From positions 18,084 through 82,083 of the forward strand of contig NZ_JABXKQ010000089.1 of the NCBI RefSeq assembly GCF_017114945.1: a DNA stretch of 64,000 nucleotides. Reading direction: 5' to 3'. Position numbers and translations under genes: made by a program. Position 1 is the first letter of the stretch, and every line of letters begins with the position of its first letter. Shown in pieces: positions 1 to 64,000 of this stretch. Origin of the DNA: Nostoc sp. JL34 (lineage in GTDB: Bacteria > Cyanobacteriota > Cyanobacteriia > Cyanobacteriales > Nostocaceae). The notes beneath the pieces are model-generated. The model had not been told where the DNA came from. It saw only the letters and a list, made by a program, of their open reading frames with translations, and made no database searches.

Positions 1-1308
1 TTGGTCTTCAATTACTAAATCAGGATCTTTTAACCAAGTTTGATACCATTGGCGAATCAAACTAATTAGAGTTGGTTTCTCAGTTTTTTCTTGTTCTTCT
101 AAGCGCGATCGCAGACGTTTACCCTTACGTTCTGTAATAACTACTAGCCCTATAATACTCAATATTTCCAAGTAGCTTTTTTGTAGCTTTTTCAGTTCTT
201 CTGTATTCAATCCCCCCTTTTCTAACTTCTTAACCTCTCTAACAAAATCTTCAAATGCTTGTTCAATTTTTTGCATTTGGCTATTGACATCTTTTTCAAC
301 TAATAAACGTAGGCGTCCAGCTTCTTTTTTTGACAGTTTATCGCCCTCTGCTTCTCTCAATGCCGCAAAACTGTCCAAACATTGAAGCTTTTCATCAATA
401 TCGCCCAATGTGTCTGGATGTCCGAGGATAATTTGTTGCAGAATGTTTGTTGCTACGACTGCATCAGCATCAACTCTAACTGACACTTGAATTGTATAAG
501 CATAGTGAGTTGTAGGACGACTGAGATTAACTATATTTTGACCTCCCAAAGTCGTGTTTGGTGTATACACCTCGCAATGCTCGTTAATCAGATATAGTTT
601 TGTCACCCTGATGCCAATGTGTTTAATAATTGCAATTGAACCATCTGGCATGGAGATGACATCTCCAAATCGAAAAGGTGTATCAACTAACAAAACCAAT
701 CCACTGAAAAAATCGCTTAAAATATCTTTTACTGCCAACCCCAACACTACAGTAATACTACCTATTGCTAACCCAATTCCTGTTAAATCAACCCCGATGG
801 TACTGAAAAACAGAGATATTCCAATTAGGTAAGTGATGACTGGGATAAAATTTTGGAGGAGTGGAATTAATACGTCATCCCAAACGGCCTCAGTTTTCCG
901 AGCGTAGTCTTTTAAATAGTATACTGCTGCTTCCGTAAACAACAAAGTTATGCCGTAAGTGAAAGCAAGAATCAGAAAAGCCGTAAGTCCTCGATCAATC
1001 AAACTAATAATTCCCCCTGAACCGAGTTGAGTCAGAGAAAGTTTTAGACTGGCAAGGATAAAAATAGCGATCGCTGGGATTTGTAAGATACCAAGAATAA
1101 ACAAGGCTGTATCTTTTTCTGTGCGGCGAAAAAACGATCGCAGTAGATAGAACAGTAATATGTAGAGGATGAAGACAACAACTATGGATGCGCCGAATGT
1201 ATAGAAGAAAGAGCTAATTTGTGCGCCCGTTGGTAAAGTTGGAGGTGGTGTTACTACGGGAGTTTTTGATGCAGATGCTGCCACTTGGGCGATCAGGGGA
1301 TAATTCAT
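1..1308 (-). CDS. MscS-family small-conductance mechanosensitive ion channel (partial, C-terminus beyond window start)
   Basis: Open minus-strand frame from ATG at 1308 (MNYPLIAQVAASASKTPVV...) with several TM segments and an MscS-like VKDILSDFFSGLVLLVDTPFRFGDVI segment; missing from the ORF track because it has no stop inside the window. Confidence 0.85.
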   Translation of the reverse strand, partial: MNYPLIAQVAASASKTPVVTPPPTLPTGAQISSFFYTFGASIVVVFILYILLFYLLRSFFRRTEKDTALFILGILQIPAIAIFILASLKLSLTQLGSGGIISLIDRGLTAFLILAFTYGITLLFTEAAVYYLKDYARKTEAVWDDVLIPLLQNFIPVITYLIGISLFFSTIGVDLTGIGLAIGSITVVLGLAVKDILSDFFSGLVLLVDTPFRFGDVISMPDGSIAIIKHIGIRVTKLYLINEHCEVYTPNTTLGGQNIVNLSRPTTHYAYTIQVSVRVDADAVVATNILQQIILGHPDTLGDIDEKLQCLDSFAALREAEGDKLSKKEAGRLRLLVEKDVNSQMQKIEQAFEDFVREVKKLEKGGLNTEELKKLQKSYLEILSIIGLVVITERKGKRLRSRLEEQEKTEKPTLISLIRQWYQTWLKDPDLVIEDQ

Positions 1309-1364
1309 TGATGTCTACTTCAAGTATTGCTATTTAAAATAAGTTGTTGAAAAATATTGCCAAA

Positions 1365-2948
1365 TTAAGCTTCGGCACTTTCGGTACGAACACGAATTAC
1401 AATTCCTTCTCGCAGCAGGGCATCTGTAAAAATCTTCCGAAGAATGCGCTGAATCTGAAGATGTTTTCCTGGCTTCACCTTCGTCAATGTCCGCAGCAAC
1501 AAGTTAGACTCTCCGAGACTTTCGACTCCATCCACCTGTGTGCCTTCGAGTACATCTGGCTCATCTACTTTTAACTGCTGTCCCACTTCTTCAATCACTT
1601 TGTACACATGCGCTAAATTGGAATCATAAGGTACTCCAAGTTCTACAACTGCAAAGATATACTGTTTGGAGTAATTAGTAATTGAGCCAACATTGCCATT
1701 TTGAATAATCTGCAATTGGCCATTGGGATGTCTGATCCGAGTGGTTCTCAGTTCAATCGCCTCGACAATACCTTCAACAACTTTATCTTCAGCTTTTCCA
1801 GCCTCAATATAGTCACCCACTAAGTAGTAGTTTTCAAACAAAATAAAGAAGCCGCAGACTATATCGTTGATTAGTGTTTGTGCCCCTAAACCCACAGCTA
1901 TGCCGACAATACCAGCACCTGCAAGTATTGGAGTTGGATCAATATCGAGGGCATAGAGAATGGAAACTGTAGCACCAAAGTAAATCAGATATTGTAAGAA
2001 ACTACGAAACAGAGGAACGAGCGTTAGGCGTCTACTTCTTTGAATCTCAGTCAGATTTTGGTCTTTGAACAGCACCTCTTCAACAAATAAGTAGACAACC
2101 TCAAATAACACACGACTAATGAAGATGATGCCGATAATTTTGATAATTCGCGGGCCAAAAGCGGCGATATTGGCGATTAACTGCACCTGCTGAATTACCA
2201 ATGTTGCCATGCAGACATAAATCACAAATTCCAGACACCGCTTTAAAAAGGGTATCAGGTGTCGGAGGCGATCGTAGAATCTCAAGAGGTTATCAGGGTT
2301 GGAGTATCTGAGACTGAGAGCATCTAGGCTATCAACGATCGCAGTAACTGCTTTGAGTATAAGCAACCCGACAGCAATGATTAGATAGATCCGTAGCCCA
2401 ATGTACAGATATTCTGAAACCGTTGCTGACAATCTGAGAAACTGGGCACACAAGATGACAGCCCACAGCCAGATTCCACCGCTGATTCTGTCATAGAGAG
2501 CGCTAAAGAAAGCATCAATACTTTGATCATCGGCAGTATTTTTTTCTAAGTTCTTGGCGTGAGTGCTGACTACCTTCAGCCAATATTTCAGAAATTTCAG
2601 TGCGATCGCCGCTAAAATAAAAGTGCCAATGCTCTGAGCTATGCCAATTTCCAGAGTTACCCAAAATCCTGATGGGACACGTTCAATCAGTGCTTGCGTG
2701 TATTGCTGAAGATTTTCGCCGCGATAAACTAGATAACCATTAGCACCCACAATCAGAATGCACGACACCAAGCAAGCAAGTAACAACAACCCTGTGAGAT
2801 TCCGGCGCAGGGTTTTTATACTCCTATTTTCACTCTTCAGTATAGAGGCCTTAATAAGTAGCTTAAATAACTTGCTGACAAGCCAGTTCAGTAATAAAAA
2901 AACAAAGATTACAAGGCTGACTTCAGCCAAAATAATTAATATATTCAT
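1365..2948 (-). CDS. MscS-family mechanosensitive ion channel
   Basis: 527 aa ORF, multiple TM segments, GVGIAVGLGAQTLINDIVCGFFILFENYYLVGDYI signature of the MscS beta domain. Confidence 0.85.
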   Translation of the reverse strand: MNILIILAEVSLVIFVFLLLNWLVSKLFKLLIKASILKSENRSIKTLRRNLTGLLLLACLVSCILIVGANGYLVYRGENLQQYTQALIERVPSGFWVTLEIGIAQSIGTFILAAIALKFLKYWLKVVSTHAKNLEKNTADDQSIDAFFSALYDRISGGIWLWAVILCAQFLRLSATVSEYLYIGLRIYLIIAVGLLILKAVTAIVDSLDALSLRYSNPDNLLRFYDRLRHLIPFLKRCLEFVIYVCMATLVIQQVQLIANIAAFGPRIIKIIGIIFISRVLFEVVYLFVEEVLFKDQNLTEIQRSRRLTLVPLFRSFLQYLIYFGATVSILYALDIDPTPILAGAGIVGIAVGLGAQTLINDIVCGFFILFENYYLVGDYIEAGKAEDKVVEGIVEAIELRTTRIRHPNGQLQIIQNGNVGSITNYSKQYIFAVVELGVPYDSNLAHVYKVIEEVGQQLKVDEPDVLEGTQVDGVESLGESNLLLRTLTKVKPGKHLQIQRILRKIFTDALLREGIVIRVRTESAEA

Positions 2949-3667
2949 ACGTGAGCATAAAACGGAATTAATTTAACGGTTGTATTATCAAAACTTATTG
3001 AGAGGATCAAGGTATCCCTATAGATCAATGATAATTATTTCATACAATCTAAAATTGTCAAGCTATTAACATTTCAACATTCAGCACTTTCAAGTCAGGT
3101 GGGTGGGAATAAAGCAACCTATATTAAAGAATATAAATTGCTTGTTCTCTACTAATAACTAATGTCTCATAATCCTAGCTGCTTTAATTTTTGTCATATA
3201 AGCAACTTCCTACATTCCTCATCAACCCAATGTCATCAGGAATCGTTTATTGTTACCCTTCTATTTAGATATCTTTTTGATATTTGCTTGATCCTTAAAA
3301 GTATTGTTCAATCATCTTCAGAATTTAGTAAAGATAAAAGTGTTGTTTTATTCCCCTGAAAACCCTTCATTGTCTCAGAAATTGCCTACATTTTGTGTTC
3401 TAAATTTACTGAATATCAGCCCAAAAGTGGTGTAATATTTAACTCAATAACAGTCTACTTTTCTCAAAAGATTGCCTTGAGAACTGCTGTTATCAAAAGA
3501 TAGTAACTGTTTCAGAGATAAGTAAAATTGTCAATACTTGCTTTGTAGGCTTTTTCAAAAATATACTGTTATTAACTCCAAAACACAGCCTAAACATTGG
3601 CTACATTTTTTGTTATCCGAGTTGCCTAAATTCTAATTGAGGTGAATGCAACGTATACATCCAGAAG

Positions 3668-4990
3668 ATGAATATTGATGAAGTACTACAACTCCTAGAA
3701 GTAAAGCAGAAAAAGGCTTTGACACGGCTCCAAGAATTAGTATTGCGCTCTTGCTGGGAGGGAAAAACTTATGTTAGCATGGCAGCCCAAGCCCATTATG
3801 GAGCACAAAGTATTAGAGAAGTGGCTTCGCAATTGTGGCATGTGCTTAGTGAAATCTTTGGAGAACCGATCGCTAAAGCCAACTTCCGCTACACTCTAGA
3901 GCTACGCCCCCTCACCAAAGTGCAGCAGCAACTGATCAAGAAATACACCAGCAGTAAGGCCCCTAACCTAGAATTTCCCAGTGGTCCGGTAATGCTATCC
4001 TCTCACTTCTACATCCCTCGCTCTCCAATCGAAGAACTCGCCTACGCAGAAATAACTGAACCTGGATGCGTAATTCGCATCAAAGGTTCTAGTAAGATGG
4101 GCAAAAGCTCCCTGATGCTACGCATTACCGATTACACTGCATCTGTTGGCTACCGTAGTGTGAATTTAGACTTTCAACAAGCAGATTCAGCAGTCTTTGC
4201 CAATCTCGATAAATTTTTACGCTGGTTTTGTGCCAATATCAGTAGTAAGTTACAGCTAGAATCCAGACTTGATGATTATTGGGATGAAGAGGTCGGCAGC
4301 AAAGTCAGCTGCACTAACTATTTTCAAGGGTATTTGTTAGAGCATCTAGTCTGTCCCTTGGTCTTGGCATTAAACGAAGTGAATCGGGTTTTCGAGTATC
4401 CAGTAATTGCTCAGGAATTTTTGCCCTTACTGCGCTCTTGGCACGAGCAAGCCAAACAAACGGAAATTTGGCAAAAACTTCGGCTACTCGTAGCTTATTC
4501 AACGGAAATTTATGTTCCTCTAAAGCTCAACCAATCCCCGTTTAATATCGGGTTACCACTGAAGTTGCCGCCATTTACCATAGAGCAGATACAGAATTTA
4601 GCACAGCGTCATAGACTAAATTGGACAGATGCTAAAGAAGCCAAGCAACTCATGGCAATGGTAGGGGGACATCCCTATTTAGTGCGTCTGGCTTTGTATC
4701 ACATTTCTCACTCTCAAGTCACCCTAAAGGAGTTATTGGAACAGGCAGCCACTGAGTCGGGAATTTATAACGACCACTTACGGCGACTCTTAGCAGCACT
4801 TCAAGAGGAGCCAGAACTGGGTGCTGTGGTTAAACAGTTAATTGCTGCACAAGATCGGATAAAATTAGAATCCATCCTCGCTTATAAATTAGAAAGTATA
4901 GGTTTAGTGAAACTGGGTGGCGATCGCGTTAACTTTTCCTGTGAATTGTATCGTCTGTATTTTGCCCAAGTAAACTTCGGTACAGAATAA
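3668..4990 (+). CDS. AAA-like domain / vWA-MoxR-associated-type N-terminal domain protein (STAND-like ATPase)
   Basis: N-terminal MNIDEVLQLLEVKQKKALTRLQELVLRSCWEGKTYVSMA module common in cyanobacterial AAA-like proteins; Walker A-like KGSSKMGKSSLMLRI. Confidence 0.75.
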   Translation: MNIDEVLQLLEVKQKKALTRLQELVLRSCWEGKTYVSMAAQAHYGAQSIREVASQLWHVLSEIFGEPIAKANFRYTLELRPLTKVQQQLIKKYTSSKAPNLEFPSGPVMLSSHFYIPRSPIEELAYAEITEPGCVIRIKGSSKMGKSSLMLRITDYTASVGYRSVNLDFQQADSAVFANLDKFLRWFCANISSKLQLESRLDDYWDEEVGSKVSCTNYFQGYLLEHLVCPLVLALNEVNRVFEYPVIAQEFLPLLRSWHEQAKQTEIWQKLRLLVAYSTEIYVPLKLNQSPFNIGLPLKLPPFTIEQIQNLAQRHRLNWTDAKEAKQLMAMVGGHPYLVRLALYHISHSQVTLKELLEQAATESGIYNDHLRRLLAALQEEPELGAVVKQLIAAQDRIKLESILAYKLESIGLVKLGGDRVNFSCELYRLYFAQVNFGTE

Positions 4991-5051
4991 AAGGGCATTG
5001 CTTATTAATTATTCTCCCTAATCCCCAATCCCCAATCCCCAGTCCCCTTCA

Positions 5052-6194
5052 TTAATTGACATTATCCTTGAGCGCCCGCCGAGCTAATTTTACGTAAGTT
5101 TTCACAGTAGCGTAGGGCATCTCTAAATCTTGGGATATAACCTGTAATGATTCTCCCATCTCCCGACGTGCTAGGATAGTTGCCCAAGTAGAAGCAATTT
5201 TATCAGTGCGATCGCCTCCTGTGCGTTTTCGTTGTGCGGTGAATAGCGTTGTCAACTCATCAATGCGTTCTCCCAGCAGATTTGTTAGCACCTGAGTGGG
5301 TACGTTTGTCTCTGGTTCCACCCAATCTAAGCGAGTTTGTCCCAGTCCAAAAGTAGTTTTATGTCCCGTACCGCAGTAGGGAGCCAGTCGTGCCAAAGCA
5401 TAAAACAATGGGGTAAACTCAGAGTTCGCCAAAGCCGCCTTACTCAAACCACAGGACATTACCCTTGTGAACCCAGTCACCGAACCCCGCTTTCCAGCTG
5501 CTACCTTCATCGATTCCAACCGATGCTGATGGATAATTACTCCTTCATCTATCCAATCGAGAAAAGGTTCTTGTTCGATTGCTATACCCGAAAAGTCATT
5601 CCATCGGCGCAGGTAGCTGTGAAAGAGATTAACTGGCACCGGCAGGGGAAAATGATGACCCTTACGGCGAAAACTGGTAGGCGAGACAAAGCTGAAGTTG
5701 ACGGTTTTCTCTGGTAATGACTGCAATAATTGCGCGTACGTAGTGGCTGAATGGGCGATACTCACCTGTTTTATTTGCAGGGGAGCGCCTCTTAAGTCCA
5801 GGATTTGGGGCAGTTGGGTTAACCATTGTTTGAGAAACTGCACCACTCTTGGAGATAAAGCATTGACGTGCCAACGGTAAATTTGCTTGGCTTCCAATTG
5901 CAATTGTCTTCCACTGGCGAGGAGTTGACCTGATAGCGCCGAAATATTGAAGGGCTTTTCTGACTCTCCATCATGAAGATATGCAGAAAGTTCTGGGTTG
6001 AATTGCCTTACTTGGTCAAGAAACCAGGCATGGAGTCCAATCGTGTACTGGGAGTAGAGGGAAGTCGAAGTGGTTGGCTCAAGTTCAAACACCAATCCTA
6101 CCAGTTCAGTGTCATCTGCCCATCTGGGAAGGGAAGAGGGAGATTCTGCCTGCGGCTTGGTTTTGCGCCTGGTGGATGTAGCTGCTCTTGCCAT
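5052..6194 (-). CDS. cas6: CRISPR-associated endoribonuclease Cas6, with C-terminal HTH-like extension
   Basis: Cas6 C-terminal Gly-rich motif GTGHKTTFGLGQTRL and RAMP-like body; C-terminal SLQVISQDLEMPYATVKTYVKLARRAL looks like a helix-turn-helix. Confidence 0.85.
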   Translation of the reverse strand: MARAATSTRRKTKPQAESPSSLPRWADDTELVGLVFELEPTTSTSLYSQYTIGLHAWFLDQVRQFNPELSAYLHDGESEKPFNISALSGQLLASGRQLQLEAKQIYRWHVNALSPRVVQFLKQWLTQLPQILDLRGAPLQIKQVSIAHSATTYAQLLQSLPEKTVNFSFVSPTSFRRKGHHFPLPVPVNLFHSYLRRWNDFSGIAIEQEPFLDWIDEGVIIHQHRLESMKVAAGKRGSVTGFTRVMSCGLSKAALANSEFTPLFYALARLAPYCGTGHKTTFGLGQTRLDWVEPETNVPTQVLTNLLGERIDELTTLFTAQRKRTGGDRTDKIASTWATILARREMGESLQVISQDLEMPYATVKTYVKLARRALKDNVN

Positions 6195-6234
6195 CGCTGA
6201 TTACTATGCAAATGATGTCAAGTATTTTACTCAA

Positions 6235-6257
6235 TTTCCATCCCCTTGCGGGGAAAC
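6235..6257 (-). promoter_or_regulatory. Solitary CRISPR-repeat-like hairpin upstream of cas6
   Basis: Minus strand GTTTCCCCGCAAGGGGATGGAAA: CCCC-GCAA-GGGG stem with tetraloop followed by ATGGAAA(T), resembling the 3' half and 8-nt handle of cyanobacterial CRISPR repeats; hairpin about 46 nt upstream of the cas6 ATG. Confidence 0.6.
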
Positions 6258-6463
6258 AAAATGTTTGGGATTTTATGATATCAGCAGTAAGTGCTGCACG
6301 CTCTAATTTCCCAGTCCCTTCTTTGCTTCCTATAACTCTGGAGCGTGCAGGCACTCTACCAAAATCGCTGCAAGCAGTCCGAATTGAAAAACATATTCGC
6401 TTGATTGGCATTTTATCAGGCAGAGAGAGTGGGATTGATCCGATGCCAATAAATACAGTGTCT

Positions 6464-8692
6464 TTAATTATGAATTATTCGGTCAGCATCCTCACAATCC
6501 ATCTGCACCACACAATTTCTTCCCTGTGCTTTTGCTTGGTAGAGTCCTTGGTCAGCAGCAGCAATTAAGGTTGCAGGAGATAATTGGCTATGAGGAGTGA
6601 TGGTTGCCACACCAAGACTTAGGGTGATGAATTCACTAACCTGAGAATGGGAATGAGGCATTTGTAATGCACTAACATTGGTCTGAATATCTCTTGCAAC
6701 TGCAATAGCCCCTTCGATATCAGTATTCGGCAAAATGACTGCAAACTCTTCTCCACCATAACGAGCAACTAAATCAGCGGAGTGTTTAACTGTCTGAGAA
6801 ATTGCCTTGGCAACTTGTCTGAGTGCATCATCTCCTGCCAGATGTCCATGCGTATCGTTGTAAAGCTTAAAATAATCGACATCACACAAAATCAAAGATA
6901 ACGAGCCTTGCTCTTGTGCCAATCGTTGCCACTCCGCATTGAACGTGTCATCAAAACAGCGGCGATTTCCCACTTGGGTTAGACCATCCGAACAGGCAAG
7001 ACGCTGTAATTCCTGGTTTGCTTGTTGTAATTGGTGATAAAGTTCTGATTGCTGAATAGCGATCGCAGCTTGACCTGCTAACTGGTTAAATAAGTTAATC
7101 TCTGATTGCTGCCATTGTCTGCTACTACAGCATTGGTGAGCAATCAATAGTCCCCACAAACCCTCTTGCTGCAAAATGGGCACGACAAGGTTTGCCCTGA
7201 TTTGCAGACTTCGGAGGAGGTCAATATGACACGGCGATAGTCCCGCAGTTTCAATGTCTTCGATCGCTCTAGTGTTACCTTGTTGAAAGTAAGCTGCACG
7301 CGTGGATTGAAAGCACGTATCCATGACGTGAAATCCAAAAATCGACATACACCCTTCTGCTAAGGATTCTACAGCGACTAACCCACTCCAGTCAGGCTCA
7401 AACTGGTAAATCAGCACTCGGTCTACCTCAAACAGTTGTCGCACTTCGGCTGCTGTGGTTTGTAAAATCTCGTCTAACTCCAACGATTGGCGAATGTGCT
7501 GCGTTACAGCTGCGACAATTCGCTCAGACTCGCTTTGGTGTTGGACACGCTGCCCAATCTGCTGAGAATGTGTTGATGCTACAGTTAATGCGATCGGATC
7601 AAAGTGAGGGGTTGTAGTCACAGGTACTGCACTGGGTTGAGCAATCAAATAGCCTTGAGCAAGATTTGCACCTCGTTCTCGCAACCAATTCAGTTCCTCA
7701 ATGCACTCAATTCCTTCAGCAACGGTTTGGATGTTTAACTTTTGAGTAATCTCTAGAAGCTTCTCGGTAATCGAGGCTTTATAAAGGTTTTGATGCACAT
7801 CTCGGATTAACTCCATATCCAGCTTAATAAAGTCTGGACGTAACTGATGCAGCAAGTTGAGGCTGGAATAACCAGAACCGAGGTCATCAAGGGCGACTAA
7901 AAACCCAGCATCTCGGTAGTATTGCAGCACTGCCTTGAGATGGTTTAAATCTTGAGGATTGTCTGACTCCACGACTTCAAAAACAACCCGATCGTGAGAA
8001 ATTCCAGCAGTATCAATTGCCTCTACTGTACTACGCAGGCAAAAGGCTGGGTCATAAAGTGACGTTGGTGCAAAATTGATGAAGATATGCCCACTCACTT
8101 CATACCGACTGAATTGAGTGATTGTGCTGAGGCGAGCAACTTGGTCGAGTTGTGGTAGGAGTCCAGCTTCGGTTGCTAATTCCACAATTGGTGCCGGCAG
8201 TAATAAATTGCCTTCTTCATCCAGTCCCCGCAAGAGCGATTCATATCCAAAAATCTGCGATGTATCGTTAATTGAGACAATTGGTTGGAAGTAACTGGTA
8301 AATCGTTCTGTTGCCAGCATTTCAACTAGCCAGTCGGATTGGTTCAACTTAATGAAGCGTTGTAATGAGGCTATGTCACTAAAATCATGGAGTTGAGGTT
8401 GGATAGTGCCTCGAATGAAAAGGGCTTGCGTCTCTTTTAATTCTCGCGGTGCAAGTAGTTTGGCCAGGTTACGGGCAATTTCTAGGGACTGTCCAGGTCT
8501 ACAGTTTAAACTCAAACCTGGTCGTTCGTGCATCAGTTCATACTCAAGGGCAAATTGCTGTAGGTAAGAGGTGACTTTTTTCAGGGTATGTGGAACGGGG
8601 AACCAGAGAAAGAGCCTACCTGCCTCCTTAGTCCGGCAGCGTGCAACATTGCGACAAGCACAGGTTTTGGAGATAGGACATATTTGGCTCAT
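6464..8692 (-). CDS. EAL-GAF-GGDEF bifunctional cyclic-di-GMP signalling protein
   Basis: EAL motifs (YESLLRG, LDDLGSGYSSL), GAF domain, GGEEF active-site motif (ARYGGEEFAVILP). Confidence 0.9.
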   Translation of the reverse strand: MSQICPISKTCACRNVARCRTKEAGRLFLWFPVPHTLKKVTSYLQQFALEYELMHERPGLSLNCRPGQSLEIARNLAKLLAPRELKETQALFIRGTIQPQLHDFSDIASLQRFIKLNQSDWLVEMLATERFTSYFQPIVSINDTSQIFGYESLLRGLDEEGNLLLPAPIVELATEAGLLPQLDQVARLSTITQFSRYEVSGHIFINFAPTSLYDPAFCLRSTVEAIDTAGISHDRVVFEVVESDNPQDLNHLKAVLQYYRDAGFLVALDDLGSGYSSLNLLHQLRPDFIKLDMELIRDVHQNLYKASITEKLLEITQKLNIQTVAEGIECIEELNWLRERGANLAQGYLIAQPSAVPVTTTPHFDPIALTVASTHSQQIGQRVQHQSESERIVAAVTQHIRQSLELDEILQTTAAEVRQLFEVDRVLIYQFEPDWSGLVAVESLAEGCMSIFGFHVMDTCFQSTRAAYFQQGNTRAIEDIETAGLSPCHIDLLRSLQIRANLVVPILQQEGLWGLLIAHQCCSSRQWQQSEINLFNQLAGQAAIAIQQSELYHQLQQANQELQRLACSDGLTQVGNRRCFDDTFNAEWQRLAQEQGSLSLILCDVDYFKLYNDTHGHLAGDDALRQVAKAISQTVKHSADLVARYGGEEFAVILPNTDIEGAIAVARDIQTNVSALQMPHSHSQVSEFITLSLGVATITPHSQLSPATLIAAADQGLYQAKAQGRNCVVQMDCEDADRIIHN

Positions 8693-9113
8693 GGCTAACT
8701 AATTTGCTCAATCCAATTTATTCTATTATTCCCACTATTTTTGCTGTAAAAGATAAACTACACTTCAAATACATGAAGATTTGATGAGTTAAGTAAACTG
8801 AATAATTTAGCTGAGTAAGTGACTCATCAACACATACGAATTTTTATACTAAAGATTAAATTAATTGCCGAGATACTTTGTACAATCAAGCAAAATAATG
8901 AGGAGTTAGATCAACAATTTAGGTTACGAAACAAAGGGAAAAATAAGCTATAGTAGGAAAAAGTTTTTTGATCTTGATTAATTAAGAATAAACACATATT
9001 CCTTAAGAATAAATCTAGCCTCAACAAACAACAAAAGTTCTCAAAAAAGTTAATAATATCAACTACTGTTGAATATTTATCATTTAGGGCTGACGCAAAG
9101 ACAGAGGAATCCT

Positions 9114-9437
9114 CTTAGAGGATGTTTGATATCATGTTCGGGTAAAGACTTATCATTTAGACCGCAGGGGTGCAGGGGTGCAGGGGTGCAGGGGGCAGGG
9201 AGCAGGGAGAAAGAGGTTTTCCTGATTTTTGCACGGATGCGGTAATCATAAGTAATTAACCGGACTTGATATGAAAAGTTTTTTGTAACATCTAAAGCCT
9301 CGAAAACCTAACCCCCCAGCCCCCCTTCCCCCATTCCCTTGTAGGGAAGGGGGGTTTCAAAGCCTCTTGACCTTTTGGGAAGAGGAATGGAAGCGGGGTT
9401 TTGAGTATACTTTACAACTTTTCAAACAACCTCTTAG
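9114..9437. mobile_element. Candidate MITE-like element with imperfect terminal inverted repeats
   Basis: CTTAGAGGATGTTTGA at 9114-9129 and TCAAACAACCTCTTAG at 9422-9437 are inverted repeats (14/16); non-coding interior with GCAGGGGT tandem repeats and a C-rich/G-rich hairpin. Confidence 0.4.
9163..9210. repeat. Short tandem repeat of GCAGGGGT/GCAGGG type
   Basis: gcaggggtgcaggggtgcaggggtgcagggggcagggagcaggg read directly. Confidence 0.8.
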
Positions 9438-9463
9438 ACGGTTTATACACTGCAACTGAACAC

Positions 9464-12400
9464 TCAGAAATTCCCACCTCTACCAATTAGAGTTGCAATT
9501 GCCTTCACTAACTCCTCTGGTTCGACGGGTTTGGACAGATGCTTTTGAAACCCAGATTTGAGTGCTTGTTGCTGGTTGATTTCTCCTGCATAAGCAGTTA
9601 AAGCGATCGCCGGAATTTGTTTAGCTTGTTTTGCCTGCAATACTTTAATTTGCTGCATCAGCATATAACCATCTGTCTCTGGCATCCCAATATCACTGAG
9701 CAGAATATCTGGTTCTGACTCTGCCAATACTTGCAGTGCTTCTTTTGCTGATGTCACAGCAATTACCCTTGCTCCAGCCTCCTCTAGCAGAAAAGTGTGA
9801 AAGTCACGAGTATCATTGTCGTCATCCACAACTAAAATTTCGATGCCTGCCAGAATTTCAGTCACAGGAGAAGGATTTAATGCAGCAATATTTATATGTT
9901 GTTTAGGGGTTAAATCTTTTTTAATTAGCGGTAGTCGGACTGTGAAAATAGCTCCTTGCCCTTCACCTAAACTTTCTGCCCAAATCGTGCCGCCATGCAA
10001 TTCTACCAAATGACGGACAATTGCTAACCCTAACCCCAAGCCACCAAATTTTCGAGTTATTGTGCTATCAGCCTGACGAAAATATTCAAACACATAAGGG
10101 AGAAAGTCAGGGCCGATTCCCTTACCTGTGTCGCTGACAGTAATCTGAGCTTGAGTGTCAACGCACTCTAGTTGAATATTAATTTTTCCTCCTTCAGGAG
10201 TGAATTTAACAGCATTTGATAACAGATTCCAAATCACTTGTTGTAAACGACCGGAATCACCCAAAACTTGCCCGAAAGTAGCATCCAGCATTGTCTGAAT
10301 TTGAATATTTTTAGCTTCTGCTGCCAAACGCACTGTTTCCAATCCCCCCTCAATCACAAGCACTAAGTTGACAGGAAACATGTTGAGATTGAGCTTACCT
10401 TGTAAGATCCGAGAGACATCGAGCAAATCTTCAATTAGTTGAGCTTGTAATTTAGCATTCCGCTCGATAGTTGCAATAGCTTTTTTCTGCCCTGCGGCGT
10501 CAAACTCACGAGTCTGTAAGAGTCTCGCCCAACCAAGAATAGGATTGAGAGGCGATCGCAATTCATGGGAAAGCACCGCCAGAAACTCATCTTTAACCCG
10601 GTTGGCTGTTTCAGCTTCAGCTCTAGCAGCTTGCTCAAGTTTCAGGAGGCGATCGCGTTCGGCTTCTGCTACTTTGCGTTCTGTAATGTCAATCACTGAG
10701 CCGATGTAACCTTTAAACTGACCATCCACCCCAAACCAGGGATTAGCAGCATCGATGCAAGAACGATATTCGCCGTCTTTGCGCCGCAAGCGGTACTCCA
10801 AACGAAAAGCCGAGCAGCTCCTATTAGCTTCCAGAAAAATATTCCTGGCGTCATTGTAGTCCTCTGGATGCACAGCATTCAACCAGCCAAATCCCAGACC
10901 CATTTCCTCATTCTGACCTGTAAAGTAGTACCAGCTTTGACTGAGATAGGTGCAGTAGCCCTCGGTGTCTGTTACCCAAACCATGAAAGGAGCATTATCA
11001 GCCATATTGCGGAACTTTTCTTCGCTTTCGCGAAGTGCTTTCTCTGCCTGTTTGCGATCGCTGATATCTGTAACAAAAATGCTTACTCCCAAAGCATTGG
11101 GGTAGACGCGATTCTCAAACCAGCGCTGCCAAGCCGGATAAAAGTATTCAAACTGAACAACAGTATGTTGTGCGATCGCCAAATGAACCTGAGTATAAAA
11201 CTCGCTTTCAAGCATATCTGGAAACACTTCCCAAATGCTCTTACCTAGCAACTTTTCCTTTTGGATACCAACAACTGCTGCTACCCGGTCATTGACAAAG
11301 GTATAACGCCACTCTCGATCCAACACAAAAAACTGGTCTTGGATGCCAGCTAGGACAGTCTCTAGGTGGGCTTTTGCCACCTCAGCTTCAATTCGCAGCC
11401 CTTGTTCGCGTTCCATTGCCTCTTGGCGGATACGAGCCATTTTTAGGGCTGCCTCTACCCGCGCTAACAATTCACGGGCAGAGAACGGTTTAGTCAGATA
11501 ATCATCGGCTCCCGCTTCTAACCCTTCCACCCGTGCCTCTTCCCCCGCCCGTGCCGACAACAGGATGATTGGAACTTTTCGTGTCTGCGGATTAGCTCGT
11601 AATTCTTGCAGCAGTCCAAAACCATCTAATCCAGGCATCATGACATCTGTCAGTACCAAGTCTGGGACACGCGCCCGAGCAGAATCCAAAGCAGCTAATC
11701 CGTCCGGCACTGATTCCACCTCATACTGCTGACTTAATAGCCGCTTGAGATAATCGCGCATATCTACATTATCGTCAGCTAGGAGAATTCGGGGGAAGGA
11801 GCGGAGGGGCAGGGGGGCAGGGGAGGCAGGGGAGGCAGGGGAGGCAGGGGAGGCAGGGGAAGAATGTATATATGATGTGTAGTCTTCTTGAACAATTTTT
11901 TCTCCCCCTGCTTCTCTTCTCCCCCTGCCCTCTTCTGGTAGCCAACGCATAGCTTCTTCTAGATAGGGTGTTGCACCTAATGCGGTTGAAGCTAAAGTTC
12001 GAGAGGCACTAATCCGCTCTGGAGGTAAATGAGCATATCCCGTCGGAATTGACACAGTAAAGCAACTGCCTCCTCCTAGAACACTGGTAACATCAACTGT
12101 TCCACCATGCATTTGCACCAATTCTTGCACCAGTGACAATCCAATTCCTGACCCTTCAAAAGTGCGTCCTTGTGCCCCTTTGACGCGGTGGAATCGTTCA
12201 AAAAGGCGAGGGATTTCTTCGGCTGAGATACCGATTCCTGTATCTCGGACTGCGAATTCAATATGTTCATTTGACCACTGCAAACTGACTGCAATTTCTC
12301 CAGCCATCGTGAACTTAAATGCATTCGAGAGCAGGTTAAGAACAATTTTTTCCCACATCTCTCGATCTACATATACTGGTGCTGGAAGGGAAGGACAATT

Positions 12401-13783
12401 GACTGATAACTGCATCCCTGCCCGTTCTACTGCTGAACGAAATACACTAGCTAATTCTGCGGTGAAGGTGGCAAGGTTGGTGGGTTCATAAGAGGCTTGA
12501 ACCCGTCCGGCTTCAATGCGCGAGAAGTCTAGCAAGCTGTTGACCAGTTTCAGTAGGCGGAGTCCGTTACGTTGCACCATTTCTAACTGCTCTCGTTCCT
12601 TGACTGGCAGCAGAGTGGCACAATTGGTTAAGGTTTCCTCTAATGGCCCCAACATCAGGGTAAGTGGGGTACGGAACTCGTGACTGACGTTGCTGAAAAA
12701 GACCGTTTTAGCGCGATCAATTTCTGCCAAGGCTTCAGCGCGTTTGCGTTCTTCCTCGTAAGCTTGGGCGTTAGCAATGCTGGCTGCAATTTGAGCCGCA
12801 ACTAAATCGATGAATCCTTTATAATTGTCGTCGAATAGCCTGAAGGGGTTTAAACCAGCAATCAATATCCCAGCTTTTCCGGTTTTACCGGATGGGGCAA
12901 TGGGTACTGCGATCGCTTGATGGGGCGATCGCTGCCAAACACCACAAGGTAAGCTACTAAAAGACATTTCCAAATCAGAAATCAGTTTTGCCTGATGCGT
13001 TCTGATCACTTCCCCAAAAGGCCAAACCCCATCAGCATCGAGAGCCACTGTTTCTGGAACTGCTACGTGATTTTGCTCGATGCGGCACGTTCCAGCCAGA
13101 AAAACTTGCTGCTGAGCAGGATCAACCAGATAAATCATTGCGAAAGGGAGATCGTAAGGGTTACTCTCCAGACAACTTGCACTCAGCGTACAGGCTTCAT
13201 CGAATGTCCGCGCGTCTGCCGTTCTCGCCGCTAGTTCGCGCAAAAGTGCCAACTGACGCTCACCGAGAATCCGCTGTGTGTCGTCTGTATTGGCGCAGAT
13301 GATCCCACCTGTGTCGCCCTGGTCATTAGGAACCGGGCTATATGAAAAAGTGTAATAGGTTTCCTCCGGGTAGCCGTTGCGCTCCATAATTAGCAGCAGC
13401 GCTTCGTCGTAAGTGCCCTCGTTCTTCAGCATTGCTGATTCGGCTCGAGGCCCAACCTGATCCCATATTTCCCGCCACACGTAGGAAGCTGGCTGTCCAA
13501 GTGCTTCTGGATGTTTACCGCCAATAATAGCCTTGTAGGCGTCATTGTAAAGGTTAATCAGTTCCTCGCCCCACCAAACAAACATGGCTTGACGAGAAGT
13601 CAGCATAATCCGCACAGCAGTCTTCAAACTCTGTGGCCACTGCTGTGTTGGGCCAAGGGAAGTTTTTGACCAATCCCATTCTCGCATCCGCGCACCCATT
13701 TCACCCCCGCCAAGAAGGAAATTTACGTCGGCGTTGCTTGCTGACGTTGACTCGTTCTTCATTGATTCCTCTCGATTGGTCAT
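9464..13783 (-). CDS. Hybrid sensor histidine kinase (PAS/GAF-HisKA-HATPase-REC-PAS-PAS-HisKA-HATPase-REC)
   Basis: Two H-box motifs (FFSNVSHEFRTPL, FLAVLSHELRSPL), two ATPase domains, two receiver domains (VLTDVMMPG, LLSDIGMPE), PAS modules. Confidence 0.95.
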   Translation of the reverse strand: MTNREESMKNESTSASNADVNFLLGGGEMGARMREWDWSKTSLGPTQQWPQSLKTAVRIMLTSRQAMFVWWGEELINLYNDAYKAIIGGKHPEALGQPASYVWREIWDQVGPRAESAMLKNEGTYDEALLLIMERNGYPEETYYTFSYSPVPNDQGDTGGIICANTDDTQRILGERQLALLRELAARTADARTFDEACTLSASCLESNPYDLPFAMIYLVDPAQQQVFLAGTCRIEQNHVAVPETVALDADGVWPFGEVIRTHQAKLISDLEMSFSSLPCGVWQRSPHQAIAVPIAPSGKTGKAGILIAGLNPFRLFDDNYKGFIDLVAAQIAASIANAQAYEEERKRAEALAEIDRAKTVFFSNVSHEFRTPLTLMLGPLEETLTNCATLLPVKEREQLEMVQRNGLRLLKLVNSLLDFSRIEAGRVQASYEPTNLATFTAELASVFRSAVERAGMQLSVNCPSLPAPVYVDREMWEKIVLNLLSNAFKFTMAGEIAVSLQWSNEHIEFAVRDTGIGISAEEIPRLFERFHRVKGAQGRTFEGSGIGLSLVQELVQMHGGTVDVTSVLGGGSCFTVSIPTGYAHLPPERISASRTLASTALGATPYLEEAMRWLPEEGRGRREAGGEKIVQEDYTSYIHSSPASPASPASPASPAPLPLRSFPRILLADDNVDMRDYLKRLLSQQYEVESVPDGLAALDSARARVPDLVLTDVMMPGLDGFGLLQELRANPQTRKVPIILLSARAGEEARVEGLEAGADDYLTKPFSARELLARVEAALKMARIRQEAMEREQGLRIEAEVAKAHLETVLAGIQDQFFVLDREWRYTFVNDRVAAVVGIQKEKLLGKSIWEVFPDMLESEFYTQVHLAIAQHTVVQFEYFYPAWQRWFENRVYPNALGVSIFVTDISDRKQAEKALRESEEKFRNMADNAPFMVWVTDTEGYCTYLSQSWYYFTGQNEEMGLGFGWLNAVHPEDYNDARNIFLEANRSCSAFRLEYRLRRKDGEYRSCIDAANPWFGVDGQFKGYIGSVIDITERKVAEAERDRLLKLEQAARAEAETANRVKDEFLAVLSHELRSPLNPILGWARLLQTREFDAAGQKKAIATIERNAKLQAQLIEDLLDVSRILQGKLNLNMFPVNLVLVIEGGLETVRLAAEAKNIQIQTMLDATFGQVLGDSGRLQQVIWNLLSNAVKFTPEGGKINIQLECVDTQAQITVSDTGKGIGPDFLPYVFEYFRQADSTITRKFGGLGLGLAIVRHLVELHGGTIWAESLGEGQGAIFTVRLPLIKKDLTPKQHINIAALNPSPVTEILAGIEILVVDDDNDTRDFHTFLLEEAGARVIAVTSAKEALQVLAESEPDILLSDIGMPETDGYMLMQQIKVLQAKQAKQIPAIALTAYAGEINQQQALKSGFQKHLSKPVEPEELVKAIATLIGRGGNF

Positions 13784-14037
13784 GCGTCGGTTACAGGCTA
13801 CATCTGTGTCGTCTTTTGGTCAAAGTCCTCTCTAAATCAGACGTTTACGCTTCTAAACAGTCATTTTGGAGGATATTCAAGGGCATATACAGCGTGAAAT
13901 GCCAATACTGTGACTTTTCAAAGCATTGAAATCGTCTTTTAGGGGCAAGTTGCTGTTTTGGTTATTTTTTATTGTCACCTTTATATCATCGATATTCTAA
14001 GCTACCAAGTCCGATTCTGATGCAGAACTCAGAAAGC

Positions 14038-14304
14038 CTACTCCTCTTCTCGGAAGTATGTTTCTTTAAGAATTTGACCACGTTCACCTAACTCATTGAG
14101 TAGGCTACTAATTCGCTGTATTGCTAAAGGAGAAGGTGTTACATGTCCATTTTCCCAACGGTTAATTGTTGGGAAAGTGACACCAAACTCGGCTGCAAAT
14201 TTTTCTTGAGATAGATTTAACTCTTGCCGCAGGGCACGAACTAGTTTGCCAATATTAGGTTGCTTTGCCGCAAGTATGCTTTTACTGTAAGGCATATAGC
14301 TCAA
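14038..14304 (-). CDS. XRE-family helix-turn-helix regulator
   Basis: IGKLVRALRQELNLSQEKFAAEFGVTFPTINRWENGHVTPSP: canonical HTH_3. Confidence 0.85.
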   Translation of the reverse strand: MSYMPYSKSILAAKQPNIGKLVRALRQELNLSQEKFAAEFGVTFPTINRWENGHVTPSPLAIQRISSLLNELGERGQILKETYFREEE

Positions 14305-14613
14305 ACTTTATAAAGGACTATATATTATTATCAATTTTTATGACAGAGTGTTCTTTTGCGTCTATTACTCTTGAGATAGAGATTCTGCTCTCAACTCAGA
14401 GCATCACAATATAATTATTACCATAAGTATAATTTATCCTTTTAAGAAATAAGACTATTTGACTTTATTGTATAAGTCGCTTTATCCTGAAATTAGTAGA
14501 GATTTGAACTTGAACAAATACAAACTTGGTTTTCGATTAATACAAGCTTTTAGCTGAGTAATTAACTCCCCAAATATCTAGTGCGATCAAACTTAGGTAA
14601 AAAGAGGTGCAAC

Positions 14614-14754
14614 ATGAATTCTGCAAAATCATCAATCAACAACGTCAATACCCAAAAGCAACTGTTAGAAGAAGCTGAAGCCAAATCAATACTTGGTCAG
14701 CGAATAGTGTATCTACCTTTCAACTTTGAGAAAGCAAAGGAGGACAATAGCTAA
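14614..14754 (+). CDS. Small ORF (46 aa), hypothetical, not in the ORF track
   Basis: ATG at 14614, purine-rich RBS-like aaagaggtg upstream; MNSAKSSINNVNTQKQLLEEAEAKSILGQRIVYLPFNFEKAKEDNS; stop TAA directly abuts the ATG at 14755. Confidence 0.45.
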   Translation: MNSAKSSINNVNTQKQLLEEAEAKSILGQRIVYLPFNFEKAKEDNS

Positions 14755-15123
14755 ATGTTAGAGCAGCAGATTGATTGCCCCACCAAACCCAAGACAAGTG
14801 CAATGATCATGAAACTTTTCCAAATCACTCTAGTGGTCTTAGTACTTTTGATCAACTTAGCACTTGCTTTTCCCTCTTGGGCAGAAAGCACGCTTTCTTT
14901 AACTAGCAATCCTAACTACTTTGAAGTTGGGCAAAAAGTCATTTGGCTTTACAAGCCTCGCACAGATTCTAGCGATGTCCAAAGAATTCCCGCCGAAGTA
15001 GTCAAGTTAAGTTCCAAGCAAGTGCAAATCAAGGTGTACAAAGATAATAAAGAATTTGTCAATCGTTGGGTGAATCCAAACAAGCTTGAGAATTCGCCAA
15101 AAGTTAAAAAGTCAGTACTCTAA
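14755..15123 (+). CDS. Small secreted hypothetical protein
   Basis: Hydrophobic signal segment LFQITLVVLVLLINLALAFPSWA then a compact beta-rich domain; translation could also begin at an internal ATG. Confidence 0.6.
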   Translation: MLEQQIDCPTKPKTSAMIMKLFQITLVVLVLLINLALAFPSWAESTLSLTSNPNYFEVGQKVIWLYKPRTDSSDVQRIPAEVVKLSSKQVQIKVYKDNKEFVNRWVNPNKLENSPKVKKSVL

Positions 15124-15317
15124 AATTTAGCCAGATGGAAGGATATCTAGTCTTACCCATCTACAAAAGTATTTATATAATTTCTGCTAAATCACTCGTA
15201 ATATCATGTCTACTTGATTACCAAAAGACGGTGAATGAGCTTATGCCAATTTTTTATGAAGCTGCGCTAAATAAAGCTTCAAGGATAAAGAGAAAGTTTT
15301 TTTTTAAGTGAGATAGG

Positions 15318-15775
15318 CTTTCACTCTTGTTGTTTGGTGCTTTGAGGACGAGGCACTTTCAACTTCGCACCTAACGAAAAGCGAACAATTTCATACACTG
15401 TTTTGTGGGCAAGTGAAAGTCCTAATTCGCTCTTGAGCCATTCTTGAATTTGACCATAGCTTTGAAACCCGGATGGCTCGTTCAACCGCTTTGTTTCTTG
15501 CGTTCTAAGTCTGAACCACTGATACTTGGAACTTTTCCGGGTGCATGTTTGACTTCAAGCAAACCCCTTCGTCCTTCATCTTTATACTTTCTCACCCAAC
15601 GAGTTATGGTTGCTTCATCACGCTCTAAACGTTCAGAAGCGCGATCGCCTGCTGCTCACTTGACCACTCTTGAGCCAATAGAGCATTTGCAATCTTTCTT
15701 TGCTACTTGCCTCTGTGACATGTCTGAGAGCTTTCTCCAATTCTTCTTGGCTTTTTTAAATCTCGATTTGAAATG
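15318..15775 (-). pseudogene. IS630-type transposase N-terminal remnant, frameshifted
   Basis: Minus-strand fragments LEKALRHVTEASSKERLQMLYWLKSGQ / RDEATITRWVRKYKDEGRRGLLEVKHAPGKVPSISG / NEPSGFQSYGQIQEWLKSELGLSLAHKTVYEIVRFSLGAKLKVPRP in different frames. Confidence 0.7.
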
Positions 15776-15936
15776 AACAACTCATAACTAACATTACTAA
15801 ATGCACCTATCTATAAGTTTGACGTAGTTTAGGGCATCTTCATACAGAATTGGTATGATTAGATTTAAAAGGCCTTTGCCAGTTACCTAAACGAAAGAAT
15901 CACTGGTAAATAAAATCATTTTTATGGTAATAAAAA

Positions 15937-16617
15937 ATGAATAAATTTATACGTAAAGTATATGATGTTCATCTTCCTGACTCGTTGGCAAGTAGACTTA
16001 GAAAGAAGCGTTTCTCTTTATTCACATCTATATTAGACTCAATACCCTCTCCTATAAAAATACTCGATGTTGGGGGAACGGTAAGCTTTTGGGAGAATTT
16101 AGGTTTTTTGAATGAAGAAATTAAAGATGTAGAAATTACTTTACTAAATATAAAATTTATCGAAACAAGCTCAACACATCCAAAGATCAAGCAAGTTATT
16201 GGAAATGCTACAAATATGGAAAATTATCAATCCAATGAGTTTGATATAGTTTTTTCAAATTCAGTGATTGAACATGTAGGAGATTATGATGAACAGCGCC
16301 AAATGGCCAATGAAATAATGCGAGTGGGAAAAAAATATTTTGTTCAAACACCTAATCTTTTTTTTCCGATTGAACCCCACTTTGTTTTTCCTTTATTTCA
16401 ATTTATGCCTATAAGTATTAGAGTATGGCTACTAACCAATTTTGCTCTTGGATGGTATGACAAGGTGGGTGATAAACAGCTGGCTAGAAGTATAGCTACT
16501 TCAATTAAGCTACTCAATAAGAGAAAATTCCTGAATTTGTTCCCCGAAGCCCAACTTTACGAAGAAAAGTTTTTTGGTTTAACTAAGTCTTTTATAGTCT
16601 ATGGAGAATGTCTCTAA
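15937..16617 (+). CDS. Class I SAM-dependent methyltransferase
   Basis: ILDVGGTVSFWE motif I-like, FDIVFSNSVIEHVGDYDEQRQMANEIMRVGKKYFVQTPN typical of Methyltransf_11-type proteins. Confidence 0.8.
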   Translation: MNKFIRKVYDVHLPDSLASRLRKKRFSLFTSILDSIPSPIKILDVGGTVSFWENLGFLNEEIKDVEITLLNIKFIETSSTHPKIKQVIGNATNMENYQSNEFDIVFSNSVIEHVGDYDEQRQMANEIMRVGKKYFVQTPNLFFPIEPHFVFPLFQFMPISIRVWLLTNFALGWYDKVGDKQLARSIATSIKLLNKRKFLNLFPEAQLYEEKFFGLTKSFIVYGECL

Positions 16618-16753
16618 GAGGATGTGTGAAAATCTTGGATGAATGGAAAGTGATAAAACCATCACCAAGATAAAGAAAGTGCGTTAGTTGAAAGCCTAAC
16701 GCCCCCTACATTTAAATTTATTAACATAGCTTGAAATATTAGTGCCGATTTAC

Positions 16754-19063
16754 TTACCTCAGAGGTAAGGGAGTCTTAAATGGGCTATTGCTAGGTGGAA
16801 GAATAGGTGGAATTGGGTTAATTCCAGGTATAGGAGTCGGCTCTACTTTTTTGAGCACTGTGATTGCAAATCCTCTTTGCTGGGGTTGTTGTTTACCAGA
16901 GATATCATTGACTAGCAGTCCAATTTGAGGAGGGAAGGCTTGATTGACTGGAAGCTTCATTGAGCCAACTGGTGGAACGTCATTGCCGTATGGTAGAAGT
17001 TTAACCTGAATATTTTCTCCCTCTACTCTCCAACTCAGGGTAGCAGATTCCCCTTCTTTGAGAACCAGATTTGGTTGCTCGCTACCGTTGATTCTAAAAG
17101 AGACAATCTTAAATGGTTTCGGTAATATTTCAATTTTGGATTCAGTCTTTTTAAAACTAGTTTTTTGACTTCCATTGTTAGGAAAAGCTTTGATTTCAAA
17201 CGCATATTTTCCAGCTTTATATGCCGGTAAAGGAATATTTATACATCGGAGTTGTTGATTTTGTTGTGTACATAACTTTTGAAGTCTAGGGTCTGCAAGA
17301 TTACCTTGATTAAATTTATAAGCAATTGGTTTACCATAAGATGTACCATCATCTGCATTGCCAGTAATTTGAACTTGTGCCAGCAATAATGGACGGACAA
17401 TTGTCCAAGTTAAAAGAATATTTTGACCTTTTGTATACTGTGGTTTATCTGCTTGAAAATTAACAACTTCGGCAATTTGTTTCTCAGCTATTTCTACTTG
17501 GGTTGTTTGCGTTGCTACTTGGTTATTTGGAGAAAATAATTTTATCCCATTCCGATAAAATGCTTGTAACTCAAAGGTGTAATTCCCTTTTGTTTTTACT
17601 CCAGTTTTAACGTTGCTACAAATTAGCTCTTGTTTCTCTTGCACCTGACAAGGAGGAATTTCATTAGCACTTCCCTTACCCAGTGTTTCAGGAATGCCAT
17701 TGCTAAAGTCATAGGTAATAGGCTGAATGGGTTGCGAACCTTTGGCTGTTAGAACCAGCTTTTGTAACTGTTGATAATTGTGAATATCCCATTTCAAAGC
17801 TACCTCATCCTCCTCTTCAGTAATTCGAGGGTTATTGGCACTAAAATTTTCTAACCTCAAAGGATCGGGGTTTAAAAGTCGCCAAATGATGAATCCTATC
17901 CCTCCTAGTAACCCCAAAGCTGCTAAAATTAACAGAACAAATTGCCACGAAGGACGTGGTTTCCATACCAAAGTTCCTTGAGGCAATGTGTTAGGTAAAG
18001 GTAAATTTTGTTGGTCTTTGATGTCGAGTTGAAAGTTGATTACTAGCCCTGCACCAAACCACGGTCGTCGCCACCAAGGTCTGGGTTTGACCGTCAAATT
18101 GGTCACAGCACTTCTATTAGGTAATAATCTGACTTCAGTCGGATCAAATTTGTAAGTATATAGTTCTTCTTCGTCTCGACTTTTTAAGCTTAATATCAGT
18201 TCACGGACAATATTGCCCCGGTTAGTTAGTGATAATTCGTACTTGCCAAGACTCCGGCTAACTTGTCCCAAGATGGTATTAAGTTCTATATCTAGGCGAT
18301 AATTTGTGGGGATTTGGATGTATACCAAATCCAGTAGTACTAAGTCTGGAGAGTTTTCTGAATACAAGCGGATTGTCGGAGAATAACTTCCCGCGAGGGT
18401 ATCCCCAGGTGGGTGAAATTTCAACAATATTTGACCTTGAGTACCAGGATTGAGTTCTAGTGCAGTCACCTCAGAAACTAATCCTGGCCCCTCAAATCCA
18501 GTTGCAGGATAATTAATTGTGAACCAGTCATCGTCTAAATCTGGGCAACTCAAGCGGAACCTGTCTACAAGATAAGAGCGATTGTCAACTATTACCTCTA
18601 CTTGCAGAGGCTCACTAGGATTGAAAATTAGTGGTTTATTGGGGTTGGTGTTAGGTCTAATGGAAAATGTCGGGTCATTCACCCGAATTGCTGTCTGTTC
18701 TTTTAACAGAACTTTAATTTGGTTTGGGAAGGTTATGGGAGTATCTTGGGGATAATGTAGAGGGGAATCTACAACTAATGTATAGTCATAGGTTCCTGGG
18801 AGAGCATTAGCAGCGATTTGAAACTCAAATGTTACTTCGTCGCTATTCTGTTGGGGAGCTAATGCTAAACTTTCTCTAGGAGAAGTAGACCAACCGGTTA
18901 AATTTTGAAATACTTCGTCAAAAACAAAATATAAGTCAATAACCGCACTCTGATCTCCCTGATTGATCACAACAACATACAGTTTAATGGTATCTCCTGG
19001 CATCCCAAATTGAATTCCAGGTGGGTTGATAATAACTTGCAGTGGATTGAATTTAGCTTGCAT
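16754..19063 (-). CDS. COG1470/NEW3-like membrane protein with C-terminal beta-sandwich modules
   Basis: ORF continues upstream to 19120, but start at 19063 (MQAKFNPLQVIINPPGIQFGMPGD) avoids overlap with the upstream gene; TM WQFVLLILAALGLLGGIGFIIWRLL; repeated Ig-like modules downstream. Confidence 0.65.
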   Translation of the reverse strand: MQAKFNPLQVIINPPGIQFGMPGDTIKLYVVVINQGDQSAVIDLYFVFDEVFQNLTGWSTSPRESLALAPQQNSDEVTFEFQIAANALPGTYDYTLVVDSPLHYPQDTPITFPNQIKVLLKEQTAIRVNDPTFSIRPNTNPNKPLIFNPSEPLQVEVIVDNRSYLVDRFRLSCPDLDDDWFTINYPATGFEGPGLVSEVTALELNPGTQGQILLKFHPPGDTLAGSYSPTIRLYSENSPDLVLLDLVYIQIPTNYRLDIELNTILGQVSRSLGKYELSLTNRGNIVRELILSLKSRDEEELYTYKFDPTEVRLLPNRSAVTNLTVKPRPWWRRPWFGAGLVINFQLDIKDQQNLPLPNTLPQGTLVWKPRPSWQFVLLILAALGLLGGIGFIIWRLLNPDPLRLENFSANNPRITEEEDEVALKWDIHNYQQLQKLVLTAKGSQPIQPITYDFSNGIPETLGKGSANEIPPCQVQEKQELICSNVKTGVKTKGNYTFELQAFYRNGIKLFSPNNQVATQTTQVEIAEKQIAEVVNFQADKPQYTKGQNILLTWTIVRPLLLAQVQITGNADDGTSYGKPIAYKFNQGNLADPRLQKLCTQQNQQLRCINIPLPAYKAGKYAFEIKAFPNNGSQKTSFKKTESKIEILPKPFKIVSFRINGSEQPNLVLKEGESATLSWRVEGENIQVKLLPYGNDVPPVGSMKLPVNQAFPPQIGLLVNDISGKQQPQQRGFAITVLKKVEPTPIPGINPIPPILPPSNSPFKTPLPLR

Positions 19064-19076
19064 GTCATTGACTCCC

Positions 19077-21311
19077 TTATTTGATGCGGTGAAGTTTGAC
19101 CTGAAAATCTTCACTACCACTTACAATCATGGTTCCTTGATTAGTTTTCAAGTCGATACTATTGATTTTTTTAGAGCTTTGGTAAATTGTTTTACCTTCT
19201 GCTGCCTTGGTTTTGTCGAGTTTATGTTCGGGGGTTAAGTACCAAACAATGACTCGTCCATCATCGCCACCACTTACTAACAGACCTCCATCATCACTAA
19301 ATGCCAGACTACGCACAGATGTTTTTGATGCTGGCCAGCGGTCTAGTGGCGAACAATTGAGTTCATTTACTTTTTCGAGGGGATTGGGATTTTTGATAGT
19401 TTGGCACTGATTTAAATTCCAAATCGTAATGAATCCCGCAGAATCGGATGTTGCAAGGATTTTTTCTGCCGAGTTAGGAACAAAAGCTAATCCCCAAATA
19501 TAGTCTTCACGCCCAACTAATGGGTCTAGTTTTTCTAGACTTTGCACTGATAAACCTGGGAATTGTTTACCAGATTGAATTGGATTCCACTGCCACAAGA
19601 TGAAACGCTTAAAGTTTCCGGCAATTACTAGAGTTTTTGCATCTGGGCTGAGATTTAATGCCCGGACTTGGAAACCTGATAGTTTCAATGTACTTTGTAC
19701 GTCGATAACTTGTGGTTCTGGCAGAAAATCGCTGTTAGGCGCTGGTCTTGACCATACTCTAACTTTACCACTGCCATAACCACTGAATAAGTTAAGTGAG
19801 TTTGAGGTGAAAGCTAAGTCAAAAACGCGATCGCCTTTTGCTTTAGGATCTTTAAGGTCTTGAAGTTGGCTGATCTTTGCACCTGAAGGGACATCTCTGA
19901 GTTCAATTACACCATTATCTAGACCAACAGCGGCGCGATCGTTTTGTAACGGCATGAAGCGTAAGACTTGTACTGCATCATCGGTAATCGCCATCAACCC
20001 TTTGGGCTGTTGTGGTTGATCGCAAGCAACGGGTTGCCCAGCATATCTGACTGTATCATCGGGATCTAAGCTATCAGCACCAATTCTCCAAAGTCTTAAG
20101 GTGCAATCATCTGAGCCACTGACTACAGATAAACCAATGCCACTAAAACGCACTGAGTTTACAGAACGAGTATGCATTACATCTCTTGGTTGCAGTATTA
20201 ATGCTAGGAGTGCGGCTAATAATGCGATCGCAGCTAATTGTAACCATAAAGGTATAATTGGCAAAGTCTTCACTTCTAATGTCTGCGTGGCGGGATCTGT
20301 ACTCCCTAAACGTTGGTCGGATAATTCAGATTTGGCCTCTAATAATAAAGTTTTGCCGATTCCTACCCAAGGGCGTTTTGTTTTAACATCAAGGATGACT
20401 TTACTTGTCTCTCCTAGATGGAGATTGGCAATTTCGGGTAGCTTTTTAAAACTACATTTTCGCCAGTCTCTACCCTGCACCTGCACGTTAATTTGCTGGT
20501 TGAGATTGCTAGCATTTTTAAATAGTAATTCAAAGGAAGCTGTATCAGATTTCCAGTCAGGCAACCATGCCGATTTACTGGGAATTTTCAGGTGTTTTTC
20601 TATGGTAGTAAAGTCTATAAAACCCACAGGCAAAACTTCAACGTTGCCTTCAGCATTAGTTGGATAACCATTATTGCTAACAGCTTCAATAGTAAAAGGG
20701 TAATTTTGACTAGGCGCTTGCACTACAGATGGAGGTTGGCATTGGAATGTAGCTTCAGCTAAACCACCTGGATCTAAAGATAATCGGCGTTCTGCACTGC
20801 CAACTAGCCAAGATGGATCAACGCCTGTAAAACGTAATACCACATCAGTCGGTTGTTGCCCCAAGTTCCGCACCCGTACTGGTATATCTACAGAATTGCG
20901 GGGATAAACTTGGAACTCTCGTACAGGCAATTCTACACTTAAATGTGTTGGTCTGTTATCTCGCTCGATTTTTAGACGCAGCACAAGTCTGGACTGTTGT
21001 GCTAACTGTGGCGAAAAAATCTTCACCATCAGGTTGACAGTACCGACAAATCCCGCAATGGGTGTATTGAATATGAAGACTTGGAAGATGGTACTACTGC
21101 CGGGTGGCTTGGCTGCTGCTACCTCTGGTTCGAGCCGATACCAACGATATCCTGTATTTCGAGTTTCTCCCGCTGCGGCAATTTCTATCTGAAAATTGAC
21201 AAAGCGATCGCTGTCATTATTGACAGTTACCTCAAATGCTACAGGAGTATCACCTGGACGAAAGGTTAGGTTTTGAGTAGAAAGGCTGGCATTAATAACA
21301 CTTTTTTCCAT
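19077..21311 (-). CDS. COG1470/NEW3-like N-terminal domain, TM helix, WD40-repeat C-terminal domain
   Basis: N-terminal beta-sandwich modules, TM PLWLQLAAIALLAALLALIL, then WD40 blades (HTRSVNSVRFSGIGLSVVSGSDDCTLRLWR; SVRSLAFSDDGGLLVSGGDDGRVIVWYL). Confidence 0.8.
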   Translation of the reverse strand: MEKSVINASLSTQNLTFRPGDTPVAFEVTVNNDSDRFVNFQIEIAAAGETRNTGYRWYRLEPEVAAAKPPGSSTIFQVFIFNTPIAGFVGTVNLMVKIFSPQLAQQSRLVLRLKIERDNRPTHLSVELPVREFQVYPRNSVDIPVRVRNLGQQPTDVVLRFTGVDPSWLVGSAERRLSLDPGGLAEATFQCQPPSVVQAPSQNYPFTIEAVSNNGYPTNAEGNVEVLPVGFIDFTTIEKHLKIPSKSAWLPDWKSDTASFELLFKNASNLNQQINVQVQGRDWRKCSFKKLPEIANLHLGETSKVILDVKTKRPWVGIGKTLLLEAKSELSDQRLGSTDPATQTLEVKTLPIIPLWLQLAAIALLAALLALILQPRDVMHTRSVNSVRFSGIGLSVVSGSDDCTLRLWRIGADSLDPDDTVRYAGQPVACDQPQQPKGLMAITDDAVQVLRFMPLQNDRAAVGLDNGVIELRDVPSGAKISQLQDLKDPKAKGDRVFDLAFTSNSLNLFSGYGSGKVRVWSRPAPNSDFLPEPQVIDVQSTLKLSGFQVRALNLSPDAKTLVIAGNFKRFILWQWNPIQSGKQFPGLSVQSLEKLDPLVGREDYIWGLAFVPNSAEKILATSDSAGFITIWNLNQCQTIKNPNPLEKVNELNCSPLDRWPASKTSVRSLAFSDDGGLLVSGGDDGRVIVWYLTPEHKLDKTKAAEGKTIYQSSKKINSIDLKTNQGTMIVSGSEDFQVKLHRIK

Positions 21312-21484
21312 GCTATTATTTATAATATTTTTTTAGATTCTGCATGACTAGTACTATTAAAAAATTAATGTCCGTGAAAACGTGACAATAGCTTTTTTCC
21401 TATGATTATTGCAATGTATATATTATTAAATATTGTGTAATAAATTTGTCAATTTATAAAAGTCATTTTCAGAGGCGATCGCTA

Positions 21485-21545
21485 ATAGAGATATGAGCCA
21501 AAAAGAATGTAGAGGCGTAGCACTGCTACGTCTCTACAAGGGTTC
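21485..21545. repeat. Interspersed palindromic repeat (TAGAGGCGTAGCACTGCTACGTCTCTACA)
   Basis: Near-perfect inverted repeat of a type commonly seen in Nostoc intergenic regions. Confidence 0.55.
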
Positions 21546-21597
21546 TGAACAACGCATATTTAATTTTTGGAACTTTTCAGCAACACCTTAACTCAGA

Positions 21598-23679
21598 TTA
21601 AAATCGCTGACCAATACCTAGATGTACTTTGCTTTCTCCCTGGTCATTAATGCCATAGTCAGCCCGGATTAAGCCTAGTGGTGAATTTAATCGCACTCCC
21701 GCCCCATAACCAAAACCATAACCTGGTTTATCCCGCACACCCGCAGGATCTCCTAATACAGTATCACCAGAGCCTAAGTCTGAGGCGAAGTCGGCAAATA
21801 ATACACCGCCTACGATTGGTAAAACGGGAAAACGATATTCGGCAGAAGCTAACACGTAACTGCGACCACTGCCAACTTCTCCAGAATCGTAACCGCGCAC
21901 TGAGTTGGAACCACCCAAGTTAAAGCTTTCGTAAGGCGGTAAATTTCCAATGACGGTACCAGCTTGCACATTTACTGCAAAGACTTGTGGCTGTTTGCTA
22001 TTAAATAATTGGACTGGTAAATACTGACTGTAGTTGGCTTTAAGACGATTGAGAGAAATATTACCTTCACCGATGGGCACAGATTGTTCTGTACTCAGAC
22101 TCAAAACGGAACCTTGAGTGGGATTGAGGGGATTATCTCGTTGGTCTTTGGTGGCGGTGAAGGATACAGTAGTTAGGTCATCAACGCCAGTTCCACTGAC
22201 AGATAGGGGATTGCCCTGAGCGTCGGTTGGGGTAATATTACCTTGGCGATCGCGAATACTAGTTCGGGTATAGTTTAATCCTAATGAGGTACTCCAGTCG
22301 TCAATTGGTCGCTGCAAGCTGACACCACCGCCAATTTGAGCTTCCCGCACTTTATCGCCGTTAGCTAGCGTAATCTTGTCATCAAAGGTTTCCGAAAGTT
22401 CCCGACTCCGAAAACCATTTACAGTGTAGCCGAAGCGATCGGGGTTAGTTGTCCGATAGGGACTGATAAATTTGGTATTAAACTGTAAGTCTCGGCTACT
22501 TACACCAACGTTCACACCTAAGGTATCATTAATACCGCCGACATTCTGATCTTGATAGCTGATTGTGCCTACTAAACCCTGATCTGCATTGTAACTACCA
22601 CCCAAGTTAACACCACGCGCCCCAGTTTCTTTGAGTTGATAGACTAAATCAAGTTTTGTCGCATCTCCTTCTAAAACAACATTCACAGTCTCAAATAAAC
22701 CAGTCCGATATAGCTGTTGGATATCTTGTTTAACGACATTTTCTTGGAAGATTTCACCAGGTTTCAACTTGAGTTGCTGTTGGAGGAAATCTGGTTTGGT
22801 ACGTCCGCCGACGGGATTACCTTTGCTATCAACGGTTTTACCTTCATCGTTGACAAAGCGAAACTTGATATCACTCACCAAACCTTCAGCCACATTCACA
22901 GTGAGAATACCTTGAGAACTGGGTTTAATTGATAGCACCCGCGCCAAGTTATAACCATTGTCGGCGTACCACTTGTTAATTTCTGCTACTGATTGTTGCA
23001 GTCCAGCAGGGCTGATGGTGGTTCCAATCTGAGATTGCAAACGTTGTTGAGCGACTTGATAGGTAAGGACTTTAGCACCAGATAATTGCAGCGATCGCAC
23101 AATCACTGGTTGCACTTGATAAACTACATTTAATCCAGCCTGTGTGCTAAAGCTATTCACACTGACGTTGCTAAATAAACCTGTATCCAATATTGCAGCT
23201 ACATCTTTTTGTAGCTGACTTTGACTGGTTTCTCCACCAGCCTGCGTTTTAATTACTTTGCGAATAATGTCTTGCAATTCTTGATTGGCTCCCACTACCT
23301 GTACTTCTGTAGCTGTGACGACTAAATCACTTTCAGTAGTAGGGGTTTTGGGGGATGAAGAGGGGAGAGGGGGAGTAGGGGAAGCAGGGAGAATTATTTT
23401 GGAATTTAACTCTTGTGCTGATTTTAAGACTACTGGGGAATTTTTGTTTGCACCTGTTTGCACGGCGACGGGATTTTGGGAAAATTGTTGTGCAACTATA
23501 GTTTCTGGGGAAGCAATTGTCTCTATCCGTGCGGGAGTATCTTCAATTATCGGCACTACCAAGTTACCAGCTTTTTCGGTTGGAGTAACGGTTTTAGCCG
23601 ATGCAGCCGTTGCTTGCTGAGTAATATTGGCAGCAGCTAAAGTAGCTAAAGTAAAAATTGCAGTAGCAGAAACTCGCAT
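21598..23679 (-). CDS. Omp85/BamA-TamA family outer membrane protein with POTRA domains
   Basis: N-terminal signal, POTRA-like repeats (VVGANQELQDIIRKVIKTQAGGETSQSQLQKDVAAILDTGLFSNV), C-terminal barrel ending GIGQRF, YGFGYGAGVRLNSPLGLIRADYG. Confidence 0.9.
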   Translation of the reverse strand: MRVSATAIFTLATLAAANITQQATAASAKTVTPTEKAGNLVVPIIEDTPARIETIASPETIVAQQFSQNPVAVQTGANKNSPVVLKSAQELNSKIILPASPTPPLPSSSPKTPTTESDLVVTATEVQVVGANQELQDIIRKVIKTQAGGETSQSQLQKDVAAILDTGLFSNVSVNSFSTQAGLNVVYQVQPVIVRSLQLSGAKVLTYQVAQQRLQSQIGTTISPAGLQQSVAEINKWYADNGYNLARVLSIKPSSQGILTVNVAEGLVSDIKFRFVNDEGKTVDSKGNPVGGRTKPDFLQQQLKLKPGEIFQENVVKQDIQQLYRTGLFETVNVVLEGDATKLDLVYQLKETGARGVNLGGSYNADQGLVGTISYQDQNVGGINDTLGVNVGVSSRDLQFNTKFISPYRTTNPDRFGYTVNGFRSRELSETFDDKITLANGDKVREAQIGGGVSLQRPIDDWSTSLGLNYTRTSIRDRQGNITPTDAQGNPLSVSGTGVDDLTTVSFTATKDQRDNPLNPTQGSVLSLSTEQSVPIGEGNISLNRLKANYSQYLPVQLFNSKQPQVFAVNVQAGTVIGNLPPYESFNLGGSNSVRGYDSGEVGSGRSYVLASAEYRFPVLPIVGGVLFADFASDLGSGDTVLGDPAGVRDKPGYGFGYGAGVRLNSPLGLIRADYGINDQGESKVHLGIGQRF

Positions 23680-23903
23680 AATATTTAACCTAATTAACTA
23701 GGAGTTATACCAATTTTGAATTTTAGATTTTGGATTAAAAGTCTTGACAAAAGCCTGTTACAGGAATTTCAAATAATACTACCTATCTAAAATTGGTGTT
23801 AGTTGTAGGGAAGTAAAGAAATAGGGATAATACTAATTTCCAGCTTCTTCGCCGATTTCCCTATTTATACCTCTTACCCAAACAGACAGTTAATTTTGAT
23901 ATT

Positions 23904-25274
23904 TTGTTTCTTATGAGTAATATATCTCGGTCATACCTAGGCTCTAACTCCCAAGCTGCAACTTCTCCTTTGCGGTTACTTGTATTAAGTAATGGTCATG
24001 GGGAAGATATGATTGCTGTTCGGATTTTGCAAGAACTCCAACGACAACCAAACCCACCAGAGATATTTGCTTTACCTCTGGTGGGTGAAGGACGTGCTTA
24101 TGAACAGTTGGATATCCCCTTTATCGGTTCAGTCCTGACTATGCCTTCTGGCGGCTTTATTTATATGGATGGCCGCCAATTAGCGCGGGATGTCCGCGGT
24201 GGTTTATTGCAACTTACCCTCAACCAAATTAAAGCTATCCGCCGTTGGGTGAGTTCTCAAAAAAAATTAGGTAATAATAGAGCAATTTTAGCAGTGGGAG
24301 ATATTGTCCCGCTGCTGTTTGCAACTTTCAGTGGCGCTAATTATGCTTTTGTGGGTACGGCAAAATCTGAATATTATGTGCGGGATGAAGCGGGAATATT
24401 ACCGCGAAAATCCAAAGATGCACGTTGGGAAAACTTTTCTGGTTCAGTTTACCATCCCTGGGAACGTTGGTTGATGAGTCGTCGCCGTTGTAAAGCGGTT
24501 TTTCCTAGAGATGCACTGACGACGGAAACATTAAAACAATGGCCAATTCCAGCTTTTAATTTGGGTAATCCCATGATGGATGGTCTAGAACCGACGTTTT
24601 CACGCCAACAATTTTATAGTCAGAATACTCAACAGCAAGAGACAGTTCGACCTTTTGTAGTGACTCTTCTTCCTGGTTCTCGTGCGCCAGAAGCATACAC
24701 CAACTGGGAAACAATTATGATTGCTGTATCTGCATTGATGGCAAGTTTTCAACAGCGAGATTCAATCTTCTATACTTCTAACAAAGTAGTGTTTTTAGGT
24801 GCGATCGCACCTAGTTTAGACTCGAATATTTTATCCCAAAGTGTGCAATCCCAAGGCTGGCGAACTGAATCAGCATCTCCTATCCAACTTCCCGATCCAA
24901 ATATCTTGACATTTAAACAAAGAAATGCATATTTGATTCTGACAAAACAAGCTTATAATGATTGCTTGCATTTAGGAGATTTAGCGATCGCAATGGCAGG
25001 TACAGCCACAGAACAGTTTATCGGTTTAGGCAAACCTGCGATCGCGATTCCCGGTAATGGGCCACAATATAACCCTACCTTTGCTGAAGCGCAAAGTCGT
25101 CTTCTCGGATCATCTTTGATTTTAATTGATCAGCCAACAGAAGTTGCCAAGGTCGTACAGTCTCTCTTCAAAGATCCTGATATTTTGCAAATTATTGCCG
25201 AAAATGGTCGGCGACGCATGGGTAAACCAGGAGCCGCACTACGCATTACGGAATGTTTACAGGAACGATTTTGA
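23904..25274 (+). CDS. Lipid-A-disaccharide synthase-related protein
   Basis: LRLLVLSNGHGEDMIAVRILQEL, LLPGSRAPEAYTNW, MAGTATEQFIGLGKPAIAIPGNGPQ motifs; actual start may be ATG at 23913. Confidence 0.8.
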   Translation: MFLMSNISRSYLGSNSQAATSPLRLLVLSNGHGEDMIAVRILQELQRQPNPPEIFALPLVGEGRAYEQLDIPFIGSVLTMPSGGFIYMDGRQLARDVRGGLLQLTLNQIKAIRRWVSSQKKLGNNRAILAVGDIVPLLFATFSGANYAFVGTAKSEYYVRDEAGILPRKSKDARWENFSGSVYHPWERWLMSRRRCKAVFPRDALTTETLKQWPIPAFNLGNPMMDGLEPTFSRQQFYSQNTQQQETVRPFVVTLLPGSRAPEAYTNWETIMIAVSALMASFQQRDSIFYTSNKVVFLGAIAPSLDSNILSQSVQSQGWRTESASPIQLPDPNILTFKQRNAYLILTKQAYNDCLHLGDLAIAMAGTATEQFIGLGKPAIAIPGNGPQYNPTFAEAQSRLLGSSLILIDQPTEVAKVVQSLFKDPDILQIIAENGRRRMGKPGAALRITECLQERF

Positions 25275-25388
25275 ATGAGCATTGGGCACTTGTACTGAGC
25301 TTTGCCGTTGGCGCAGCCTCTCCAAGAGTTGTATTGACTATTGGGAAAAAATTCAGTCCTCACTCCCCAGTCACCAGTCCCCAATTCC

Positions 25389-26111
25389 TCACGCCACCAA
25401 TCCAGAACGTAAGGCCCTCACAGCAGCTTGGGTGCGGTCATCAGCACAGAGTTTATTGAGAATGTTGCGAACATGGGTCTTCACAGTACCAACTGTAATG
25501 TAGAGTTTCTCGGCAATTTGCCCATTGCTGCACCCAGCTACAATCAACTCCAGGATTTCTAATTCCCGTTGAGTCAGGGGGTATGTTTCCAAAACTTGCT
25601 CGTATTCTGACGCCAGCGCTTCTATTTTTACTGTCTTCGGCTTGTCAGAGCTTTGGCTCTCTCCAGGAATACCTTGCCGCATCTTTCGCAATACCACATT
25701 GGCAATTGCCGGATCAATCCATGAGTTACCGCCGTAAGTTGCTTGGATGGCCTCAGTTAATTTACTGATGCTAGTTTCTTTCATGTAATAAGAATCAGCA
25801 CCTGCTGCAAAGGCTGCAAGTACAGCATCCTCTGTATGATCCATTGTCAAGATGAGAATCTTCGTCGTTGATTGCCCAGTTTCAGCTTGGTGACGTTTGA
25901 ATTTACGGGTAAGTTCGATACCATCCATGTCAGGCAAGCCGATATCTACAACAGCTACATCTGGCTTTGCCGTTTCTAAAAGTTTTAATCCTTGGGTAGC
26001 ATTTGCCGCTTCGCCAATTACTTTTAATGCACTGTGAGACTGTAATGCTGCTCGTAGCCCCATTCGTGTTAAGTCATGATCTTCAATTAAAATAATACTA
26101 ATTTCATTCAT
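25389..26111 (-). CDS. NarL/LuxR-family response regulator
   Basis: REC (IILIEDHDLTRMG...VVDIGLPDMDG) plus LuxR HTH (LTQRELEILELIVAGCSNGQIAEKLYITVGTVKTHVRNILNKL); ORF open to 26141. Confidence 0.9.
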   Translation of the reverse strand: MNEISIILIEDHDLTRMGLRAALQSHSALKVIGEAANATQGLKLLETAKPDVAVVDIGLPDMDGIELTRKFKRHQAETGQSTTKILILTMDHTEDAVLAAFAAGADSYYMKETSISKLTEAIQATYGGNSWIDPAIANVVLRKMRQGIPGESQSSDKPKTVKIEALASEYEQVLETYPLTQRELEILELIVAGCSNGQIAEKLYITVGTVKTHVRNILNKLCADDRTQAAVRALRSGLVA

Positions 26112-26435
26112 CGCTACACTCAACTCTTGCGCTGTTTGCATCTTTCAAAATATTACCTTTTGTCAGCACTATCTCATTATTTTCCCAAACCTAAGATAGA
26201 TGATATTTCAACCAGTATGCATCCACCGATAGAAATAATAAATCTCCGATTTTTTGATATTTCGATAGAGGACAAATCTAGCTGGAGATATATGGATACT
26301 TGTACAAAAAGTATGAAATATTATTGACACTAATGCCAAATTGCTCCCTCTTGCTTAAAATTCAGCTTTGAATTGCCATCTTCTACTCGTTGATTACTAT
26401 TATCTTGTATAAAGCTTTGAAAAAAGCTGACGAAA

Positions 26436-26640
26436 ATGGACAAATTACAATGGGTCGAAGTTGCTTTCCGAGAAAGTGAACGATGGTTTCGAGTGATTTT
26501 TAATCAAACTTTTGGATTCATCGGATTGATAGAGCCAATAAGAATCCTCATGGAAACGTTCAAATTTGGGGGAATCACCAGCAGCAAGGTAATTCGTCGT
26601 CCTTTGTCACAAGCTTGTTGGTCTGATTTTTCACCATATA
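26436..26640 (+). pseudogene. PAS-domain sensor remnant
   Basis: VAFRESERWFRVIFNQTFGFIGLIEPIRILMETFKFGGITSSKVIRRPLSQACW resembles PAS consensus (RESERRFRAIFNQTFxFIGLLxPDGxLxExN...), truncated and without a kinase domain. Confidence 0.5.
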
Positions 26641-27534
26641 TGGAATCCCTCACTTCCATTCTTGAAGGGAGAGGCTTTGAGTTTTTGCCCAACTGTAGGG
26701 AAGCTTGCTTAGGGGGTAGGTTTTGTTGATATTTCCACATAACGTGAAAAGTTCAGGTTCGATGGTGGACAATCTCAAAAGAAATTCCAGCACAACTACA
26801 AGTGGCAATCACGCCTGCGTCCAGATAGTAGGGTTTGGAAGCAGTTGGTATTCTGACTAAAATTCACGAGAAGGTCTTGGTAATTTTGCGAACATTGAAA
26901 GATCGCGATCGCCAGAAAAATACCAACAGAGGTCTGGCGATATTTAAGAAAATTATTGAAGTTTTAGGAGGTAGGATTACTTAACATTTACAAATATGTA
27001 TAGAGAGTACTTTCTTCTTTACTTACTCTAATCAATCTAATGGGCAAAACTGTTCAAGCTTATGGTACACGATAATTGTATGCAACTCTCACCAATGGCT
27101 GACGACGGTCGCTTGCTCACTCATTTACAATTGTTTTAAGCTTAGTAAAGTATTTTATTTTACTTTATGTCAGTTCTGTCTGCTGTTTTCAGCTCAATAG
27201 TTTTCGATTTGTTAGTTGCTAATTTTTTGAGAGCCATTGGTCATTTGCGAGGAGTTTAATTCCCAGGCTTTGGCAAATTAACCAGATTGAAGATACAACA
27301 GACTGAATTGAGATCAAGGAAATGTCCAAACTGGATATATCCTGACGCCTTTGACCTTGCTTAACTTTGTTGAGATAATGGCAACGCTCAACAAGTATTC
27401 GATTATTATGCAAAATGTCTTAGTCAATCAAGTTACAGATTTTAGATGTCCGAAATCTTATATTCTTTAGTTGGATAATCTGAAAAGAGAAATGTTATAC
27501 ATCAACCTATGTTTGGCGGCAAAAATAAAAACCG

Positions 27535-28869
27535 ATGGAAGAGACGCTGAAAATTTTGGTTGTAGAGGATGACGAAGTAGACCGGATGGCAGTTCGTTGT
27601 GCCCTGACTAAAGCAGGTGTTCAAATGGAACTGTCTGAAGTAGGCAATGGTAATGATGCGTTTTCTGCCTTAAGCACTAGTGCCTATGATTGTGTCTTCC
27701 TCGACTATCACTTACCAGACCAAGATGGACTAACCTTGATCCAACAGTTACGTTTTTCGGAAATTAAAGTTCCTTTAGTAGTCCTAACTGGTCAAGGAGA
27801 TGAACAAATTACTCTCCAATTAATCGAAGCTGGTGCTACAGACTATCTCTCTAAGTCGAGAATATCCCCAGAAAGCTTGGCACAGGTTTTGCGGAGTGCG
27901 ATTCGGGTTTATCGGGCTGAAATGCAGGCAGATTTGGCAAACCAGCAACTCAGAGAAACTCATGAACAACTGATTCGTAAGAACCAAGAATTGGAGAGAC
28001 AACAGCAACTGATTCAAATGCAAAACTTCAAGCTATCGGAGGCATCACTACTAAAATCACATTTTTTGGGAACTATGTCCCACGAACTCAGAACGCCAAT
28101 GAATGCGATTATTGGTTTTTCGCAAATACTATTGCGTCCTAAGTTCGGTCAACTAACGCACCAGCAAGCAGATATGGTTGAGCGCATCTTAAATAATGGG
28201 AAGCATTTGCTGATGCTACTCAATGAAGTTCTCGACTTTTCCAAGCTAGAGGCAGGACGATTAGACTTAAAGGCGGAAATATTTGATATATCAAAGGTAA
28301 TAAATCTTGCTGTCGCTGAAATGCGTTCCCTAGCTGACGCCAAGAATCTCTCATTGTTAGTGCAAACCGATTTGCAAAATCCTTTGGTATTTAATGATCC
28401 AGTTCGGATCAAACAGATTTTAATTAACCTACTCTCTAATGCCATTAAGTTCACAGAGTCTGGGGATATTTGGGTTGAGGTTAAGGAACTACCTGCAAAT
28501 CGAGTGGCAATTATTGTTCAGGATACAGGTATTGGTATAGCCCCCAGAGATTTTAAACGTATTTTTGAAGCATTTCGGCAAGTCGATCAAACTATCACTC
28601 GCAAATATCCAGGTACAGGTCTGGGTTTAGCAATTATAGATTCGCTGGTACGAATGATGGGCGGCAAAATATTTCTTGAGAGCAAATTGGGGATCGGTTC
28701 AATGTTTAAAATTGAATTGCCGCGTCAAATCACATTGCCGACGGGAGCAGGCGAACCTCCACCTATACAGGGAGATAGTGACGGAGTTTTTTGCTCTGCT
28801 AAGAATCCACATCAATCATCTTCTCAAAGCCGGAAAGCACCAATAGGATATCCTAAATTTAAACTATAA
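27535..28869 (+). CDS. Response regulator-histidine kinase hybrid (REC-HisKA-HATPase)
   Basis: REC domain (FLDYHLPDQDGL), H-box FLGTMSHELRTPMNAIIGFSQIL, N/G boxes. Confidence 0.9.
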   Translation: MEETLKILVVEDDEVDRMAVRCALTKAGVQMELSEVGNGNDAFSALSTSAYDCVFLDYHLPDQDGLTLIQQLRFSEIKVPLVVLTGQGDEQITLQLIEAGATDYLSKSRISPESLAQVLRSAIRVYRAEMQADLANQQLRETHEQLIRKNQELERQQQLIQMQNFKLSEASLLKSHFLGTMSHELRTPMNAIIGFSQILLRPKFGQLTHQQADMVERILNNGKHLLMLLNEVLDFSKLEAGRLDLKAEIFDISKVINLAVAEMRSLADAKNLSLLVQTDLQNPLVFNDPVRIKQILINLLSNAIKFTESGDIWVEVKELPANRVAIIVQDTGIGIAPRDFKRIFEAFRQVDQTITRKYPGTGLGLAIIDSLVRMMGGKIFLESKLGIGSMFKIELPRQITLPTGAGEPPPIQGDSDGVFCSAKNPHQSSSQSRKAPIGYPKFKL

Positions 28870-28905
28870 ATTACTTCCAAAGAAATTGATAAAAGTTGAT
28901 AAATC

Positions 28906-30030
28906 ATGTCTGTAGTTGAAAATAATAAAATTTATCGTATCCTCGCAGTTGACGACACTCCAGATAATCTTATTTTGGTTCAAACAATTTTAGAAAGTGA
29001 GGGGTATGAAATTGATTTGGCTTCAGATGGAATAAAGGCTTTGCGGCAAATTGACCAATCTCCACCCGATCTGATTTTGTTAGATGTGATGATGCCGGGG
29101 ATTGATGGTTATGAAGTCACACGTCGGATTCGGAAGAACCCTGCACTCTCTTATATCCCAATTCTGTTGATTACTGCCTTTCACGAATCGAGCGTTGTGG
29201 AAGGTTTGGATGCTGGTGCTGACGATTTTATTCGTAAACCATTTGATACTGATGAACTACTGGCAAGAGTGCGATCGCTATTGCGTCTCAAGCACAGTCT
29301 GGACGAACAACAAAAAATGGCCCGCCAACGGGAAGACTTTGTTTCCCGTTTGACTCATGATTTGCGAACTCCCTTAGTAGCCGCCGATCGGATGTTGAAT
29401 TTGTTTGAGATGGAAACATTCTGCAAAATTTCGCCGGAAATGAAACAGGCGATCGCAGTCATGATTCGCAGTAACCAAAATTTAATGGAAATGGTGAACA
29501 CCCTGTTAGAAGTCTATCGCTTTGAGGCAGGTAAAAAAACGTTGAATTGGGAGATATGCGATTTACGTGAGATATCTCAAGAAGTAGTCAGCGAACTAAG
29601 TCCTCTAACTAGTGAAAAAGGCTTAATCTTGAAAATAGACACTAGTAAATTAGATACCCTGGGTAAAAACGCTGGTATTATTATGGGCGATCGCTTGGAA
29701 CTACGGCGGGTGCTAAACAACTTGATCGCAAATGCCATCAAATTTACAGATACAGGAGGCATAACAATCCGCATTTTTGAAACATCACCTCATTCAGGAA
29801 ATCCAGATTTGGTAACAATCGAGATACAAGATACAGGATATGGAATTGCGCCTGAAGATCAAGCAACAATTTTCGAGCGATTTCGCCAAGGCAGAAATAA
29901 ACGCTCAGGTAGTGGCTTAGGACTACATCTATCCCACCGGATTGTAGAAGGGCACACAGGAACTATCCAGGTCACCTCTGAAGTAGGTAAAGGTAGTTTG
30001 TTTACTGTGCAACTACCTAAGAACACTTGA
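28906..30030 (+). CDS. Response regulator-histidine kinase hybrid (REC-HisKA-HATPase)
   Basis: REC (LILLDVMMPGIDGYEV), H-box FVSRLTHDLRTPL, ATPase GSGLGLHLSHRIVEGHTGTIQV. Confidence 0.9.
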   Translation: MSVVENNKIYRILAVDDTPDNLILVQTILESEGYEIDLASDGIKALRQIDQSPPDLILLDVMMPGIDGYEVTRRIRKNPALSYIPILLITAFHESSVVEGLDAGADDFIRKPFDTDELLARVRSLLRLKHSLDEQQKMARQREDFVSRLTHDLRTPLVAADRMLNLFEMETFCKISPEMKQAIAVMIRSNQNLMEMVNTLLEVYRFEAGKKTLNWEICDLREISQEVVSELSPLTSEKGLILKIDTSKLDTLGKNAGIIMGDRLELRRVLNNLIANAIKFTDTGGITIRIFETSPHSGNPDLVTIEIQDTGYGIAPEDQATIFERFRQGRNKRSGSGLGLHLSHRIVEGHTGTIQVTSEVGKGSLFTVQLPKNT

Positions 30031-30133
30031 TATCATATACCGCCTAATTACTTATTAAAAAACCTTCCGCGTTGCTGCGTCAGTCTTAATAATAAGTTCT
30101 TCTCCTTCACCTTCATCTTTCTCTGTTGGACTG

Positions 30134-30589
30134 CTAATCCTGACAAAGCTCAAAAGCGGAGTGAATACCCAATCTTCTCCCAAGCCCACGGCAAATTATA
30201 GCCTCTAATTCCTCAATCATATAAGGTTTGCTGATGTAATCATTAAACCCCGCCTTGAGGATACGCTCACGATCTTCTGCGCTAGCTAAAGCTGTGACTG
30301 CTACCACTGGAATTGTGCAAGTTAGAGGTTCTTGCTTCAGATGACGCACAACATCGATACCGCTGAGTCCTGGTAACAAAATATCCAACAAGATTAAATC
30401 TGGTTGATACTCTTTAGCTACCAGCACCGTTGCAGAACAATCTGTTTGACAAATAAATCTACAACCCATTGACTCAAGGGCATAACTAATTAGTAGAAGA
30501 CTATCATCATGGTCTTCCACTGCCAAAATCAAAGGCTGGTGAGAGTTTTGCTTCTTTTCATCACTCATGAATGAATTTGTCAAATACAT
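30134..30589 (-). CDS. Single-domain response regulator (REC)
   Basis: LILAVEDHDDSLLLISYALESMG...LILLDILLPGLSGIDVVRHLK...KAGFNDYISKPYMIEEL; start may be internal Met at 30568. Confidence 0.85.
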   Translation of the reverse strand: MYLTNSFMSDEKKQNSHQPLILAVEDHDDSLLLISYALESMGCRFICQTDCSATVLVAKEYQPDLILLDILLPGLSGIDVVRHLKQEPLTCTIPVVAVTALASAEDRERILKAGFNDYISKPYMIEELEAIICRGLGRRLGIHSAFELCQD

Positions 30590-30613
30590 CTCTTCTCCAG
30601 AAGATTTTATTAC

Positions 30614-30651
30614 GATTTATCGTCTTTATAGGAAGATAAAGACGATAAATC
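30614..30651. promoter_or_regulatory. 16-bp perfect stem hairpin upstream of response regulator gene
   Basis: GATTTATCGTCTTTAT-AGGAAG-ATAAAGACGATAAATC, exact inverted repeat. Confidence 0.7.
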
Positions 30652-31715
30652 CTGGGAACAAAAGAATAGTGGTCAGTCAGGATTAGTTTGTATTTTGCTT
30701 TTGCCTAGTTGGTAATCCTTATCCACACAAAATTGCTGAGGTAAGAAAACCTCAAGCTGATAGGTTTAGCAGATACTTTTCGATTATACGCAAAATTACA
30801 GAATATTTTCTGAATGAGTTCATCATAAGTTTATATAGAAACATCAGATGATTATTTATAACAGTATCGCTTTACCTGTGTATGCTTTGAGCTTTTAAAG
30901 ATACTGGATAAACAAGTAATCCAAACGATTAGCTGTTAAATTCCGTACTGAAGTTTACGTACTGAATAGAATGAAAACACAATCTTAATTAGTTTTACAG
31001 ATGCGATTGAATAAGTTTTTACAAGTAGGTAAACTAAGAGATTAATGTTTAATAGGTTGCTGAAAAGAAGCGGCTGACCGTGAGATATTGCTTCTTTATT
31101 GACAATCATTGTTTCTCTAACCCTGCCTACTACTTTACCATAGCGCGAGTACATAAATTTGTTTCTAGATTATTGAGATTTTATATAGTATCAGATGCTA
31201 CAAAAATATCAAAAAATATCATAACCAAACCTTATATTTCCAGGTAAGGGGATTGCAACAGTTAGGGGTTAAATAATGTAAAATTTCACAGATACTTGCT
31301 AAGTAGGTAAACTTAGTTAAACAGAAAATACAAATTATGGGTCGTAGGAATTACTTTAGTATTCAGGGTAAAAGTTTTCAGTGATTACTACATTTTTTTG
31401 TTTATTTATGCTCGTTTAGTTATTAGCAATCGCAAAATTATTTGGAGAATTTTTTCTAATCAATTAGATTCAAATATAGATATATTTTCTGCCATACACG
31501 AAAATAAAACTAGCTTAAATACACGAATTAATTGAAAAAAATTGAAGTTTAATCCAATCAAAATTTTGCCGAAAAAACCTGCTATTTATTGATTAAATTA
31601 GACAATTACTATATGTTAGTTTGAGAGCGGATAAATTTTATTTTGATTTTCCTATATTTAACTATTTATCTATCTAAAGGAGGTTGAATTATTTGTTAAA
31701 TTGTCGATATGACTT

Positions 31716-31845
31716 ACTATCAGATTTTATAATTATTGTACACATCCTAGAGGAAGATGACCAGAAGTAAGAGTAGCTCTAAATTAATTCTGGTGTGTCG
31801 AATAACTGCTTTCTATGGAGGTTTAGCTGAGTGCTAAACCTTTTT
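31716..31845 (+). ncRNA. Tandem sRNA-like unit A
   Basis: TATCAGATTTTATAATTATTGTACACATCCTAGAGGAAGATGA block, CTAAATTAATTCTGG block, terminator GGTTTAGC-TGAGT-GCTAAACC-TTTTT. Confidence 0.6.
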
Positions 31846-31867
31846 CATGGCTACATCATCGCCCTAT

Positions 31868-31988
31868 AGCAATTTTTACAATATTTGTATACTCCCTAAC
31901 GATAGATGTATTGATAGACTAAAATAACTAAATTCTGCTGATAGACTCTACTCTTATCTAAGGCTTGGTTCATCACCAAGCCTTTTTT
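31868..31988 (+). ncRNA. Tandem sRNA-like unit B
   Basis: AATTTTTACAATATTTGTATACTCCCTAACGATAGATG block, CTAAATTCTG, terminator GGCTTGGT-TCATC-ACCAAGCC-TTTTTT. Confidence 0.55.
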
Positions 31989-32244
31989 ATTAATTGACTG
32001 ATTAAATATCTGGCAAATTCTCAGACAGAATTACACACAATAATTGTTGTTATGTAACTACTTTTGCTGACAATATATTTTTTACTCAGTCCCTAGATTT
32101 GTTTGTAGGTCATACTTCTCACTTTATCTTTTAATTGATATGAGTTACCATTAAGTATAATTTCACATAAATTGTCTAAAGCACTGGTATTAGATTAATA
32201 TTTAGTTTAATACAAGCCTTTTTACATCGATAAATTGTCAATCT

Positions 32245-32373
32245 ACCAACACTTTGTAGAATTTTTGTAAACCTACTAGAGACAGATGTACTGGAATCAA
32301 AGTAATTATAAATTAGCTAGGTATGGTAAACACTTGGTATATATAGGGCGTGGCTTTTAGCCATGCCTTTTTT
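32245..32373 (+). ncRNA. Tandem sRNA-like unit C
   Basis: CACTTTGTAGAATTTTTGTAAACCTACTAGAGACAGATG block, TAAATTAGCTAGGTATGGTAAACACTTGGTATATATA block, terminator GGCGTGGCT-TTT-AGCCATGCC-TTTTTT. Confidence 0.6.
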
Positions 32374-32450
32374 GTGAGTAACACCAATTAAGTAAGAATC
32401 AGTAAAATACTTTTCTCAAATCTCTGAGTTTAATCTAAATAAGAGGTTAT

Positions 32451-32500
32451 TATCAGATTATATAAAGTTTTACCTGATACTAAAGGAAGATAAAAGATCA
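32451..32500 (+). repeat. Degenerate copy of the tandem unit (promoter-like block only)
   Basis: TATCAGATTATATAAAGTTTTACCTGATACTAAAGGAAGATAAAAG aligns to the 5' block of units A-H; no GC terminator follows. Confidence 0.45.
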
Positions 32501-32569
32501 TCATATATTAAAATTTTAGTATTATAAAATACCAGATATAAATAGACCAAGCAACAAAAAACTACTAAT

Positions 32570-32699
32570 ACCATACATAGCTTAATATTCCTATCACTCT
32601 ATGGATAGTAGAAATAACTATTTTACAGAGTTATTATTCAGCCTGTTAATGCCTGAAAAACGTGTATGCACCCTGGAATAATACCCAGGGTCTTTTTTT
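32570..32699 (+). ncRNA. Tandem sRNA-like unit D (divergent)
   Basis: CATAGCTTAATATTCCTATCACTCTATGGATAGTAG aligns with the 5' block; terminator ACCCTGG-AATAATAC-CCAGGGT-C-TTTTTTT. Confidence 0.45.
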
Positions 32700-32815
32700 A
32701 TAAAAAATCAGATTAGCGAAAGATAGACTCTCATTGGAGTAAAGATAAATTGAACGTCGATATTCTTATACGTTAGAATCTAGAATTATTCTTCAAATTT
32801 ATGCCTAGCTGATGG

Positions 32816-32945
32816 ACTATCAGTTTTTAGAATATTTGTACACATCTTTTAGGATGATAAAATGAAGTTAACGTAATTTTAAATTAACTAGATGTGGTAA
32901 ATATTTAGTATATATGGAGGCTTGGTTTCAAGCCAAGATTTTTTC
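32816..32945 (+). ncRNA. Tandem sRNA-like unit E
   Basis: CTATCAGTTTTTAGAATATTTGTACACATCTTTTAGGATGAT block, TAAATTAACTAGATGTGGTAAATATTTAGTATATATGG block, GGCTTGGTTTCAAGCCAAG hairpin plus T-tract. Confidence 0.6.
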
Positions 32946-33010
32946 ATCCTTTAGGTAGATTTTTATATACTTTTTTAAGAAAGTAGTTATGATTTATACC
33001 AATTTTTCTG

Positions 33011-33142
33011 ATACCAGATTTCCGAATATTTATACACATCCTCTAGGATGATGATCTGTAAACAGAGTAGAACTAAATTAATTTAGTACGTTGTTAAGCA
33101 CAGCAATTATTGAGGTTTGGTTCACAGCCAAACCTTTTTTTT
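33011..33142 (+). ncRNA. Tandem sRNA-like unit F
   Basis: ATACCAGATTTCCGAATATTTATACACATCCTCTAGGATGATGA block, CTAAATTAATTTAG, terminator GGTTTGG-TTCACAG-CCAAACC-TTTTTTTT. Confidence 0.65.
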
Positions 33143-33163
33143 AACAAGTAACCAGAAAATTTT

Positions 33164-33292
33164 ATATCAGATTTCAGAATATTTGGACACAGCCTATAGG
33201 AAGATGAAGTAAAGTAAGAGTCATTCTAAATTAATCTTGGTGTAGTAAATGCTTGGTATATATAAAGGCTTGGTTTAACCAAGCCTTTTATT
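33164..33292 (+). ncRNA. Tandem sRNA-like unit G
   Basis: ATATCAGATTTCAGAATATTTGGACACAGCCTATAGGAAGATGA block, CTAAATTAATCTTGGTGTAGTAAATGCTTGGTATATATAAA block, terminator GGCTTGGTTTAACCAAGCC-TTTT. Confidence 0.65.
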
Positions 33293-33312
33293 ATGACTTA
33301 TCAAGTAATGTT

Positions 33313-33448
33313 GCATCAGTTTTCAGCATATTTGGATACAGTCTATAGGAAGATGAACTGCTATCAAAATAGGTCTAAATTAATCTAAGTATCTGCTTAA
33401 GCACTAAATATATAGACAGAGGTTTAGCTGAGTGCTAAACCTTTTTTT
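33313..33448 (+). ncRNA. Tandem sRNA-like unit H
   Basis: GCATCAGTTTTCAGCATATTTGGATACAGTCTATAGGAAGATGA block, CTAAATTAATCTAAG, terminator GGTTTAGC-TGAGT-GCTAAACC-TTTTTTT. Confidence 0.65.
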
Positions 33449-33639
33449 GATCAAGTGAAGAGTAAGAAGCGACGCCAATAGCCCCTCGTAGACATCACTC
33501 TTTTCCATGAAGCTAAGTAAATTCCGATCTAAACTAGCTGATTGCAAAATAATCATCAAGTCGATGCGTTAATCACATTACTACGGATTTACTATAGCTT
33601 CACAGATGCGATTCTAATAAGTAGGGAATAAAGATGGAT

Positions 33640-33668
33640 ACCCCTGGTCAACACCAGGGGCTTTTTAT
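33640..33668 (+). terminator. Rho-independent terminator at the end of the array
   Basis: ACCCCTGGTCAACACCAGGGGCTTTTTATTT: strong stem plus T-tract in + orientation, opposed to the 3' end of rtcB. Confidence 0.75.
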
Positions 33669-33675
33669 TTGGCAG

Positions 33676-35142
33676 CTACGCCTTAAACGTCAACACCGGA
33701 CTCAACCGCGCCACAACGTCCACCATTTCAGCCTCAACCTGCACATCAATGACAGACTGAATCGGTTTGTAGGCGGCGGGTGCTTCTTCAATTCGGCGTT
33801 CTTCACGCAGGGTGATGCAGTCTACTCCGGTTAATCCCAGTTCTGTCTCACTTTGAGATGCACCTTTGCGACTGAGATCGAAGCGAGAACGAATTCTTCC
33901 CGCCCCATGTGACGCTGAATTACAAAATGCTGGATTGCCTCTACCCACCATCAGATAAGAATAAGCACCCATTGAACCGGGGATAATCACTGGTTGGCCT
34001 ATATAGGCGGGACAAGCACCCTTGCGTGTCACCCATCCTTCACCTCCTGGTAAGGTGATGTTATGAGGCAAGTCATAAACTAGCGGTGCTTCCACATCTT
34101 TGTATACTTCCCGTAAACGGAGACGTAGCAGTTCCGCTAATAGGAGGCGATTGACAAATGCATAGTTAGCAGCAGTGGCTTCAGCTTGCAGGTAACTGGT
34201 AACTAGTTCGGGGTGAGAATAAGTAGAAAGAGGAAAAATCTGAGAATCAGGATACTTCAGACCTTTTTGCCAAGTCGCCTTAGCTTTATCTCGCCACATT
34301 CCCCCGATATACTTACCCACGTTTCGAGAACCAGAGTGAATCATAAAAGCTAGCTGTCCCTCGCGCACTCCCCAGGCGTGGGCAAGTGGGCGATTTTCGA
34401 CTTTATCAACCCGTTGCACTTCGACAAAATGATTACCACCGCCAATGGTTGCTAGTCCGCCATCGCGTACTAGTCCGGCATCGGGAACCAATTCTTCTGG
34501 TGCTAGTTTCCAGTCACCATCCATTGAACCACCTAAGAAGATGCGTTTGCTCTCTTGGGCAAGTTGTTGCAAATCAGACTTCACTACACTCCCAGTAGGC
34601 TGATCTAGCATGGCATCCAGCCAACCAGGAACTCCATACTGAAATAGCGATCGCATTGCGTCAGCAGTCATCGTCACATCACGCGTACCGAAGAAGTAAT
34701 CCCCCTTCATCCGTTCTACGAATTGGTCACGCTTTGCTAGAAATTCGTCGATTGTCAAATCAACAACATGCAGGCGCATCCCACAATTGATGTCAGAACC
34801 GACAGCACCAGGGATGACCTGACCCACAGTTTCTACAATTGAACCAATAGCAACACCCGCATCACCTGGGTGAAAGTCAGGCGTAGCACAGGCACGACAA
34901 ACGCATCCACCTGACGGGTGACGGACGCTTGCTAAATTTGCTAACTGCTTCAATGCCTTAGCTTCTACGGGGAAGTCTTCTGGTAGTAACACTTCTGCTA
35001 CAGGCGCATCGGGAGAACTAATTAGACGGACAGAATAAGTGCGTAGACACGGAGCGGCTTGTCGCCAGACATCGCTATAAGTTACATCTAAACCTTGCCG
35101 CTCTAAAGCACGCAGGAGACGTTTGAGATTTTTTGGCTGCAT
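33676..35142 (-). CDS. rtcB: RtcB-family RNA ligase
   Basis: GSDINCGMRLHVVDL, GGGNHFVEVQ, FMIHSGSRNVG, SASHGAGRIRSR motifs. Confidence 0.9.
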   Translation of the reverse strand: MQPKNLKRLLRALERQGLDVTYSDVWRQAAPCLRTYSVRLISSPDAPVAEVLLPEDFPVEAKALKQLANLASVRHPSGGCVCRACATPDFHPGDAGVAIGSIVETVGQVIPGAVGSDINCGMRLHVVDLTIDEFLAKRDQFVERMKGDYFFGTRDVTMTADAMRSLFQYGVPGWLDAMLDQPTGSVVKSDLQQLAQESKRIFLGGSMDGDWKLAPEELVPDAGLVRDGGLATIGGGNHFVEVQRVDKVENRPLAHAWGVREGQLAFMIHSGSRNVGKYIGGMWRDKAKATWQKGLKYPDSQIFPLSTYSHPELVTSYLQAEATAANYAFVNRLLLAELLRLRLREVYKDVEAPLVYDLPHNITLPGGEGWVTRKGACPAYIGQPVIIPGSMGAYSYLMVGRGNPAFCNSASHGAGRIRSRFDLSRKGASQSETELGLTGVDCITLREERRIEEAPAAYKPIQSVIDVQVEAEMVDVVARLSPVLTFKA

Positions 35143-35583
35143 GAAAACTCCAAATAAGGTCTTAAAGAAGACCCTTTGTTGTGAAGAGAGGAGGAGACTT
35201 GGTTCAGCAGCCGCGTCTCAATTAGTGCAGAAGGTCATTTTTCCAGAACTGTGGGCAAAACAACAGGTTAATTCTGACTAATGTGGTTATATAGCCTTAA
35301 TAACACACACTGTCATCGGATGACAAGTGTTTGTAGTACGTTGTATTTTTTGATGGGCAACGGTTACCTCACATCTTGCACCTAGCCCTAGCGATTAGAA
35401 ACCGCGGCTATACAAACGTCCGCCTACGCGGACTAAGGCAAAATCAAGGCTTTTCAACCTGCGGAGGCGACTAGAAGTCTTGTGTAGCCGCGACTTCTAG
35501 TCGCCTGGTGCAAGATATAAGTTACTCAGTTAAACCAAACTTGTAAAGAAATTTGAAGTTTAGCGAAAAACTTTTAAAAATCT

Positions 35584-35616
35584 CTAGACTCTCTAGCCGG
35601 CTAGAGAGTCTAGGAT
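35584..35616 (+). promoter_or_regulatory. Predicted MerR-type operator/promoter of the copper gene cluster
   Basis: 30-bp perfect palindrome CTAGACTCTCTAGCCGGCTAGAGAGTCTAG (35584-35613); TAGACT (35585-35590), 20-bp spacer, TAGGAT (35611-35616). Confidence 0.75.
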
Positions 35617-35718
35617 GAATTCAAGGCGACCCTCAACCAGAAATTTCTGACGTGTGAGGGATACGTCTCAGTCATCCAGCTTAATCTGGCTAGGTTGTGT
35701 ATTTTATCCCGTAAATCT

Positions 35719-35913
35719 ATGACTCTCCAACTCACAGTTCCCAGCATGTCTTGTTCTGTTTGTGCAAGCAAGATCACCAAAGCACTTCAGGCAGTCGATG
35801 CCAATGCTAGCGTTCAGGCTGATCCAACAACCAAGCTGGTCAATGTAGAAACTCAAGCATCAGAAACAGCAATTAAGGAAGCGTTGGCTGCTGCTGGCTA
35901 TCCAGTTGCTTAA
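35719..35913 (+). CDS. Heavy-metal-associated domain protein (copper chaperone-like)
   Basis: MTLQLTVPSMSCSVCASKITKAL: MxCxxC HMA motif; ORF open from 35695. Confidence 0.85.
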   Translation: MTLQLTVPSMSCSVCASKITKALQAVDANASVQADPTTKLVNVETQASETAIKEALAAAGYPVA

Positions 35914-35956
35914 TTTTTAAGATCCTCCCACACCAATCACAGCGGTTCATCTACTT

Positions 35957-38305
35957 ATGGATACTCTCACACTCAAACTTCGAGGCATGAGTTGTGCTGC
36001 TTGCGCCAATAATATCGAAAAGGCAATTCGCTCTGTTTCTGGGGTAATTGACTGCAACGTTAATTTTGGAGCAGAGCAAGCCACCATCAAGTACGATCGC
36101 TCTCTAGCCAATTTAGAGAAAATCCAAACTGCGATCGCATCTGCGGGATACTCTTGTGACTCACTCCAGGAAGAATTGCTCTCCGAAGAAGATGATGCTG
36201 AGAAAGCGAGTAGGCAAGCATTACAACGCCAACTCTCCCTCAAGGTAGTAGTGGGAGGTGTAATCAGCATTTTCCTACTTTTGGGGTCGTTGCCCATGAT
36301 GACTGGGCTGAACTTACCCTTAATTCCAAGTTTCCTACAAAATTCTTGGGTGCAGTTAGTGCTAACAACACCCGTCGTCTTTTGGTGTGGTGGATCTTTT
36401 TATCAAAATGGCTGGAAATCCCTCAAGCGCCATACGGCGACGATGGACACGCTGATTGCTTTGGGCACAAGTGCAGCGTATCTATATTCTTTGTTTGTCA
36501 CTATTTTCCCGAAATTTTTTATTGCTCAGGGCTTGATTCCTCATATTTATTATGAAGTTGCCGCCATTGTCATTACCTTAATTTTGCTGGGGCGGTTGTT
36601 GGAAAATCGTGCTAGGGGACAAACTTCTGAAGCCATCCGCAAACTCATTGGACTACAAGCTAGAGATGCCAGAGTCATTCGTGATGGTAGGGAAATTGAT
36701 CTTCCCATCGCCGAAGTCAGAATCAACGATGTGATTTTGGTGCGTCCTGGTGAAAAGATTCCAGTAGATGGCGAAGTTATTGCAGGCGCTTCGACGGTAG
36801 ATGAAGCGATGGTGACTGGTGAAAGTTTGCCAGTCAAAAAGCAGCCAGGAGATGAGGTAATTGGAGCGACGATTAACGGTGCGGGTGCATTTCAGTTTCG
36901 GGTGACACGAGTCGGAAATGATACATTTTTGGCTCAAATTGTCAAACTAGTGCAACAAGCGCAAGGTTCTAAAGCACCAATTCAGCGCTTGGCAGATCAA
37001 GTGACAGGATGGTTTGTACCAGCTGTGATTGCCGTTGCGATCACCACTTTCATCATTTGGTTTATTTTCACGGGCAACCTCACTCTAGCCACAATGACAA
37101 CGGTGGGTGTACTAATTATCGCTTGTCCTTGTGCTTTGGGTTTAGCTACTCCCACATCTGTCATGGTAGGAACGGGCAAAGGTGCAGAAAATGGCATCTT
37201 GATTAAGGGTGCGGACAGCTTAGAACTAGCACACAAAATTCAAACCATCGTTTTAGATAAAACTGGCACTTTGACTCAGGGTAAACCGACAGTTACAGAC
37301 TTTGTAACTGTCAACGGCACAGCTAATAGTAATGAAATCCAGCTTTTACAATTAGCAGCAGCGGTAGAACGAAATTCTGAGCATCCTTTAGCAGCAGCGG
37401 TGGTGAAATACGCCCAGTCTCAAGAAGTGAGTTTAATAGATGCAAAGAACTTTGCAGCTAATGCAGGTAGTGGCGTGCAAGCAGTTGTTGCAAATCAGCT
37501 TGTGCAAATTGGTACACAACGCTGGTTAACAGAACTTGGAATTAACACCATAAGTCTCCAGCAGTATAAAGATGCTTGGGAAACTGCTGGTAAAACAGTC
37601 ATTTTGATTGCTGTAGATGGCGAACTACAAGGAATAATGGGTATTGCTGATGCCCTCAAACCCTCCTCAGCAGCAGTGGTGAAAGCTTTACAAAAGTTAG
37701 GTTTAGAAGTAGTAATGCTCACCGGAGATAATCGTAAAACTGCTGATGCGATCGCAAGACAAGTTGGCATTCAGCGAATCTTTGCCGAAGTGCGTCCAGA
37801 CCAAAAGGCGGCAATTATTCAATCTTTGCAAAGAGAGGGACTGGGGACTAGGGACTGGGGACTAGGGAAAAATACCCAATCCCCATTACCCCTTATCCCC
37901 AGAGGGGGCCCCACCTTCCCCAATCACCAATCCCTTGTTGCAATGGTAGGTGATGGCATCAATGATGCGCCAGCGCTAGCACAGGCTGATGTGGGAATTG
38001 CTATTGGTACGGGAACAGATGTAGCGATCGCAGCAAGCGATATCACCCTAATTTCTGGAGATTTGCAAGGAATTGTCACAGCAATTCAACTAAGCCGCGC
38101 CACCATTAACAATATCAAGCAAAATCTCTTCTTTGCCTTTATTTACAACGTCATTGGTATTCCCATTGCAGCAGGAATTTTGTTCCCTATCTTTGGTTGG
38201 TTACTCAATCCAATTATCGCCGGCGCTGCGATGGCTCTTTCTTCGCTTTCTGTTGTTAGCAATGCCCTCAGGTTGCGTAACTTTCAACCAAAAGCTATCT
38301 CATAA
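35957..38305 (+). CDS. Cu(+)-type P1B ATPase
   Basis: HMA domain [18 protein letters not shown] motif [38 protein letters not shown]. Confidence 0.95.
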
Positions 38306-38324
38306 TTGCAGGGTAATTTAGGAA

Positions 38325-38552
38325 ATGTTCAGTAAAAAAACGCTTTGGGGAAGCCTGATAGCTGTAGTGCTGCTCACTAGCACATCAGGTATAACATTAG
38401 CCGAAATGCCAGCCCACTCGTCAGAGCAAACTAGCCAATTTCAACGCATTGAGCAACCTTTGGGCTTGAAAGTTGGTGTTGCGATCGCAGGTTTAGCCTT
38501 AATTGGGGTAGAGTTGTGGTGGTTTCTTCTTTATAAAAGTCCTGAATCTTAA
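38325..38552 (+). CDS. Small membrane protein (75 aa)
   Basis: Signal-like N-terminus plus LGLKVGVAIAGLALIGVELWWFLLYK TM; resembles the membrane anchor segment of cyanobacterial cupredoxin-domain proteins but lacks the cupredoxin domain. Confidence 0.55.
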   Translation: MFSKKTLWGSLIAVVLLTSTSGITLAEMPAHSSEQTSQFQRIEQPLGLKVGVAIAGLALIGVELWWFLLYKSPES

Positions 38553-38636
38553 GTTATGAGTGAATAATGAAGAAATTGCTCAAACTTCATTTCTTACTTT
38601 TTATTTACTTATCCCAGGTTAAACGCCCTGCTACCA

Positions 38637-39065
38637 CTAACAGCACTGAGGAGGATTTTGAATAATCGGACAAATTGTATCCTCATGGTGGTCGCTGATA
38701 TTCTTCCAACCTGAAAGTAATCCCTTTATTTCAGAGCGTAAAGTTAACAACTGATCAATTTGGCGATCAATCTGCAAAACCTTCTCTTCAAGTTTTTCTT
38801 TGATTTCACCACAGGGAGTTTGTCCTTGGTCATAAACGTGAAGAATATTTCCAATCTCTTCTAGGCTAAGACCAAGATTTTGCGCCCTTTTAATGAATGC
38901 TAGACGAGTTAGCACATCCAATGAAAACTGGCGAAAGCCTCCCTCTGTTCGTCTTAATGAATTGATTAAACCTAAACTCTCGTAATAACGAATTGTCCTA
39001 ATGGGGATTCCGCTTAAATCTGTTACCTGACCAATTAAAAGCAGTTTTTTATCTTGAGTTAACAC
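38637..39065 (-). CDS. MerR-family metal-responsive transcriptional regulator
   Basis: IGQVTDLSGIPIRTIRYYESLGLINSLRRTEGGFRQF HTH; Cys at TPCGEI and C-terminal CPIIQNPPQCC metal-ligand candidates. Confidence 0.9.
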   Translation of the reverse strand: MLTQDKKLLLIGQVTDLSGIPIRTIRYYESLGLINSLRRTEGGFRQFSLDVLTRLAFIKRAQNLGLSLEEIGNILHVYDQGQTPCGEIKEKLEEKVLQIDRQIDQLLTLRSEIKGLLSGWKNISDHHEDTICPIIQNPPQCC

Positions 39066-39190
39066 AGTAGATTTCCCAACTATTGTAATTATTATTACAT
39101 ATCATCATCCTATTTAATTTGTGAAAATAACAAGATTCAGATTCCCGACTTATCTAAGAAGTCGGGAATCTCGTTGTTTACAAATGATTT

Positions 39191-39324
39191 AACGTGAGTT
39201 TGACAAGTCTTATTTGACCTCTCCCCCAACCCCTCTCCGACACGGAGAGGGGAGCAAAAAGCTGAATTTTTCATTGCTTCTCCCTTTCCATTTCTGAGAG
39301 GGAGAGGTTCATCGAACTCACGTT
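39191..39324. mobile_element. MITE-like / long inverted-repeat element
   Basis: AACGTGAGTT at 39191-39200 and AACTCACGTT at 39315-39324 are perfect 10-bp TIRs; interior has paired CCTCTCC/GGAGAGG segments. Confidence 0.5.
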
Positions 39325-39653
39325 GATTTAGGATTGCTATACTTTGCTAATTTATTTAAGTCATTTGAGATTCTATACAAATATTGACACCAGTATTTGA
39401 AAATTTTATTTAATTAGAGATTTTACTAAGTTCTCATTTTTCAAACATCTATTCTGAATGGATATTAGCTTATTTAAACTTGTATTGAATTGACATAAAT
39501 TTAACACATGAAATAATGTTTTTTTAAATTATACCTTATGAATTTCATGCATTTATTGGGTAACTTTTTCTCATAGTACTGAAAGTAACTGTTTTTTTTT
39601 AGTTCTCATGTTAATTCTAGATCAACTGCTTCACTTCAAGTGAAACCATAAAA

Positions 39654-40742
39654 ATGAATCTCAACTCGCAGACTTTTAGCTCAATCCGTAAACCTAAAAT
39701 TTTCAATAATCCAGAGCGTTTTATTGAGGGATGGTATTGGGTAATACCTTCTCAAAATCTGCGGGTGGGTGAAGTAAAACCTGTCACAATTTTGGGCAGA
39801 GAACTAGTGATTTACCGTGGTAAGGACAAAAGAGTTGTTACCTTTGATGCGTATTGTCCACACATGGGCGCTCACCTTGCTGAAGGCAAAGTTGAGGGTA
39901 ATGCACTACGTTGTTTTTTCCACCACTGGAAGTTTGATGCTGAAGGGATGTGTATTGATATCCCATGTTTAGATACGCCGCTTTCCCTAAAGTTACAAAC
40001 TTGGCCCACTGCTGAGAAGTACGGAATGATTTGGGTTTGGACTGGAGAAATACCACAACAACCCCTACCTTTTGTTCCAGAGTTGGAACAAAAAGAGTGT
40101 GATATCGCCATCCATTCTCATTTTGTGATCAACTGTCACCCCAATGTGGTGATGATTAATGCGATTGATGCTCAACACCTCAATACAGTTCACAAACTGC
40201 CAGTAGAGATTATTTTTGAAAGACAAGAACTGAATGAAAATGCGATTATCTTCAGTAATACTACACCCATCAAAGATAATTCCTTTTTCATTAAGCTCAT
40301 CCGTGTTTTCTACAAAAATGCCATAACTTACAGTATTTGCTATTGGTACGGTAGCATTGGCATTGTAACACTTGGCCCTGATTTCTTCCATGTCCACATG
40401 ATGGTTGCAGTTCGCCTCTACGAAGGGGGAAAAACTGAAGGTCAAGTTCTGTTGATGACTAAAAAACGTAAAGGAATTTTTGGTTGGTTATGCAATAGAG
40501 TTGTGCTATGGCTGACTAAGATTGTAGCTAAGTACTTTCTCATGGGTGACATCAAGATTCTCCAAACAATTCAGTTTGATTTGAAAACTCCCATCAAATT
40601 AGATCAGTCAATTATGCAGTTTATTAACCATGTTGAAAAACAGCAATCCCTAATGTGGGGTACTTGGAAAGAAGCGCGATCGCGCGATGTGGAGAGCAAG
40701 CCCAAGCGTGAGAGATGGCAAGATACAATGAGTAATGACTAA
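39654..40742 (+). CDS. Rieske [2Fe-2S] domain oxygenase-like protein
   Basis: Rieske motif CPHMGAH...CFFHHWKF. Confidence 0.85.
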   Translation: MNLNSQTFSSIRKPKIFNNPERFIEGWYWVIPSQNLRVGEVKPVTILGRELVIYRGKDKRVVTFDAYCPHMGAHLAEGKVEGNALRCFFHHWKFDAEGMCIDIPCLDTPLSLKLQTWPTAEKYGMIWVWTGEIPQQPLPFVPELEQKECDIAIHSHFVINCHPNVVMINAIDAQHLNTVHKLPVEIIFERQELNENAIIFSNTTPIKDNSFFIKLIRVFYKNAITYSICYWYGSIGIVTLGPDFFHVHMMVAVRLYEGGKTEGQVLLMTKKRKGIFGWLCNRVVLWLTKIVAKYFLMGDIKILQTIQFDLKTPIKLDQSIMQFINHVEKQQSLMWGTWKEARSRDVESKPKRERWQDTMSND

Positions 40743-41296
40743 CATCATGTCTATATGCCCAGAATTCTGTCAGACTAATTGGCCAATTAAATGGTCACAA
40801 TCTCATCCCATTGTCAAAAATCTTTGCAATAAATGAATCGTTTGTAGGGGCGTACATCTGTACATCCCTACCAATGGATGCGTACTAGATTTTGTGAAAC
40901 GGTATAACAACTAATAAAGGTTAAAAGTCAATACGCTTGGGTTAAGACTTGATCCTCCTTAACCTTCCTTAAAAGGGGGGATTGGGGGGATCTTCCCTTG
41001 CAAAATATTACTAACACCAAACGTATTAGGTTAAAAGTTCAACAAAATTACTTTTAAGTTTTAATTTATTTTTGACTGGGCTACCAGATAAATAAAAAGA
41101 AGTGGCAAAGCCACTTCCTAATTCCCAGGTAGAACCTAAGTTATGAGTATAACGACTACAAAAATTTGAAATAGTATAAATAAACACCAATTAGCTGAAT
41201 ATCTTCATTTTACTTGTTTTCTGGGTGAGGAAATCCTGATTTACATCCACCAAATAACTGTATATTTACATAAGTCTTATGATTGTAATGCAGACT

Positions 41297-41482
41297 AAAT
41301 TTTATCTAGTTCATCGCTAAGAGATGCTAGTTTTGCTTCTTCATCAAGAAGCTGCTGTTCTAATGGAAACTTGACTGCTGTACCATCCTCAATAGCTACA
41401 GCTTTCTTCATCTGCTTAAACTTCTCGCTGCGGATATCAAATTCTGCCTGAAGTGCATCTAGTTTTTGTTGCGATCGCTCAA
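41297..41482 (-). pseudogene. Remnant of a coiled effector-associated-type domain
   Basis: Minus strand reads ERSQQKLDALQAEFDIRSEKFKQMKKAVAIEDGTAVKFPLEQQLLDEEAKLASLSDELDKI with no convincing start or rest of a gene. Confidence 0.35.
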
Positions 41483-42016
41483 AATGTCAGCGTCAATCAC
41501 GCAGTGATATTCGTCAATCGTCCACTTTGCAACTATCACAGTTATGACAATTGATTCCTCCTAATGATTCTTGATATTCTCCCATTTTAAATGCACTTCA
41601 GGTCTGATTCAGAATCAGTTGATTGATTGAAGAATACTAAAAATTACTTATAGCCAAGATAACTTGACCAGAAGAACTGTGTAGCAGGTTGACAAAGCGG
41701 TACAGGGGTCACTCAATCAACCCATCCAGCAAAGTCGGTAAATGTTGATCAAACTGTTAATGTGATTAAGTATGGCGTAACTCTACTGCGGGGCGATCGC
41801 ATAGAATTATTTTTTGAAAATGACTTGACAAAATAACCAAGTTATAAATTTATTACATCATATAGTTAAGTAGATACTTAAAGCACGGAAGTAAAATAAC
41901 GAAATTCGGAGCTTTCCTCAGAAAAATTTTGTAATCCCCTGTAGTATAAGTTGATTATAATTAGCGAACAAACATATTATTTCTGAGATACAAAAGTAAA
42001 TAATCAAGTAAGTAAA

Positions 42017-42481
42017 ATGGCAAAAGAAATAGAGCGAAAATATTTAGTGAGAGGAGATAGCTGGAGAGGATTAGCGGAAGGTAGTGTATATCGTCAAGGA
42101 TACATTGCCACACAAGATAAAGCGACTGTACGTATACGTATAGTCGGGTCAAAAAGTTATTTGACCATTAAAGGCCCCAATATCAAATATTCCAGATTAG
42201 AGTTTGAGTATCCTATTCCTGTTAAAGATGCTCAAGAAATACTTGAGACATTGTGTGAACGTCCCTTTATAGAAAAAAAGAGATATAAAATAGAATCAGG
42301 TGGTTTAATTTGGGAGATAGATGAGTTTGATGGTGTTAATAAAGGATTAATATTAGCAGAAGTTGAACTCAGTGATGAAAACCAACAAATTGAACTACCA
42401 ACCTGGATTGGAGAAGAAGTTTCTGATGATTCCAGATATTTCAACAGCAATTTAGTAAAACAGCCTTTTTCACAATGGTAA
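42017..42481 (+). CDS. CYTH-domain (triphosphate tunnel metalloenzyme) protein
   Basis: MAKEIERKYLV EXEXK motif, RIRIVGSKSYLTIKG, EVELSDENQ. Confidence 0.9.
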   Translation: MAKEIERKYLVRGDSWRGLAEGSVYRQGYIATQDKATVRIRIVGSKSYLTIKGPNIKYSRLEFEYPIPVKDAQEILETLCERPFIEKKRYKIESGGLIWEIDEFDGVNKGLILAEVELSDENQQIELPTWIGEEVSDDSRYFNSNLVKQPFSQW

Positions 42482-42705
42482 TGCTTGAAATATTTGGAAC
42501 ATCCAAATTTGGCAAAATACTTAACGAATAGAATTGGTGCTTACACAAACATAGTCAGCCTCGGCAGACTAATTAAAAATAAAGGCTTTGAAACCTACAT
42601 TTCGCAGCCCTGTCATGTGATAACAGTTCTCTAATACTGATTACTGTGAGGTTGCATAGAAGCAGTTTTTCAAGCCCTTTGTTCTATGCAAAACCCCAGA
42701 ACTTA

Positions 42706-44469
42706 TTAAGACGCCAGTAATTCCGGCTGAGGCATTAAACTCTGGAGAGTATGACGCAACTGAGCGATCGCTTGGACTTGGTAATCACCAGTTTCCTGGA
42801 ATTGATCCAAAGATTCTCCAATTCCTTGCAGCTTTTGCCGTAATCCATCTAGAGAATCCTGAATTGGTTGTAGTGTTTCTTGATAAAGATTCACCCGACC
42901 ACAGAATTCAGCAGTTGTTCTTCGTAGAGATAGTAAGTTTTCCTCGATCGCTTTCAGTTCTCGGCGCTTTTCATCTAGATCGTGAGTTTGATTGTCAATC
43001 ATTCCCTGATTTAGCTCAATCCCAGAACGAATCTGTTCAATCTCACGTTCTAGCTTTTGGATTTCCTGTGAATATTGTTGTCGTTGGGTTTCAATTTGTA
43101 ACAGAATCGGTTCTAAATTAATTTTGTTGTTGCTTTCTTCTTCTTGAGTGACAGGATGTCCTTGGCGTCGCAGCAGTACAGCTTGGTGCTGCTTGAGAAA
43201 CTTCTGATGCTGTAGCATATTGCGGCGTTGTCCCACCAAACTGGAGTTGAGCATCTGATAGAGGTCTTTTTCATCTGTTAATTCCAGTTCCAGATTAATG
43301 TGGTCATGGTCAGATGCGTGATTTATTTTAGTTTGAAGTTCTTCTATAGCTTCTTGTTTATATGTCAGTTCTTGTTCTTGATCGTGAACAAAGGTAGCAT
43401 CTATTTCTAACTTATGCTGCAAATCTTGCACTATCTTTTGTAGTTCTTCTAAAGGTATTTTATCCAAAGCTTCCACATCAGCTTGCTGACCGAGAACTAC
43501 ATCACCAGATGTTGCAGCTAAAGAGTGAATCTGTTGATATAACTCTTCGGCGTTTCGTAACTGCTCTTTGATGATCCGAGCATACTCTTGTTTACTGGTA
43601 AAGTCTGCTGTATTGATCTGCAATTGGGCCGTTTGCTGCACTAGAGAATTTTGTGCTTCTTGACATGCATTTTGGCGATCGCTAAAGGTTTGTGACAATA
43701 GCTCTACTTCTTCTTGCTGTTGTGCGATCGCAATTTTTTGCTCCTCCAGTTTTTGCCAGTGCGGAGTAAGAGTAGCTTGCTGCTTTTCGACCAATTCCAA
43801 AGCCAGATGCAGGTGTTCTCTAACTGTTTCCGTCGGAACAACACGGCTAGATAAGCGATCGAGTAACTCACTCATTACTCGACTTTGCTCCTCATCCAAA
43901 ACCGTCCCTTGTTTAAAATCCGCAAGACGTTCTTCTAGGCGACGCTGCTCACCGCGTAAATGCTCCCAAGCACCTTCCAACTCTTGGCGGTTGCGCTCAA
44001 CTTCTGTTTGTAACCGTTCAATTTCCTGGCGCGAGGTGTCAACTTCTTGTTTTTGCTCCTCCAGGTGTTGCAACTCTTCCTCCAATTGTTGCAACTGTTC
44101 CGAGCGTACTTCCATGTCCATTTCACGGCGATTCAACTCTTGCGCCTGAAACGTTAGTGACTGTTTCCACTGATCAATCTCATCTTCCTTGAGCTTAAAT
44201 TTCTCCAACTGGCGGGAAAAATTTTGCAAAATGTTGACTAGTGGACGCCCTGCTTCTTGAATCCGTTGCACTTGACGATTCGGATTCAGTTCAACCAGTA
44301 CCAAAGCGCCATCATTTAATTTGCTTGCGTCCTCAGCGGCAATCACTTCTTCCGACACAGTACTCCAATTCTGGTCAGTTCGCTGACAAGCTAGCAGTTT
44401 CAGTTCAGTTTTAGCACCACCACTGAGTAAACCACCTTTCTGTTTTTGTACTTCTGCTAAATACAGCAC
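42706..44469 (-). CDS. hmpF: Pilus/hormogonium motility coiled-coil protein HmpF
   Basis: MLYLAEVQKQKGGLLSGGAKTELKLLACQRTDQNWS N-terminus followed by long coiled coil; divergent from the hmpA-E-like operon. Confidence 0.8.
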   Translation of the reverse strand: MLYLAEVQKQKGGLLSGGAKTELKLLACQRTDQNWSTVSEEVIAAEDASKLNDGALVLVELNPNRQVQRIQEAGRPLVNILQNFSRQLEKFKLKEDEIDQWKQSLTFQAQELNRREMDMEVRSEQLQQLEEELQHLEEQKQEVDTSRQEIERLQTEVERNRQELEGAWEHLRGEQRRLEERLADFKQGTVLDEEQSRVMSELLDRLSSRVVPTETVREHLHLALELVEKQQATLTPHWQKLEEQKIAIAQQQEEVELLSQTFSDRQNACQEAQNSLVQQTAQLQINTADFTSKQEYARIIKEQLRNAEELYQQIHSLAATSGDVVLGQQADVEALDKIPLEELQKIVQDLQHKLEIDATFVHDQEQELTYKQEAIEELQTKINHASDHDHINLELELTDEKDLYQMLNSSLVGQRRNMLQHQKFLKQHQAVLLRRQGHPVTQEEESNNKINLEPILLQIETQRQQYSQEIQKLEREIEQIRSGIELNQGMIDNQTHDLDEKRRELKAIEENLLSLRRTTAEFCGRVNLYQETLQPIQDSLDGLRQKLQGIGESLDQFQETGDYQVQAIAQLRHTLQSLMPQPELLAS

Positions 44470-44839
44470 ACCGTTAGTCCTTTATTGATGCACTTAAAGT
44501 TCGTGTTTTGAGATATACCTTAAATAATTCTGTTAACTTGTCTCACTCAACCGAAGTTTAAGAGAACAAGACAGACAAAACTATAGACGCGAGATATTAC
44601 GTCTTGATACTTATAGAAGCGACCTGGTCGCGCCTTTATATTTTGTACTGATGACAGTGATGATGACTTCCGTGTTAACACTAGCTTTGTCAAAGTGTAT
44701 TACGAAAGATAAAGGTTTATAGTTTAATGTATTCCCTGATGACAATAAGAACAGAGTAACAATCTTTCCAATACTCCATAATCAATACTTAAAGAAGAGG
44801 TCAGAATTCAGCAATACTTAAGGAGTACTTTTTAGCTAA

Positions 44840-46018
44840 ATGCAGGGAAATTTAAATGAAATTGACATTTGCAGTATCCTGCAATTGATTGAATTGGGAC
44901 AGCGAACCGGGCAATTGTGGGTGGAGGCTTATAGCTCTCACCATCACAACAAACTGGGTGGAGAGGCAGCAAGCATTTATCGCCCTAAACAACAGTCTTG
45001 GTTCGTCTTTTTCCTAAATGGTCAAATTATCTATTGCCAACAAGGCGAGAGTAGTTTATCCAGAATTAGCGATTATTTACGTCATTACCGAGTTGAGATG
45101 CGACTCACCGACAAACAAATTGCCTCCCTACCGCCAACCGACTCGCCAGAGTATGCCTATCTTTGGGCACTTTTGGAGCGGAATATCATCAACCCAAAGA
45201 TAGCTGGTAGTATCATTCAGGGCTTGGTGCATGAAACTCTCTTTGACCTGCTGAGTTTACGCCAAGGTAACTTCATTTTCCATCAAGCTGTGGCACTTGC
45301 CCCACAATTAAACACTTTCGAGATTACACCATTTGTTACAAAAATTACGAAGCAGCTGCAAGAGTGGAAGCAACTCTATCCCCACATTCAGTCTCCAGAA
45401 CAATTACCAGTGCTATCTGACAAAGTTCAGCTACAATCTTCTCTGCCAGAAGCAACCGTAAATAAGCTACAACATTGGGCTGATGGTAAAACAACCTTGC
45501 GTCAGCTGGCTCGCTATCTCAACCGGGACATTTTGACAGTTGCTAAGGCAATATATCCATATGTGCAACAGAGTTGGCTTCAACTAGTATATTCAGAGAC
45601 AAGTCAACCTGATACTAACACGGATAACTGGGAATTGAAGGGAAAACAGAGGGGGCGGATAGTATGTATTGACGATGCGATCGCCATCGGTGAGACTATA
45701 AATTCCATCTTACAACCACAAGGTTATGAAGCGATCGCTCTCACCAATCCCTTAGAGGCATTGAGTCTGGTTTTTCAACTCAAACCAGATTTAATTTTAT
45801 GCGACATTGCTATGTCGGAATTAGAAGGGTACGAGGTTTGTGCGATGCTGCGACATTCAACAGCATTTCGGCTCACACCGATTATCATGCTTACTGGGAA
45901 AGATGGGTTTATCGATCGAGTCAAAGCTAGGATGGTCGGGGCTACAGATTATTTAACAAAACCATTTACAGACACTGAGTTACTCATGCTTGTGGAGAAA
46001 TATATCAACAACCAATAA
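44840..46018 (+). CDS. hmpA: PatA-like response regulator with DUF4388-type N-terminus
   Basis: MQGNLNEIDICSILQLIELGQRTGQLWVEA and C-terminal REC domain; first gene of a chemotaxis-like operon. Confidence 0.8.
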   Translation: MQGNLNEIDICSILQLIELGQRTGQLWVEAYSSHHHNKLGGEAASIYRPKQQSWFVFFLNGQIIYCQQGESSLSRISDYLRHYRVEMRLTDKQIASLPPTDSPEYAYLWALLERNIINPKIAGSIIQGLVHETLFDLLSLRQGNFIFHQAVALAPQLNTFEITPFVTKITKQLQEWKQLYPHIQSPEQLPVLSDKVQLQSSLPEATVNKLQHWADGKTTLRQLARYLNRDILTVAKAIYPYVQQSWLQLVYSETSQPDTNTDNWELKGKQRGRIVCIDDAIAIGETINSILQPQGYEAIALTNPLEALSLVFQLKPDLILCDIAMSELEGYEVCAMLRHSTAFRLTPIIMLTGKDGFIDRVKARMVGATDYLTKPFTDTELLMLVEKYINNQ

Positions 46019-46270
46019 AAATTGGGCATGGGGTATTGATTATTTCTCCTTCATCTCCCTCATCTATGGGACACATGAAGAGATCGAAGATTGGTTGATC
46101 TACTAAAAGATGAGTTAAAAGATGTTATCACAGAGTCAGCCAACTCCGTGAAACGTCAATATCCAGGAAAATAGTGAAAACATAGAATTAATTTATACAG
46201 TTAATACTTGCGGAGGAATCAGGGAATGTTCCAAGTAGGAACGTCTACATCAGGAGGTAAATAGACACTT

Positions 46271-46636
46271 ATGAGCACAGTTCTGATTGTGGAAGACAGT
46301 ATCGCGCAAAGGGAGATGATTACAGACCTCCTGAAAGCAACTGGCCTAACAGTGACCCATGCCAGTGACGGATTAGAAGCATTGGAGGCAATTCAAATAG
46401 CACCTCCTGATTTAGTGGTATTGGATATTGTCATGCCCCGAATGAACGGCTACGAAGTTTGTCGGCGGTTAAAATCCGATCCAAAAACCCAAAATGTCCC
46501 TGTGGTTATGTGTTCTTCCAAAGGTGAAGAATTTGATCGCTACTGGGGGATGAAGCAGGGTGCAGACGCCTACATAGCCAAACCATTTCAACCAACCGAG
46601 TTGGTAGGAACAGTCAAACAACTGCTGCGAGGATAA
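46271..46636 (+). CDS. hmpB: CheY-like response regulator
   Basis: Complete REC domain (VLIVEDSIAQREM, LVVLDIVMPRMNGYEV, KPFQP). Confidence 0.85.
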   Translation: MSTVLIVEDSIAQREMITDLLKATGLTVTHASDGLEALEAIQIAPPDLVVLDIVMPRMNGYEVCRRLKSDPKTQNVPVVMCSSKGEEFDRYWGMKQGADAYIAKPFQPTELVGTVKQLLRG

Positions 46637-46649
46637 GGATAAAAACAAT

Positions 46650-47180
46650 ATGGTCAGCAAACCGGACTTTTTAAGTGGCAGCGGTCAAGACCACTTCCGA
46701 CCAGAATTACAAGTAGAAAGTCCTGAAGGTGAGTTACATTTGAGGTTTTACATTCCCTCGCATCAGGAGTTTGCACTACAAGCAACTGGCATTCGGGAGG
46801 TAATTGAACTAAGTCCTGATAGAATCACCCCGATTCCTAATGCTTCTCCTTTACTTTTGGGTACTCTAAATTTACGAGGTCGAGTTATTTGGGTGGCTGA
46901 TTTGGGTCAATTTCTGGGGGAAGCAAGTGCATTAAACACGGATAGAGCTGAAATTTCGGTGATTGCCATTGAAGAGCAAGACACAATAGTGGGTTTAGCA
47001 GTAGAGGAAATAGGTGGTATGGATTGGCTGGATGTCCAAAATCTCATGCCACCAACTACTGTTCCAGATACTATGGCTCCCTTTTTACGTGGAGAGTGGT
47101 CATTAGGTGCTAAAAACAACCAGTGTCTCCGACTACTCGATCAAATGGCAATTTTACGGAGTGCGCGGTGGGCAGGATGA
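46650..47180 (+). CDS. hmpC: CheW-like protein
   Basis: [26 protein letters not shown]...[19 protein letters not shown] CheW signature. Confidence 0.85.
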
Positions 47181-47194
47181 AATTGGAGGAGGAA

Positions 47195-50134
47195 ATGGCA
47201 GCAAGTATTGATAATTACGAGCCAACATATCAACAGGCGATGACCGCCTATGTTCAAAGAAATTATGAGGTTGCCGCCACTTTAGTTGACCAAGTGGTGC
47301 AAAATTTACCAAATGACCCTAACTCCCATTTGTTACGGGGTCACATCTACTATGTTTTGCAGCAGTACGATGTAGCAAAAGAAGAATATCAACAGGTATT
47401 AGGCTTGACTAACGATCGAGAAATTATTGGTTTTGCCAATAATGGAATTGAGAATATCAATCAATATTTACAGTCATTCGGTGGGCAGGTTGATATATCA
47501 GGAAGTCAAGGGCAAATAAATTCCTCAGAGATGTCTGATGCACTGGCATATAGCGAACCAGAGTTAGAAGATTTGGGCGCTAGTGAGGAGTTTGACAGCA
47601 ATAACCTTGATTTTAACTTTTTTGGAGAGCATCAAGAAAATGTGGATGGCGTTGAAGAGCTATCTTCAAAAAGTCCATTTGACATACCCACAGAAGATAG
47701 TATTGGAACAGTAAAAATATCAGATTCTTCTACAGCTTTTGGTGACGACCCTTTTGCCATGAATGAAGAATCACAGGAACAAGAGTTAAATAGCAAATGG
47801 GAGGATAAAACCGAATTAGAGTTACCTGCTTTTTGGCAGGAAGATATGTCAGAAGATAGTCGGGAAGAATCATTAGTAAATAGTCAATTCTCAGACAATG
47901 AGATAAATTATCCTCATGCCAGTTCAACTAATGACAATAATAACTCTTCATTCTCTAATTCACAAACTGGTAATAACGAGAATAATTTCCCTGATTTGTT
48001 GAGTGAATCAAAGTCTCCAGACCTGAATGTTGAGAATTTAGAATATAAAAAATCTAGTCTGGAAGACGAAACTTTACTAATTGTTGAAGAAGAACTGAGA
48101 AATGGTTCTGCAACAACAAATAAGTTGGGATACGATAGTCAAGAACATTTGCCTGAAACCGAAGCACATAGTTGGTTGAAATCACCAAATATTGAAGCAG
48201 AATCTGATTTACAGCCAGGTTTATCTGATGATTATTCCTCTTTTAGTAGCAATCTACCTCTGAAAGAAAAGCAGTTTAAATCAGGTGAAGTCATCGGTAA
48301 AAATAGTTTTGATGACGATGAAAATTTTGATATGGAAGCATTTGAGTCTGCTTTTGGCTCAGAGGGTTTAAGTTCTTATGAAGATTCAAACAATATACTG
48401 AATGGAGAAAATTCTAAGAGCAATATCGAGTTTTTAGATGATTTTGAGGAATTTGACGATTTAGGCAGCATTCCAGGGTTTGACCTGATCGAAGGAGATT
48501 CTAACTTCGGCGATCTAGCAATGCGTTCTGCTCCAGCAGAAACTAGTGATACTGGACGCCCTCAAGTGGCGGAGGCTTTTCCCAGTAATACAGCCGATCG
48601 CGAAGAGGAACTATTCTCAATGACTGGTTCCCATGAAGGAGTTCCAGTCTTTAGTCAAACAGATGTCTCAAAACTAGAACCCAACGTCAGCATCGAGCAA
48701 GGATGGTTAGCACCATTAGAGAACGCCTCTATCGAACGGAAACAATGGTTAATTGCTGGAAGTGTGGGCATTGTCTCGGCACTGGTTGTAGCCACAGTTA
48801 GTTTTGTCGCCACTACATTTTCGCCAGCCCAACAACGAGAATCAGTCCGAAACACAGGTTGGGCAATGTCACTAGCCGCTGGAATTGCAGGTTTTGCTAC
48901 CGCAGGCTTTATGGGGAATCTGGCGCTTAAACAAATTCGGCGCACAACTGATGATCTCCAAGCTCAGTTTGAAGCTGTGCGTCAAGGAAATCTAAATGCT
49001 CAAGCCACAGTGTTTTCTGAAGATGAATTGGGGCATTTAGCCACTGGCTTTAATGAAATGGCGCGGGTAATTTTCACAACCACAAGTGAAGCCCAACGCA
49101 AAGCCGATGAACAAGAGGAAGCCAAAGAAAACCTGCAACGTCAGGTGATTCGTCTCTTGGATGATGTGGAAGGAGCTGCTAGAGGCGATTTAACAGTCCA
49201 AGCTGAAGTGACAGCCGACGTACTGGGAGCCGTAGCTGACGCCTTTAACCTGACAATTCAAAACCTGCGGGATATCGTTCAACAGGTAAAAGTCGCGGCA
49301 AAGGATGTGACAAAAGGTGCAACCAACTCTGAAACCTTTGCCAGAGCCTTATCTAGTGATGCTTTGCGGCAAGCAGAAGAGTTGGCAGTAACCCTGAATT
49401 CTGTACAGGTGATGACCGACTCGATTCAGCGGGTAGCAGAGGCGGCGCGGGAAGCCGAAACCGTTGCTCGTGATGCTAGTACGATCGCTCTCAAAGGTGG
49501 CGAAGCAGTAGAAAATACCGTGGCGGGGATTTTAGAAATTCGGGAAACCGTTGCTGAAACCACTCGCAAAGTGAAGCGGTTGGCGGAATCTTCCCAAGAA
49601 ATTTCTAAAATTGTGGCGTTGATTTCTCAAATTGCTTCCAGAACAAACTTGTTAGCACTCAATGCTAGTATTGAGGCGGCAAGGGCGGGAGAAGCTGGAC
49701 GTGGGTTTGCGATCGTCGCAGATGAAGTGCGTCAGCTAGCAGATAAATCTGCTAAATCCCTGAAGGAAATTGAACAAATTGTGATGCAAATCCAAAGCGA
49801 AACAGGCTCTGTAATGACCGCGATGGAAGAAGGCACACAACAAGTAATTAAAGGGACAAAATTAGCAGAAGAAGCCAAGCGATCGCTCGAGAACATTATT
49901 CAAGTGGCGAATCGCATCGATATTCTTGTGCGCTCTATTACCAGTGACACTGTGGAACAAACGGAAACCTCCCGCGCCGTCGCTCATGTAATGCAATCAG
50001 TAGAACTGACCGCACAAGAAACTTCTCAAGAAGCACAGCGAGTTTCAGGTGCCTTACAACACTTAGTAGGTGTATCCCGTGACTTGATCGCCTCCGTTGA
50101 ACGTTTCCGAGTGGAAACTATGGAAACCAGATAA
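47195..50134 (+). CDS. hmpD: Methyl-accepting chemotaxis protein
   Basis: TPR-like N-terminus, acidic linker, TM pair, HAMP, MCP hairpin ([37 protein letters not shown]). ATG at 47195 has GGAGGAGG; ATG 47177 overlaps the hmpC stop; ORF open from 47123. Confidence 0.9.
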
Positions 50135-50167
50135 ATTGTCATTTGTCCTTTGTCTTTCTTATTTGCT

Positions 50168-50223
50168 AATGACCAATGACCAATGACTAATGACTAATGA
50201 TTAATAACTAATGACTAATGACT
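50168..50223. repeat. Heptanucleotide tandem repeat (AATGACY-type, 8 units)
   Basis: aatgacc aatgacc aatgact aatgact aatgatt aataact aatgact aatgact between hmpD and hmpE. Confidence 0.9.
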
Positions 50224-50238
50224 CTTGACTAAAAAACT

Positions 50239-53200
50239 ATGCTGCCGGAACAACAACAGCGGATTTTGGGTTACTTTATTGAAGAAGCCAGGGATCACCT
50301 GAATACCATTGAGCAGGGCTTGCTGAATTTAGAGGGTACTCTGAACGACCCGGAAATGATCAGCGAAGTCTTCCGGGCGGCTCACTCCATCAAAGGAGGA
50401 GCGGCGATGCTTGGATTGACTAGCATCCAGCATACCTCCCACCGTCTGGAAGATTGTTTCAAAATTCTCAAAGATAATCCGGTTCAGATTGACCAAAAGT
50501 TAGAGTCTTTATTTCTTGGTGTCTCTGATACCCTAAAATCGCTGTTAGAGCATTTGAGTGGGCCTTATGGTCTTTCTGAAGATGCAGCTAATACTCTGAT
50601 GTCAGAAACTGAGCCAGTCTTTCAATGGCTATATCAGCATCTGGAACTACTTGTAGAACAAACAAAGAGTGGAGTAGCCAGCAGTTCTGACGCAACAGAA
50701 CTTACCACCTCTATAGAGAATGTCTCCACACTTACAGAAATTTTCATGCGGCGAGATATTCCCGATCTGGCAGAAGACATCCATCAGGAATCTCCAGACT
50801 CGGTAGCACCCCAAGAGGCGCTAGACGCTCGCGGACTTGCTAACGCTGCGCTATCGCCAGTTACCGCTAAAGAAAATAATAATTGGGGCGAGTTTCAAGC
50901 CCAAGTGCTGCAAACACTCCGGGAAATGTTGCAATTATTTAAGCAAACTACAACACCTTCAACTCGGCAAAACCTCCAGCAATGCTGTCACCAGTTAGTC
51001 AAACTTGGTGAAACTTGGAATTTGCCCAACTGGTGTGGTTTGTGTCAAGCAGCAGCCAGTGCGATCGGCAATCCCGAAAATACTTATCTGACTTTAGCTA
51101 AAATTGTCATTACCGAAATCAAGCAAGCTCAAGAATTAGTCTTACAAGGTAGGGAAGCCGAAATTGCAATTAGTCAGCAACTAGAAGCGCTTTTGAGCTT
51201 TGCAGAAATTGAGTTATTAGAAATTACCCCTGATCTGTTTGATGAACAGTCTACGGCATTGACAGAATCGGAACCAATTCTATCTGGTAACAACGAACCA
51301 TTAGCCCAGCCAACTAAAGAACAGAATCTAGACGAGGATATTAGCGATCGCTCTCGCCCCTATCTTCAAGTACAAGGGACACCACTAACCGCTGCGACTC
51401 ACACCAGTCTTACTTTCACCACACATGACGAAGCACATCCAATCAGTAACAATCTTGACCCCAATGGGCCAGAAGTAGGAATAGCTGAGTTAAATACCCT
51501 TGCCGATTTATTTGAAGGTGAAACTCCCGAACTAGATGAAAGTTGGCATCAAGAAGAAAGCTTAGATATTGTTGCCACCGATGACTTTGGAATTGATTTC
51601 AACAATAGTGATACTGAAGCTGCTGATGTCGATTTATCCGATTTACTCTCCTTTGATGAAGACATCAGCAACACGCAGCACCCAACAACCACAGCCACAA
51701 CAGAAGATTTATCCCTATTATTTGGCGACAATTTCCTAGAAAAAGAGAATTTAGAACCGCAAAATCAACAAATATCTGCTAAGAGTCTAGAGTTGAGTGA
51801 TATTAACGTACTTGATATAAATTTAGACTTTTCTTCTTCCGACAATTTACAAGAATTTATTGATATTCCTAGTGATCCAAACCAGCCTCTTGGGGAAATT
51901 GTCCAAAATAATGTAGTTGAAGATTTATTGACACTGGCACTAGATGATGATGAAGAACTATTGCCTACAGGCGAAGTGACTCAACCAGAAACTGAGGCGT
52001 TCACCAGTGTAGAACTATCTACCAACCAACAAAACAGTTTTGATAACTTATTCTTAGAACCTAGAAATGCAAATTGGGTAGAAGAAATTACCCCTAGTGA
52101 CTACATCGAATTACCCCAATCAACAGGCTTGTCTTTGGACAGCCTGTTTGCTGAAACGCAAGAACAGGCACTACTGCCTACAAGTGAATCTGAAATCGGT
52201 GATTTATTTGATACATCTCCGACAACAGCACCTGAGTTTTCTCAATCAGAAAATGATCTGAGCAACTTTTGGAATCAGGAAACCACAGAGGAAGTAGACG
52301 AATTCGATTCCTTAATTGAACAGAATGTGGAAAGGGCGTTAGATGAGAGTTTGTTTTCTGGGGCGGTTGATGATATTTTTGCCGATAGTCAGCAGCCCAT
52401 ACCTTCTTCTATAGCTAGTTTTGACATAGAAGAAGATTTTGATATCAATTTCCAGCATCAAGAGCAGCTAGATTTGATATTCTCATCAGATTCTGGAGAT
52501 GATTTATTTGATGAGCTAGCACCGAGTAGCTCAACTATTTACCCTGCTATAAACGATGTCTCCACGCCTGAAACGCTGTTGTTCGCCCAGCATCCAGGGG
52601 AGGAAATCCTCAGACCGCAACAACCAGAAGCTTTAGATTTTATTCCAGAATTTACCAATCAGCCCCCAGAGATATCTGGTGTTGATCTGGAACTTAATTC
52701 ATTAGATTCGTTGGATGAAAATTCGCAATTTCTGTTTGAAGATGTAGCCACAGACTCCACCTATATTCAGATGGAAACCACAGAGAATCCTGTGGATGAA
52801 CTATCAGAAACTATCAGTTTTGGGGAAACTTCAGATTCAGCATCACCCCAGATACAACCAGGCGATTTGTTCGGCTCGTTGGATGAAAATTCGCAACTGC
52901 TGTTTGAAGATGTAAACATAGACTCCACCTATATTCAGATGGAAACCACAGAGAATCCTGTGGATGAACTATCAGAAACTATCAGTTTTGGGGAAACTTC
53001 AGATTCAGCATCACCCCAGATACAACCAGGCGATTTGTTCGGCTCGTTGGATGAAAATTCGCAACTGCTGTTTGAAGATGTAAACATAGACTCCACCTAT
53101 ATTCAGATGGAAACCACAGAGAATCCTGTGGATGAACTATCAGAAACTATCAGTTTTGGGGAAACTTCAGATTCAGCATCACCCCAGATACAACCAGGCG

Positions 53201-56121
53201 ATTTGTTCGGCTCGTTGGATGAAAATTCGCAACTGCTGTTTGAAGATGTAAACATAGACTCCACCTATATTCAGATGGAAACCACAGAGAATCCTGTGGA
53301 TGAACTATCAGAAACTATCAGTTTTGGGGAAACTTCAGATTCAGCATCACCCCAGATACAACCAGGCGATTTGTTCGGCTCGTTGGATGAAAATTCGCAA
53401 CTGCTGTTTGAAGATGTAAACATAGACTCCACCTATATTCAGATGGAAACCACAGAGAATCCTGTGGATGAACTATCAGAAACTATCAGTTTTGGGGAAA
53501 CTTCAGTATCAAACCAGACAAACCCAGAAGTTTTAGAGACTGAGGGTAACAATAATTTAGAAACTGCGTTTCACTTCAGAGAAAATACAGTTTTTGAAGG
53601 CACAGAACTGGGTTTTGAAAATGATTTATTGTTTACAGAAATTACTATACCAGAAGCGGCAAACCAGGAAGAATTAGGAGAAAATGCGGCAACAATTGAC
53701 TCAGAAGCTATCAATGACTTCACACAAACGGTTATTCAGGAAAATGTAGAAACTGATTTGTGGGATCTAGGAGAGATATCTGAAGTTGCAGCAGTGTCAG
53801 AGGGAGAAAATGCTATCATTGCCCCGCCTGAAGAATTGGCAACCACAGAAACCATTGAAGAAGTTACTCCAGAAGATGAATTTGCAGACTTGGCAGCATT
53901 ACTAGGAGAGGAAGTAGCACCCATTCCCAAAGCTAAGGAGATACCAGAGGTAGATTTTGCTGCCCTGGAAGAATTGCTAGGTACAGATAACGATCGCGAT
54001 GTCTACGACGGGCTACGCCAACGCCAGTCCTTCGATACTCAACCAGTCTTAGCTAAAAATCCTATTCCATCACCAGCGATAAAAGATGAATTTGGTGACT
54101 TGGAGAAGTTGCTGGCAGAAGCAGATCAAACAATATCCCATTCTCCCTCAGTAAAATCAAACACCAGTAAAACTCCTCGCCCCTCTACTCGTCGGGCTGC
54201 AAGATTTGAAGAAACCATGAAGGTTCCAGTTAAGCAACTGGACGATATGAGTAATTTAGTTGGGGAGTTGGTGGTAAATCGCAATACCTTAGAGCAAGAT
54301 CATGAACGGCTGCGGCAGTCATTAGATAACTTGCTGATTCAGGTACAACAACTCTCGGATGTGGGCGCAAGGATGCAAGAGTTGTACGAGCGATCGCTAC
54401 TGGAAGCTTCTCTGTTAGCTGGACGCAAAAAGAAAGATCCCGGTTTTCAAGCACCAGATTCCAATGCCGATAGAGGTTTTAGCGAGTTAGAAATGGATCG
54501 TTTTACACCCTTCCATACACTCTCACAGCAAATGATTGAGCGCATTGTGCGAGTGCGTGAATCGGCTAGTGACATTGATTTTGTTACCGAAGAAACCGAG
54601 CGAGTAGCAAGGCAGTTCCGTCAAGTAACCACCCAGTTACAAGAGGGATTAACAAGAGCGCGAATGGTGCCTTTTGCCCAAACTATCGATCGCTGGCGGC
54701 GAGGAGTGCGCGACAACGCCATCAAGTGTGGCAAACAAGTGGAGTTGGTGATTGAAGGTGGCGATACCTTAATTGACAAGATGATTTTGGATCATCTTAC
54801 CGATCCGCTGACTCACATGTTGAATAATGCGATCGCTCACGGTATTGAAACGCCAGAAGAACGGCAAGCTGCTGGTAAAACACCAGTGGGAATCATTACT
54901 ATCCGTGCCTTCCACCAAGGTAATCAAACGATCATTTCTGTAGGCGATGATGGCGCAGGCATCGATTCAGCAAGAGTTAAGGCTAAGGCGGTGAAGATTG
55001 GCATGATTACAGAAGCGCAGGCAAAAGCGATGTCTCGCCTGGAAGTCTACGATCTGCTGTTCCAGTCTGGTTTTACAATCAAAGACCAAGCAGATGAAAT
55101 TTCTGGCCGTGGTGTGGGTATGGACGTAGTGCGTTCCGAGATTAGCGAAATTCGGGGAACAGTTAACACTGATTCTGCCATCGGTAAGGGAACCACCTTC
55201 ACCATTCGTTTACCACTGACTCTAAGTATTTGTAAAGCTCTCTGCTGCGTTTCTGACAGAGCCAGGATTGCCTTCCCGATGGACGGCGTAGAAGATACGC
55301 TGGATATACCAGTCAAAAATATTCAGCACGATGCCAATGGGCAATCATTTATTTCCTGGCGCGATACAGTGCTGCCATTCCGACCTCTGAAGGAACTTTT
55401 AACCTTCAATCGCCAGATCAGTCGTGGTAACGTCTATGGCGGCACCAGAGATGATGATATGGTTTCTGTGGTTGTAGTGCGATCGGCAAATACCCTGATT
55501 GCTCTACAGATTGATCTGGTATTGAGCGAACAAGAAATTGTAATTAAGCAATTTGAAGGGCCAGCACCTAAACCCATTGGTGTCGCTGGTGCTACAGTCC
55601 TCGGTGATGGTCGGATTATGCCCATTGCTGACGTGCTAGAAATAATTGACATCTTCCAGGGACGAATTTCTACACAAATTGGTGGCAGTTCTTGGCAACA
55701 AAAAGCTACACCCCCAGATACCTCTCCTGCGAAGATTGACCCGACAGTGCTGATTGTCGATGACTCGATTACAGTCCGAGAGTTGCTCTCCTTAACATTT
55801 AATAAAGCAGGTTATCGCGTAGAACAAGCGCGTGATGGACAGGAAGCTTGGGATAAACTCCGCTCCGGTCTGCCTTGCGATATCGTATTTTGCGACATCG
55901 AAATGCCCCGTTGCGATGGTCTGGAGTTACTCTCCCGCATTCAGAAAGACTCTAACCTCAACCACTTACCGATCGCGATGCTCACCTCGCGAGGTGCAGA
56001 CAAACACAGACAAATTGCAGCTCAACTCGGTGCTAGCGGCTACTTTACCAAGCCTTATCTTGAAGAAGCTCTACTTGAAGCCGCAGCACGAATGCTTAAA
56101 GGAGAGAAACTCGTTAGCTAA
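50239..56121 (+). CDS. hmpE: Giant CheA-type hybrid histidine kinase (1960 aa)
   Basis: HPt (AHSIKGGAAMLGL), P3/P4 (DPLTHMLNNAIAHGIE, GRGVGMDVVRSEI), CheW domain, C-terminal REC (TVLIVDDSITVREL). Confidence 0.95.
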   Translation: MLPEQQQRILGYFIEEARDHLNTIEQGLLNLEGTLNDPEMISEVFRAAHSIKGGAAMLGLTSIQHTSHRLEDCFKILKDNPVQIDQKLESLFLGVSDTLKSLLEHLSGPYGLSEDAANTLMSETEPVFQWLYQHLELLVEQTKSGVASSSDATELTTSIENVSTLTEIFMRRDIPDLAEDIHQESPDSVAPQEALDARGLANAALSPVTAKENNNWGEFQAQVLQTLREMLQLFKQTTTPSTRQNLQQCCHQLVKLGETWNLPNWCGLCQAAASAIGNPENTYLTLAKIVITEIKQAQELVLQGREAEIAISQQLEALLSFAEIELLEITPDLFDEQSTALTESEPILSGNNEPLAQPTKEQNLDEDISDRSRPYLQVQGTPLTAATHTSLTFTTHDEAHPISNNLDPNGPEVGIAELNTLADLFEGETPELDESWHQEESLDIVATDDFGIDFNNSDTEAADVDLSDLLSFDEDISNTQHPTTTATTEDLSLLFGDNFLEKENLEPQNQQISAKSLELSDINVLDINLDFSSSDNLQEFIDIPSDPNQPLGEIVQNNVVEDLLTLALDDDEELLPTGEVTQPETEAFTSVELSTNQQNSFDNLFLEPRNANWVEEITPSDYIELPQSTGLSLDSLFAETQEQALLPTSESEIGDLFDTSPTTAPEFSQSENDLSNFWNQETTEEVDEFDSLIEQNVERALDESLFSGAVDDIFADSQQPIPSSIASFDIEEDFDINFQHQEQLDLIFSSDSGDDLFDELAPSSSTIYPAINDVSTPETLLFAQHPGEEILRPQQPEALDFIPEFTNQPPEISGVDLELNSLDSLDENSQFLFEDVATDSTYIQMETTENPVDELSETISFGETSDSASPQIQPGDLFGSLDENSQLLFEDVNIDSTYIQMETTENPVDELSETISFGETSDSASPQIQPGDLFGSLDENSQLLFEDVNIDSTYIQMETTENPVDELSETISFGETSDSASPQIQPGDLFGSLDENSQLLFEDVNIDSTYIQMETTENPVDELSETISFGETSDSASPQIQPGDLFGSLDENSQLLFEDVNIDSTYIQMETTENPVDELSETISFGETSVSNQTNPEVLETEGNNNLETAFHFRENTVFEGTELGFENDLLFTEITIPEAANQEELGENAATIDSEAINDFTQTVIQENVETDLWDLGEISEVAAVSEGENAIIAPPEELATTETIEEVTPEDEFADLAALLGEEVAPIPKAKEIPEVDFAALEELLGTDNDRDVYDGLRQRQSFDTQPVLAKNPIPSPAIKDEFGDLEKLLAEADQTISHSPSVKSNTSKTPRPSTRRAARFEETMKVPVKQLDDMSNLVGELVVNRNTLEQDHERLRQSLDNLLIQVQQLSDVGARMQELYERSLLEASLLAGRKKKDPGFQAPDSNADRGFSELEMDRFTPFHTLSQQMIERIVRVRESASDIDFVTEETERVARQFRQVTTQLQEGLTRARMVPFAQTIDRWRRGVRDNAIKCGKQVELVIEGGDTLIDKMILDHLTDPLTHMLNNAIAHGIETPEERQAAGKTPVGIITIRAFHQGNQTIISVGDDGAGIDSARVKAKAVKIGMITEAQAKAMSRLEVYDLLFQSGFTIKDQADEISGRGVGMDVVRSEISEIRGTVNTDSAIGKGTTFTIRLPLTLSICKALCCVSDRARIAFPMDGVEDTLDIPVKNIQHDANGQSFISWRDTVLPFRPLKELLTFNRQISRGNVYGGTRDDDMVSVVVVRSANTLIALQIDLVLSEQEIVIKQFEGPAPKPIGVAGATVLGDGRIMPIADVLEIIDIFQGRISTQIGGSSWQQKATPPDTSPAKIDPTVLIVDDSITVRELLSLTFNKAGYRVEQARDGQEAWDKLRSGLPCDIVFCDIEMPRCDGLELLSRIQKDSNLNHLPIAMLTSRGADKHRQIAAQLGASGYFTKPYLEEALLEAAARMLKGEKLVS
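52705..53508 (+). repeat. 168-bp in-frame tandem repeat within hmpE (about 5 copies)
   Basis: GGCTCGTTGGATGAAAATTCGCAACTG starts at 52873, 53041, 53209 and 53377 (exactly 168 bp apart); a more divergent copy from 52705; last copy truncated. Confidence 0.95.
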
Positions 56122-56544
56122 ACCAATTAAAAGACTTGGATTTTAAGGAAAACTTTACACGCTTCTACTTTCCTTAAAGTTTATGCTAGTTTGCGGCTCA
56201 CTCCTCTTGGGCTTTGTTTTTGATGCCACTTTATTAGTATAATTGTACTATGAAATGAAAATAGCACGTATTGTCCCCGGCTTTTGACGGGGCTTTATTT
56301 TTGGGAACGATGGCTCCAAATCATCCAGGATAAAATCCCCTGATGATTTCCTCCTCCTGTCTCCTTTAACGCAGGTTTGATCAGTATATGCTCCACCTCT
56401 GGCAATACTACTCGGTTAAGAAGATTTGTCGGGTGGGTATTCCCAAAACTGTGTGCCCAGTTGTAAGTCCTGAGTAGAAAAGTTAACAGAAAAGAACATC
56501 TTTTTTCTTCTTCCTTACTGAATTATTTCTGACTCAGCACTATT

Positions 56545-57294
56545 TTACACTTTCCCAAACCGCCGCTCTCGTTGCTGGTAGGCGCACAAGGCACGGTGAA
56601 ACTCAGCGCGGTCAAAATCGGGCCAGAGAGCATCGGTGATGTAAATTTCTCCATAAGCCATTTGCCAGAGAAGAAAATTTGAGAGGCGCATTTCTCCACT
56701 TGTGCGAATTAACAAATCTGGGTCAGTAATTCCTGCTGTATACAAGTGCTTCTCAAACACCTGTTCATCAATTTCATTAGGTTGTAGCATACCTTGCTGG
56801 ACAAGCTTGGCGATCGCTTGACAAGCTTGTAATATCTCCTGCCGTCCACCATAATTAGTTGCCACCGAAAACCGGATACCGCGATTATCCTTAGTTTCTT
56901 CCATTGAACGGAATATTTCTTGTTGGAGCGATCGCGGCAGGTCTTGCAAATTTCCGACAAACTTAATTTGAACATTCTCTTCGACCATTTCCCGCAGTTC
57001 TTGCCGCAAAACTCTTTGAAACAGAGTCATCAAAAAATCCACTTCTTCTTGAGGTCTTTTCCAATTCTCTGTTGAAAAAGCATAAGCTGTAAGCGCCTGA
57101 ATTCCCCAATCCTGGCAACAGCGAAGTAAATCCTTGAGAGCATCTACTCCTCGCTTATGACCCATAATTCGGGGTAGACCCTGACGTTTAGCCCATCGAC
57201 CATTGCCATCCATAATCACCGCAACGTGCTGCGGCAATAGTTCTTGTTTTAAGTCAGTAGGCAAATCTTGCAGTTTAGTTTGTTGTGCTGTCAT
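56545..57294 (-). CDS. uppS: Isoprenyl transferase (undecaprenyl diphosphate synthase family)
   Basis: [54 protein letters not shown]. Confidence 0.95.
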
Positions 57295-58214
57295 TTTTTA
57301 TCTCGAGAAGCGGTCGATGGTAATCCGAGTAAACGTGAAACCAGTGCTAGTGTCTTCCCACCTATCCGACGAACAAAACTCAACAGACCAGGAGCTACAG
57401 CTTCCCTATCCACGGTTGGGGACAAAAGAGCCTCTAATGACTCTTTCAGTTTCCTAATCGTCAGCGGTCTATTTAGGGTTCCCCTTTCCGCTAAGGAAAT
57501 AGAACCCGTTTCTTCAGATACAACGACACAAATGCAATTTTCGACCCGCTCAGTAATTCCCATTGCCGCCCGGTGGCGTGTTCCCAACTGGCGCGAGGCT
57601 GTGCGTCCCGAAAGTGGTAAAATTATACCCGATGACACAATCCGTGAGCCACGAATCAGTGTCGCCCCATCGTGTAACAAAGTTTTTGGCTGAAAAATTG
57701 TCTGGATCAGTTCTTTAGAAACTTCCGCATTTAGCTTTACTCCTGGCACAGAAAAATCTCGCTCATCAATTGGCCCTGTGGTTTCTACAATTAGTAAGGC
57801 TCCAATGCGGTTTTTTGACAATTCTTTAACAGCCTCAACAATTTCATCAATTACACTATCAGATTTAGGGATTGCCAGCCGATCGGGTTGAAATAGCTGG
57901 CGGAATTCGCCACGCCCCAATTGCTCCAAAAATCGCCGAAACTCTGACTGTAGAGCAACTGCCATCGCCACAGCACAACCAATCACCAGCTTTTCCAGTA
58001 CAAAACTTAGCAGAGGTAGTCCTAATCTGCCACTTAGTGCTGAGGCTAGCATTAAGATAATGAATCCCCGCACCATCCACAGTGTCCGACGCTCACTAAT
58101 AATAACTAGTATCATGTAAGTCAGCGCCAGCACTAACACAATATCCAGAGTCCCAAGTAGCAAGGACTGTGACCATCCTAGGTTTGTCAGCCATTGCTTC
58201 CACCAATCTCTCAT
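57291..58214 (-). CDS. cdaA: Diadenylate cyclase CdaA-type (DisA_N domain)
   Basis: N-terminal TM segments, [18 protein letters not shown] (DGA), [13 protein letters not shown] (RHR) motifs. Confidence 0.95.
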
Positions 58215-58399
58215 GACATCTGGATTAAACTTTTGCCTCTAATTACGGTTAGTCATTTGTCATTTGTCATTTGTTATTAAACCGCGTCTACTGTGAAAAC
58301 CGTAGTTTTTTGTAATGAGGCTAAAGCTAAAAACTTAAGCCACGACAGAATAATATCCTCTCTTCAAAAACTCTAGGTTTCAAAATAGACGGGGTTTAG

Positions 58400-58545
58400 C
58401 TCCTAGCTAATGACCCTTACGGGTGACGCTCCTGCGTCGCTACCGCTTTGCTAACGCCAGTCACTCATGGGGGAAACCCCCTTGGCGCTAGCCTCTCCCT
58501 TTGGGAGAAGACCGTGCTGGCTCACCAATGACCAAGGACTAATGA
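58400..58545. repeat. Composite interspersed palindromic repeats
   Basis: CTCATGGGGGAAACCCCCTTGG and CTCTCCCTTTGGGAGAAG hairpins within a GACGCTCCTGCGTCGCTACCGC...-type repeat, followed by heptamer-like aatgacc/aatgact. Confidence 0.55.
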
Positions 58546-59942
58546 CTATTTTTTAGCCTTTCTGGTAGGCGATCTTGTCGAATTAAGTCTTGATAAGTTT
58601 CCCGTTGCAAAATTAAATTTGCTTCGCCATTCGCCACAATAACAGCTGCCGGTCGGGGCAAGCGATTGTAGTTAGATGCCATACTGTAATTGTACGCACC
58701 TGTTCCCATAACTACGAGAATATCGCCTGATTCAGTCTTTGGGAGTAGAGCATTTTTAATCAGAATATCTCCTGATTCACAATGTTTACCAGCAATTGTG
58801 ACTGTTTGGGTTAAGGGAAAAGACATTTTATTAGCAACTACTGCTCGATAAACAGATTGGTAAGTAATCGGGCGAGGATTGTCAGACATTCCTCCATCAA
58901 CTGCCACGTAAGTACGAATTTCTGGGACGACTTTGGATGAACCAACGGTGTAGGCAGTGACGCAAGCTGTAGCAATTAGCGATCGCCCCGGTTCACTAAG
59001 TAATTTTGGCAAAGGCAGATTTTCGGCTACACAAGCTTCTTGGATTACTTCACAAATCGCTTTCACCCACTCTTCAATGCTGGGGGGATCGTCTGATTCT
59101 GTATACTTAATCCCCAAACCGCCACCAACATTTAACTCTGTAATATTTAAACCATACTTCGTGGCATCCCGCAGCCACTGCACCATGACAGCCGCCAAAT
59201 CCTGATGCGGTTGGCGCTCAAAAATTTGGGAACCAATATGAGCGTGTACTCCTACACAATTAAGGGCAGGTTGTTGACTGACAAAGGTAAAAACTTCATC
59301 TAGATCGTTGGGATCAAAGCCAAACTTGCTATCTAAGTGTCCCGTGCGGATATACTCATGCGTGTGGCACTCGATACCGGGAGTTAGCCGTAGCATAATG
59401 CGAATTGGTTGAGCAGGTTGAGCTATTTCCACAAGGGTACGCAACTCATACCAGTTATCCGCCACAATGGTGACACCAGAATTGATGGCTAAAACTAATT
59501 CTTCACGAGATTTATTATTTCCGTGGAGGTAGATTTTATCGGGACTAACACCCGCTTGCAGGGCTGTGTAAAGTTCGCCCCCAGAGACGACATCGATTCC
59601 CATTCCTTCAGATGCGGCGATCGCACAAACAGCTAAACAATTCCAAGCTTTTGAGGCGTACAATACTTGAGATTCGCCCTTGTAGTATTGCTTGAAAGCA
59701 TCTCGATATTGCTGACAAGCTGAACGCAAGGTTTCTTCATCTAAAATATATAAAGGTGAACCAAACTGCTCAACTAGGGTTGTGACATCACACCCACCAA
59801 TTTCCAGGAGGTCATGATGATGAACTCTGGCAGTCAAGGGTAAAAGTTCTTGATTAGGCGATGAATTTGCGCTGGTGTCGTGCCTTTGAGGTAAATATTG
59901 ACTTCCAGAATGTTGAACCCCAGTGGGGTGAGTCGATACCAT
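58539..59942 (-). CDS. lysA: Diaminopimelate decarboxylase
   Basis: PLYILDEETLR, YASKAWN (PLP Lys), HAHIGSQIFE, ELNVGGGLGIKYT, LSEPGRSLIA, CESGDIL motifs. Confidence 0.95.
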   Translation of the reverse strand: MVSTHPTGVQHSGSQYLPQRHDTSANSSPNQELLPLTARVHHHDLLEIGGCDVTTLVEQFGSPLYILDEETLRSACQQYRDAFKQYYKGESQVLYASKAWNCLAVCAIAASEGMGIDVVSGGELYTALQAGVSPDKIYLHGNNKSREELVLAINSGVTIVADNWYELRTLVEIAQPAQPIRIMLRLTPGIECHTHEYIRTGHLDSKFGFDPNDLDEVFTFVSQQPALNCVGVHAHIGSQIFERQPHQDLAAVMVQWLRDATKYGLNITELNVGGGLGIKYTESDDPPSIEEWVKAICEVIQEACVAENLPLPKLLSEPGRSLIATACVTAYTVGSSKVVPEIRTYVAVDGGMSDNPRPITYQSVYRAVVANKMSFPLTQTVTIAGKHCESGDILIKNALLPKTESGDILVVMGTGAYNYSMASNYNRLPRPAAVIVANGEANLILQRETYQDLIRQDRLPERLKNSH

Positions 59943-60034
59943 AACTATAAAAGTTTTCCTTGTTCAAATTACGGGCTTTGAGTTCGTCTCCTGATTCCCA
60001 GTTTACAAACGGTTTGTAACGTTATTCAATAAAT

Positions 60035-60586
60035 GTGATCTCATCAGACTTAGAAATTCAATTACTGACTCCAAAGCATCTGAGTGCATTGTTAGAACTG
60101 GATCAAGCCTGTTTTGGGGGTCTATGGACAATGGAGGGCTACCAACGAGAGTTGGACAGTCCTAACAGCGATCTTCTGGGTTTATTTTCCCCTGTCTCTA
60201 ATTCGAGACTGCTGGGAATGGGTTGCTTTTGGTCAATTTTAGAGGAAGCCCACATTACAATTTTGGCGGTTCATCCCGAATATCACCGTCAAGGTTTGGG
60301 ACAGGCTTTATTATATTCACTTATTAAGACAGCTTGCGATCGCAAAATGGAGCGAGCTACCCTCGAAGTGCGAGCTTCCAACTTAGGGGCTATATCTTTA
60401 TATCAAAAATTTGGCTTCAAAACAGCTGGACGGCGGCGGCGTTACTACCAAGATAACGATGAGGACGCGCTGATTCTTTGGCTCCCAGATTTACAACACC
60501 CCAAATTCCCAGCAACTTTAGACCAGTGGTATTCCATTGTCAGCGATCGCCTGGACAAATCCTCTTGGCACTTGCTTTTAAACTAA
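60035..60586 (+). CDS. rimI: Ribosomal-protein-S18-alanine N-acetyltransferase-like GNAT protein
   Basis: ILAVHPEYHRQGLGQALLYSLI, LEVRASNLGAISLYQKFGFKTAGRRRRYY; GTG start. Confidence 0.85.
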   Translation: MISSDLEIQLLTPKHLSALLELDQACFGGLWTMEGYQRELDSPNSDLLGLFSPVSNSRLLGMGCFWSILEEAHITILAVHPEYHRQGLGQALLYSLIKTACDRKMERATLEVRASNLGAISLYQKFGFKTAGRRRRYYQDNDEDALILWLPDLQHPKFPATLDQWYSIVSDRLDKSSWHLLLN

Positions 60587-60988
60587 TTCGTAATTAGGGC
60601 TTGGGATCAACTTCAGCAAAAAAATGTAACTTTGCTGTGCCGAGTTGCATTTAAATATCTTATATAAAATTATTTATATATAAATATAAACTATATAAAA
60701 TATAGTTGCTTGATATTAAAAAATATATATGTTAAATATAAATGTTTGGGATTGAGTCAATAAACCCTTAATCTAAGCAGTCAGCTATTTGTAATAAATC
60801 CCAAAAACGCTGGTGAACTAAAGCTCCTCAGTACACTAGCCAGATAAAAGTAGTCAATAGTTAACAATTAGCCCATCAACCCAAGTCATGGCTTCAGGAT
60901 GTCTATAATCTGTTATACAGGCATCCAAAAGCTTTGCCTGTGCTAAAATCAGCATACCGGCACGACCGCAGGTGATGGGAAAAATGCC

Positions 60989-63457
60989 ATGTTTGAACGC
61001 TTCACAGAAAAAGCCATTAAGGTAATCATGCTGGCCCAAGAAGAGGCCCGCCGTTTAGGTCACAACTTTGTCGGAACCGAGCAGATCCTCCTGGGTCTGA
61101 TTGGCGAAGGGACTGGAGTGGCTGCCAAGGTGCTGAAATCAATGGGCGTCAATCTCAAAGATGCCCGAATTGAAGTTGAAAAAATTATAGGACGGGGATC
61201 AGGCTTTGTTGCCGTGGAAATTCCGTTTACGCCACGGGCAAAGCGAGTTTTAGAACTCTCCTTGGAAGAAGCACGCCAACTGGGGCATAACTACATTGGT
61301 ACCGAGCATCTGCTGTTGGGCCTAATCCGCGAAGGGGAAGGCGTCGCAGCCAGGGTGCTAGAAAACCTCGGTGTGGATCTATCTAAGGTCAGAACCCAAG
61401 TCATCCGTATGTTGGGAGAAACTGCCGAAGTTTCACCAGGCGGTTCATCCGGGCGCACAAAAACCCCGACTCTGGATGAATTTGGCTCAAACCTGACCCA
61501 AATGGCAATTGATAATAAGCTCGATCCAGTGGTGGGACGCGCCAAGGAAATTGAGCGAGTGATTCAAATTTTGGGTCGCCGAACAAAAAATAACCCAGTG
61601 CTAATTGGGGAACCAGGGGTTGGTAAAACAGCGATCGCTGAAGGTTTAGCTTCACGCATTGCCACCAAAGATGTCCCTGACATCCTGGAAGATAAACGCG
61701 TCGTCACGTTGGATATTGGTTTGCTCGTAGCAGGAACCAAATATCGGGGTGAATTTGAAGAACGCTTGAAAAAAATCATGGATGAAATCCGCTCGGCGGG
61801 TAATGTCATTCTCGTGATTGATGAGGTACACACCTTAATTGGTGCGGGTGCAGCCGAAGGTGCTATAGACGCAGCAAATATCCTCAAGCCAGCTTTGGCT
61901 AGAGGTGAGTTGCAGTGCATCGGTGCTACAACCCTAGATGAATACCGGAAGCACATCGAGCGAGATGCAGCCCTAGAGCGGCGTTTCCAACCAGTAATGG
62001 TTGGTGAACCTACAGTTGATGAAACAATTGAAATTTTATATGGTCTGCGCGAACGCTACGAGCAACACCATAAACTGAAAATCTCCGACGAAGCATTGGT
62101 AGCGGCGGCGAAGTTATCAGATCGTTACATTAGCGATCGCTTCCTCCCAGATAAAGCTATCGACTTAGTTGATGAAGCTGGTTCTAGGGTGCGCTTGATT
62201 AACTCTCAACTGCCACCCGCAGCCAAAGAGTTAGACAAAGAACTGCGTCAGATATTAAAAGAAAAAGATGACGCGGTGCGTTCCCAAGACTTTGACAAAG
62301 CTGGAGAACTGCGCGATCGCGAAATGGAAATCAAAGCCGAAATCCGCGCGATCGCTCAAAGCAAGACCAATGCAACTGGCACAGAAGGTGAAGAACCTGT
62401 AGTTACAGAAGAAGACATTGCTCACATTGTCGCTTCCTGGACTGGAGTACCGGTGAACAAACTCACCGAATCTGAATCTGAAAAGCTGCTGCACATGGAA
62501 GACACCTTGCACCAGCGTTTAATTGGTCAAGATGAAGCTGTGAAGGCAGTTTCACGAGCAATTCGCCGCGCTCGTGTCGGTTTGAAGAATCCCAATCGAC
62601 CCATAGCTAGCTTTGTCTTCTCTGGGCCTACTGGTGTAGGTAAAACCGAGTTGGCAAAATCCTTAGCTGCTTACTTCTTCGGTTCCGAAGAAGCGATGAT
62701 CCGCTTAGATATGTCCGAATACATGGAGCGTCACACCGTCAGCAAGCTGATTGGTTCCCCTCCAGGTTATGTTGGCTATAACGAAGGTGGTCAGCTAACC
62801 GAAGCCGTGCGGCGGCGTCCTTACACCGTGGTGTTATTCGACGAAATCGAAAAAGCGCACCCCGATGTTTTCAATATGCTGCTGCAAATTTTGGAAGACG
62901 GTCGGTTAACTGATGCCAAAGGTCGCACGGTGGACTTCAAGAACACCTTGCTGATTTTAACTTCCAATATTGGTTCTAAGGTAATTGAAAAAGGTGGTAG
63001 CGGTATCGGCTTTGAATTCTCCGAAGATGCCAGCGAGTCAACTTACAACCGGATTCGCTCTTTGGTCAACGAAGAACTCAAGCAGTACTTCCGTCCAGAG
63101 TTCCTCAACCGACTCGATGAAATTATCGTCTTCCGTCAGTTGAACAAGCCGGAAGTGACCCAAATCGCCGAAATTATGCTCAAGGAAGTATTCGGTCGTC
63201 TGACAGAAAAAGGTATCACCTTAGAAGTCACAGACCGCTTCAAAGATCGGTTGATCACTGAAGGTTACAGTCCCAGCTACGGCGCAAGGCCATTACGTCG
63301 GGCAATTATGCGCTTGTTAGAAGATAGCCTAGCAGAAGAAATTCTGTCTGGTCGGATCAAAGATGGCGATACAGCCCTTGTTGATGTAGATGAAAATGGC
63401 ATTGTCCAAGTTAGTTCTCAACAGCGTCGGGAATTGTTACCCCAAGGTGTTGAGTAA
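60989..63457 (+). CDS. clpC: ATP-dependent Clp protease ATP-binding subunit ClpC
   Basis: N-terminal Clp_N repeats [37 protein letters not shown], two AAA+ modules ([18 protein letters not shown]), UVR motif. Confidence 0.97.
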
Positions 63458-63500
63458 GATTTAGGGTTTGGGATTTAATTCTCAAATAAAAAATTAGAAA

Positions 63501-63532
63501 ACGGTAGAGTATTTATTGCTCTACCGTTTTTT
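63501..63532 (+). terminator. Rho-independent terminator after clpC
   Basis: ACGGTAGAG-TATTTATTG-CTCTACCGT followed by TTTTTT. Confidence 0.85.
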
Positions 63533-63639
63533 ATGTACCGAGACTTTGATTGCTTTTAATAACAAATACAGATTATACTGCGATACAGTTCAGATAAGCC
63601 CAAAATTACTTGTAGAGACGGCGATTTGTTGCGTGTCGA

Positions 63640-63965
63640 AAACCCAAAATTGTTGCCAGTAGCCTTTAACTGAACCCTATTGGATTATGTTCTCAATGAG
63701 GATTTTGCATTTCTCCATCCAAGCATTTGATTGCTCTCTTTCCCAACCTTGCCGCAACGGGAACAAATCCAGATTTACCTTGCGCTTCTTTCTCTTGTTT
63801 AGATGATTTGGCTGAGAGTTAAAACTTAATTTTTGTCATGATCTGAGGATCAATTTCCTCTAAATCCTTCGTCAAACCTTCTGGGTAATAATCATGATCT
63901 AGCAAAATTGTGATCTTGGGAATATTGACAGATTTAGACTTGAAATACAGCGCTTCCTGCTGTTA
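63640..63965 (-). pseudogene. IS transposase C-terminal remnant (frameshifted)
   Basis: Minus strand reads ILLDHDYYPEGLTKDLEEIDPQIMTKIKF*LSAKSSKQEKEAQGKSGFVPVAAR then, in another frame, EREQSNAWMEKCKILIEN, resembling IS5-like transposase C-termini (SGFVPVAxRWVIERSNAWMERCKIL). Confidence 0.65.
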
Positions 63966-64000
63966 AGAGGTACACTTAGTAAGAATAAGAATATTATCTT

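Follow-up and report, generated by a model that had tools for sequence, protein, structure and literature searches.

Architecture of the array

This locus raises the question of whether a run of short repeats in gene-free Nostocaceae DNA is a set of small RNA (sRNA) genes and, if so, to which family the units belong and what they might do. The window, by which we mean the whole 64-kb stretch of DNA that was analysed, is positions 18084-82083 of contig C141 in a 7.8-Mb Nostocaceae genome. Its stretch from 31.6 to 33.5 kb, flanked by a response-regulator gene (30134-30589) and by rtcB (33676-35142), both on the minus strand, has no ORF of 60 amino acids or more. It contains eight intact units and one decayed unit at 31718-33447, all on the plus strand. 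An intact unit consists of a 42-nt upstream block (consensus TATCAGATTTTAGAATATTTGTACACATCCTATAGGAAGATG), a -10 box (in most cases TAAATT, and as a rule 20 nt past the block), an RNA of ~55 nt and an intrinsic terminator. The RNA part after the -10 box measures 52-60 nt and ends in a GC-rich hairpin followed by a T run. The spacing of 20 nt from block to -10 box recurs in 114 units from many genomes.

The features are listed below, with scores for the block matrix, for R1 (a sequence model of the block plus the -10 box) and for the Rfam family RF02596 (cyano_het_sRNA). Promoters and RNAs are putative throughout.

31718..31785, plus strand: putative promoter of unit A; block 31718-31759, -10 box TAAATT 31780-31785; matrix 53.5 bits; R1 E=2.7e-17
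31792..31846, plus strand: predicted sRNA type A; core GGTGTGTCGAATAACTGCTTTCTATGGAGG plus terminator; RF02596 29.0 bits, below cut-off; core in 27 other array loci, 73-100% identical, ungapped
31867..31934, plus strand: putative promoter of unit G; diverged block, -10 box TAAATT 31929-31934; matrix 36.8 bits; R1 E=6.9e-7
31939..31990, plus strand: predicted sRNA type G; core GATAGACTCTACTCTTATCTAAGG, terminator AAGGCTTGG/CCAAGCCTT
32247..32314, plus strand: putative promoter of unit B; matrix 31.6 bits; R1 E=2.3e-9
32320..32372, plus strand: predicted sRNA type B; core GTATGGTAAACACTTGGTATAT plus terminator; RF02596 23.1 bits; core in 19 other loci
32451..32560, plus strand: decayed unit in slot I; weak block, matrix 19.6 bits; remnant core TTAGTATTATAAAATACCAGATATAAAT, 81% like a terminated copy in locus L065; no terminator
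32569..32637, plus strand: putative promoter of unit X; diverged block (TTAATATTCCTATCACTCTATGGATAG), -10 box TATTAT 32632-32637; supported by model R2 and by an alignment
32643..32699, plus strand: predicted sRNA type X; core TTAATGCCTGAAAAACGTGT, terminator CCCTGG/CCAGGG
32818..32885, plus strand: putative promoter of the slot C unit; matrix 48.4 bits; R1 E=3.3e-14
32892..32945, plus strand: predicted slot C sRNA, degenerate; ATGTGGTAAATATTTAGTATAT, impaired terminator; core matching type B at 82%; predicted fold only -11.7 kcal/mol
33012..33079, plus strand: putative promoter of unit D; matrix 51.2 bits; R1 E=2.0e-16
33086..33140, plus strand: predicted sRNA type D; core AGTACGTTGTTAAGCACAGCAAT plus terminator; RF02596 36.8 bits against a cut-off of 35.7
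33165..33232, plus strand: putative promoter of unit E; matrix 61.4 bits; R1 E=8.9e-19
33239..33290, plus strand: predicted sRNA type E; core GGTGTAGTAAATGCTTGGTATATA plus terminator; RF02596 27.8 bits; core in 20 other loci
33314..33381, plus strand: putative promoter of unit F; matrix 51.2 bits; R1 E=3.4e-17
33388..33447, plus strand: predicted sRNA type F, diverged; core GTATCTGCTTAAGCACTAAATATATAG plus terminator; RF02596 28.2 bits; related cores in L055, L062, L063, L064 and L077-L079

A first reading, made from the sequence alone, had proposed a tandem array of units at 31716-33448, and this held, being confirmed both by the matrix scan and by a ranking of 45-mers. Strong matrix matches in the window fall at 31718, 31867, 32247, 32818, 33012, 33165 and 33314 (31.6-61.4 bits); apart from the decayed block at 32451, which was missing from the earlier list of units, the rest of the window never exceeds 10 bits. 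When every 45-mer on either strand of the window is ranked by its likeness to the canonical RF02596 copy described below, these eight blocks also take the first eight places (27-37 of 45 positions matching). Simulated DNA of the same dinucleotide make-up reached a maximum of 27 and a mean of 22.7 matches per 1.9 kb, and the two weakest blocks (32247 and 32451, with 27 matches each) are not sufficiently supported by this test by itself. Unit X was missed by the first matrix scan. The unit claimed near 32570 nevertheless held: its block is strongly diverged, but blastn and nhmmer searches found the unit conserved in 32 other array loci, and the model R2 matches it with E=1.3e-29 over 32569-32701, as a single copy in this genome.

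The terminators are supported by compensatory change. In the terminator stem 98% of cells are paired and 53 cells are changed on both sides, compared with 19 in shuffles; none of 500 shuffles scored as high, and in controls with the stem slid out of place pairing fell to 17-65%. No coding frame is conserved across the units, as had been claimed. A dyad symmetry in the block (CATCCTATAGGATG) is only weakly above shuffles and is not used as an argument here.

Relation to RF02596

Comparison with Rfam places one unit in a catalogued family. At the RF02596 gathering cut-off (35.7 bits) only unit D passes, whereas A, F, E and B match under it in the same register; units G and X have no credible plus-strand match to this model. 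The canonical RF02596 copy of the genome (78.5 bits, single copy) lies outside the array contig, on contig C146, and it carries the upstream block and -10 box of the array units. Across the 7.8-Mb genome the matches of R1 with E <= 7e-7 are confined to seven array units plus the canonical copy, the next best match having E = 0.3; unit X shares the promoter element only through its diverged block. As the canonical copy shares the block and -10 box, the block ranks the array sites at the top and R1 is specific, we conclude that the array consists of RF02596 paralogues within an enlarged RF02596 family.

The likeness extends to the length of the RNA, to a related core (GTTATGCAC/GTTAAGCAC), to a terminator sequence that is the same in several array units, and to the distribution in Nostocaceae. 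The differences are that the high-scoring RF02596 matches come from an RNA with one copy at another genomic site, whereas the array is tandem with cores diverged into about nine types, and that its units score only 23-37 bits (D alone over the cut-off), with G and X unrecognized.

The matches shared with the canonical copy also bear on what the two conserved blocks are. The '5' block' of the sequence-only reading is best reread as promoter sequence that lies ahead of the RNA, from about -74 to -33, and is not part of it, and its 'second block' as the -10 box together with the 5' end of the RNA. The promoter assignment is inferred, as is a start site near the Rfam start, which rests on that start and on the -10 box.

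We found neither the RF02596 name nor the array core sequences in a cyanobacterial context, nor any description of the array, in the open-access literature searched; subscription journals were not covered, and an earlier description is not excluded. The only literature match to a core sequence was an unrelated plant paper that shares a 14-mer.

Comparison with NsiR1

A tandem array of short RNAs in Nostocaceae could be an NsiR1 array or a copy derived from one, with HetR-dependent DIF promoters and heterocyst-specific expression. NsiR1 of Nostoc 7120 comprises 12 tandem copies of ~60 nt upstream of hetF, seven of them identical, with DIF1 promoters (PMC9045159), DIF1 being TCCGGA at -35 (PMC6133370); its diverged copies have partly different targets (PMC9045159). 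In favour of this explanation are the common architecture, a row of short terminated RNAs with a promoter for each and divergence in some copies, and the string ATGCACCCTG, which unit X shares with NsiR1 in this genus. The best NsiR1 match in the array, however, is that of unit X at only 19.7 bits, far below the RF02399 gathering cut-off of 39 bits, so that NsiR1 stays below the cut-off throughout, and none of its scores here rises over chance level. The array contains no TCCGGA, as had been noted earlier, and [TC]CCGG[AT] does not occur anywhere in 31700-33460. Beyond close relatives, unit X does not retain the string ATGCACCC. Genuine NsiR1 arrays are present elsewhere in the genome, on C5 (66-74 bits) and, more weakly, on C119, with TCCGGA-type elements (TCCGG or CCCGGA at the units on C5 and at three of the four on C119), and no R1 block was found at them. 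The array further differs from NsiR1 in its promoter sequence, its locus (it adjoins rtcB, while a hetF-like ORF lies beside NsiR1 on C5) and the far greater divergence of its units, compared with the seven identical central copies in Nostoc 7120. We therefore rejected NsiR1 identity on the scores, the lack of TCCGGA and the separate NsiR1 arrays, and regard this explanation as very improbable.

The NsiR1 loci themselves comprise six copies beside a large hetF-like ORF (C5:13451-14855), four more diverged copies (C119:69588-70083) and single NsiR1-like copies on C34, C16 and C37; it appears that NsiR1 has paralogous arrays of its own. Separately, ATGCACCCTGG in unit X (32646-32699) resembles the NsiR1 core ATGCACCCTGAT, and ATGCAC..TG is found in the canonical RF02596 core as well. 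The resemblance could reflect a remote relationship or a target motif in common, and we put this no higher than a possibility. The promoter motif GTA-N8-TAC of NtcA-activated sRNAs (NsiR3, NsiR4) is matched exactly only once in the array region, at 32519, where it falls within the decayed unit and not at a promoter position.

The proposal that the sRNAs form a multicopy array separate from NsiR1 is thus supported, with transcription inferred. Its suggestion of a different family held in part, since the array is related to the catalogued RF02596 and not to NsiR1. Membership of a catalogued sRNA family had been named as an outcome that would refute the proposal, and this partly applies: D passes the RF02596 cut-off and the canonical copy has the promoter block of the array.

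Sibling types and their order

When sorted by RNA core, by ungapped matching, the units can be grouped in as many as nine types: A, G, B, I, X, C, D, E and F. Each type has its own core of 20-30 nt, nearly invariant in sequence. Mean pairwise core identity within a type is 0.90 for A (an underestimate caused by a one-base insertion in three copies), 0.97 for B, 0.98 for C, 0.99 for D and 0.96 for E, against only 0.47-0.65 for the spacer between block and -10 box in the same five types. The order A-G-B-I-X-C-D-E-F is kept in 43 of the 45 loci that have at least two cores, and X lies between B and C wherever both are present. Both exceptions are doubtful calls: one is the window's own degenerate slot C copy, which scores nearer to B, and the other is a 71% match, at chance level. 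Because these genomes are related by descent, the common order points to one ancestral array, passed on with losses, and not to independent events. The units had been described as divergent copies; more exactly, they are sibling types that differ from one another and are conserved as an ordered set, and they do not repeat a single sequence.

Two alternatives can be weighed against these data. The units might be redundant copies that raise RNA dosage without any division of targets, a situation common among multicopy sRNAs; the promoter and terminator are common to all, and the cores share the loose pattern TTAA/TTAT-GCAC-TGG across types. Against this, the types differ from one another yet are 90-99% identical within a type across genera, and dosage alone leaves the type-specific constraint and the order unexplained. 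We consider it unlikely. Alternatively, the units might be a non-functional, MITE-like repeat family with terminator-like hairpins, which would fit repeats in an AT-rich intergenic region whose flanking genes vary between genera. The single strand, fixed order, fixed spacing, conservation within types and compensatory terminators all speak against this, as does the failure of R1 and R2 to find any other copy in the genome except the canonical one, and we give it very little weight.

Distribution and genomic context

Of 145 Nostocaceae genomes, 78 carry RF02596, and in most of these a second locus gives additional, weaker matches; the array itself recurs in many genera of the family. The canonical 25-mer is matched exactly in numerous records from Nostoc, Anabaena, Dolichospermum, Nodularia, Aphanizomenon, Cylindrospermum and further genera related to them. 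Of 40 second loci retrieved, 38 have block-bearing units by the matrix, nearly all on one strand; these loci were picked through an RF02596 match, which biases them towards carriers of type D. In a sample of 391 genomes from the order, R1 matched 57 Nostocaceae genomes, with six marginal matches outside the family (E from 2e-4 to 8e-4); the E-values of home-made models are rough. Type X was found in 23 genomes, all Nostocaceae, and in none outside the family. This distribution fits the occurrence of RF02596 in heterocyst-forming cyanobacteria.

Within the window's own genus the array is eroding, with one genome retaining only X, one only X and E, and one only the canonical copy. The X-only genome (G059:C1:4662251-4662368) has no canonical copy and no R1 match, and from it X may conceivably have a role independent of its siblings. 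In other genera the units are dispersed or split: genome G132 has A-B and C-D at two loci, and G003 has its units at separate loci. The degenerate slots C and I, together with loss of most of the array in some genomes of the same genus, imply that the set is not essential.

No neighbour of the array or of the canonical copy is constant across the contexts compared, and synteny offers no clue to function. The adjacency to rtcB noted at the outset is real in the window and not general, as just four of the compared contexts have rtcB next to the array. In four genomes (loci L056, L067, L074 and L076) the array lies directly downstream of genes that resemble a contractile injection or phage-tail-like cluster (sheath- and tube-like ORFs). 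Downstream of rtcB the window has a heavy-metal set (35695-39065) of a small HMA-domain protein, a P-type ATPase and a MerR-type regulator; the same P-type ATPase family is found downstream of the array in L064, L066, L072, L084 and L089. Farther along (50239-56121) an ORF for a CheA-like hybrid kinase contains about five near-identical tandem repeats of ~55 amino acids (SLDENSQLLFEDVNIDSTYIQMETTENPVDELSETISFGETSDSASPQIQPGDLFG).

Proposed mechanism

The units, promoter element, spacing, compensatory terminators, type-specific conservation of cores and order are shown at the level of sequence. Our reading of them is that the siblings are base-pairing sRNAs under common regulation, forming a bank in which divergence of the 5' core gives every member targets of its own. 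We regard this as likely (probability about 0.74), with expression, start sites, activator, pairing and targets all inferred. A vertically inherited tandem array, paralogous to single-copy RF02596, would consist of separate transcription units, each with the 42-nt element (~-74 to -33), the -10 box TAAATT, an RNA of ~52-60 nt and a Rho-independent terminator. An unidentified activator would read the shared element and switch on all siblings together; because the element is common to them and marks nothing else in the genome, they would be co-activated. The different 5' core of each sibling, with the terminator hairpin behind it, would pair with its own mRNAs, and one signal would be fanned out into several post-transcriptional regulators.

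Against this reading, no expression data were found for any array unit. A search of 80 genomes for 14-nt stretches perfectly complementary to the canonical or the D core returned essentially only the sRNA genes themselves and chance-level extras; with no recurrent complement of that length, any pairing must be imperfect or shorter. This result is compatible with an alternative in which the RNAs act on proteins or other RNAs, as decoys or sponges, and not through mRNA seeds, and a small predicted 5' hairpin in B, E and slot C points the same way. The cores differ among siblings, however, which is unexpected if all bind one protein, and much of the core is predicted to be unpaired in A, G and the canonical copy. 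The decoy explanation thus seems improbable to us, and the bank of base-pairing siblings remains the preferred reading.

Only indirect evidence points to a condition for expression. The ~51-nt sRNA 4547237r, known from Nostoc sp. PCC 7120, occurs only in heterocystous genomes (12 of 27), was detected after long nitrogen deficiency and increases with culture density and in stationary phase; Northern and primer-extension data exist for this RNA only (PMC4734099). Its length and restriction to heterocystous genomes resemble those of the array RNAs and RF02596, while the relevant sections of that paper mention no sibling array. It could be the 7120 member of RF02596, although this identity is inferred and not sequence-matched, and through this inferred link long nitrogen starvation or stationary phase is the suggested condition.

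Significance

A bolder reading, towards which we lean by a narrow margin, is that up to ten siblings (nine types and the canonical copy), with a private promoter, a different ultraconserved targeting core in each and an ancestral order retained throughout Nostocaceae, form a mostly uncatalogued single-signal, multi-output post-transcriptional switch. Rfam recognizes mainly the canonical copy and type D, and the RF02596 model thus covers a fraction of the real family. In the literature consulted, NsiR1 stands alone as a tandem sRNA array in heterocystous cyanobacteria; the present array is a second, promoter-distinct and widespread one, diversified in its presumed targeting part. It offers naturally occurring versions of a single sRNA that share their control, in which it may be asked how siblings divide targets, and its promoter element, which in this genome marks only these sRNAs, raises the question of which regulator reads it.
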